A stretch of DNA of 39,635 nt. Origin: an uncultured Clostridia bacterium (GTDB lineage: Bacteria; Bacillota; Clostridia; UBA1381; CAJOGA01). How positions within the stretch are numbered: position 1 is the first letter of the stretch; every line of letters starts with the position of its first letter. Positions 1 to 39,635 of this stretch are shown here, piece by piece. A program made the translations under genes and the position numbers. Below the pieces are notes generated by a model, which saw nothing but the letters and a program-made list of their open reading frames with translations, did not search any database and had not been told where the DNA came from. The DNA lies in the NCBI GenBank assembly GCA_905233855.1, contig CAJOGA010000003.1, forward strand, positions 1-39,635, in the 5' to 3' direction.

Positions 1-41
1 TGAAATGCCGCTCGATAATGATTGACCGGTTTATAATAAAT

Positions 42-85
42 AAAGCTGCGATAATCTTGTAATTGTAAGGTTATCACAGCTTTTT
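42..85 (+). terminator. Rho-independent terminator of an upstream plus-strand gene
   Basis: A long imperfect hairpin is visible: AAAGCTG (42-48) pairs with CAGCTTT (77-83), then after a C/A mismatch GATAA (50-54) pairs with TTATC (71-75) and TCTT with AAGG, leaving an 8-nt loop. It ends in a T tract at 81-85. A plus-strand gene probably ends just before the hairpin. One frame gives a stop TGA at 23-25, but too little of that gene is in the window to identify it. The minus side is also U-rich, so it may act in both directions. Confidence 0.7.
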
Positions 86-92
86 GTTATAT

Positions 93-122
93 AAAAAAAG
101 AGCAAGCGAAAGCATGCTCTTT
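93..122 (-). terminator. Terminator of tRNA-Arg
   Basis: On the minus strand, immediately after the tRNA CCA end, AAAGAGCA pairs with TGCTCTTT (115-122 and 97-104), with an inner GC/GC pair closed by a GAAA tetraloop (108-111). A run of T residues follows on the minus strand (complement of 93-99). This is a standard intrinsic terminator for a single-gene tRNA unit. Confidence 0.85.
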
Positions 123-124
123 GT

Positions 125-201
125 TGGCGCGCTGCAAGGGATTCGAACCCCTGACCTTTTGGTTCGTAGCCAAACACTCTATCCAACTGAGCTAGCAGCG
201 C
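125..201 (-). tRNA. tRNA-Arg (anticodon ACG), CCA encoded
   Basis: The minus strand folds into a complete cloverleaf. The acceptor stem is GCGCTGC (195-201) with GCAGCGC (129-135), the discriminator is G at 128, and CCA is encoded at 125-127. The anticodon loop reads CTACGAA, flanked by TTTGG and CCAAA, giving anticodon ACG, which reads CGU and, after wobble deamination of A34, CGC/CGA. The T arm carries the usual GGTTCGAATCC loop. It is a stand-alone gene with its own promoter and terminator. Confidence 0.95.
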
Positions 202-226
202 ACATAACAATTTAACAACACAAAGT

Positions 227-255
227 ATACTACCATAATTATTGACTTTTGTCAA
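227..255 (-). promoter_or_regulatory. Sigma-A promoter of tRNA-Arg
   Basis: On the minus strand, TTGACA (complement of 250-255) is followed after 17 bp by TAGTAT (complement of 227-232), about 25 bp before the tRNA 5' end. The -35 box is consensus and the spacing is ideal. A small inverted repeat (ATTGAC/GTCAAT) overlaps the -35 region. Confidence 0.7.
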
Positions 256-301
256 TACAAAAAATACCGCATTTTACAATAATATTTTTTTAAAAATAAT
301 T

Positions 302-331
302 GTCATAAAATTTTAAATCTTTGCATATAAT
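302..331 (+). promoter_or_regulatory. Possible promoter of the first GerMN gene, sporulation-sigma-like
   Basis: TATAAT-like CATATAAT (324-331) lies 37 bp before the GerMN start. A vegetative -35 (TTGTCA, 300-305) would be 20 bp away, which is too far. The pattern fits the Bacillus sigma-E form better: an ATA at 305-307, 16 bp, then CATATAAT. GerM is known to belong to the sigma-E regulon in Bacillus. Assignment to a sporulation sigma factor is inference from the pattern alone. Confidence 0.35.
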
Positions 332-368
332 ATATTGTTATTTCAGAATAATTTTTTCGGAGGCAGTT

Positions 369-872
369 ATGCATAAGATAAAACAATTATTAATAATACT
401 TTTCACAGTTGTAATCGGAATAACATTAATATCCTGCCGCACTCAGGCAACATCATTAAAGCAAGACACCGTTTTGGTTTATTTTGCAGACAAAGAAATG
501 CTCAAATTAGTCCCTGAGGAAATGGAAGTATCCGGCAACAATAATGATAAGATTGCGAAAAAAATTATACGGGAGCTTGAAAAGGGGAGAGACGGCAACG
601 ATAAAATCATAAGGGTTATACCAAAAGTAAAAAACGGAATAAAGGTTAAAACTCAAAACGATACTGCAATCGTCAATTTTTCAAACAAATTTGTACAGGC
701 ACACAGCGGCGGTTCTATAAACGAAATTTTGACAATATATTCAATCGTAAATTCACTTGTTTCGATAGACGGTATAACAAAAGTGAAATTTACGATAAAC
801 GGCAAACCCAGTACAGAGTTTAAAGGACATATAGACTTTACTGAAACCTTCGTGTTTGATCCGTCAATTTAA
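369..872 (+). CDS. GerMN-domain lipoprotein (sporulation/germination type), copy 1
   Basis: This 167-residue protein begins at ATG 369, which follows a strong ribosome binding site (GGAGG at 359-363). The open frame extends further upstream but without support. The first 24 residues form a hydrophobic signal with a lipobox (LISC), so the mature protein should be lipid-anchored outside the membrane. The rest is a single GerMN domain, recognisable by GGSINEILTIYSIVNSL followed by a conserved KVKFTINGKP segment and a final GHIDF element. In Bacillus, GerM carries two such domains and takes part in the SpoIIIA-SpoIIQ bridge between forespore and mother cell. Single-domain versions are common in Clostridia, and their exact role is less clear. 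A second GerMN protein lies at 3390, beyond the opposite-strand FMN operon. Domain assignment is firm; function is inferred from the family. Confidence 0.85.
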   Translation: MHKIKQLLIILFTVVIGITLISCRTQATSLKQDTVLVYFADKEMLKLVPEEMEVSGNNNDKIAKKIIRELEKGRDGNDKIIRVIPKVKNGIKVKTQNDTAIVNFSNKFVQAHSGGSINEILTIYSIVNSLVSIDGITKVKFTINGKPSTEFKGHIDFTETFVFDPSI

Positions 873-873
873 T

Positions 874-903
874 AAAAGGGGATGTGATAAAATGCACATC
901 CCC
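874..903 (-). terminator. Left half of a split bidirectional terminator (active on minus strand)
   Basis: GGGGATGTG (878-886) pairs with CACATCCCC (895-903) around the loop ATAAAATG. On the minus strand the stem is followed by TTTT (complement of 874-877). On the plus strand it is followed by TCAAAC with no U tract, so only leftward transcripts (from the ECF operon) should stop here. Confidence 0.65.
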
Positions 904-1170
904 TCAAACTGTCGAAAAAGTGGTTTAACCGCAAGCAAAAATATAAATTTGTTTTATTCTGAAAAATATTTTAACTATATCTGACTGTTATGATAATGGC
1001 ACGGTTTTAAAAGCCGTGCCATTGCTTGCTTTCCGCAAAAACGAATTCTACCGTACCTGTGTACGCTAACGAATTCGTTTTTGCAAAATTTAACTTCCTT
1101 TTTCGCAGCCTGCCAGCGTGCCGATAAGTTTATCGACACGCTGATGGGATGTGATAAAATGCACATCCCC
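879..1170. repeat. 25-bp direct repeat flanking a 242-bp hairpin-rich insert
   Basis: The 25-bp hairpin unit at 879-903 recurs identically and in the same orientation at 1146-1170. The 242 bp between them hold three further stem-loops. The first is AATGGCACGG (995-1004) with CCGTGCCATT (1014-1023). The second is a perfect 14-bp arm at 1035-1048 with 1071-1084, enclosing an inner CGTAC/GTACG pair. The third is CAGCGTG (1114-1120) with CACGCTG (1137-1143), plus an inner CGATAA/TTATCG stem. I see no convincing gene here; the single minus-strand open frame lies across the hairpins. This is the only content of the gene-free stretch 873-1176. Confidence 0.8.
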
Positions 1171-1174
1171 TTTT
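1146..1174 (+). terminator. Right half of the split bidirectional terminator (active on plus strand)
   Basis: GGGATGTG (1146-1153) pairs with CACATCCC (1162-1169), followed on the plus strand by CTTTT (1170-1174). There is no U tract on the minus side. Rightward transcripts from the first GerMN gene should therefore run through the insert and stop here, two bases before the stop codon of the convergent ECF gene. Confidence 0.65.
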
Positions 1175-1176
1175 GA

Positions 1177-1674
1177 TTATTTTATGTGTTTTTTTAATGC
1201 AACCAACGTAAGGAACGAAATTGATATTCCGGCAAACACTTGAAGAAAATCAAGCCAAATACCAAACAGCGGTTTTATAAAATCACCGTCATACAGCATG
1301 AACGCATATGCAACATAGTAACATATAATCATGATACCCGAACCGGCAAGCATCGCCAGAAAATATTTTATGTATGATTTTTCCTTTGTACCATAAGCTA
1401 AAAAACCGGTTATTGTTCCCATAAGTCCTTTCGCTATAAAGGTAGCCAACATCCATTGAGGTGCTCCTGCCAGCACATCCGCTATGGCAGACGCAACACC
1501 GCCGGCAAAAAATCCGCCGAGCGGGCCTGTGAGTATTGCTGCGGTAAATATGGCGGCATCGCCCAAATGTATATAACTTCCGTTAGGGAATTTTATGTTG
1601 ACAAACGCTGTTAAAACAACCGTAAGTGCAGACAAAACCGCAATCAGGGTTATTTTACGGGTGCTGATTTTCAT
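1177..1674 (-). CDS. ECF transporter S component, substrate unknown
   Basis: This is a roughly 165-residue, very hydrophobic protein with about five to six membrane segments. It shows the S-component hallmarks of energy-coupling-factor transporters: an alanine-rich first helix (AVLSALTVVL) of the kind that contacts the transmembrane EcfT subunit, then a GDAAIFTAAILTGPLGG block followed by FFAGGVASAIADVL, typical of the PF07155 group. Such proteins bind a vitamin or similar small molecule and share the EcfA/A'/T module, which is not in this window. The start is uncertain: ATG 1674 lies 15 bp from AAAGGAG (complement of 1690-1696), while an in-frame TTG at 1686 lies only 3 bp from it. It is the last gene of the FMN-riboswitch operon, 20 bp after the SGNH hydrolase, so a flavin-related substrate is possible but unproven. 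Confidence 0.8.
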   Translation of the reverse strand: MKISTRKITLIAVLSALTVVLTAFVNIKFPNGSYIHLGDAAIFTAAILTGPLGGFFAGGVASAIADVLAGAPQWMLATFIAKGLMGTITGFLAYGTKEKSYIKYFLAMLAGSGIMIICYYVAYAFMLYDGDFIKPLFGIWLDFLQVFAGISISFLTLVALKKHIK

Positions 1675-1694
1675 TCTTAATGTCAATAGCTCCT

Positions 1695-2345
1695 TTATTT
1701 TAGATGTTCGCTTACTATTTTGGTCCATTGCTGAGCCATGTGATAATGACCTGCAGCGGTAGGATGTATACCGTCCCATATCCAATACGCTTCATCGCCG
1801 GTTTGTGCGGCAAGATCATCAAACATTTTCTGGAACGGAACAAAAATTGCATTGTACTTTTTAGCACATTCTCTTATAACCTCTTGTTTTTCAGGCAATG
1901 ATACCGACAGAACAACACCTTCGTGTCTTGGGGTTTTCATGTCAAGATACATAAACGGTTCGCACAAAATAAGCTGTAAATCAGGGTTCATTTCAAATGA
2001 ACGTTCTATCATTTCGGTAACAGCCTCGCGTGTCTGAGCCGTTGTTCTGCAGCCGGACGATGCACCAACGTCGTTAACCGGGCAAAGAAGACTTAATACA
2101 TCGGGCTTAAGAGCGATAGTATCTTCTTCCCAACGGTCTAAAATCTGCTTGCTGGTGTTGCCGGAAACACCACGGTTATAGAATGTGATTTTATCTTCCG
2201 GATGTTCGGCTGTGTACTTGGAAACTATGTGATACACATATCCGTGTCCGTATAAATGGTTTGGGTCTTCGGTTCTTCCGCGGCCCATATCGGTTATTGA
2301 GTCGCCCTGGAACAAAACTGTTGAATTTGGTTTGAATTTTAGCAT
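1695..2345 (-). CDS. SGNH/GDSL-family hydrolase (esterase-like)
   Basis: The 216-residue protein has no signal peptide, so it should be cytoplasmic. The SGNH blocks are recognisable: GDSIT at 14-18 with the nucleophile Ser16, SGN at 61-63 supplying the oxyanion glycine and asparagine region, VND at 90-92, and the catalytic dyad Asp191/His194 in WDGIHPT. Block III normally reads Gly-x-Asn-Asp; here it is Pro-Val-Asn-Asp (residues 89-92), which is unusual. Family members act as esterases or deacetylases on acylated sugars or other small esters. AGGAGG lies 7 bp before ATG 2345. It sits 29 bp after ribU and 20 bp before a second ECF S component, with no terminator on either side, so it should be under FMN control. 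The substrate cannot be told from sequence. Confidence 0.85.
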   Translation of the reverse strand: MLKFKPNSTVLFQGDSITDMGRGRTEDPNHLYGHGYVYHIVSKYTAEHPEDKITFYNRGVSGNTSKQILDRWEEDTIALKPDVLSLLCPVNDVGASSGCRTTAQTREAVTEMIERSFEMNPDLQLILCEPFMYLDMKTPRHEGVVLSVSLPEKQEVIRECAKKYNAIFVPFQKMFDDLAAQTGDEAYWIWDGIHPTAAGHYHMAQQWTKIVSEHLK

Positions 2346-2374
2346 ACAAATGCCTCCTGCGTATATAGATATTT

Positions 2375-2962
2375 TTATTGTTTTTTTATTATTTTTGATA
2401 TTCTTTTGTATAAAAGCAGTGTTACCACAGCATTGATTACGGATTTTATGAAATTAAAAGGTATAACACCGAAGTAGATATATCCGTTTATGCTTGTAAC
2501 ATGCTTGTTCACGCCATTACAAATAGCCACTATTTTTTCTTCTGTAAGTCCCATCATATTAACATACGCCCAAATGATAAAGAAGCGGTTTATCAATGCG
2601 GCAAAGATTATTGTAACTACAGTAGATACAACCAAAGCCAAAACGGCGTTTTTGCGTGTTTTGTTGCGGCTATACACTATCCCTGCCGATACGACCATTG
2701 CTACACTTATCAAAAAATTTGACAGCTCGCCGACATACATAGTCGTGCTGACAAACAAATGCAGAGCATTTTTTATAAATGCAACCGCAATTCCGGCAGG
2801 TATTCCCATTGCAAAGGTTGCAATAAGCACGGGCACTTCACTTATATCAAGCTTTAAAAACGGCGGCATTAACGGAATAGGGAAGTCGATAAACATCAAA
2901 GCCGTCGATACCGCTGCAAGCATAGCAATAGAAACAAGTTTTTTTGTGGTTGTTTTTTTCAT
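2375..2962 (-). CDS. ribU: Riboflavin ECF transporter S component RibU
   Basis: This 195-residue membrane protein matches RibU, the riboflavin-binding S component of ECF transporters. Visible features are the helix-1 alanine motif (SIAMLAAVSTALMF), the IDFPIPLMPPFLKLDISEVP segment typical of RibU, a GIPAGIAVAFIKNALHL block and about six membrane helices. The start ATG at 2962 is chosen because AAGGAG lies 9 bp upstream; the longer open frame runs back into the riboswitch. The gene directly follows an FMN riboswitch, which is the classical control of riboflavin uptake: high FMN lowers expression. It works with EcfA, EcfA' and EcfT encoded elsewhere. Two further genes follow in the same transcript. 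Confidence 0.93.
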   Translation of the reverse strand: MKKTTTKKLVSIAMLAAVSTALMFIDFPIPLMPPFLKLDISEVPVLIATFAMGIPAGIAVAFIKNALHLFVSTTMYVGELSNFLISVAMVVSAGIVYSRNKTRKNAVLALVVSTVVTIIFAALINRFFIIWAYVNMMGLTEEKIVAICNGVNKHVTSINGYIYFGVIPFNFIKSVINAVVTLLLYKRISKIIKKQ

Positions 2963-3065
2963 ATTATAAAACTCCTTAGAAAAATATATTTTATTCCGCA
3001 GAGTGCAGCAATTTTTTAAATCGCATTTTATAATATGGTAATTTACATGATAAAAAAATATCATT

Positions 3066-3228
3066 CTTCTCCCATCCGGACTGTTACCGTCGGTGCCGGA
3101 ATCACACCGGCTCAACTGATTAATCCGTTAATTACGGATCAAAGCTTGCGGACTTATTATGCAAAAGACGCATAAATCACCGCCGGATTGGACTTGCGTA
3201 GGCACTACGCTCACCACACCCTGAAGAA
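3066..3228 (-). promoter_or_regulatory. FMN riboswitch (RFN element)
   Basis: Read on the minus strand, the element starts with TTCAGGGTG near 3226, contains the conserved AATCCGGCGGTGAT core, a variable AT-rich arm around 3110-3140 (ATCCGTAATTAACGGAT), and closes with GATTCCGGCACCGACGGT and AGTCCGGATGGGAGAA near 3068. These are the universally conserved RFN segments. About 100 nt separate it from ribU. I do not see a strong U-tract terminator in that stretch, so control may be translational or use a structure I could not resolve. Together with the promoters it accounts for the gene-free stretch 2963-3389. Confidence 0.95.
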
Positions 3229-3236
3229 CACATGTC

Positions 3237-3265
3237 ATTATAACACTCAACGCTTTCCAATTCAA
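3237..3265 (-). promoter_or_regulatory. Sigma-A promoter of the ribU operon
   Basis: On the minus strand, TTGAAT (complement of 3260-3265), 17 bp and TATAAT (complement of 3237-3242) stand just before the riboswitch aptamer. The predicted transcript begins at about 3230, close to the 5' base of the RFN element. Confidence 0.8.
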
Positions 3266-3305
3266 GTATTTTATGTCGATTTGTTTAAAAAACTTGTTGC
3301 TTTGC

Positions 3306-3335
3306 TTGACGTTGCAGAGTGTAATATGTTAAAAT
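3306..3335 (+). promoter_or_regulatory. Probable promoter of the second GerMN-birA unit
   Basis: TTGACG (3306-3311) and TAAAAT (3330-3335) are separated by 18 bp, about 55 bp upstream of the GerMN start. The match is moderate. It is divergent from the ribU promoter, with about 40 bp between the two. Confidence 0.5.
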
Positions 3336-3389
3336 TAAGTCGACAGGAATTGTAAATATAACGGCAAAAAGCGTTGCGAGGTGTATATT

Positions 3390-3959
3390 ATGAAAAAAAC
3401 ATGGTTGATTATTATTGCACTTATAATTGTTATTATTTGCGTGCTTGGCGTACAGATGTGTATTAAGGGAGGCTTTTTTACCGCACCTGAAGTAACGTCG
3501 ACGCCTGTTCCGTCGGCTGTAAACACCCCAACATCAACTCCTGATGATGTTAAGAAAGTTACACTGTATTTTGTGGACAGCAATGCCGAATATCTTTTGC
3601 CCGAAGAAAGAAGCGTCAGAGCAGAAGATATAAACTCCTTGGCTTTGGCAACATTAAACGAGCTTATAAAAGGGTCGGCAAACAATCACGGGGCAAGCAT
3701 TAATCCCGATACAAAGATAAACAGCGTTAAAGTTGAAAACGGTGTTTGCTATATAGATTTCAAATCGGATTTTGAAAATAAAAACACCGGAGGAAGTGCA
3801 AAAGAGTCTTTCTTTATATATTCGATAGTAAACACTTTGACCGAATTTGACACCGTAAATGAAGTTAAACTTTTGTCAGACGGCGAACCTGTAACAGAAT
3901 TCGGGCATTTTATATTGGATGAACCTTTAGTAAGAGATGAAAAAATGATAAAAAAATAA
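3390..3959 (+). CDS. GerMN-domain membrane-anchored protein, copy 2
   Basis: This 189-residue protein starts at ATG 3390, 8 bp after GAGG (3378-3381). An N-terminal hydrophobic helix (residues 4-28) is followed by a Pro/Thr/Ser-rich linker (about residues 32-52) and one GerMN domain. The domain shows TGGSAKESFFIYSIVNTL, then EVKLLSDGEPVTEFGHF, close in pattern to the protein at 369 (GGSINEILTIYSIVNSL). The anchor differs: no clear lipobox, so it is probably held by its N-terminal helix or secreted. The two genes are diverged paralogues that flank the FMN operon. It is followed after 24 bp by birA and is probably co-transcribed. A role in sporulation or cell-envelope interaction is inferred from the family. 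Confidence 0.82.
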   Translation: MKKTWLIIIALIIVIICVLGVQMCIKGGFFTAPEVTSTPVPSAVNTPTSTPDDVKKVTLYFVDSNAEYLLPEERSVRAEDINSLALATLNELIKGSANNHGASINPDTKINSVKVENGVCYIDFKSDFENKNTGGSAKESFFIYSIVNTLTEFDTVNEVKLLSDGEPVTEFGHFILDEPLVRDEKMIKK

Positions 3960-3983
3960 ATCCGGTGCAGAAGGTGAAAATAT

Positions 3984-4982
3984 TTGCTTAAAGATAAGGT
4001 ATTGGACATTTTAATAAACGGCAAGGGCTATGTTTCCGGTCAGGCAATAAGCAACAGTCTTGGCATCACAAGGTCTGCCGTATGGAAAGAGATAAATAAA
4101 CTCAGAAAAGAAGGATATATAATAGATTCCGTTACAAATAAGGGCTATAAAATAGTGAATGAGCCGGATGTTCTGAATGTTCCGGAAATAAAAAAGCATA
4201 CATCATCCAAAACAATTGCATCGGAACTGGAAGTTTATCAGCAGTTGGATTCAACAAATACATATCTGAAAAATATTTCGCACACCGGTATTAATGACGG
4301 ATATGCCGTCATAGCCGATGAATTAACGAAAGGCAAAGGCAGAAACGGCAGAAGCTTTTCTGCTGCAAAAGGTAAGGGAGTGTGGACCTCTGTTTTTCTG
4401 CGTCCTAAAATTGACATTGAGCAGATATCTGTCATAACCGTATACACAGCCGTTGCCGTGTGCAATGCGTTGGAACGGCTTTGCGGCAAACGTCCGCAAA
4501 TAAAATGGACGAATGATATTATAATGGGCAATAAAAAAGTTTGTGGAATTTTAACCGAGGCATCTGTGCAGACAGACACCTTAACGCTGGACTATGTTAT
4601 TTTGGGTATAGGAGTTAATCTCACTCAGGATGAGTCTGATTTTCCGGAAGATGTGCAAAATGTTGCAACATCGGTCAAAATGCAAACCGGGAAAACGTTT
4701 TCGCGTTCTGCGTGTGCGGCAGCCATATATAACGAGCTTGACAAAATGTATCGGGACGGACATTTTGTTGCAGACAAAGCGGAAATTATCCGTCAATATA
4801 AAAACGACATATGTATACTCGGCAAAAAGGTAAGGGTTATAAAAAACGGCGAAGAAAAAATTCTGACAGCCAAGGATATAGGCGATGACGGTCAGCTTGT
4901 GGTTGAGGACGAAAACGGGAAAGTATATATGATAAATTCCGGCGAAGTATCGGTTCGCGGTATGTATGGATACGTGCAATAA
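3984..4982 (+). CDS. birA: Bifunctional biotin operon repressor / biotin-protein ligase BirA
   Basis: The 332-residue protein has an N-terminal winged helix-turn-helix (residues about 5-60, including SGQAISNSLGITRSAVWKE), a biotin ligase core and a small C-terminal domain (about 270-330). In the core, DSTN (89-92) opens the catalytic domain, GKGRNGR (117-123) is the biotinyl-5'-AMP loop, KWTNDI (174-179) is the conserved KWPND-type motif and GNKKVCGIL (182-190) carries the catalytic lysine region. It attaches biotin to carboxylase carrier proteins; with the HTH present it can also act as a biotin-responsive repressor. The start is TTG 3984, supported by AAGGTG 7 bp upstream; no ATG fits. It lies 24 bp after a GerMN gene. 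Confidence 0.95.
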   Translation: MLKDKVLDILINGKGYVSGQAISNSLGITRSAVWKEINKLRKEGYIIDSVTNKGYKIVNEPDVLNVPEIKKHTSSKTIASELEVYQQLDSTNTYLKNISHTGINDGYAVIADELTKGKGRNGRSFSAAKGKGVWTSVFLRPKIDIEQISVITVYTAVAVCNALERLCGKRPQIKWTNDIIMGNKKVCGILTEASVQTDTLTLDYVILGIGVNLTQDESDFPEDVQNVATSVKMQTGKTFSRSACAAAIYNELDKMYRDGHFVADKAEIIRQYKNDICILGKKVRVIKNGEEKILTAKDIGDDGQLVVEDENGKVYMINSGEVSVRGMYGYVQ

Positions 4983-5018
4983 GATGCTGTAAAGTCAAGC
5001 GGAAAAGGGGTATTATTT

Positions 5019-5915
5019 GTGAACTTATTTTTATCGGCTTTGGGGACAAGCATCTTTTGGATCGCTTTGATTTTATTTTTCTCAAGGTTTTTATCTGAAG
5101 TAAAGCTTTTGAATAATGAAAGCGGTGCAAAGGTTTTTTTCATAAATTCATTAAAGACAACAACAGTTGGTTTGCTTGTATTTTTCATAGGCTTTATAAT
5201 TTATAATTTGGTTGTTGAAGCAACTAATTTTTTCAATTTTGAAGCTTTGTTTGCGAACGAATACATAACAAGACAAACAGATGCCTTTAAAAATCTTAAT
5301 ATAATACCGAATCTGAAAATCGGTGTGTTTCCGCTATGCAGCGTGATAGTACATTTTGCCGGAAAGCTTTTGTTTGACACATATATGCCGACGGCAGTAT
5401 TTTTAAACTTTGTTTGTGCGTGTGTATTTGTGCATTTTATGTATCTTACCGTAAAAAACAGATGCGACGAAAAGTCGGCAGACAAAGCTGTTAATTGTCT
5501 TTTGTTTTTTCCTTTGAGCTTAATGCTTTTCGTTCCGGGACAGCTTTCAATGCTTATGGCACTGTCGGCAGGGAGCATATATTACTGCGAACAAAATAAA
5601 ATCAGGTTTTCTCTTGTTTTTGCGGTGCTTGCGTGTCTTTGCGGTATGCAGGGTGCGGCGTTGCTTTTGTTTATAGCCTTATATAAACGTTTGAAGGACA
5701 ATACGTATTATATATACATATTGCTTGCTTTCTTGCTTGGCTTTATTCCTTTCGGACAGAATGTGTATATTCACAATATGATATTTATTGTTTTTGTGTT
5801 GCCTCTTATCAAACACACATATTCCGATTTTGTCCAAAGTACATACATCGTAATATCCGGCGTTGTAACGGCAAGCCTGCTGTATGCGACGTATGCTTTG
5901 AATTTTATCATTTAA
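5019..5915 (+). CDS. Polytopic membrane protein, degenerate paralogue of the PIG-V-like protein that follows
   Basis: This 298-residue protein starts at GTG 5019, 8 bp after AAAGGGG, and has about eight membrane helices. I do not know a named family for it. Read against the protein encoded at 5932, a long central stretch lines up without gaps: FPLCSVIVHF against YPLYPILLRL, then LLFFPLSLMLF against FLITFPFGIFF, and CLCGMQGAALLLF against SFTRVQGILVAVF. The positions expected to matter in the glycosyltransferase are lost: TESLF becomes PGQLSM, the Arg of TRVQG becomes Gly, and the acidic N-terminal loop differs. It is also about 80 residues shorter. A non-catalytic partner of the next protein is therefore plausible. 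Seventeen bp separate the two genes, so co-expression is expected. Confidence 0.75.
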   Translation: MNLFLSALGTSIFWIALILFFSRFLSEVKLLNNESGAKVFFINSLKTTTVGLLVFFIGFIIYNLVVEATNFFNFEALFANEYITRQTDAFKNLNIIPNLKIGVFPLCSVIVHFAGKLLFDTYMPTAVFLNFVCACVFVHFMYLTVKNRCDEKSADKAVNCLLFFPLSLMLFVPGQLSMLMALSAGSIYYCEQNKIRFSLVFAVLACLCGMQGAALLLFIALYKRLKDNTYYIYILLAFLLGFIPFGQNVYIHNMIFIVFVLPLIKHTYSDFVQSTYIVISGVVTASLLYATYALNFII

Positions 5916-5931
5916 TTCCGGGGGACTTGTC

Positions 5932-7062
5932 ATGGCTGAAAATAAAAACGATATTTTAAAACGCTTTCTCACTATATTTTTTGTGTCGATACTTACAAGA
6001 TTTGTTTTGGTATATATATCATATTTAATGCTGGGTTCTTCAAGCTTGAGCTATTTCATATACGATGTATTCTCTATAGCCGGCGATTCACCGCGTTATA
6101 TAGACATTGCGACAAACTGGTATGTAGCATTAGGCGAAAACGCAAAAAATATAGTTTTTTATCCGTTGTATCCGATACTTTTAAGATTATTTTCTTATAT
6201 ATTCAGAGATTATGTTTTAACGGGCATAGTTATTTCAAATGTGATGTTTGGTGTGGCTTGTGCCATGATATATGAGTTGGCACTTGTTGAATTTAATAAA
6301 GACAACGCATTTTATGTTCCGTTGTTTTTGATAACTTTTCCGTTCGGAATATTTTTCTTCGGTTTGTTTACCGAGAGCCTGTTTGTGCTTTTAACCGTTT
6401 TAACAATGTATTTTGCACGCAAACACAAATGGTGGCTTGCGGGAATATGCGGCTGTTTAACGTCATTTACCAGAGTTCAGGGAATTTTGGTTGCGGTATT
6501 TGTGGTGTTTGAATACATACACATGATTTTCAATGGTGAAACATCGTTTGCCGACGGAATAAAAAAGATACGCTTAAATATATTAAGCGTGCTGATAATT
6601 CCTTTAGGCTTTGTTGCGTATATGTGTATAAACAAAGTCGTGCAGGGCAGCTTTACGGCTTTTCAGGCCCATCTTGCCGCACCGCCGTGGTGGCAAACGT
6701 TAAAATGGATAGGTGATAATTTAATACAGCATTACGATATGGCGGTGCAATATCACTATCTGGCATTTATTATCTATTATGTTCAGATAGCCCTGTTTAT
6801 CTTTTGCGGCGGTCTGCTTGTGTATGCCGTTATAACTAAGATGCGTAGTTCATATATTGCGTACACGTTTTGCTATATGTTTGTAACCTATTCATCAGGC
6901 TGGATGATAAGCGGCGGCAGATATGTTATGGGTTGCGTACCGGTGTATTTTCTGCTTGCGGGCATAAAGAACAAAACCGTAAAGTTTGTTTTGCTTTCAT
7001 TGTTCACCATGTTGCTTGTGTTTTACAGTATTTTATTCATGCAAAAGCAAGCAATAATGTGA
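5932..7062 (+). CDS. PIG-V-like mannosyltransferase family membrane protein (GT-C fold)
   Basis: This 376-residue integral membrane protein has about nine or ten helices. The layout resembles bacterial PIG-V-type dolichol- or polyprenol-phosphate-dependent mannosyltransferases: an acidic first extracytoplasmic loop (AGDSPRYIDIATNWY, residues about 50-65), a following FYPLYPILLRLFS segment, a short TESLF motif and SFTRVQG before the next helix. In that family the acidic loop residue is the likely base and the donor is a lipid-linked sugar. The acceptor here is unknown; a cell-surface glycan or protein is likely. ATG 5932 follows GGGGGAC. It is paired with a shorter, apparently degenerate paralogue just upstream. 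The family call rests on motif order, not on an alignment search. Confidence 0.75.
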   Translation: MAENKNDILKRFLTIFFVSILTRFVLVYISYLMLGSSSLSYFIYDVFSIAGDSPRYIDIATNWYVALGENAKNIVFYPLYPILLRLFSYIFRDYVLTGIVISNVMFGVACAMIYELALVEFNKDNAFYVPLFLITFPFGIFFFGLFTESLFVLLTVLTMYFARKHKWWLAGICGCLTSFTRVQGILVAVFVVFEYIHMIFNGETSFADGIKKIRLNILSVLIIPLGFVAYMCINKVVQGSFTAFQAHLAAPPWWQTLKWIGDNLIQHYDMAVQYHYLAFIIYYVQIALFIFCGGLLVYAVITKMRSSYIAYTFCYMFVTYSSGWMISGGRYVMGCVPVYFLLAGIKNKTVKFVLLSLFTMLLVFYSILFMQKQAIM

Positions 7063-7147
7063 TGAGCTTTTGTATGATATTTCGAGCCGAAAAAACGTGT
7101 TTTGAAATGTTTTTGTAACAAATGTGTAATAAAATTGCTAAAAGTGT

Positions 7148-7176
7148 TTGACAAATGAAGAATTATAGTATATAAT
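7148..7176 (+). promoter_or_regulatory. Consensus sigma-A promoter of the NlpC/P60 gene
   Basis: TTGACA (7148-7153), exactly 17 bp, and TATAAT (7171-7176) form a perfect vegetative promoter. The leader is about 87 nt and contains an 8-bp stem, GTTCAAAA (7211-7218) with TTTTGAAC (7242-7249), just before the ribosome binding site GGAGG (7256-7260). Confidence 0.9.
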
Positions 7177-7269
7177 GTTAGTGTAAGAAGGAAATTGAGG
7201 ATTGATATTTGTTCAAAACATATAAAACAATGTGTTTTGCTTTTTGAACCGGAACGGAGGGTGTTACCA

Positions 7270-7959
7270 ATGAACAAGTTAAAGTATGCGGCACTAATGG
7301 CGGTCATGATAATAGTATTTGCCGCATCGGTTATGGTTGCCAACGCTGAAGAAATAGGCTCGGGTGTTGTTACGGCAAGCGGTTCGCTTAACGTAAGAGC
7401 ATGGCCGGGAACTGAATATGATATTATCGGTAAACTGTATAACGGTGATGTAGTTACTATATATTGGATAGACGGTCAATGGTATCAGATAAAATTGAGC
7501 GACGGAACTTTAGGATTTATCCATTCGGATTATGTTGATGTAAGAAAGGGTAATATCACATCAAGAAGCTCCGCAACGCGTACAAAAGCTCAGCAAGTGT
7601 GTGATACGGCAGTGAAATATCTTGGCACGCCGTATGTTTATGGCGGTTCATCCCCTAAAGGATTTGACTGTTCAGGTTTTACAAGCTATGTATATAAAGA
7701 GTGCGGAGTAACGCTCAACAGAACATCGAGAGACCAGTTTTCAAATGGCGTTGCCGTTAGTAAAGACGAATTAAAGCCCGGCGATTTGGTGTTTTTCAGC
7801 AGAGTCGGAAGCGTTAATTCTATAAATCACGTCGGCTTGTATGTCGGCAACGGTAAAATGATACATTCACCGGAAACCGGTAAGGTTGTTTCATATGCAA
7901 GTATTAACGAAGGTTATTATTTGCGTACATATGTTGGAGCAAGAAGAATTTTTCAATAG
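7270..7959 (+). CDS. Secreted SH3b-NlpC/P60 peptidoglycan endopeptidase
   Basis: The 229-residue protein starts at ATG 7270 after GGAGG; the longer frame from 7195 has no support. A signal peptide ends at about VANA-EE (cleavage near residue 26). A bacterial SH3 domain follows (about 30-95, with GSLNVRAWPGT), then an NlpC/P60 domain (about 105-229). The catalytic Cys134 lies in FDCSGF and His187 in NHVGLYVG, with the third polar residue probably His199 (MIHS). Such enzymes cut the gamma-D-Glu to diamino acid bond in stem peptides, in wall growth or daughter-cell separation. The gene has a consensus promoter and is followed by a terminator with a short U tract, after which comEC starts. Confidence 0.93.
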   Translation: MNKLKYAALMAVMIIVFAASVMVANAEEIGSGVVTASGSLNVRAWPGTEYDIIGKLYNGDVVTIYWIDGQWYQIKLSDGTLGFIHSDYVDVRKGNITSRSSATRTKAQQVCDTAVKYLGTPYVYGGSSPKGFDCSGFTSYVYKECGVTLNRTSRDQFSNGVAVSKDELKPGDLVFFSRVGSVNSINHVGLYVGNGKMIHSPETGKVVSYASINEGYYLRTYVGARRIFQ

Positions 7960-7978
7960 TTTATAAATTTATATTACA

Positions 7979-8010
7979 AAAAGGCTGGAGCATAATTGCT
8001 GCAGCCTTTT
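7979..8010 (+). terminator. Terminator or attenuator between nlpC and comEC
   Basis: AAAAGGCTG (7979-7987) pairs with CAGCCTTTT (8002-8010). After a G/G mismatch, AGCA pairs with TGCT around a TAAT loop. The T run is only four bases long and partly in the stem, so some transcripts may pass into comEC, for which I see no separate promoter. Confidence 0.7.
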
Positions 8011-8032
8011 GTGGTGTAGAAGGTATTTTTTT

Positions 8033-10390
8033 ATGAGATACGGTTTTATATATTTGGTAATACTGTATGTGCTCGGCGTATGGTGCGGAAATCTGTTTTC
8101 TTCATCGCTTTTGGTAATAACCGCAATGTTGTCTTTTATTGCATTATTATATTTTGTTTGCCATAAACGTTGGTTTGGAATTGTTTTATTCGTGATAGTG
8201 TTTTGGATGGGATACATAAATGTTTATCTTACTCATAACCCAATTGCAACACCGTTTAATGTTATAAATGAAAAAACAGGTTATGTAACGGGTGAAATAA
8301 CAGAAGTCGGTATTAAAGAAAGCAATAAATTTGCAACGTATATCGTGTATGCGGAAAACTTTGAATATGCCTCTGAAACAATACCGATAAACAAACCGAT
8401 GAAAATCAATATATATTCCTCTGATACTTCTGCGTATACATACGGCGATAAAATACGTGTGTACGGCAAAATAACAAAACTCAATTACGGTAACAGCAAC
8501 CAAACCCATAATATAAAAGCGTCGTATGATGCCGATAACATACACTATGCGGTAAACGTACAAAGCGGCAGGCACGAAAAGATAACGGGCGAATCTGTTT
8601 TGCCGCCTGTTTTAAGAATGTCTGCCTATATCAGACGCAACAGTGCGTCGGCGTTGGAGCATTGTCTGAAAAACGATACTCTTGCCCTTGCGTTTGCCAA
8701 GTCGGTTCTGATAAACGATTCACTTAATTTGGATAATGAAACTTATAATGTTTTGAAAACGACAGGTATGTACAGCTTAACAAGAATAAAAAGCACGTCT
8801 GTTGTGTGGGTAATTGCCATACTGTTTATGTTTTTTCTTGTCTCAGGCGGTAAACGCAATATCTGGATATATGTGTCCTGTATACCGATGCTGTTTATAC
8901 TGTTTGCCATAGGTTTTGACAGAACGGTTATGAGGGCGGCAATAACACTGTATCTTTACTTGATAATAGAAAAAGCGGCAAAGGTAACGTCTAAAATAAA
9001 CGCATTTGCACTTACAGTGCTGATAATGGGAATTGCGGATGTCGGCTATTTGCTAAGTATCAGCTTTGTGTATTCTTCCGCAGCAATAGTGTGCATACAC
9101 TGTTTTGCCGAGCGGTTTAAAGAAATATCGAACATAAAAAACTCAACCGTGAAAAATATGTATTGTACCTGGAAGGCGGCTCAAATAGGCATCACTCCTA
9201 TAGCGGCATACGGTATGAGCGGCGTTACGCCTGTGGTTGGATTTGCAAATTTCCTTTTTATGCCGCTAACTGCAATGTTTATTATAATAGGCTATTTGGG
9301 AATTGTGTTTGCCGCAATATTTATGCCTTTAGGTATGCTTTTGCTTAAGGTGTTCGCCGGTTATGCAAATGTTGTTGTGTATGTGTCCGGGATTTTATAC
9401 GGCTTAAATATACAAAAAACTGTGTTGCCCGGATTTGACATTATCGCATTAATAGTGTATTCTTTATTAATGTACGTATATTATATGTATCTGAATGACG
9501 CTGTAGCAGATATAAAAGTTAAACTGTCGGGTGCTGTTATAGCATCGCTGGTATTTGTTATTATTGTCAACACCGCTGTTGCATATAACCGACTCGAAGT
9601 CGCATTTTTGGATGTAGGACAAGCCGATGCGACAATAATAACATTACCCAAACAAAAATATGTGCTTATGGACTCGGGCGGAGCAGAAAGCTATAGCGAC
9701 TATGACTATGGCAATTCGTTTTATGTTCCGTATCTGTTGAGTAACGGAATATATAATATTGATACGGCATTTGTGTCGCATTATCATAAGGACCATTGCG
9801 AAGGAATGATAGCTGTTTTGGAGCGGTTGAAGGTGGACACACTTGTTATGCCTTATACCGACACTTCAAACGAATATAAAACCAAGTTGGAAAAATTGGC
9901 AAGGGCAAGCGGCACAAAGATACAATATGTCGGTGCCGGCGACACTTATACGGTTGATAATTCGGTTTTTAACATATTAAGCCCGCCGAAGCCGAATCTT
10001 ATCAGCGATGAAAACGATTTATCATTGATTGTGAAGTTTACATGCAATAACACAAGCTATCTTTTTACGGGAGACAGCGGCATCGGTCCGCAGGATTATG
10101 CAATCTCAAAAGGTGATGTTACGTGTGATGTTTTAAAAGTTGCACATCACGGTGCAAAAACAAGCCTTAACGAAAAATTATTGATAGCCGCATCTCCGAA
10201 CTATGCAGTGATAAGTGTCGGAGAAAACAATTCTTTCGGACATCCTTCACCCGAAGTTACAGATAAATTAAACAAGTTAAAAATCCAAATTTTCAGAACA
10301 GATAAAAACGGAAATATAACCTTTATTTCGAATAAGAACGGGATATGTAAAATAAGATTTTCAAAATCAAAGCCTGAAACGGTGCATTGA
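8033..10390 (+). CDS. comEC: ComEC/Rec2 DNA-uptake channel protein
   Basis: This 785-residue protein starts at ATG 8033 (AAGG 9 bp upstream). It has an N-terminal pair of membrane helices, an extracytoplasmic OB-like region (about 70-190, DUF4131 type), a multi-helix competence domain (about 210-510) and a C-terminal metallo-beta-lactamase domain (about 520-785). In the last, FLDVGQADATI opens the domain, HYHKDH (583-588) is an intact HxHxDH metal motif, FTGDSG and VAHHGAKTS follow. ComEC carries single-stranded DNA across the membrane during transformation; the MBL domain is thought to be a nuclease. It heads a run of replication and repair genes. No comEA or type IV pilus genes are in the window, so natural competence is possible but unproven. 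Confidence 0.95.
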   Translation: MRYGFIYLVILYVLGVWCGNLFSSSLLVITAMLSFIALLYFVCHKRWFGIVLFVIVFWMGYINVYLTHNPIATPFNVINEKTGYVTGEITEVGIKESNKFATYIVYAENFEYASETIPINKPMKINIYSSDTSAYTYGDKIRVYGKITKLNYGNSNQTHNIKASYDADNIHYAVNVQSGRHEKITGESVLPPVLRMSAYIRRNSASALEHCLKNDTLALAFAKSVLINDSLNLDNETYNVLKTTGMYSLTRIKSTSVVWVIAILFMFFLVSGGKRNIWIYVSCIPMLFILFAIGFDRTVMRAAITLYLYLIIEKAAKVTSKINAFALTVLIMGIADVGYLLSISFVYSSAAIVCIHCFAERFKEISNIKNSTVKNMYCTWKAAQIGITPIAAYGMSGVTPVVGFANFLFMPLTAMFIIIGYLGIVFAAIFMPLGMLLLKVFAGYANVVVYVSGILYGLNIQKTVLPGFDIIALIVYSLLMYVYYMYLNDAVADIKVKLSGAVIASLVFVIIVNTAVAYNRLEVAFLDVGQADATIITLPKQKYVLMDSGGAESYSDYDYGNSFYVPYLLSNGIYNIDTAFVSHYHKDHCEGMIAVLERLKVDTLVMPYTDTSNEYKTKLEKLARASGTKIQYVGAGDTYTVDNSVFNILSPPKPNLISDENDLSLIVKFTCNNTSYLFTGDSGIGPQDYAISKGDVTCDVLKVAHHGAKTSLNEKLLIAASPNYAVISVGENNSFGHPSPEVTDKLNKLKIQIFRTDKNGNITFISNKNGICKIRFSKSKPETVH

Positions 10391-10416
10391 AGCGTTGCAA
10401 GCGGAAAGGAATCATC

Positions 10417-11418
10417 ATGCCAAACACGATAGCGGATTTAAACAAAAGAATATCTGATAAAAAATGCACCGGGCTGTTTGTGTTTTACGGCGAGGAGGAC
10501 GCTCTTAAAACACATAAAATAAACACCATAAAAAAGCAATTGCTGGATGAAGTTACACAGGATTTTAATTTTATCAAATTTGAAGGGAATAATATAAACA
10601 CCGATGCTGTAACCGATGCATTTGAGTCATATCCTGTGATGGCGGAGTATAAAATGGTGTTGTTTAAAGACACGGGTATCTTTAAAAGTGCAAAGCAGGA
10701 TATAAAAACATTTTTTGAAAGCCGTTTTAAAGATATTCCGGACTATCTTTGCGTTATCTTTGACGAAAAAGAGATAGACAAACGAAGCAGCTTGTATAAA
10801 TCGGCATGTAAAACCGGAATGGAGCTGGAATTTAAGTATTTGACCGATACCGAACTGGCGGCATGGGTACAGAGAATATTCAGCGAGCATAAACTGATAA
10901 TAGACAAAAAAGACGCTGTGTATCTTGTAAATGTATGTGAGCCCGGCATGAACAGCATTAAACAGGAGCTGGACAAGCTTTTAAACTACAGCAAGGACGT
11001 TGTAACAAAAAGCGACATAGATACCGTCGTGTCAAAATCATTGCAAATGGTGGTTTTTGACCTTACGGAAGCTATTATGCAGAATAACAAGGCAAAGGCC
11101 TTTGAAATACTTGAAGGTCTTAAAACAATAAAAACCGAGCCGTTTAAGCTCTTATACCTTATTTTCAGCACCTTTGAGAAGATATTGTTGGCAAAGCTGG
11201 TGCTTGATGAACGGGGCACAGTTTCACAGGTTGCCGCAAGGCTGAAATTGAGTCCGTATATAGCAAGAAAATATTGCGACTGCAGCACAAGGTTTTCCGA
11301 AAGCTTTTTGAAATCGGCAATTGTGAAATGTGCTGATATTGATATGGAAATTAAAACAGGCAAAAAAAACGAATGGATAGCCCTTGAGCAATACATTATA
11401 CATTTATTGAATATATAG
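10417..11418 (+). CDS. holA: DNA polymerase III delta subunit HolA
   Basis: The 333-residue protein starts at ATG 10417, after AAAGGA. Length and layout match HolA, the clamp-loader subunit that opens the beta sliding clamp. The N-terminal AAA-like domain contains GLFVFYGEEDALK and the C-terminal collar domain contains the PFKLLYLIF segment and KLSPYIARKY. Its position directly after comEC is a conserved arrangement in Firmicutes. The usual next neighbour there, rpsT, is replaced here by an alpha/beta hydrolase gene 9 bp downstream. Confidence 0.92.
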   Translation: MPNTIADLNKRISDKKCTGLFVFYGEEDALKTHKINTIKKQLLDEVTQDFNFIKFEGNNINTDAVTDAFESYPVMAEYKMVLFKDTGIFKSAKQDIKTFFESRFKDIPDYLCVIFDEKEIDKRSSLYKSACKTGMELEFKYLTDTELAAWVQRIFSEHKLIIDKKDAVYLVNVCEPGMNSIKQELDKLLNYSKDVVTKSDIDTVVSKSLQMVVFDLTEAIMQNNKAKAFEILEGLKTIKTEPFKLLYLIFSTFEKILLAKLVLDERGTVSQVAARLKLSPYIARKYCDCSTRFSESFLKSAIVKCADIDMEIKTGKKNEWIALEQYIIHLLNI

Positions 11419-11427
11419 GAGGATATT

Positions 11428-12165
11428 ATGAATATTTTATTGGAAAATGCAAATGTGAAGTCATATAAAGGCTTTGAACACAGGGAGTTTTATTTTAACG
11501 GACACCTTGCAAATGTTATCATGCCCAAAAACGATAACGGCAGAAAGAAATGGATATGGCGTGCCGAATTTTTGGGTGCTTATGATAGCGTTGACGTTGC
11601 GATGCTTGAAAAAGGATATTATCTTGTGAATTATTCCATCAGCAATATGTACGGCTGTCCGGCGGCTGTGGAATTAATGAAAAAATTCCGCGATTTTCTT
11701 GTGGATGAGCTTGGTTTTGAACAAAAAACCATATTGATAGGTGTAAGCCGCGGAGGATTATATAGCGTAAATTTTGCAATAAAGTACCCGTCTTTGGTAA
11801 ATGCGTTGTATCTTGACGCACCTGTTCTGGACATATCCAGCTGGCCGGGTAACTATCAGAGACAAACAAAAGAATTTTTGGAATGTGTGGATGTGTACGG
11901 CTTTGACGAAAAATCGTTTGCAGAGTATTGTAATCAATTGCCGAACCGTTTCAAACAGCTGTTGGACGCAAAAATGCCTATAGCAATAATAGCGGGCGAC
12001 AGCGACGATGTTGTACCGCATACTGAGAATTGTCAGCGTCTGGTGGATTATTACAAAGAAAACGGCGGCGAATATGTGTATATATTAAAAGAAGGCTGCG
12101 GACACCATCCGCACAGTATGGACAATCCTGATCAGGTGGTTGAATTTTTATTGAAACATTCTTAA
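11428..12165 (+). CDS. Alpha/beta-hydrolase fold protein
   Basis: This 245-residue cytoplasmic protein has the alpha/beta-hydrolase triad: nucleophile elbow GVSRGG (105-110, Ser107), an acidic residue in IAGDSDDVVP (Asp191-194) and His226 or His227 in GCGHHPHS. There is no signal peptide. The substrate is unknown; relatives are small-molecule esterases or lipases and some peptidases. ATG 11428 follows TAGGAGG, which overlaps the holA stop. It lies between holA and ung, which suggests only shared transcription, not a shared task. Confidence 0.82.
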   Translation: MNILLENANVKSYKGFEHREFYFNGHLANVIMPKNDNGRKKWIWRAEFLGAYDSVDVAMLEKGYYLVNYSISNMYGCPAAVELMKKFRDFLVDELGFEQKTILIGVSRGGLYSVNFAIKYPSLVNALYLDAPVLDISSWPGNYQRQTKEFLECVDVYGFDEKSFAEYCNQLPNRFKQLLDAKMPIAIIAGDSDDVVPHTENCQRLVDYYKENGGEYVYILKEGCGHHPHSMDNPDQVVEFLLKHS

Positions 12166-12187
12166 TAAATTATCGGAGTTGATATCT

Positions 12188-12874
12188 GTGGTCAATATAG
12201 GTAATGACTGGGACGATATACTGAAAAATGAATTTCAGCAGGAATACTATTTAAAATTAAGAAGCTTTTTAAAAACGGAGTACAAAACCCAAACTATATA
12301 TCCTGATATGTATTCCATATTTAACGCTTTCAAACTGACGCCTTATAAAGATGTTAAAGTTGTCATTTTGGGACAAGACCCGTATCATCAGCCTAATCAG
12401 GCACACGGTCTTGCGTTTTCGGTAAATGTGGGGCAGGATATACCTCCGTCGCTGTTTAATATATATAAAGAGCTTAAAGACGATCTTGGCTGTTACATAC
12501 CGAATAACGGCTATCTTGTGAAGTGGGCAAAGCAAGGTGTACTGCTGTTGAATGCATCGCTTACGGTACGTTATGCACAGGCAAATTCGCATCAGGGCAA
12601 GGGCTGGGAAATATTTACGGATAATGTTGTTAAATTTTTGAATATGCATACCGAGCCGGTAGTATTTTTGCTTTGGGGCAACAATGCCAAGCAGAAAAGA
12701 GAGCTTATAACCAATCCGAGGCATTATATTTTAACGGCACCGCATCCGAGTCCGTTGTCGGCAAGCAGGGGATTTTTCGGGTGTAAGCATTTTTCAAAGA
12801 CAAATGAAATACTGGTTCAAAACGGTTTGACGCCCATAGACTGGCAAATTGATAATATTTACGATACGGTTTAA
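12188..12874 (+). CDS. ung: Family 1 uracil-DNA glycosylase Ung
   Basis: The 228-residue enzyme removes uracil from DNA and starts base-excision repair. Key motifs are present: GQDPYH (62-67) with the water-activating Asp64, GLAFSV for the uracil pocket, and HPSPLSA (186-192) with the catalytic His186. GTG 12188 is preferred over the in-frame TTG 12179 because GGAG at 12175-12178 is 9 bp away from it. polA follows after 33 bp, so the two steps of repair, excision and gap filling, are encoded together. Confidence 0.95.
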   Translation: MVNIGNDWDDILKNEFQQEYYLKLRSFLKTEYKTQTIYPDMYSIFNAFKLTPYKDVKVVILGQDPYHQPNQAHGLAFSVNVGQDIPPSLFNIYKELKDDLGCYIPNNGYLVKWAKQGVLLLNASLTVRYAQANSHQGKGWEIFTDNVVKFLNMHTEPVVFLLWGNNAKQKRELITNPRHYILTAPHPSPLSASRGFFGCKHFSKTNEILVQNGLTPIDWQIDNIYDTV

Positions 12875-12907
12875 GTGTGAGACAATATTTTTTTAAGGGG
12901 TTTGTAA

Positions 12908-15577
12908 ATGTACGAAAAAAGTTTAATGATAATTGATGGTAACAGCATTATAAACAGAGCGTTTTACGGTATTCGCCAATTAAATGCAAAGGATGGCACT
13001 CCCACAAATGCTGTCTACGGCTTTTTGAATATTCTTTTTAAAAATATTGACGAATATAGGCCCGACTATCTGTGCGTTGCGTTTGACATACCAAAACCAA
13101 CATTCCGCCACAAGCAGTATGACGCCTACAAAGCAAACCGTAAACCGATGCCGGATGATTTACGTCCGCAGCTGCCTCTTGCAAAGGAAATACTTTCTGC
13201 AATGAACATACCTGCGTTTGAGCTTGAAGGCTACGAGGCGGACGATATAATCGGCACTGTCAGCCGTGAATGTGAGCAGTCGGGTATAAAATGTTATATA
13301 GTAACGGGCGATAAGGATGATTTGCAGCTTGCATCGGAGCATACCGCCGTTTTACTTACTGTAACACGCATGGGAGATACTCAGACCGATGTTATGGACG
13401 CCGGTAAGGTTAAAGAAAAATATAACGTTACCCCTGAAGAGTTTATAGATGTTAAAGCCATTATGGGCGATACGTCGGACAATATTCCCGGCATAAAGGG
13501 TATTGGCGAAAAAGGTGCGTTTGAGTTAATTGCAAAATATAAAAGTCTGGATTATATATATGATAACATTGACACCATAGACGTTAAGCCTGCAATGCGA
13601 ACAAAGCTTGAACAGGGGAGGGACGTTGCATTTTTGAGCAGACAGCTTGCCACAATAGACCGCAACGTGCCGCTTGATTTCAATGTACAGATGTGTGTCG
13701 TCAAAGAATATGATAAAGACAAGCTGTATAGTATTTTTGACAGACTGCAATTTAAAACGCTTATAAAAAAGCTGGATTTATCGGCGGATACAAAAAAAGC
13801 TAATAAAGCAGAAAACGTGTTTGAAAATATGCGTGTTGTATCGGTTAAAGATGAGTTAAATACGGTAATGCAAGCATGTTTGAAATCGGATATATTATAC
13901 TATAATATCGGAGTAAATTCGTCTTTGGGCAAAAAATCAATAAAGAGTGTGTGCATTAATATAAAAGACGATGTTTACTTTATTGATACTTCCGCATTTG
14001 ATAAAGATATTTTGATAACGGAATTAAAACGTGTATTTGAAAGCGGTGTTGAAAAGGTAACAATAGATTCAAAAAACGATTATATTTTGCTTGAAGAATA
14101 CGGCATAAAGCTGAACAATGTTGCGTTTGACGTGAGCGTGGGAGCATATATAACCGATCCGTTCAGAACGTCATACGGCATCAGAGAGCTTGCGGACGAT
14201 TTTTTGAATGTTGAAATTGAAGAGATACAAACTGTTCAGCAAACCATGTTTGATGACGATGATACTGATAATACAAATAAATCAGACGCCGAAAAGGTGT
14301 ATATTTTAAAAAAATTGCAAGAGTATATACAAAATAAGATTGACGAAAACGGTCAACATGATTTGTATTACAATATAGAATTGCCGCTTGCGAAGGTGCT
14401 GGCGGACATGCAAATTGCAGGTATGCATATAGATATAGATTGTTTAAATCAATTTTCAGATGAATTGACAAAAAATATGATTAGTCTGGAACAGGATATA
14501 TATGACCTTGCAGGTGAAGAGTTTAATATTAATTCTCCCAAACAGCTTGCGGTAATACTGTTTGAAAAGCTCGGGTTAAAGTCCGGCAAAAAGACAAAAA
14601 CGGGTTATTCAACCAATGCCGATGTTTTGGAAAAGCTAAAAGACCAGCACATTATAATTCCTGCAATAATGAATTACCGTCAGATAGCCAAACTGAAAAG
14701 CACCTATTGCGACGGGTTTGTAAATCTGATAAACAAAGATACGCACCGCATACATTCCGAATTTAATCAAACAGTAACGGCTACGGGACGGATAAGTTCA
14801 TCTGAACCGAATATGCAGAATATTCCTGTGCGTACAGAGCTGGGCCGTGAAATAAGAAGATTTTTTACCGTGCAAAGCGACGACTATGTTCTTGTAGACG
14901 CCGACTATTCGCAGATAGAATTGCGTGTACTGGCACATATGGCAAATGATAAAACAATGATACAGGCGTTTGTGAATAATGAAGATATCCACGCTGTAAC
15001 GGCATCACAGGTGTTTGGTGTGGATTTGGATAAAGTTACTTCTAAACAGCGTTCAAGTGCAAAAGCCGTTAATTTCGGCATAGTGTACGGCATAGGTGAA
15101 TACAGTCTTTCGCAGGATTTGGGTATAAGCGTAAAAGAGGCAAAGGAGTATATACAAAGCTATCTTGACAAATACAGTGATGTTAAAAAGTATATGCATG
15201 ATATAAAGCAATTTGCATATGAAAACGGGTATGTGAATACACTTTGTAACAGACGCAGATATATTCCCGAGTTGAAATCGTCAAACTATAATGTGCGTGC
15301 ATTTGGCGAGCGTGTGGCGTTGAACACACCTATCCAAGGCACTGCGGCGGATATAATAAAAATTGCAATGGTCAGAGTGCATGACAGAATATCAAAAGAG
15401 CTTGAAAAGTCAAGACTTATTTTGCAGGTTCACGATGAATTGATAGTTGAAGCACACAAAAGCGAGGCGGACAAATTGTGTGAGATAGTCAAGTATGAAA
15501 TGGAAAATGCAATGAAATTAAACGTTCCGCTTGTGGTGGATATGAAATGTGCAAGTAATTGGTACGATGCAAAATAG
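12908..15577 (+). CDS. polA: DNA polymerase I (5' nuclease and polymerase; 3'-5' exonuclease inactive)
   Basis: The 889-residue protein has three regions. The 5' nuclease (1-290) shows IIDGNS, GYEADDIIGT, TGDKDD and GDTSDNIPG. The central region (about 310-480) has the 3'-5' exonuclease fold but lacks the Asp-x-Glu of motif Exo I (YNIGVNSS stands there), so proofreading is probably lost, as in Bacillus-type Pol I. The polymerase domain (about 490-889) has motif A DADYSQIELR (664-673), motif B RSSAKAVNFGIVYG (from 715) and motif C VHDEL (841-845). It fills repair gaps and removes primers. ATG 12908 follows AAGGGG. It lies between ung and coaE in the same transcript. Confidence 0.96.
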   Translation: MYEKSLMIIDGNSIINRAFYGIRQLNAKDGTPTNAVYGFLNILFKNIDEYRPDYLCVAFDIPKPTFRHKQYDAYKANRKPMPDDLRPQLPLAKEILSAMNIPAFELEGYEADDIIGTVSRECEQSGIKCYIVTGDKDDLQLASEHTAVLLTVTRMGDTQTDVMDAGKVKEKYNVTPEEFIDVKAIMGDTSDNIPGIKGIGEKGAFELIAKYKSLDYIYDNIDTIDVKPAMRTKLEQGRDVAFLSRQLATIDRNVPLDFNVQMCVVKEYDKDKLYSIFDRLQFKTLIKKLDLSADTKKANKAENVFENMRVVSVKDELNTVMQACLKSDILYYNIGVNSSLGKKSIKSVCINIKDDVYFIDTSAFDKDILITELKRVFESGVEKVTIDSKNDYILLEEYGIKLNNVAFDVSVGAYITDPFRTSYGIRELADDFLNVEIEEIQTVQQTMFDDDDTDNTNKSDAEKVYILKKLQEYIQNKIDENGQHDLYYNIELPLAKVLADMQIAGMHIDIDCLNQFSDELTKNMISLEQDIYDLAGEEFNINSPKQLAVILFEKLGLKSGKKTKTGYSTNADVLEKLKDQHIIIPAIMNYRQIAKLKSTYCDGFVNLINKDTHRIHSEFNQTVTATGRISSSEPNMQNIPVRTELGREIRRFFTVQSDDYVLVDADYSQIELRVLAHMANDKTMIQAFVNNEDIHAVTASQVFGVDLDKVTSKQRSSAKAVNFGIVYGIGEYSLSQDLGISVKEAKEYIQSYLDKYSDVKKYMHDIKQFAYENGYVNTLCNRRRYIPELKSSNYNVRAFGERVALNTPIQGTAADIIKIAMVRVHDRISKELEKSRLILQVHDELIVEAHKSEADKLCEIVKYEMENAMKLNVPLVVDMKCASNWYDAK

Positions 15578-15602
15578 CATTTTTTAAAGGGGAAATAAAA
15601 TA

Positions 15603-16202
15603 ATGATAATAGGCGTAACGGGCGGTTCGGGATGCGGCAAAAGCAGTGTGTCAAGGTATCTTGAAAGCAAAGGATTATTTGTGATAGATGCCGATAAAAC
15701 AGCGCGTGAAGTAGTTGAAGCGGGCAAGCCCGCGCTAAAAGAAATAACAGAGCATTTTGGAACAGGTGTTTTAAATGATGACGGAACTCTTAACAGAAGA
15801 AAGCTTGCGTCAATCGTGTTTACAGACCGTGCGGAGCTGAACGCGTTAAACAGTATCACACATAAGTATATATATGAGTCCATACAAAAATCCATAAAAG
15901 ACAACAAAGATAAGTTCGGTGAATTTATTATAGACGCCGCTGTGATGGATAAAAGCGGAGTGGGGAATATGTGCGACTGCATCGTTGTTGTGTTGGCTGA
16001 AAGACAGTTGAGAATAAAACGTATTATGGAGCGGGATAATCTTACCGAAACTCAGGCAATGCAGAGAATAGATATGCAACAGTCGGACAAAGAATATATT
16101 TCTCAAGCGGATTTTATACTGTATAATAACGCAGACGAGAAAATAATGCATCAGCAGGCAGATGTTATTCTAAAACAGATACGAGAGGGTCATTGGAATT
16201 GA
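15603..16202 (+). CDS. coaE: Dephospho-CoA kinase CoaE
   Basis: The 199-residue protein catalyses the last step of coenzyme A synthesis, phosphorylation of the ribose 3'-OH. The Walker A loop GGSGCGKSS is at residues 7-15, DADKTAREV forms the acceptor-binding part, and IKRIMERDNLT is the lid region. AAAGGGG lies shortly before ATG 15603. Placement after polA is common in Firmicutes. Its stop overlaps the TTG start of the next gene. Confidence 0.95.
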   Translation: MIIGVTGGSGCGKSSVSRYLESKGLFVIDADKTAREVVEAGKPALKEITEHFGTGVLNDDGTLNRRKLASIVFTDRAELNALNSITHKYIYESIQKSIKDNKDKFGEFIIDAAVMDKSGVGNMCDCIVVVLAERQLRIKRIMERDNLTETQAMQRIDMQQSDKEYISQADFILYNNADEKIMHQQADVILKQIREGHWN

Positions 16203-16774
16203 CAAAAAGGAAAATAAGAAAATCAAGAGCATTATTTGTGATGATTATATTTTTTGTGATACTGACAGTCTTGCTCACGGGGATATATAAAATCTATACC
16301 CAAACGGTATATCCTTTAAGATACGAAAAATATATAGATCAATACTCATCGGAATACAATGTTGATAAATATTTAATAATGGCAATAATAAGAGCGGAAA
16401 GCAACTATATTCATAATGCAAAATCGTCAAGCGATGCTAACGGATTGATGCAAATAACAAACGAAACATATAAGTGGATATGCGATAAAATAGATTTGGA
16501 TTCAAAAAATGATGATATTTTTGATCCGCAAAACAATATAAAAGCAGGCTGCTTTTATATATCACACCTGATTGATAAATATGACGGGGATTTGGTGTTG
16601 GCACTGGCGGCATATAACGCAGGAATGGGTAATGTGGATAAATGGTTGAATGACGAAAATTATTGTACCGACGGGAAAAGCTTAGACTATATTCCGTTTA
16701 AAGAAACACGTAATTATGTTGAAAAAGTACAGAGGTATAAGGAGATATACTTCAAATTATACTCTAACGAATAA
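16199..16774 (+). CDS. Membrane-anchored lytic murein transglycosylase (SLT domain)
   Basis: About 191 residues. After a basic N-terminus a single membrane helix (about 11-33) anchors an extracytoplasmic SLT domain. The catalytic Glu67 lies in RAESNY, GLMQI is at 82-86, and ALAAYNAGMGNV follows. These enzymes cleave the glycan strands of peptidoglycan with formation of anhydro-muropeptides. TTG 16199 is preferred: AGAGGG (16184-16189) is 9 bp upstream and the codon overlaps the coaE stop. TTG 16193 is the alternative, but only 3 bp from that site. The coaE-slt pairing is common in Clostridia. Confidence 0.92.
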   Translation: MTKRKIRKSRALFVMIIFFVILTVLLTGIYKIYTQTVYPLRYEKYIDQYSSEYNVDKYLIMAIIRAESNYIHNAKSSSDANGLMQITNETYKWICDKIDLDSKNDDIFDPQNNIKAGCFYISHLIDKYDGDLVLALAAYNAGMGNVDKWLNDENYCTDGKSLDYIPFKETRNYVEKVQRYKEIYFKLYSNE

Positions 16775-16787
16775 AAGGAGTAAACTT

Positions 16788-18029
16788 ATGGAACACAATA
16801 ACAATGCAAAATATTCACAGGACAAGCCTATGTCTGATACGAAAAACGGTGCACGCATAAAAGTAATTGAAGAATTTGAAAATAAATACAAAAAGGAACC
16901 GACAGCCACCGCTTTTACGCCATATCGTATTTGCCCTATAGGGGCACATTCCGACCATAATCTTGGGCGTATAACGGGATTTGCAATAGATAAGGGTATA
17001 CACATGGCATATGCCGCAAAACAAAACGGTGTTATTGAAGTTTCAAGCCTGCAATTTGAAAAACGTGCTCAATGGCACGTGTCAGAAACGCCGGATAAAA
17101 AACAAAATGATTGGGCGGACCATTTGCGAGGTGCAACCATAGCATTAAACAGCTGTTATCCTTTGCGTGTCGGAATGTCTGCCGTGATTGACGGTGAGCT
17201 GCCTATTGGCGGACTGTCATCTTCCGCGGCGGTAATTATCACGTTTTTAACGGCACTTTGCCGGTTGAATAACATATCTGTTACACCGCAGGAAATGATT
17301 ACAATAGCAAAAGAGGCTGAAAATAACTATGTGGGCGTTGCGTGCGGAAAGCTTGACCAGTCGTGTGAAGTGTATTGCAGGAAAGATAATCTTTTGTATC
17401 TTGACACGAAAGACGACAGTTTTGAACTCATACCTCAGCCTGAAAACATGAAACCGTATGTGTTTATGATACTTTTTTCCGGTGTTGAACGCAGCCTTGC
17501 CGGTTCAAAGTTTAATATGCGTGTAGATGAAGCCCGTTCGGCGGCTTATGCGTTAAAAGCCTATGCCGGCATGGAGTACGGTAAATTTGAAGATACGAAT
17601 TTAAGAGATGTGCCTAAAGAAATATTTGAAAAGTACAAGCACATGCTCCCTGAAAATTGGAGAAAGCGTGCACAGCATTGGTACACAGAGTATGACCGTG
17701 TGTTAGCCGGAGTGGAGGCTTGGAGACGCGGTGATATTGAAGAATTCGGACGGTTGTCGTTTGAGTCGGGTAAAAGCTCCGTATACAGCTGGGAAACAGG
17801 TTCGCCGGAGCTTATTAAACTGTACGAACTGATGTGTGAAACGGAAGGAATATACGGCGGAAGATTTTCCGGTGCCGGATTTAAAGGCTGCTGTATGGCT
17901 ATTGTCAATCCTGAATATACGCTCAGCATATCAGAAAAAATAACAAAAGAGTATTTGAAAGCTTTTCCGCATTTGGAAGACAAGTTTTCAATACATATTT
18001 GCCATAGTGCAGACGGGGTGATGCTATGA
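16788..18029 (+). CDS. Galactokinase-family GHMP sugar-1-kinase, probably not for galactose
   Basis: The 413-residue protein starts at ATG 16788, after AAAGGAG. All three GHMP kinase motifs are present: the substrate loop RICPIGAHSDHNLG (47-60), the ATP loop GGLSSSAA (141-148) and GRFSGAGFKG near the C-terminus. In true galactokinases the first motif reads GEHTDYN, with the Glu contacting the sugar O6. Here Glu is replaced by Ala and Tyr by His (GAHSDH). From memory this form resembles plant galacturonokinase (GAHIDH), so a uronic acid or another 6-modified sugar is a reasonable guess. A nucleotidyltransferase gene overlaps its stop codon by 4 bp, which suggests that the sugar-1-phosphate is turned into an NDP-sugar. 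The substrate is unproven. Confidence 0.8.
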   Translation: MEHNNNAKYSQDKPMSDTKNGARIKVIEEFENKYKKEPTATAFTPYRICPIGAHSDHNLGRITGFAIDKGIHMAYAAKQNGVIEVSSLQFEKRAQWHVSETPDKKQNDWADHLRGATIALNSCYPLRVGMSAVIDGELPIGGLSSSAAVIITFLTALCRLNNISVTPQEMITIAKEAENNYVGVACGKLDQSCEVYCRKDNLLYLDTKDDSFELIPQPENMKPYVFMILFSGVERSLAGSKFNMRVDEARSAAYALKAYAGMEYGKFEDTNLRDVPKEIFEKYKHMLPENWRKRAQHWYTEYDRVLAGVEAWRRGDIEEFGRLSFESGKSSVYSWETGSPELIKLYELMCETEGIYGGRFSGAGFKGCCMAIVNPEYTLSISEKITKEYLKAFPHLEDKFSIHICHSADGVML

Positions 18030-18760
18030 AATGTTTAATTCTTGCCGCAGGATATGCAACAAGACTGTATCCGCTGACAAAAAATTTTCCTAAACCGCTT
18101 CTTAAAGTGGGCGATAAAAACATTCTCGACTGGTTGACAGACGATATCAACACATCTGGCGATGTGGATGAGTACATAGTCATTTCAAATCATAAATATG
18201 CACATTTTTTTGAAGAATGGGCAAAAACGAAGCCATATAAAATCTCGGTATTGGACGACGGAACCTCCACTAACGAAACGCGTCTCGGTGCTGTTAAGGA
18301 TGTACAGTTTGCTGTTGACGCTCTAAAGCTCGACAGCGATATGCTTGTTATCGCGGGCGATAACGTTTTGGATTTCAGCTTGACAAAGTTTATAAAATAT
18401 GCAAAAGAAAAGAAAACATCATGTATAATGCGATATTATGAACCGAACGATGAAAAGCTGAAAAAGTGCGGTGTGATTAAGATTGACGAAAACGATCTGG
18501 TTTATGATATGAAAGAAAAACCGGCAAAGCCTGAATCGCATTGGTGTACGCCGCCGTTTTATTACTATACCAAAGAGGATAGCCGACGTATTGATAGCGG
18601 CATTAAAGCAGGCTGCGGAACAGATGCTCCCGGCAGCTATATTGCATGGTTGTGTACCGTTGCGAAAGTTCACGCTATGGAGATGCCCGGTAAAAGGTAT
18701 GATATCGGTAATTTGGAAAGCTATGAACGTGTTCAAAAGGAATATAAAGGCATAAAATAA
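18026..18760 (+). CDS. Sugar-1-phosphate nucleotidyltransferase
   Basis: The 244-residue protein has the NTP_transferase fold. LILAAGYATRLYPLTKN (4-20) is the nucleotide-binding signature, here with Tyr-Ala in place of the usual Gly-Thr spacing, followed by FPKPLLKVGDK with the conserved lysine. VIAGDNVLDF supplies the metal-binding Asp. The C-terminus lacks the left-handed beta-helix of GlmU. The start ATG overlaps the kinase stop (ATGA), so translation is coupled. It most likely converts the kinase product to a UDP-, GDP- or dTDP-sugar for a surface polymer; which one cannot be told. Confidence 0.82.
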   Translation: MKCLILAAGYATRLYPLTKNFPKPLLKVGDKNILDWLTDDINTSGDVDEYIVISNHKYAHFFEEWAKTKPYKISVLDDGTSTNETRLGAVKDVQFAVDALKLDSDMLVIAGDNVLDFSLTKFIKYAKEKKTSCIMRYYEPNDEKLKKCGVIKIDENDLVYDMKEKPAKPESHWCTPPFYYYTKEDSRRIDSGIKAGCGTDAPGSYIAWLCTVAKVHAMEMPGKRYDIGNLESYERVQKEYKGIK

Positions 18761-18762
18761 TG

Positions 18763-18806
18763 CCTACTGAACAAATGCTTTTTCACAAATATGTTCAGCA
18801 GGTTTT
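18763..18806 (+). terminator. Terminator of the comEC-nucleotidyltransferase run
   Basis: CCT-A-CTGAACA (18763-18773) pairs with TGTTCAG-C-AGG (18792-18802) around an 18-nt loop, followed by TTTT (18803-18806). It begins two bases after the stop codon. Confidence 0.7.
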
Positions 18807-18820
18807 AAAATAAAATAATA

Positions 18821-18856
18821 GCCTCCGAAGAATTATTTCTATCGGAGGCCTTTTTG
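18821..18856. terminator. Bidirectional terminator between convergent units
   Basis: GCCTCCGA (18821-18828) pairs with TCGGAGGC (18842-18849), with an inner AGAA/TTCT pairing. The plus side continues CTTTTTGTTTTATTTT; the minus side continues TATTATTTTATTTT. It stops greA transcripts on the minus strand and backs up the preceding plus-strand terminator. Confidence 0.85.
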
Positions 18857-18858
18857 TT

Positions 18859-19335
18859 TTATTTTGATATGTCTAAAATTTTGAATTGTACTGTGCCGGA
18901 AGGAGTAGTAACGTCAACCACTTCGTTTATTTTTTTGCCTATTAATGCACCGCCTACAGGTGATTCGTAAGACAACTTGTGCTTTGAAGGAGATGCCTCA
19001 GCAGTACCGACAATAGTAAATTCCATTTCTTCGTTAAATTCTATATCCAAAATTTTAACCTTGTTACCGATATTAACGGTATCTGTGTTGATAGCTTCTT
19101 CGTCAACAACGTTTGCATTTTTAAGAGTATATTCAATTTGACTTATGCGAGCTTCAACTTGTGCCTGTTCGTTTTTGGCAGCATCGTATTCCGAGTTTTC
19201 GGAAAGGTCGCCGAAAGCCAGGGCTTGTTTGATTTTTTCGGTAACTTCTTTTCTTGTAACCGTTTTTAAATGTTCAAGCTCTTGTTCTAATTTTTCTAAA
19301 CCTTCATAGGTTAACATAAATTGTTTATCAGCCAT
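18859..19335 (-). CDS. greA: Transcription elongation factor GreA
   Basis: The 158-residue protein has the GreA layout: an N-terminal antiparallel coiled coil (1-75, with [16 protein letters not shown] and the tip acidic pair in [17 protein letters not shown]) and a C-terminal FKBP-like domain ending in [19 protein letters not shown]. It rescues backtracked RNA polymerase by stimulating transcript cleavage. GAGGAG lies 9 bp before ATG 19335. It has its own promoter and terminator, so it is monocistronic. Confidence 0.97.
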
Positions 19336-19438
19336 TTTAACAATCTCCTCTTTATATAAAATACATTAACAATGCTGTCAATATCATATAGATTTCTTAT
19401 TAGAATTATATGTATAATTTAAAAACCACACAATGACT

Positions 19439-19466
19439 ATTATATCAAAAGTTTTATAAATGTCAA
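19439..19466 (-). promoter_or_regulatory. Sigma-A promoter of greA
   Basis: On the minus strand, TTGACA (complement of 19461-19466), 16 bp and TATAAT (complement of 19439-19444) lie directly after the stop of the upstream unknown gene. The leader to the greA start is about 100 nt. Confidence 0.8.
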
Positions 19467-19469
19467 TAT

Positions 19470-20324
19470 TTATCTTATGCAATAGTCCGAAAAGCGGATG
19501 TTAAGATGCGTCAAGGCGTTTTTTAAATCTGTAAAATTGCCGGTCTGACCGTAGAAACTGTCCAACAAAAAACCGACATTTGATGCATTACACGCACATG
19601 AGCATAATCTGAAAAATTCCGATAACTGTGTATCGACATCAAATACAACATCGTCTATTACCGATGCGGTTTTTGATAAATGAGCGTTTTTGTTTAAATC
19701 AAAAATAACGGCATTTTTTCGTGCCACAACATCAGCCGACAGCTTGCCGCCGGCGATTATAAGCTTTTCTTCTATTTTGTTGTCGGATGCAGAAACACTG
19801 ACAGCCAAACCGAATTCATCATAAATATTGTCCAAATCCTTCTCATATTTGGCGGCGGTGTCGGTGTACAGATGAATATACCTTGCCTCACTTGCTATAG
19901 AACGCATGATATGGTATATATGTTTTACATATTTTGGTGAATATATTGCAATGCAGCAATTAGATAAAGCCAAGTTGTTATCGGTTGCATACTTTTTTAT
20001 TATTATATCTGCGACAGCGGCGTATACATTTCTCTTTAAAACATCAGTTCCTTTGCAAAACATTTCTTCGCCGAGTACATACTGTATTTTGTTTTTGTGT
20101 AAATATGTATTCACTTTATTTATAAGAAAAGCAAGCTTTCTTTTAATAAGTTTGCTGCCTGACGAACGTGTTATATAATCCTTTTCAACGGGCAGACGCA
20201 GTATTTTTATGCTTTTCCCGTTTTCAAACATATAGTTGTAAAATGTTATTGTATTAAACAGCTTTTTGATAAAAGGGCGTTTAACGTTTATTTTATCTGC
20301 GGTAAGTATAACAACTCCGCTCAT
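19470..20324 (-). CDS. Protein of unknown function, possible Rossmann-like central domain
   Basis: I do not recognise this 284-residue protein. ATG 20324 is chosen because GAGGGAG lies 9 bp upstream; an in-frame TTG at 20342 overlaps that site. No signal peptide or membrane helix is apparent. The N-terminal half is basic (KLIKRKLAFLINKV). The middle has alternating beta/alpha character: CCIAIYSPKYVKHIYHIM, then ARYIHLYTDTAAKYEKDL, then FGLAVSVS, and finally KLIIAGGKLSADVV and NAVIFDLNK. That pattern suggests a Rossmann-type fold in which a pathway intermediate or NAD(P) could bind, but no classical GxGxxG is present. It follows the polC terminator and precedes the greA promoter, so it is a separate single-gene unit. 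It could be lineage-specific or sporulation-related; neither is shown. Confidence 0.7.
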   Translation of the reverse strand: MSGVVILTADKINVKRPFIKKLFNTITFYNYMFENGKSIKILRLPVEKDYITRSSGSKLIKRKLAFLINKVNTYLHKNKIQYVLGEEMFCKGTDVLKRNVYAAVADIIIKKYATDNNLALSNCCIAIYSPKYVKHIYHIMRSIASEARYIHLYTDTAAKYEKDLDNIYDEFGLAVSVSASDNKIEEKLIIAGGKLSADVVARKNAVIFDLNKNAHLSKTASVIDDVVFDVDTQLSEFFRLCSCACNASNVGFLLDSFYGQTGNFTDLKNALTHLNIRFSDYCIR

Positions 20325-20362
20325 GGATATATGCTCCCTCAAATATACTTTTTACTATAATA

Positions 20363-20401
20363 TTAAAAAAATTAAAGATTATACTTATAAGCATAATCTT
20401 T
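20363..20401 (-). terminator. Terminator of the purL-punA-polC operon
   Basis: On the minus strand AAAGATTAT (complement of 20393-20401) pairs with ATAATCTTT (complement of 20374-20382) around GCTTATAAGT, itself partly self-complementary. AATTTTTTTAA follows. It begins about 10 bp after the polC stop. Confidence 0.85.
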
Positions 20402-20411
20402 AATAAAATAA

Positions 20412-23400
20412 TTACATATCAAAAAGCGTCATCTGGCTGGAATCGGGCAGAGCATCCATGCAACCGCTGTTTTCAAGCGATTCCATTACTGTTTTGCTGA
20501 CGCCGGTACGGGTTTTAAAATCCTCTTTAGAGAAGAACTCACCGTCTTTTCTTGCGTCGGCAATGGAGATTGCGGCATTTTCCGCAATGCCTGACATTGC
20601 ACTCAATGGCGGCAGTATACCGGTATCGGTTTCGGTAAATTTAGTAGGATGAGATTTATACAAATCAATTTTGTCGAAGGATATTTTGCGTGCATACATT
20701 TCTATACAAAGCTCCAAAATAGAAATCATATTTTCTTCTTTTTGCGATGCAGTGTGGTCTTTCTGCTTCTGGAGTATGTCGTTCAAAGCTTTTTTTGCGG
20801 TTTGAGGACCGTGTGCCATTAATTCTGCATCAAAATCGTCCGCACGTATGGAAAAATAGGAAATATAAAAAGCTTTCGGATAGTGAACTTTAAAATATGC
20901 TATTTTGTATGCCATAGTAACATAAGCAACGGCATGTGCTTTAGGGAACATATACTTTATCTTGTTGCAGGAATCTATATACCACTGAGGGACATTGTGT
21001 TCAGACATTGCTTTTTCATCGTCCGGATTAAGTCCCTTGCCTTTACGCACCTTTTCCATTATGGTAAAGGACAACTTTGGTTCAAGGCCCATAGATATCA
21101 AATAAATCATTATATCATCACGCGTACATATAGCGTTTTGCAGGGTTGTCAACCCTTGTTTGATAAGGTCTTGTGCGTTGTTTATCCACACATCCGTACC
21201 GTGTGATAATCCCGATATTTTAACCAATTCCGAAAATCTTGTCGGCATTGTGTCTTCAAGCATCTGACGCACAAATTTAGTTCCGAATTCAGGAATACCA
21301 TATGTGCCGGTTTTGGAGTTTATCTGTTCCGGCGTTACGCCCAACGCTTCGGTTGAACTGAACAGACTCATTGTTTTTTCGTCGCCCGTAGGAACATCGG
21401 CAGGGTTTATCCCTGTTATATCCTGAAGCATGCGGATAACCGTCGGATCGTCGTGCCCGAGAATATCAAGCTTTAGGAGGTTTTTGTCGATAGAGTGATA
21501 ATCAAAATGCGTTGTAATAATGTCTATATCCTGTTTGTCGGCAGGACGTTGTACAGGACAAAATTCATGTATGTCATTTTCGTGCGGTACAACAATTATA
21601 CCGCCGGGATGTTGCCCTGTTGTACGTTTAACATCGACGCATCCCAATGCAAGGCGGCGTTTTTCCGCTTCATTTAAAACCTTTCCGCTCTGCTCCATAT
21701 ATTTTTTAACGTATCCGTAAGCAGTCTTTTCGGCTACAGTACCTATTGTTCCGGCTCTGAATACGTGTCCTGCACCGAACAGCTCCTCGGTGTATTTGTG
21801 GGCTTTCGGTTGATAATCGCCTGAAAAGTTCAGGTCTATATCAGGTTCTTTGTCGCCGGCAAAACCGAGGAAGGTTTCAAACGGAATATCGTGTCCGTCG
21901 CGGTTTAAGTCATGTCCGCAGTCAGGACACTTTTTCTCCGGCAGGTCGTAGCCGGAAATACCTTCGCCGTTATCGTCTGCCAGTTCAAAATGTTTGCAGT
22001 TAGGACAAATATAATGTGCCGGCAGGGAATTAACTTCTGTTATACCCGAAAGATACGCAACCAACGACGAGCCGACAGAACCTCTCGAACCAACTACATA
22101 ACCGTCTTGACGCGATTTTTGAACCAGTTGCTGTGCAATTCTGTACATAACTGCAAAGCCGTAAGTTGTGATGGAGTGTAATTCTTTGTCCAGACGCTGT
22201 TGAACAATATCCGGCAGAGGATCGCCGTATATGCTTTTGGCACGGTCCAGCGAATCTTTTATAATAACATCCTCCGCACCGGGTATTTTAGGCGGATATT
22301 TCTCTTTTGGCACAGGCTGAAACTCTTCTGTCATGTTTGCTATAAGGTTGGTGTTTTTAACAACAACTTCATAGGCAACATCTTCGCCGAGATAGGCAAA
22401 TTCTTCAAGCATTTCGTCCGTTGTGCGAAAATATAACGGAGGCTGATGTTCTGCATCTTCAAAGCCTTTGTATGACATTAATATACGTCGGTATGCACTA
22501 CTGTGTTTTTCTATGTAGTGAGCATCGCATGTTGCAACAACAGGTTTGTTGTGTTTTTTTCCAAGCTCAACTATCCTTTTATTGATATTCTGCAAATCCT
22601 CCACAGAACCAACAGTACCGTTTCGCAGCATAAATTCGTTATTTGAAACAGGTTGTATTTCCAAATAATCATAGAATGACGCCAAACTATCCAAAGTGTC
22701 GGGGGAGGCGTCGTTCAAAATCGCCTCATATATCTGACCTGCCTCGCAAGCGGAACCTAAAATAAGTCCCTCGCGTTTTTTTTCAAGCAGGGATTTAGGT
22801 ATCCTTGGCGTTCTGTAAAAATGCTCCAAATGTGATGCCGACACAAGCTCATACATATGTCTTAACCCGATTCTGTTTTTTGCAAGCAAAATTATGTGGT
22901 ACGGTTTATATTTTTTAACCTGTATGTTAGCGGAAAGCTTCAGATTGAATTCGCTTATATTTTCTATTCCTTGTTCTTTGACGTCGGCAAACATTTTTAT
23001 CATAGCTTCGGCAGTTGCCTCGGCATCGTTGACGGCACGGTGATGTCCGTTTAGCTTGACGTTTAAGTGCTTGCACAATGTGTCTAACTTGTGATTTTGC
23101 AGAGCGGGATACAGAGCACGTGCAAGAGACAGTGTGTCAAGATATGTAAATTTAAAATCAAGATGATTCTCCTGACAAGCGGCTTTTATAAAGCCTGTGT
23201 CAAACGATGCATTGTGTGCAACCAAAACCGAATTGTCCGAAAAAGCAAGAAAATCAGGCAAGGCTATATCTATGGTAGGAGCATCCTTAACCATATCATC
23301 GGTTATACCGGTGAGCTTGACAATTTCGGCAGGAATAGGGGTGAGCGGATTTATAAAGCTTGACCAGCGGTCGGTAATTTTGCCGTTTTCAACTTTAACC

Positions 23401-24410
23401 GCTCCTATTTCGGTTATTTTGTTTTTTGTTGCTGACAGACCGGTTGTTTCGATATCAAACACGACGAATGAACTGTCTAACGAAGCCGAATGTGAGCAGG
23501 ATTTATCTGTGCCGGAAACGATGTTTACGCTGTCGTCTACCAAATATCCTTCTAAGCCGTATAAAATCTTGACGCCGTTTTCTTTGCCGGCTTTTGCCGC
23601 TTCAGGGAAGGCTTGCACAACGCCGTGATCTGTTATTGCTATTGCGGGATGCCCGAACCGTGCGGCGGTGCCGACAATATTTGTTGCATTGTCAATGGCA
23701 TCATAGGAAGACATATTAGTGTGCATGTGCAGTTCCACACGTTTTTGTGCGGCAGTATCCTGCCTTAGTTTTTTTTCAATAACGGCAATCGCGTTTGCGG
23801 TTATGACATTATCACGGCTGAACTGATCGTATGCAGCAGTGCCTTGCACGGCGACATTAACACCCTTTTTGAGCTCGCCGGTCAGCCTCGCAAGATCGTC
23901 TTCGGGCAGGTTTCTTAAAAACAGCTTTACGCTGATGGAGTTTTCAAAATCAGTTATATCAAAGGTTAACAGTTTTAACCCGTCTCTTAATTCTTTGAGT
24001 TCCGTTGCAAAAATTTCACCTTTGCAAGCCACCAAACCACCGTCCGATATAATATCGGAAATGGGAACGAATTCTGTGTTTATATTTTTGCCGTATAACA
24101 TATCCGCACCGGGTATTATCACTTTTTTAGAAGACCTGAATTTAGCTTGTATCGGTTTGTTGGCTTTTGATGCGGCAGGTTCTTTGTCAATCGGTATTTG
24201 TTCAGTTGGTTCTTCAAATGTTACGTAATTGAGTTTGTATACCGATGACAAAATTTCTTTGATTTCATCAAGTTTTTTATTGCTTTCCGGAACAGTAAGA
24301 GCAATTTTCAAATGGCGGGTTGCTTTGTTTATGGAAAGCTTTGACACAACAATATCCAGATGTTCGGGAAGATTTGCTTCCGGAAAAACAGTTTTTAAAT
24401 TTTTTACCAT
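20412..24410 (-). CDS. polC: DNA polymerase III alpha subunit, PolC type, with proofreading exonuclease
   Basis: The 1332-residue replicative polymerase of Firmicutes. In order it has a short N-terminal domain, an OB-fold region, a PHP domain split around the exonuclease (LHMHTNMSSYD near 225, AITDHGV), a DEDDh 3'-5' exonuclease (FDIETTGL near 315, AHNASFD, HRAVNDAEA), a zinc-binding segment with two CxxC pairs (CPNC near 800, CPDC) and the polymerase palm with DIDLNFSG near 853. It is about 100 residues shorter than Bacillus PolC (1437), mostly at the N-terminus. All exonuclease acidic residues are intact. ATG 24410 lies 6 bp after the punA stop. It is the last gene of an operon with purL and punA. 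Confidence 0.96.
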   Translation of the reverse strand: MVKNLKTVFPEANLPEHLDIVVSKLSINKATRHLKIALTVPESNKKLDEIKEILSSVYKLNYVTFEEPTEQIPIDKEPAASKANKPIQAKFRSSKKVIIPGADMLYGKNINTEFVPISDIISDGGLVACKGEIFATELKELRDGLKLLTFDITDFENSISVKLFLRNLPEDDLARLTGELKKGVNVAVQGTAAYDQFSRDNVITANAIAVIEKKLRQDTAAQKRVELHMHTNMSSYDAIDNATNIVGTAARFGHPAIAITDHGVVQAFPEAAKAGKENGVKILYGLEGYLVDDSVNIVSGTDKSCSHSASLDSSFVVFDIETTGLSATKNKITEIGAVKVENGKITDRWSSFINPLTPIPAEIVKLTGITDDMVKDAPTIDIALPDFLAFSDNSVLVAHNASFDTGFIKAACQENHLDFKFTYLDTLSLARALYPALQNHKLDTLCKHLNVKLNGHHRAVNDAEATAEAMIKMFADVKEQGIENISEFNLKLSANIQVKKYKPYHIILLAKNRIGLRHMYELVSASHLEHFYRTPRIPKSLLEKKREGLILGSACEAGQIYEAILNDASPDTLDSLASFYDYLEIQPVSNNEFMLRNGTVGSVEDLQNINKRIVELGKKHNKPVVATCDAHYIEKHSSAYRRILMSYKGFEDAEHQPPLYFRTTDEMLEEFAYLGEDVAYEVVVKNTNLIANMTEEFQPVPKEKYPPKIPGAEDVIIKDSLDRAKSIYGDPLPDIVQQRLDKELHSITTYGFAVMYRIAQQLVQKSRQDGYVVGSRGSVGSSLVAYLSGITEVNSLPAHYICPNCKHFELADDNGEGISGYDLPEKKCPDCGHDLNRDGHDIPFETFLGFAGDKEPDIDLNFSGDYQPKAHKYTEELFGAGHVFRAGTIGTVAEKTAYGYVKKYMEQSGKVLNEAEKRRLALGCVDVKRTTGQHPGGIIVVPHENDIHEFCPVQRPADKQDIDIITTHFDYHSIDKNLLKLDILGHDDPTVIRMLQDITGINPADVPTGDEKTMSLFSSTEALGVTPEQINSKTGTYGIPEFGTKFVRQMLEDTMPTRFSELVKISGLSHGTDVWINNAQDLIKQGLTTLQNAICTRDDIMIYLISMGLEPKLSFTIMEKVRKGKGLNPDDEKAMSEHNVPQWYIDSCNKIKYMFPKAHAVAYVTMAYKIAYFKVHYPKAFYISYFSIRADDFDAELMAHGPQTAKKALNDILQKQKDHTASQKEENMISILELCIEMYARKISFDKIDLYKSHPTKFTETDTGILPPLSAMSGIAENAAISIADARKDGEFFSKEDFKTRTGVSKTVMESLENSGCMDALPDSSQMTLFDM

Positions 24411-24416
24411 GGTATA

Positions 24417-25250
24417 TCAGCCTTTCTGTATATCGTTGATTACAGTTTTTAAAAACTTTGTAAGTACAGGTTTTGTACGAACCGATATTTGCGATATTTC
24501 ATCATGATCAATAGGAGTATCAAGTATGCCTGCGGCCATATTGGTAACCACGGATATGCCCAAAACATTCATTTTGCAGTGCGATGCAACAATAACCTCC
24601 GGCACGGTAGACATTCCCACAAGGTCTGCTCCCAGCACAGCTAAAGCCTTTATTTCTGCGGGGGTTTCAAAGCACGGGCCGCTCATATATGAGTATACGC
24701 CTTTTTTTAAGTCAAGACCTGTTTTTTCGGCAGAGCGTACAGCAGCTTTTTGCAAGCGTGGGCAATACGCGTGCGTCATGTCGTTAAAACGCGGTCCAAA
24801 GCTGTCTATATTCAAACCTGTTAAGGGGTTATCGAACACTAATTTGATATGGTCGGTTATAAGCACAATATCCCCGGGCACAAAGCTTTTATTTATTGCA
24901 CCCGAAGCGTTGGTAAGTATGAGATTTTTAATACCCAACAGCTTTAACACACGCACATAATAGGCGGCTTCAGCCATACTGTAGCCTTCATATGCGTGAA
25001 AGCGGCCGTTAAGAACGATAATATCTTTACCGTTTATGTTGCCTAATACAAGCTCGCCCTTATGGCTTTCCACAGTTGAGACAGGAAAGTTTGGAATTTT
25101 GGCATAATCTGTGGCGGAAAAAATTGTGATATCTTCCGCAAACACGCCAAGCCCCGACCCCAAAACTACAGCGGTTTCAGGGTTAAAGCCGGAGCTAAAC
25201 AGATTTTTTATAAATTCAGCCGATTTTTCATAATCCTCATATTTATACAT
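24417..25250 (-). CDS. punA: Purine nucleoside phosphorylase, trimeric type
   Basis: The 277-residue protein belongs to the PNP-I family that splits inosine and guanosine (and deoxy forms) with phosphate. Visible motifs are AVVLGSGLG (phosphate loop), GRFHAYEGY, GPRFNDMTHAYC, MSGPCFETPAEIKAL and VGMSTVPEVIVASHC. ATG 25250 lies 9 bp after the purL stop with GGGTG as a weak binding site, so translation may be coupled. Together with PurL it links purine synthesis and salvage in one transcript with polC. Confidence 0.95.
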   Translation of the reverse strand: MYKYEDYEKSAEFIKNLFSSGFNPETAVVLGSGLGVFAEDITIFSATDYAKIPNFPVSTVESHKGELVLGNINGKDIIVLNGRFHAYEGYSMAEAAYYVRVLKLLGIKNLILTNASGAINKSFVPGDIVLITDHIKLVFDNPLTGLNIDSFGPRFNDMTHAYCPRLQKAAVRSAEKTGLDLKKGVYSYMSGPCFETPAEIKALAVLGADLVGMSTVPEVIVASHCKMNVLGISVVTNMAAGILDTPIDHDEISQISVRTKPVLTKFLKTVINDIQKG

Positions 25251-25259
25251 TTTTACACC

Positions 25260-28200
25260 CTATTTGAAATATTTAACACCGGACTCAAATATCTGCTGGT
25301 CTTTGTTGCCCGGAACATTAACGACAACATTTTTGCCTATACGTTCGCTATGACCCATCTTGCCCAAAACTCTTCCGTCCGGACTTGTTATACCTTCAAT
25401 TGCAAACATAGAGCCGTTTGGATTGCCTTGTATGTCATAGGTTGCGTTGCCGAAGAAATCGACGTACTGCGTTGCTATCTGACCGTTTTGTGCCAACTTT
25501 TCAATTTCGTCAACGGTCCCTACAAAACGTCCCTCACCGTGCGACAACGCTATCGAATGAATATCGCCAACTTGTGTGGCATACAGCCACGGCGATTTGT
25601 TTGACGCAATTTTAGTGTTTGCCATACAGGATATATGTCTGCCAATGTTGTTGAAGGTAAGGGTAGGGGAAGCGGAATTTAAGTCTCTTATTTCGCCGTA
25701 CGGCACAAGTCCAAGCTTAATAAGAGCTTGGAAACCGTTGCAAATACCAAGCATCAAACCGTCCCTTGCATTTAACAGTTTCATAACAGAGTCGGCAACC
25801 AAAGGATTTCTGAAAGCCGTAGCGATAAATTTGCCCGAGCCTTCAGGCTCATCGCCGCCGGAGAAACCGCCCGGTATCATTATTATTTGAGAGTTGTCTA
25901 TACGCTTTTGCATTTCACGCATGGAGTAGTCAACGTCTGATGCAGTAAGGTTTTTAAACACAAACACATCACATACTGCACCGGCACGTTCAAATGCCCT
26001 TGCGGTGTCGTATTCACAGTTTGTGCCCGGGAATACCGGTATAAACACTCTCGGCTTTGCAAATTTTTGAGAAGACGCTATAACGGCGGTGTTGTTGTAG
26101 CTGAATGTTTCTATCTTGTCGGTATATGCCGCTTCAGCTTTGGTAGGGAACACCTTTTCCAAAGGAGCAGTCCAAGCGTCAAGCATTTCATTCATAGGAA
26201 TGATAGCGTCAAGTGCAAAAATTGCAGGAGTACATATCGTTTTACCGAGTGTTATGAATTTATCGTTTTCCACATTGTTTTTGAGTTCCAATATTATAGA
26301 ACCGTAGCATTTTTCAAATATATCGTCTTTGGTTATTTTTGAGTCGAACACGAAGCCCATGTCCAAACTGCCGAAGCACATTTTGGATATAACTTCAGGT
26401 ATGCCGCCACCTTTCACGGTTGACGCCGACAGCACGCTGCCGTTTTGTATTAAAGTATGAACAAGCTCATACTTTTCTTTTAAATCGTCAAAGTCCGGTA
26501 AATCATTGTCATCACGCAAAAGCTTGAGCATAACAACTTTTGAGTTGATGTTTTTAAATTCGTTGGATATTATTTTATCTGCCTTTGCCGGAGCAACTGC
26601 AAAAGATGTAAGCGTCGGAGGCACGTCCAGCTCATTGAATGATCCGCTCATGGAGTCTTTACCGCCTATAGCGGCAGCACCTAATTTAATTTGTGCAAGA
26701 TAAGCACCTAACAGCGATGCAAACGGTTTGCCCCATCTTGATGCATCTGTACCGAGCTTTTCAAAATATTCCTGGAATGTAAGGTAGATGTCGTTATAGT
26801 CGGCTCCCATACAAACAGCCTTGCTGAACGATTCAACAACGGCATATATGCTGCCGTGGAACGGGCTCCAGCTTGATATATACGGATTGTATCCGAATGT
26901 CATAATGGTTGCGGTGTTTGTTTCGCCTTTTAATACGGGAACTTTTGCAGCCATACCTTCGGTAGGTGTAAGCTGTTTTTTTCCGCCGAACGGCATAAGC
27001 ACACTTCCGGCGCCTATGCTTGCGTCAAAGCGTTCGCTCAAACCCTTTTGAGAGCAAACATTAAGATCTGAAAGAGTGTTAAGCCATGCATCTTTTATAT
27101 TGTCCGGGGTGGACTTTTTAAAATAGTAATCATTGTCGTCAGGCATTAAAACATTAACGTTTGTGTTTTTTGTAACACCGTTTGTGTTAAGAAAATCACG
27201 TGAAATATCACATATTGTTTTGCCACGCCATGTCATAACAAGCCTGTTTTCAGCGGTTACGTCTGCTACGTGAACAGCATCAAGATTTTCTGTTTTTGCA
27301 AGACTGATAAAGGCTTCAGCGTCGTCCTTAGCCACAACAACAGCCATTCTTTCCTGTGATTCACTGATGGCAAGTTCTGTACCGTCAAGACCTTCATATT
27401 TTTTAGGTACTTTATCCAAATCTATAACAAGACCGTCTGCAAGTTCGCCTATGGCAACAGATACACCGCCTGCGCCAAAGTCGTTACAACGTTTGATAAG
27501 CGATGTTGCGGCAGGGTTCCTGAACAAACGCTGTAATTTCCTCTCGACAGGAGGATTACCTTTTTGAACCTCCGAGCCTGCTGTATGGATAGACTCGTCA
27601 GTATGAGCTTTTGACGATCCTGTTGCACCGCCGCAGCCGTCTCTGCCTGTTTTGCCGCCTAACAGTATAACAACGTCGGAAGGCTGAGGACGCATGCGTA
27701 TAACATTTTCTTCCGGAGCAGCCGCAATAACAGCACCTATTTCCATCCTCTTTGCCACATAGCCCGGATGATACACCTCGCAAACCTGACCGGTTGCAAG
27801 ACCTATCTGGTTGCCGTATGAGCTGTAGCCGGCAGCGGCACCTGTGGTTATCTTGCGTTGCATAAGCTTGCCCGGCAGAGTGTCTTTAAGAGATTGACGC
27901 GGGTCGCCGCTTCCGGTTACACGCATCGCCTGATAAACATACGATCTGCCGGAAAGAGGATCACGTATGGCACCGCCCAGACATGTTGCCGCACCGCCGA
28001 AAGGTTCGATTTCAGTAGGGTGGTTATGAGTTTCGTTTTTGAACATTATAAGCCAAGGTTCTGTTTTGCCGTCTATATCAACGTCAACCTTTATGCTGCA
28101 GGCATTTATCTCTTCCGATTCGTCAAGATTTTTTAATAAGCCGGCTTTTTTAAGCTGCTTTGCAGCGATGACGGCGATGTTCATCAAACATGTATCGCGA

Positions 28201-29006
28201 TCGCCGGAGTAAAGACTTTTCTTTGCGTCTGTATACATGGAATATACATTTTCAATCACTTTTGAATATTTGCCGTTTTGAATGGTAACATCGTTTATTT
28301 TTGTAAGGAAAGTAGTGTGTCGGCAGTGATCGGACCAATATGTATCTATCATTCGCAATTCCGTTACGGTTGGGTTGCGTTTTTCGGTGTTTTTAAAGTA
28401 GTTCTGACAAAACGCTAAATCGTCAACATCCATTGCAAAACCCATTTTACCGCAAAATTCGGAAAGTGCGTTTATATCCATTGTGTTAAAATTATCTATT
28501 GTTTTAACGTCCTCAACGGCAGGAATGTCAGCGTCAAGAGTCTGAGGCTTTTCAAGCTTTGCTTCACGTGCCTCAACAGGGTTGATGCAGTATTTTTTAA
28601 CCGAATCAAGCTGTTTTTCGGTTATGTTGCCGGAAAGGACATATATTTTTGCATAACGTATGAGCGGACGCTCTCCGCAGGTAAGTATAGACACACATTC
28701 TTCCGCCGATGCGGCTCTTTGGTCAAACTGTCCCGGAAGAAATTCAACGGCAAAAACAGTATCGCTATCATCAAAGGCATACTCTTCGTCATACACATTG
28801 TCTACAGGCGGCTCGGAGAAGATGAGCGTTCTTGCACGGCTGTATTCATCAGCTGTCATGCCTGATATGTCGTATCTGTGCAGGATTCTAAGAGAAGTTA
28901 TATTGTCTAAGCCCAAATTCTGCCTGATGTCTGATAGCAGATTGACAGCTTCAACATTGTAGCCGGCTTTTTTTTCAACGTATATTCGTTTAACATCATT
29001 TTTCAT
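25260..29006 (-). CDS. purL: Single-chain phosphoribosylformylglycinamidine synthase (PurL with fused glutaminase)
   Basis: The 1248-residue enzyme catalyses FGAR + ATP + Gln to FGAM, the fourth step of purine synthesis. It is the long, single-chain form, equivalent to PurS+PurL+PurQ of Bacillus. The N-terminal PurS-like part is followed by two AIR-synthase-type halves (TYWSDHCRHTTF, FKNETHNHPTEIEPFGGAATC and later GGKDSMSGSF). A class I glutaminase domain makes up roughly the last 260 residues: FPGTNCEYDTA near 991, catalytic Cys near 1087 in GICNGFQ, and LSHGEGRF with the catalytic His. GAGG lies 7 bp before ATG 29006. It heads the purL-punA-polC operon and has a promoter and a leader hairpin. 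Confidence 0.96.
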   Translation of the reverse strand: MKNDVKRIYVEKKAGYNVEAVNLLSDIRQNLGLDNITSLRILHRYDISGMTADEYSRARTLIFSEPPVDNVYDEEYAFDDSDTVFAVEFLPGQFDQRAASAEECVSILTCGERPLIRYAKIYVLSGNITEKQLDSVKKYCINPVEAREAKLEKPQTLDADIPAVEDVKTIDNFNTMDINALSEFCGKMGFAMDVDDLAFCQNYFKNTEKRNPTVTELRMIDTYWSDHCRHTTFLTKINDVTIQNGKYSKVIENVYSMYTDAKKSLYSGDRDTCLMNIAVIAAKQLKKAGLLKNLDESEEINACSIKVDVDIDGKTEPWLIMFKNETHNHPTEIEPFGGAATCLGGAIRDPLSGRSYVYQAMRVTGSGDPRQSLKDTLPGKLMQRKITTGAAAGYSSYGNQIGLATGQVCEVYHPGYVAKRMEIGAVIAAAPEENVIRMRPQPSDVVILLGGKTGRDGCGGATGSSKAHTDESIHTAGSEVQKGNPPVERKLQRLFRNPAATSLIKRCNDFGAGGVSVAIGELADGLVIDLDKVPKKYEGLDGTELAISESQERMAVVVAKDDAEAFISLAKTENLDAVHVADVTAENRLVMTWRGKTICDISRDFLNTNGVTKNTNVNVLMPDDNDYYFKKSTPDNIKDAWLNTLSDLNVCSQKGLSERFDASIGAGSVLMPFGGKKQLTPTEGMAAKVPVLKGETNTATIMTFGYNPYISSWSPFHGSIYAVVESFSKAVCMGADYNDIYLTFQEYFEKLGTDASRWGKPFASLLGAYLAQIKLGAAAIGGKDSMSGSFNELDVPPTLTSFAVAPAKADKIISNEFKNINSKVVMLKLLRDDNDLPDFDDLKEKYELVHTLIQNGSVLSASTVKGGGIPEVISKMCFGSLDMGFVFDSKITKDDIFEKCYGSIILELKNNVENDKFITLGKTICTPAIFALDAIIPMNEMLDAWTAPLEKVFPTKAEAAYTDKIETFSYNNTAVIASSQKFAKPRVFIPVFPGTNCEYDTARAFERAGAVCDVFVFKNLTASDVDYSMREMQKRIDNSQIIMIPGGFSGGDEPEGSGKFIATAFRNPLVADSVMKLLNARDGLMLGICNGFQALIKLGLVPYGEIRDLNSASPTLTFNNIGRHISCMANTKIASNKSPWLYATQVGDIHSIALSHGEGRFVGTVDEIEKLAQNGQIATQYVDFFGNATYDIQGNPNGSMFAIEGITSPDGRVLGKMGHSERIGKNVVVNVPGNKDQQIFESGVKYFK

Positions 29007-29022
29007 AAAAAACCTCGTTTCC

Positions 29023-29053
29023 GTATATGCGTTAAAAAGGCTGACGCATATAC
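29023..29053 (-). other. Stem-loop in the purL leader next to the ribosome binding site
   Basis: A perfect 10-bp stem, GTATATGCGT with ACGCATATAC (29023-29032 and 29044-29053), with an 11-nt loop, lies 5 bp upstream of the purL GAGG. It is not followed by a U tract, so it is not a terminator. No purine riboswitch consensus is present in the leader. The role is unknown: it may protect the transcript or tune translation. Confidence 0.6.
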
Positions 29054-29125
29054 ATAAAATTTCAAAAAATCAAACCTCACAAAATCATGTTGGTTGATAT
29101 TAAGTTCATAACACTCATACGACAC

Positions 29126-29154
29126 ATTATACCAAAAAAAACTGTTTTCTTCAA
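29126..29154 (-). promoter_or_regulatory. Sigma-A promoter of the purL-punA-polC operon
   Basis: On the minus strand TTGAAG (complement of 29149-29154), 17 bp and TATAAT (complement of 29126-29131). A TGG precedes the -10 box. The leader is about 110 nt. The rest of the spacer 29155-29224 is AT-rich and shows nothing further. Confidence 0.75.
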
Positions 29155-29224
29155 TCTAAATTTTGACATTATTTTAAATTTCTGCAAAAAGCACAAATTT
29201 AATAATAACTATTAAAAATATTTT

Positions 29225-29281
29225 AAAAACAAAACAACTTGAAAATCAAAGCAGAGAACATCCGCATTAATCTTCAAGTTG
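29225..29281 (-). terminator. Terminator after the ndoA-downstream gene
   Basis: On the minus strand CAACTTGAA (complement of 29273-29281) pairs with TTCAAGTTG (complement of 29235-29243) across a long loop, followed by TTTTGTTTTT. It lies 20 bp after the stop at 29302. On the plus strand the stem is also followed by a T run, but no plus-strand gene needs it. Confidence 0.7.
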
Positions 29282-29301
29282 CTTTTTTTGTTTTTATACG
29301 G

Positions 29302-29784
29302 TTATTTCACAAGTTCGTAAGTTCCTTTAATCATAACAAGAAGGTCTGTTTCGGCACTTAATCCTCTTCCGTCGGACACAGGAACTATCAACAAACAGTT
29401 TGACGGCATACTGACACCGTTTGCAAGGTCGACTCCGTCGGTAACATTAGCCAATCCGCCCTTTGCGGTTGCAATTATGCTTGCCTTGCCCTGACGCAAT
29501 ATCATCTCACAGCCGGCATCGGCAATTATCTTTTCACCTGCTTTAACAGATACAACCTCAAAAGACTCGGATTCGCTTTTTGTTGTGCCCGGCGTGATGT
29601 TGGAAATTTTAGCAATTGCCCCGTCTATGTATGCATAGATTTGAGGCATTACAACATTGTCGATATACGATTTGCTGATAAGCGGGTCGTTTTCTCCTGC
29701 CGGAGTGTTTGCCATTGCAATGGTGAAAGCTGTTATCAATAACACAATAACAGTTATCACTGCGATAATAGGCTTCTTTTGCAT
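29302..29784 (-). CDS. Secreted or membrane-anchored protein of unknown function
   Basis: The 160-residue protein starts at ATG 29784, 9 bp after GGGAGGA. An N-terminal hydrophobic segment (about 6-26, ending AMA-NT) is a signal peptide or anchor. The rest is a small, probably beta-rich domain with a recognisable pattern: VVSVKAGEKIIADAGCEMILRQG, then GGLANVTDGVDLANG, then SNCLLIVPVSDGRGL and VMIKGTYEL. I have seen this pattern in many clostridial exported proteins annotated as hypothetical, but I do not know a function. It lies 49 bp after ndoA and may be read from the same transcript. Confidence 0.75.
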   Translation of the reverse strand: MQKKPIIAVITVIVLLITAFTIAMANTPAGENDPLISKSYIDNVVMPQIYAYIDGAIAKISNITPGTTKSESESFEVVSVKAGEKIIADAGCEMILRQGKASIIATAKGGLANVTDGVDLANGVSMPSNCLLIVPVSDGRGLSAETDLLVMIKGTYELVK

Positions 29785-29833
29785 TTTAAATAATCCTCCC
29801 GAAAAAAATATCTTCTTTAGTGTGGAAAGCAGG

Positions 29834-30184
29834 CTATATATCGACAAGACCAAAGCTTATGTTTAAAGCCTCGTTTATTTTTTTCATAAATCCGTCGTCG
29901 ATTTTGCCTATCTTTTCCCTTAGTCTTTTTTTATCCAATGTCCGTATTTGCTCCAAAAGTATCACAGAATCTTTATTAAGCCCGTACTTTTCGGCATCCA
30001 GCTCGATATGCGTAGGCATCTTGGCTTTGTTTATCTGTGATGTGATGGCAGCTGCAATAACGGTTGGACTGTATTTGTTTCCTATATCGTTCTGAACAAT
30101 CAGCACCGGTCTGATTCCTCCCTGTTCGGAACCGATTACAGGACTGAGGTCGGCATAAAAAATATCTCCTCTTTTAACTATCAC
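29834..30184 (-). CDS. ndoA: Type II toxin EndoA (MazF/PemK-type mRNA interferase)
   Basis: The 116-residue protein has the same length as Bacillus NdoA and the family pattern [21 protein letters not shown][10 protein letters not shown], followed by TVIAAAIT and a C-terminal [17 protein letters not shown]. MazF toxins cut single-stranded mRNA at short sites; the arginine and threonine of the active site (RPVLIV and AAIT) are present. It starts at GTG 30184, only 2 bp after the antitoxin stop, so translation is probably coupled. The order alr-ndoAI-ndoA is conserved in Firmicutes. Confidence 0.95.
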
Positions 30185-30186
30185 TG

Positions 30187-30462
30187 CTATTCACTCTCCG
30201 CAAGTTTTTCCTCGTAACACCTTTGACATTCGTTATCGGCATCAAAACACATTTGTGCCAAATCAAGGTTGAGTTTACCCATTTCGCGGTATCCGCTTAT
30301 AAGAGCGTCGCGTAAACACTTTTTATTGTGCTTGTCGACATACTCTTTCATAACCTGCCTGATAAGCTCGCTGCGACTGGTTTTTTCAGAATCCGCAACG
30401 GCATCTATTTCATCAAGCAGAGACTCCGGAATGGTAATCAAAACTTTTTTGTACTGAGACAA
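30187..30462 (-). CDS. ndoAI: Antitoxin EndoAI, ribbon-helix-helix type
   Basis: The 91-residue protein has an N-terminal ribbon-helix-helix DNA-binding domain ([19 protein letters not shown] followed by [14 protein letters not shown]) and a C-terminal tail ([16 protein letters not shown]) that matches the toxin-binding part of Bacillus NdoAI. The start is TTG 30462; an in-frame stop lies just upstream, so no longer form is possible. The binding site is weak (GGGGG, 10 bp away). It has its own promoter and a leader of about 160 nt, and probably represses it together with the toxin. Confidence 0.9.
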
Positions 30463-30629
30463 AGCAACCAGGCCCCCGTTTCATTGAATATATCAAATTA
30501 AAAAAGTCGGTATTGCCGTAAAGCTTTATCTAAGTGTACATAGACAGTGTATGCAGAAAATGCGGAAAATGTCATAAAATATCGTAAAATAAATCCGCAT
30601 TGCAAATGTTATATACCTTAGATGTGTTT

Positions 30630-30658
30630 ATTATATAACAATATCAGTTGTTAGTCAA
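30630..30658 (-). promoter_or_regulatory. Sigma-A promoter of ndoAI-ndoA
   Basis: On the minus strand TTGACT (complement of 30653-30658), 17 bp and TATAAT (complement of 30630-30635), right after the alr stop codon. The leader holds AATGCGGA paired with TCCGCATT (30594-30601 and 30559-30566) across a 27-nt loop. No strong terminator separates alr from this unit. Confidence 0.8.
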
Positions 30659-30680
30659 TAACACATACTGGTAACACGGG

Positions 30681-31850
30681 CTATACAATATAGTTGATAA
30701 CCCTTACGGCTTTACCGCCCGAAAGATATATTCTGGGTATACGTTTGCCAATAAAACAAACAACCTCATAATTGATGGTGTTCAGCCATTCGGCAAGGCT
30801 GTCTGCCGTTACTTTATCGCAACCAAAAACCTTGACTTGGTCGCCCTCGTTTATATTATTGACATTTGTTACATCAATCATACATTGGTCCATACATATT
30901 TTTCCCACTACATTAACAATCTCTTCACCGACACACATTTTTGCCTTGCCGGTCAGATTACGGCTATATCCGTCGGCGTAGCCTATCGGTACTGTGGCGA
31001 TTTTGGCATCTGCGTTTGTTTTGTATATACCGCCATAGCTTATCGGAGTGCCTTTAGGTATCGTTTGCACACGTGTTATTTTTGCTTTCAGCTCCATTGC
31101 GGGCTTTAAATCTATCGCTGATTTCAAGGCGTCTTCAGGGTAAAGACCGTATAATATGATACCCGGACGCACCATATCCAGATGCATATGCGGATATTTT
31201 ATCAAGCCTGCACTGTTGCAAATGTGTTTGTGCTGTATGTGCAAGCCGTTTTGTTCGAGTGCGTTGCAAAGAGAGGTGAAACGGGAAAATTGAAGCTCGG
31301 TATATTCGCTGTCGGGCTCGTCGGCTTTGGAAAAATGAGAAAAAATACCGTTTATTTCAAGATTAGGCAGTTTGGAAATATCCAGTATTTCTTTAATCAC
31401 GTTATCATGCTCCTTGCCGTGATATAAATAACCGATACGCGACATACCTGTGTCTATTTTGATATGTATTTTAACGTCCTTGTCTTTTTTGACGGCAATA
31501 TCCGAAAGTAATTTTGCAAATTTATAGTTAAAAACAGTCGGCATAACGTCAAAATCCACAATATCTTCGGCATGATCGTAAGACGTTGTGCCAAGTATTA
31601 AGATAGGCACTTCAATGCCACGGCTGCGTAACTGTTTTGCTTCGTCTATAACGGCAACAGCAAGCATGTCGGCATGGTTATCTATCAGTGTTTTGGCAAC
31701 CTGCAAAAAGCCGTGTCCGTAAGCGTCGGCCTTAACGACAGCCATAATTTTGGAATTTGAAGAAACGGCTTTTCGTATTTGCTGCATATTGTGAGCAATG
31801 GCGTCTAAATTAATTTCCGCCCATGCTCTGTGCATAAGTTCTTCGTACAT
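30681..31850 (-). CDS. alr: Alanine racemase
   Basis: The 389-residue PLP enzyme makes D-alanine for peptidoglycan. The PLP lysine is Lys40 in VVKADAYGHG; the second catalytic residue is the Tyr in ISYGGIY near 275, followed by IGYADGYSR. Substrate-binding segments such as CMDQCMIDV are present. ATG 31850 or the internal ATG at residue 6 (MHRAWAEINLDAI) could be the start; neither has a close ribosome binding site. The nearest AAGGA (31882-31886) is separated from ATG 31850 by a hairpin. It follows nnr by 43 bp. Confidence 0.95.
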   Translation of the reverse strand: MYEELMHRAWAEINLDAIAHNMQQIRKAVSSNSKIMAVVKADAYGHGFLQVAKTLIDNHADMLAVAVIDEAKQLRSRGIEVPILILGTTSYDHAEDIVDFDVMPTVFNYKFAKLLSDIAVKKDKDVKIHIKIDTGMSRIGYLYHGKEHDNVIKEILDISKLPNLEINGIFSHFSKADEPDSEYTELQFSRFTSLCNALEQNGLHIQHKHICNSAGLIKYPHMHLDMVRPGIILYGLYPEDALKSAIDLKPAMELKAKITRVQTIPKGTPISYGGIYKTNADAKIATVPIGYADGYSRNLTGKAKMCVGEEIVNVVGKICMDQCMIDVTNVNNINEGDQVKVFGCDKVTADSLAEWLNTINYEVVCFIGKRIPRIYLSGGKAVRVINYIV

Positions 31851-31860
31851 AACATTTAAT

Positions 31861-31879
31861 AAACGTATAAAATACGTTT
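31861..31879 (-). other. Hairpin between the alr ribosome binding site and start codon
   Basis: AAACGTAT (31861-31868) pairs with ATACGTTT (31872-31879) around AAA. It stands between AAGGA (complement of 31882-31886) and ATG 31850. If it forms, the effective spacing drops from about 31 to about 12 nt. Confidence 0.55.
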
Positions 31880-31893
31880 GTTCCTTTCATTAT

Positions 31894-33435
31894 TTATTTT
31901 TCACATTGCACTATTGCTTTGTGTATATTATCTGTAATATCGCCGGGCGTCATAGAATATTCGCCAAAGGCGTCTTTTGCAATATCGCCGGCAAGTGCGT
32001 GAAGATAAACGGCATTAACCGCCGCCTGTTCGGCACTGTTGCATTGAGGTAAAAATGCCGCAAGCATACCGGCAAGAACATCTCCGCTGCCGCCTGTAGC
32101 CATTCCGGGATTGCCGATAGTGTTTATATGACAAATTCCTTCGGGAGTTGCAATAACACTGTGGCGGCCTTTTAATATCACATACACGCCGTGTTGCATT
32201 GCAAAGTTTCTTGCGGTATTTATTCTGTCTTCCTCAACCTGTTTTACGCTTATATTGCATAAACGTGCCATTTCCATGGAATGAGGCGTTAAAATGATGT
32301 TGCAGTTTTTATTATTTAAAACAGACAAATCTTTGCTTAATGCGTTTAATCCGTCTGCATCAATTATCAGATGCTTTTTGGACTTTGATATAACGGAAGC
32401 CAGCAAATCCTTTATATCCGGAGCGTTTGACAATCCGGGGCCAAACAACACGCAGTCAAATTTCGGAATCAATAATTCAAGCTTTTCTTTTGCCGCTATT
32501 GACAATTTTCCGCCGGCGTCGGGGAGGGGAACGGTCATGACTTCGGTAAGCTTTTCCTCTAAAATAGGATTTAAGCTCTCGGCAACCGCCAATGTTATAA
32601 GTCCTGCACCGGATTTTAAACACGCCGTAGACGCCAACGTTGCCGCACCTGTCATACCGATAGAACCGGCAACTATCAGAACCTTGCCGTAATGAGATTT
32701 GTTTGTGTTTTGTCTTCGTTTGTTTATTGATATGTCCGACGCTTCTATAACATCGGCAGTAATATCGGACGAGTCCAATATGCTTTTTGGTATGCTTATA
32801 TCGGCAACGGTAATTTTGCCTGCACAGTCCGCACCCGGGAAAGCCAACAGCCCGTGTTTATATGCAGCGAATGTAACTGTTTCGTCTGCATTTACGCCGC
32901 ATGCGTGTATGCTGCCGTCATCGGCATCAACACCGCTTGGAATGTCAACCGACAAAACGTATCTGGCAAATGAGTTTATATGCTCGATCAATTCGTAAGC
33001 TATTCCTTCAATGTCGCGGTTTACACCGGTGCCGTACAATGCGTCGATAACAACGTCCGACATTGTGATGTGATGCTTTGCCAAAGAAAATTGCGAAGAG
33101 TCGGTTAAATCAAACGTTTTAATATTAAGATTTTTTACTATATCGAAATTTATTTTTGCGTTGACCGAAAAATCAGCATTAGCGTCAGGAACAATAACCG
33201 TAACATTGCAGCCTTTGTTATATAAAAGCCTTGCTATAGCAAAGCCGTCGCCGCCGTTATTGCCGCATCCGCAGCAAACCGCGACCTTAAGATTTTCAAG
33301 TGCGAATTTATTTTCAATATTTTTAACGCAGGCCATTGCGGCGTTTTCCATAAGAATTACAGACGGTATTCCGTAAACGTCCGACGCTGTTCTGTCTGTC
33401 TGTTGCATTTGCCTTGCATAAACAACTTTTTTCAT
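31894..33435 (-). CDS. nnr: Bifunctional NAD(P)H-hydrate repair enzyme (epimerase/dehydratase)
   Basis: The 513-residue fusion repairs damaged NAD(P)H. The N-terminal YjeF_N domain (1 to about 215) epimerises R- and S-hydrates and shows MENAAMA, GCGNNGGDGF and DALYGTGVNR. The C-terminal ADP-dependent dehydratase domain (about 225-505) shows KSHYGKVLIVAGS, FGPGLSNAP, IDADGLNAL, LTPHSMEMARL and GGSGDVLAGM. GGAAGG precedes ATG 33435. It lies between acpS and alr, a usual Firmicute order. Confidence 0.95.
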   Translation of the reverse strand: MKKVVYARQMQQTDRTASDVYGIPSVILMENAAMACVKNIENKFALENLKVAVCCGCGNNGGDGFAIARLLYNKGCNVTVIVPDANADFSVNAKINFDIVKNLNIKTFDLTDSSQFSLAKHHITMSDVVIDALYGTGVNRDIEGIAYELIEHINSFARYVLSVDIPSGVDADDGSIHACGVNADETVTFAAYKHGLLAFPGADCAGKITVADISIPKSILDSSDITADVIEASDISINKRRQNTNKSHYGKVLIVAGSIGMTGAATLASTACLKSGAGLITLAVAESLNPILEEKLTEVMTVPLPDAGGKLSIAAKEKLELLIPKFDCVLFGPGLSNAPDIKDLLASVISKSKKHLIIDADGLNALSKDLSVLNNKNCNIILTPHSMEMARLCNISVKQVEEDRINTARNFAMQHGVYVILKGRHSVIATPEGICHINTIGNPGMATGGSGDVLAGMLAAFLPQCNSAEQAAVNAVYLHALAGDIAKDAFGEYSMTPGDITDNIHKAIVQCEK

Positions 33436-33458
33436 TATAACCTTCCTTTCGGCAAAGT

Positions 33459-33830
33459 TTATTGTTTTTCCAGAATAACTTGAGCGACAGCATAGTGTTC
33501 ACAGTGTGAGAGCGACACAAATATATTGCTTACGCCGATATCTGCCAAAATCTTTGCAACACGCTCGGACACTGTTATATACGGCTTGCCCAAATCATCA
33601 CGCAGAACGGAAATGTCGCACAGATTAAAGCCTCGCACGCCTGTTCCCAACGCTTTTGCAAAGGCTTCTTTTGCACAAAAGTTTGCACTGACCGTTTGAA
33701 CGTTGTTGTTTTTGAGCTTGAATAATACAAGCTCGTCTTCCGAAAAACAACGCGATAAAAATCCGCTTTTTTGCATGGCATGTGCAATACGTTCTGTTTC
33801 CGTAATATCAACGCCTGTTCCTATTATCAT
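33459..33830 (-). CDS. acpS: Holo-[acyl-carrier-protein] synthase AcpS
   Basis: The 123-residue enzyme transfers phosphopantetheine from CoA to the acyl carrier protein. IGTGVDITETERI (metal-binding Asp8) and FCAKEAFAKALGTGVRG (with the catalytic Glu/Lys) are diagnostic, and SLSHCEHYAVAQVI closes the fold. GAGG lies 8 bp before ATG 33830. It is in an operon with nnr and alr. Confidence 0.95.
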   Translation of the reverse strand: MIIGTGVDITETERIAHAMQKSGFLSRCFSEDELVLFKLKNNNVQTVSANFCAKEAFAKALGTGVRGFNLCDISVLRDDLGKPYITVSERVAKILADIGVSNIFVSLSHCEHYAVAQVILEKQ

Positions 33831-33848
33831 ACTGAAAACCTCAATATC

Positions 33849-34352
33849 CTAATCTGAAATTACCTTGTCGGGGTTATGATGCTTGATAGCCTCAAGTACG
33901 CTGTCGTTTGGCGAGAATATCAAACATGTTTTAATGCCGTTGTCATCAAATACGGCAAAATACCTTTTTGCATCTTTGTCGGATGACAAAGCATTAACTG
34001 TTTTTAAGCCTGCTGCGTTGTGAAACAACGGACTTTGCACGTCAGCACAAACGGTAAATGTCTTAACGTCAACACTAAGCATGTGTTTACGGCTTCTTTT
34101 TGCACGGATTATGTCAATATCCAGCTCGGAGTTGGTCATTATATATTCATATTCGGCAACCGTATTTGTTATTATATACCACGCACCGTACCATATACCT
34201 ATTACCATAAACACCCATATTCCAATGAATAATCCGCCTAAAAGATATGCAAAAAAGCTTAGAACAAGAGCGGCAATAACTGTTGCCGTAACAATAAGAT
34301 TATCTTTAACGGTTCTTTTTGCTTTAACGATTTGTTCGCAAAACGCGTCCAT
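33849..34352 (-). CDS. Two-helix membrane protein, DUF6106-like
   Basis: The 167-residue protein begins MDAFCEQIVKAKRTVKDN, then has two adjacent membrane helices (about 18-60), EYEYIMTNSELDIDII and a soluble C-terminal region ending in IFSPNDSVLEAI. This pattern matches, as I recall, the clostridial family DUF6106; no function is known. It is the first gene of the acpS-nnr-alr transcript, 18 bp before acpS. The ribosome binding site is poor (GGAC), so the start ATG 34352 is likely but not certain. Confidence 0.75.
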   Translation of the reverse strand: MDAFCEQIVKAKRTVKDNLIVTATVIAALVLSFFAYLLGGLFIGIWVFMVIGIWYGAWYIITNTVAEYEYIMTNSELDIDIIRAKRSRKHMLSVDVKTFTVCADVQSPLFHNAAGLKTVNALSSDKDAKRYFAVFDDNGIKTCLIFSPNDSVLEAIKHHNPDKVISD

Positions 34353-34385
34353 GCAGAATCAGTCCAATCATAATTTTTTTATAAC

Positions 34386-34414
34386 ATTTTATCATAAAAA
34401 TTCATCAAATACAA
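34386..34414 (-). promoter_or_regulatory. Promoter of the DUF6106-acpS-nnr-alr unit
   Basis: On the minus strand TTGTAT (complement of 34409-34414), 17 bp and TAAAAT (complement of 34386-34391), giving a leader of about 30 nt. Match is moderate. Confidence 0.55.
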
Positions 34415-34467
34415 CAGCCAATATGGATATTATTCATTATTAAATTTGAATTATTTTAAAAAACTCC

Positions 34468-34496
34468 TTGCATTTTCGGGCGATTAAGAATATCAT
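34468..34496 (+). promoter_or_regulatory. Promoter of the RpiR-to-ispH unit
   Basis: TTGCAT (34468-34473), 17 bp and TATCAT (34491-34496), about 35 bp before the regulator start. It is divergent from the preceding promoter, with about 50 bp between the -35 boxes. Confidence 0.55.
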
Positions 34497-34530
34497 ATAT
34501 GTTGGTAATTTTTTAAGCAAAGGTGTGCGT

Positions 34531-35415
34531 GTGAAAATGAGCGATGTTCTTACTCTTATAGAATCAAAAATGAATGGCATGAGCAAAAGGCAAAAATCCA
34601 TTGCCAAATATATTCTTGGCAACTACGATAAAGCATCGTTTATGACTGCTGCAAAGCTAAGCAAGGAAACAGGTGTGAGCGAATCCACAGTTGTGCGTTT
34701 TGCCGCGGAGCTCGGATTTGACGGCTATCAAAAGCTTCAGCGTGCATTAAAAGAAGTAACACGTGCCAAATTGAACGCACTTCAGCGAATAGATATGGCG
34801 TCAGACAGGATAGACAGCAATAATATACTTGACACCGTGCTGCAGTTGGATATTGAGAAAATTCATTCAACAATGGAGGAGATAGATCCGGATCAATTTG
34901 AAAAAGCGGCAGACGCATTGGTTAAAGCAAGACGCATATATATATTGGGCCTTAGAAGCTCAGCCACACTCGCAAGATTTTTGTTTTTTTATATAAATCC
35001 TGTTTTTGATGATGTAAAGCTTATCAATGCATCCAGCGGAAGCGAAATGTTTGAGCAGATACTTAAAGTTAACGAGCAGGACGTTGTGTTTGGCATAAGC
35101 TTTCCAAGATACTCCACAAGAACCGTACAGGCTTTGGAATATGCAAAGTCCAAAGGTGCAACTGTTATAGGTCTTACCGATACGGGTGCATCGCCGATAA
35201 AAAAGGTTGCAGACTATTGTCTTACGGCATGCAGCGATATGGTTTCGTTTGTGGACACGCTTGTCGCACCGCTTAGTGTACTTAACGCGCTTTTGGTGTC
35301 GATAGGCATGAAAAAGAGAGACGACGTATATCGTTCTTACGGTCAGCTTGAAGAAATTTGGGATAAATACGGTGTGTATAACGTTAATGATTTAACCGAT
35401 GACAACAACGGATAG
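34531..35415 (+). CDS. MurR/RpiR-family transcriptional regulator
   Basis: The 294-residue protein has an N-terminal HTH_6 domain (about 1-75, with SKRQKSIAKYILGNYDKASFM split into helices and TGVSESTVVRFAAELGFDGY) and a C-terminal SIS domain (about 115-250, with IYILGLRSSATLARFL, and GISFPRYSTRTVQAL) that binds phosphosugars. GTG 34531 is preferred (AAAGG 7 bp upstream); ATG 34537 is 13 bp away. Members regulate amino-sugar or sugar catabolism. No sugar genes lie nearby; it heads a house-keeping cluster, so its targets are unknown. Confidence 0.9.
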   Translation: MKMSDVLTLIESKMNGMSKRQKSIAKYILGNYDKASFMTAAKLSKETGVSESTVVRFAAELGFDGYQKLQRALKEVTRAKLNALQRIDMASDRIDSNNILDTVLQLDIEKIHSTMEEIDPDQFEKAADALVKARRIYILGLRSSATLARFLFFYINPVFDDVKLINASSGSEMFEQILKVNEQDVVFGISFPRYSTRTVQALEYAKSKGATVIGLTDTGASPIKKVADYCLTACSDMVSFVDTLVAPLSVLNALLVSIGMKKRDDVYRSYGQLEEIWDKYGVYNVNDLTDDNNG

Positions 35416-35441
35416 GAAGATGAACATACATACTGAAGGGA

Positions 35442-36695
35442 ATGAATGAATTGCCTAATGAAAAAACGGTTGCCGTAATAGGTGCCGGAGCGGCGGGTTT
35501 AATGGCTTGCGGCACTCTTGCACAACGCGGATTCAATGTTAAACTGTTCGACAAAAACAATATGCCGGGCAGAAAATTGCGTATAACCGGCAAGGGCAGA
35601 TGCAATATAACAAACATTGCCGATATTGATGAATTTATAAACAACATCCCCGAAAACGCCAGATTTTTATACAGTGCATTTTCTGCATTTGACAATACAG
35701 ATATTATAAATCTTCTGAATAAAGAGGGACTGGAAACAAAAATCGAACGCGGAGGCAGAGTGTTTCCAAAGTCCGATAATGCAAAAGACGTTGTTGATGC
35801 ATTGTTTAAATTTGCAATGCGTGGCAATGTGAAATTCATAACTCACGCTGTTAAGGAAATAGTTGCACAGGACGGCTGCGTCAAAGGAATTAAACTGTCC
35901 GGCGGGACATTTGTGCCGGCGGATGCTGTAATAGTCGCAACCGGGGGAGTCAGTTATCCTTTAACCGGTTCGGACGGAGACGGATATAAATTTGCAAAAA
36001 AACTCGGTCATACAATAACGGATTTAACACCGGGACTTGTGCCTTTAACGGTAGAACAGGACTGGGTGTCTTCACTTATGGGTTTGTCGCTGAAAAATAT
36101 TGCAATAACGCTGTTTGACCAAAGCGGCAAAAAAGTGTACAACGATTTCGGCGAAATGATGTTTGCCCATTTCGGACTTACAGGGCCTGTCATACTTTCG
36201 GCAAGCATGCATATAAAATCGCCGGCGAACGGTTATTTTATTTGTGTGGATTTAAAGCCGGCATTAACTCAGCAAAAGCTTGAGAAACGTCTGCAGCGTG
36301 ATTTTGAGGAAAATATAAATAAAAAGGTTGCAAACGCACTTGACGGATTGTTGCCAAAAAAACTGATACCTGTAATTTTAAAGCTTTGGGGAACAGACGA
36401 AAACAAGCCCGTGCATCAGATAACAAAATCGGAACGTGCCAAGCTGGTTACACTTTTGAAAAATATAAGATTTGACATAAAAGATTTCCGACCGATAGAA
36501 GAAGCTATAATAACACGCGGCGGAATAAATACAAAAGAAATAAATCCGTCAACCATGGAATCAAAGCTGGTTAAGGGATTGTATTTTGCCGGGGAGGTTT
36601 TAAACGTGAGTGCATACACCGGCGGCTACAATTTGCAGATAGCCTTTTCAACAGGGCATTTGGCGGGTATGAGCGTTAAGGAGGGCGAGGACTGA
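35442..36695 (+). CDS. FAD-dependent oxidoreductase of the BaiN/HI0933 family
   Basis: The 417-residue flavoprotein has the dinucleotide motif AVIGAGAAGLMAC, followed by LFDKNNMPGRKLRITGKGRCNITN, which is characteristic of the HI0933/BaiN (RdsA) group. VATGGVSYP and a C-terminal GLYFAGEVLNVSAYTGGYNLQ complete the FAD site. Reported activities in the family include steroid dehydrogenation (BaiN) and reductase roles, but the true substrate is mostly unknown. ATG 35442 stands one base after GAAGGG; an in-frame TTG at 35451 has better spacing (10 bp) and may be the true start. Its place upstream of cmk is common in Clostridia. Confidence 0.88.
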   Translation: MNELPNEKTVAVIGAGAAGLMACGTLAQRGFNVKLFDKNNMPGRKLRITGKGRCNITNIADIDEFINNIPENARFLYSAFSAFDNTDIINLLNKEGLETKIERGGRVFPKSDNAKDVVDALFKFAMRGNVKFITHAVKEIVAQDGCVKGIKLSGGTFVPADAVIVATGGVSYPLTGSDGDGYKFAKKLGHTITDLTPGLVPLTVEQDWVSSLMGLSLKNIAITLFDQSGKKVYNDFGEMMFAHFGLTGPVILSASMHIKSPANGYFICVDLKPALTQQKLEKRLQRDFEENINKKVANALDGLLPKKLIPVILKLWGTDENKPVHQITKSERAKLVTLLKNIRFDIKDFRPIEEAIITRGGINTKEINPSTMESKLVKGLYFAGEVLNVSAYTGGYNLQIAFSTGHLAGMSVKEGED

Positions 36696-37057
36696 TGGCT
36701 GTCAGAGCGATACGTGGAGCAATATCTGTAGAGAGCAACACAAAAGAAAAAATATTTGAAGCGACAAACGAACTGCTTGCAGAAATGGTGAAAAGAAACG
36801 ATATAAACAGAGAAGACATGATAGCAATGTTCTTCACCATGACAAAAGACCTGAATGCATATTATCCTGCCGCTGCGGCAAGGGAAATAGGGTATACCGA
36901 CGTTCCGCTTGTGTGTTATGCCGAACTTGAGATAGAAAATTCTCTGCGGATGTGTTTGAGAATTATGATACAGGTAAACACCGAAAAGACAAACGCACAA
37001 ATTAAACATGTGTATTTGAAGGACGCAAAGGTTTTGCGTAAAGACTTGGCAGATTGA
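36695..37057 (+). CDS. aroH: Chorismate mutase, AroH type
   Basis: The 120-residue protein resembles the trimeric Bacillus AroH enzyme that converts chorismate to prephenate. VRAIRGAISVESNTKE carries the substrate-binding arginine, and VPLVCYAELEIENSL and LRIMIQVN contain the Cys/Glu and Arg active-site positions. ATG 36695 overlaps the preceding stop by one base (TGATG). cmk follows after 18 bp. Confidence 0.93.
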   Translation: MAVRAIRGAISVESNTKEKIFEATNELLAEMVKRNDINREDMIAMFFTMTKDLNAYYPAAAAREIGYTDVPLVCYAELEIENSLRMCLRIMIQVNTEKTNAQIKHVYLKDAKVLRKDLAD

Positions 37058-37075
37058 TTATTCGGAGGCGATAGT

Positions 37076-37747
37076 ATGAAATATATCAACATAGCGATTG
37101 ACGGGCCTGCCGGAGCAGGCAAAAGCTCAATTTCCAAAATAGTTTCAAAAAGACTCGGTTTTATTTATATCGACACCGGTGCGATGTACCGTTCTGTGGC
37201 ATTGTTTGCGATAGAAAACGGCATAGACATCAAAAACGAAACGCCGAAACTGATTTCTGTGCTGGACAGTATCAATATAGATATGAAGTATGAAAACGAC
37301 AAACAAATAATACTGTTAAACGGCAGAGACGTGTCGGACGACATACGCAAAGCAGAGGTAAGTATAGGTGCGTCCGATGTTGCGGTCATAAAGGAAGTAA
37401 GGCTCAAGCTCGTTGAACTTCAACGTAAGCTTGCAAGCAATAATAACGTCGTAATGGACGGACGCGATATAGGCACTTATGTGCTTCCGGATGCACAAAT
37501 AAAGATATATCTTACAGCAAGCGTTGAAGACAGAGCAAAACGCCGTTATGACGAAATGGTGCAAAAAGGCATGGAATGTGATATAGAGAAGGTAAAGCTT
37601 GATATAATGTATCGCGACAAAAACGATTCCGAACGCGAGTTTGCACCGCTTAGGAAGGCGGATGACGCAACGGTTATCGATACAAGCGGCAATGAATTTG
37701 AAGAGTCTGTCGAGCTTTTATATAATTTCATAAAAGAAAGGCTGTAG
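37076..37747 (+). CDS. cmk: Cytidylate kinase
   Basis: The 223-residue enzyme phosphorylates CMP and dCMP. The P-loop DGPAGAGKSS is at residues 8-17, YIDTGAMYRSVAL binds the nucleotide, MDGRDIGTYVLP is the NMP site and RRYDEM the lid. GGAGG lies before ATG 37076. It is part of the conserved cmk-plsC-ispH/rpsA cluster of Clostridia. Confidence 0.96.
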   Translation: MKYINIAIDGPAGAGKSSISKIVSKRLGFIYIDTGAMYRSVALFAIENGIDIKNETPKLISVLDSINIDMKYENDKQIILLNGRDVSDDIRKAEVSIGASDVAVIKEVRLKLVELQRKLASNNNVVMDGRDIGTYVLPDAQIKIYLTASVEDRAKRRYDEMVQKGMECDIEKVKLDIMYRDKNDSEREFAPLRKADDATVIDTSGNEFEESVELLYNFIKERL

Positions 37748-37750
37748 AGC

Positions 37751-38323
37751 ATGTTTTACAATGTTATTAAATGTATTGTCCGTTTTGTTTTTTTGTTCGT
37801 ATACAGATTTGAATATATAAACAGAGACAATCTTCCGAAGGACGGCGGCGTTATACTTGCTTGTAATCACACAAGCAATATGGACGTTTTGGCATTGGGG
37901 TTTGCGTCAAAGCGTCCGTTGAATTTTATGGCTAAAAACACGTTGTTTAACAACAAGCTTTTCGGATGGATAATATCACATCTGGGTGCGTTTCCGGTTG
38001 ACCGTGCAAGAGGAGATATGAAGGCCATAAAAACAGCTTTGGAAAGACTTCAACAAAAAAAGGTTTTGATTATTTTTCCCGAAGGCACAAGAGTGCGTAA
38101 CGGCAAACGCATAAAGGCAAAACAGGGTGTGGCGATGATTGCACTGCACGCAAAAGTGCCTGTTGTGCCGGTGAGAATAAAGGGCAATTATAAATTTATG
38201 AGCAAAGTATCGGTGGAGTTCGGCAAACCTATATACCTTGACGAATTGTGCGGCGAAAAGCCTGATACCGAAAAGCAAAAGGAATTGAGCGAATATATCA
38301 TGGATAAGGTATATGAAATGTAA
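37751..38323 (+). CDS. plsC: 1-acyl-sn-glycerol-3-phosphate acyltransferase
   Basis: The 190-residue membrane-associated enzyme makes phosphatidic acid. A hydrophobic N-terminus is followed by the catalytic HxxxxD motif (NHTSNMD), AFPVDRARGD, FPEGTRVRNG and VPVVPVRIKG, the four conserved acyltransferase blocks. It starts 3 bp after cmk and ends 16 bp before ispH. Confidence 0.94.
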   Translation: MFYNVIKCIVRFVFLFVYRFEYINRDNLPKDGGVILACNHTSNMDVLALGFASKRPLNFMAKNTLFNNKLFGWIISHLGAFPVDRARGDMKAIKTALERLQQKKVLIIFPEGTRVRNGKRIKAKQGVAMIALHAKVPVVPVRIKGNYKFMSKVSVEFGKPIYLDELCGEKPDTEKQKELSEYIMDKVYEM

Positions 38324-38339
38324 AGGGGTTTTCTAAAAC

Positions 38340-39635
38340 ATGGAAATTGTTGTTGCAAAAACCGCGGGTTTTTGTTTTGGCGTAAAACGTGCGGTAGACG
38401 CTGTGTATGACGAAATCAACAGAAACACTCATATAGCAACCTTCGGAAAGCTTATTCATAACAACACTTTTACCAAGGAATTGAAAAGCAAAGGTGTGGA
38501 GGTTGTAAACGATATTGACAGTATCCTGCCCGATACAACGCTGGTAATAAGAACTCACGGAGTGGGAAAAAATATTATTGACAAGATGGTGCAAAAAGGT
38601 ATAAAATATATTGACTTGACTTGTCCGTATGTGAAAAAGATACATAATATCGTCCATGAATATTATGAAAACGGATATAATATCATGATAGTCGGCGACA
38701 AAAACCACCCTGAGGTTATAGGCATAAACGGTTGGTGCGATGAAAACGCAATAATTGCGTATAATATAAATGAGATAAATATTGACCAAATAAAGCAAAA
38801 ACCGCTCTGTGTTGTCGCACAGACAACAATAAACAGAGAAAATTTTGATGAAATAATAAATTTTGCAAAAAACTATTGCCAAAACACGGTTGTTTTTGAT
38901 ACAATATGCAGTGCAACAAAAAACAGACAGGAAGAGGCTGCACAAATTGCCAAACAGTCAGATGTTATGTTTGTTATAGGCGGAAAAGACAGCTCAAACA
39001 CCATGCGTCTGTATGAGATATGCAAAGAAAATTGCAATCTTACATATCATTTGGAAACTTTTGAGGATATTCCTCAGAATATAAATTTAAAAAATAAAAA
39101 GATAGGCGTAACAGCAGGAGCTTCAACCCCGTGCAAGCTTATCGAGGAGGTTTTACAAACAATGGATGAAATGAACAAAAACACAGAAGAAATGGATTTT
39201 GCACAAATGTATGAGCAATCGCTTAAAACTTTAAATATAGGAGACGTTGTCAAAGGCGTAGTTGTTGAAATACGTCCAAACGAAGTTATCGTTGACCTTG
39301 GTTTTAAATCCGACGGAATAATCAGCGCGTCCGAATTGACCGATGACCCTGACGTTAAACCGGCAGATATGCTTAAAATAGGCGATGAAATAGACGTTTT
39401 TGTTATAGGCGTTAATGATGCTGAAGGCAAAACTATACTTTCAAAGAAAAAGCTTGACTCCATAGCAGGCTGGCAGAAAATCGAAGATGCTTATGAAAAC
39501 GGCGAAATACTTGAAGGTAAAGTTGTTCAAACAATAAACGGCGGCATAATTTTATTGTGCAACGGAACAAGAGTGTTTGTTCCCGCTTCTCAGGCAAGCG
39601 ACAGATATATGCAGGATTTGAACGAGCTTGTAGGC
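38340..39635 (+). CDS. ispH: IspH (HMBPP reductase) fused to ribosomal protein S1, partial at window end
   Basis: The open frame starts at ATG 38340 (AAAGGGG upstream) and is still open at the last base, 432 codons in. Residues 1 to about 283 are IspH, the iron-sulfur enzyme of the last methylerythritol phosphate pathway step. The three cluster cysteines are Cys12 (GFCFGV), Cys95 (LTCPYV) and Cys190 (TICSAT). After a short linker, S1/OB domains begin: NIGDVVKGVVVEI from about 297, then GEILEGKVVQTI as the second. This IspH-RpsA fusion is known and widespread in Clostridia. The S1 part presumably continues for more repeats beyond the window. Confidence 0.96.
   Translation, partial: MEIVVAKTAGFCFGVKRAVDAVYDEINRNTHIATFGKLIHNNTFTKELKSKGVEVVNDIDSILPDTTLVIRTHGVGKNIIDKMVQKGIKYIDLTCPYVKKIHNIVHEYYENGYNIMIVGDKNHPEVIGINGWCDENAIIAYNINEINIDQIKQKPLCVVAQTTINRENFDEIINFAKNYCQNTVVFDTICSATKNRQEEAAQIAKQSDVMFVIGGKDSSNTMRLYEICKENCNLTYHLETFEDIPQNINLKNKKIGVTAGASTPCKLIEEVLQTMDEMNKNTEEMDFAQMYEQSLKTLNIGDVVKGVVVEIRPNEVIVDLGFKSDGIISASELTDDPDVKPADMLKIGDEIDVFVIGVNDAEGKTILSKKKLDSIAGWQKIEDAYENGEILEGKVVQTINGGIILLCNGTRVFVPASQASDRYMQDLNELVG

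Follow-up and report, generated by a model that had tools for sequence, protein, structure and literature searches.

In a 2013 survey of riboswitch regulons, the FMN riboswitch was linked to riboflavin synthesis and transport genes only (PMC3766115). A 2015 survey placed one before the PLP synthase genes yaaDE of Thermaerobacter marianensis, with no obvious role in riboflavin metabolism (PMC4418817). Among the S components of ECF transporters, HmpT was originally named for hydroxymethylpyrimidine, but the substrate recovered on extraction and identified by mass spectrometry was pyridoxamine (PMC4860826). Our literature searches found nothing on an FMN riboswitch with an ECF transporter and pyridoxine, or on an FMN riboswitch together with an SGNH hydrolase. 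We analyzed a window of 39,635 nucleotides (contig CAJOGA010000003.1, positions 1–39,635) from an uncultured Clostridia bacterium, whose minus strand carries, in this order, an FMN riboswitch, ribU, an SGNH hydrolase gene and a second ECF S component gene. We consider it rather probable that this row is an operon for vitamin uptake in a riboflavin auxotroph, in which an FMN-switched ribU is accompanied by a passenger SGNH gene and an importer of vitamin B6.

All features of the row lie on the minus strand. A candidate promoter with an extended −10 element (TTGAAT-17-TATAAT, 10/12 matches; 3237–3265) is located directly upstream of the FMN aptamer (3060–3232). The promoter scan as a whole was at chance level (10 sites versus 7.3 ± 2.9 in shuffled sequences), so that only its position argues for this candidate. 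The aptamer is followed by a long AU-rich hairpin, the predicted expression platform (2960–3038), and by ribU (2375–2962), the SGNH hydrolase gene (1695–2345) and the second S component gene (1177–1674). The intergenic gaps, read off the sequence, are 29 nt (2374–2346) and 20 nt (1694–1675), and a Shine-Dalgarno-like AGGAG precedes each of the three genes. The site scan found no terminator-like sites on the minus strand within the operon. From the gene spacing, we infer that the three genes are likely to share one transcript. The original prediction of a probable operon with gaps of 20–29 nt, no internal terminator and two unexpected genes behind the riboswitch and ribU agrees with these results in both coordinates and gene families. 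The same gene order was found in no other genome, leaving the operon without backing from conservation; the arrangement, seen in a single genome so far, may reflect a link between vitamins B2 and B6 or chance gene packing.

The surroundings of the row showed further features. Genes encoding lipoprotein-like proteins with a Germane domain (PF10646) are located on each side of it on the opposite strand (369–872 and 3390–3959). The gap that follows the S component gene contains two identical copies of a 26-nt palindrome, arranged as direct repeats 267 nt apart (GGGATGTGATAAAATGCACATCCCCT; 879–904 and 1146–1171), and three further strong hairpins were found between them, where the chance expectation is 0.

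The aptamer scored 87.3 bits (E 9.9e-19) against RF00050, above the curated cut-off of 66.2 bits, and covered the full-length model (positions 1–138 of 138). A genome scan detected this FMN riboswitch as a single copy in the 1.67-Mb genome. No GC-rich terminator was found between the aptamer and ribU. In all modeled states, the Shine-Dalgarno region and start codon of ribU were paired within the AU-rich hairpin, and the predicted unpaired probability of the start codon was 0–0.02. Because the start region sits in a hairpin in every modeled state, the riboswitch most likely acts on the translation start of ribU. Read-through transcription would then extend to the SGNH and S component genes. As the predicted hairpin would govern the translation of ribU, these two genes may sense FMN only indirectly, via polarity or coupling.

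The best PDB match of the ribU product was RibU 3p5n (E 2.2e-29), placing it with the solved RibU proteins, and it also matched PF12822. A search of the genome revealed no RibE, RibBA or RibH, and the one weak RibD match was a TadA-like deaminase. Because of these absences, the organism appears to be a riboflavin auxotroph that must import riboflavin. S components of the shared type need an ECF module, and the genome encodes one EcfA-EcfA'-EcfT module on another contig (C24), as in group II transporters with a shared module.

The SGNH protein (PF13472, E 1.2e-23) had 4q9a and Axe2 as its nearest structures by both sequence and fold; its fold model (pLDDT 83) shared the SGNH fold with these two structures, with a TM score of ~0.8 to each. 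The GDS, N-D and D-x-x-H blocks are present, S16, N91, D191 and H194 are invariant among its relatives, and the triad S16-D191-H194 is as in Axe2. In the G-x-N-D block, this protein has Pro in place of the near-invariant Gly. No signal peptide is apparent. No close relatives were present in the genomes compared, and the best SGNH protein in a scan of genome contigs was 42% identical. None of the 49 relatives with flanks adjoined a RibU- or HmpT-like gene, with one weak exception at locus L037, a 67-residue match to a different membrane protein of the S-component type, and none of the 20 flanks scanned contained an RFN element. By sequence and model, the protein resembles carbohydrate deacetylases of the Axe2 type with no direct tie to flavins, and most probably the gene is a passenger whose product deacetylates sugars rather than flavins. 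Recent transfer of the gene was considered, and its G + C content (43%) gave no sign of it, lying within the 32–44% of the genes in the window.

In a single case, the L037 locus on a Ruminococcaceae contig (1821–5633), an SGNH gene whose product is 38% identical overlaps a HAD hydrolase gene behind a gene for an FMN-binding protein, and genes for ApbE and a NusG domain II protein are located nearby.

The second S component was assigned to PF07155 (E 8e-31), and its sole sequence match in the PDB was HmpT (4hzu, E 6e-13), which is thus its nearest solved relative. Among the HmpT pocket positions named in PMC4860826, Y120, Q143 and W76 are identical, and E41, H84, Q87 and N140 are changed to D, K, M and D, respectively. 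The fold model of the protein was poor (pLDDT 55). Four genomes of the order (G005, G008, G011 and G021; families f2 and f3) encode a relative of the protein right next to a gene for a B6 kinase. The kinases of G011 and G021, the two tested, and the kinase of the genome studied here exceeded the NCBIfam cut-off for pyridoxamine kinase. In the latter genome, the S component gene is unlinked to the kinase gene, which is located elsewhere, and no PdxS was found. Vitamin B6 is the most likely substrate because of the likeness to HmpT, the relatives beside kinase genes, the lack of PdxS, and the presence of both a pyridoxamine kinase and an ECF module; the protein most likely imports B6 rather than a flavin derivative. 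In concert with the shared ECF module, it would take up pyridoxamine or a close vitamer, which the pyridoxamine kinase would then phosphorylate. In several genomes of family f4 (L049–L052, L055, L057 and L058), an HmpT-like S component gene was also observed between or next to the genes for O-acetylhomoserine sulfhydrylase and cysteine synthase, both of which are PLP enzymes.

In G011 and G005, the gene order is pdxK, S component gene and glycosyltransferase-like gene; in the genome studied here and in G002, pdxK adjoins the glycosyltransferase-like gene with no S component gene between them. This order hints at relocation of the S component gene from a pdxK operon, which the tree neither supported nor rejected. 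The S components in question were all long branches in the tree, with too little signal to assign a clade: the protein was not placed with the kinase-linked S components of f3, a grouping that was not rejected (p-AU 0.097), and placement with HmpT was not firm. The best S component among the relatives was 34% identical, and no RFN element was present in the flanks of the 20 relatives that were scanned.

RFN elements were present in 73 of the 95 genomes of the order. We examined 71 RFN loci outside the genome studied here, up to 5 kb downstream, some of them shortened by contig ends. A gene of the RibD cluster, as in ribD-type biosynthesis operons, was detected in 33 of these loci, and a RibU match likewise in 33. 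The genes right behind ribU differed, encoding a small multidrug export protein, a phosphoribosyltransferase, an undecaprenyl phosphate translocase, a metal ATPase or PlsX, or were lacking. Because the followers of RFN and ribU vary in this way across the order, their turnover appears to be frequent, and the SGNH gene may fairly be regarded as a chance passenger. An SGNH or HmpT-like gene was found within ~5 kb of the RFN element in none of the 71 loci, and relatives of both genes occur at the order level without an RFN element, an outcome that the original prediction had itself named as speaking against it. Two side observations were made in the survey. In G010 (L154, 300–2416), another unexpected gene lies within an RFN-ribU unit, where a family 88 glycosidase lipoprotein gene separates the FMN riboswitch from ribU. 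In G051 (C91, 23822–24132), two weak FMN-riboswitch-like matches occur in tandem, both under the cut-off.

The original prediction explained the two unexpected genes by uptake of a flavin derivative or ester by the second S component, from which the SGNH enzyme would release flavin inside the cell. The position of the genes behind an FMN riboswitch and the neighborhood of the SGNH gene at L037, with its FMN-binding, HAD and ApbE genes, are in keeping with this, but the S component resembles a B6 binder, the SGNH protein resembles sugar deacetylases, and the SGNH relatives lack both RFN elements and, apart from the weak match at L037, RibU- or HmpT-like neighbors. Protein families and relatives without RFN linkage led us to reject flavin-ester uptake, which we regard as very improbable; what stands of the original prediction is a likely operon with two unexpected genes behind RFN and ribU. 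Import of hydroxymethylpyrimidine or another thiamine precursor instead of B6, to which the first name of HmpT and a weak NCBIfam ThiW match would point, is improbable as well: the genome's single TPP riboswitch precedes thiT, the best PF08543 kinase is the pyridoxamine kinase and falls far under the ThiD cut-off, and HmpT itself yielded pyridoxamine (PMC4860826).

With vitamin B6 as the preferred substrate, it can be asked whether FMN controls its uptake. A shared response to flavin shortage, the weaker alternative within the original prediction, possibly applies, and it is more in keeping with a B6 importer than with one for flavin esters. Conversion of pyridoxine or pyridoxamine phosphate to PLP requires an FMN-dependent oxidase (PNP oxidase), and for this reason it would make sense for low FMN to raise the uptake of both riboflavin and B6. 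The likely single transcript and the yaaDE precedent in T. marianensis (PMC4418817) favor such cross-regulation, but it would be confined to one genome, as 0 of the 71 other RFN loci show it, the predicted hairpin would govern translation of ribU and not of the downstream genes directly, and the FMN regulons of the 2013 survey comprise riboflavin genes only (PMC3766115). We regard cross-regulation as possible but doubtful, given its occurrence in one genome with no conservation. If the B6 importer does answer to FMN, the locus would join T. marianensis as a second and independent example of B6 supply being coupled to an FMN riboswitch and would make a link between B2 and B6 testable. If it does not, genes settle freely behind RFN and ribU, a warning against assigning substrates from the riboswitch neighborhood alone.

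Compared with the FMN riboswitch–ribU units of Firmicutes, the locus has the same aptamer, the same placement ahead of ribU and the same role in a riboflavin auxotroph, whereas two additional genes, neither of them a riboflavin gene, stand behind ribU. The SGNH protein shares its fold, triad positions and similar size with the Axe2 acetylxylan esterase family (PDB 3w7v and mutants; 4q9a), but is only ~30% identical, has Pro for the Gly before V-N-D and is not adjoined by xylan genes. The second S component is of the same PF07155 type as HmpT (PdxU2; PDB 4hzu) of Lactobacillus brevis, with ~30% identity and Y120, Q143 and W76 kept; it differs in the replacements at E41, H84 and Q87 and in its location behind an FMN riboswitch. 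As in T. marianensis (PMC4418817), an FMN riboswitch would be tied to B6 supply, although in a different organism group and through uptake rather than biosynthesis. We tentatively suggest that joint control of B2 and B6 supply by an FMN riboswitch might have arisen with uptake genes in this genome and with synthesis genes in Thermaerobacter.
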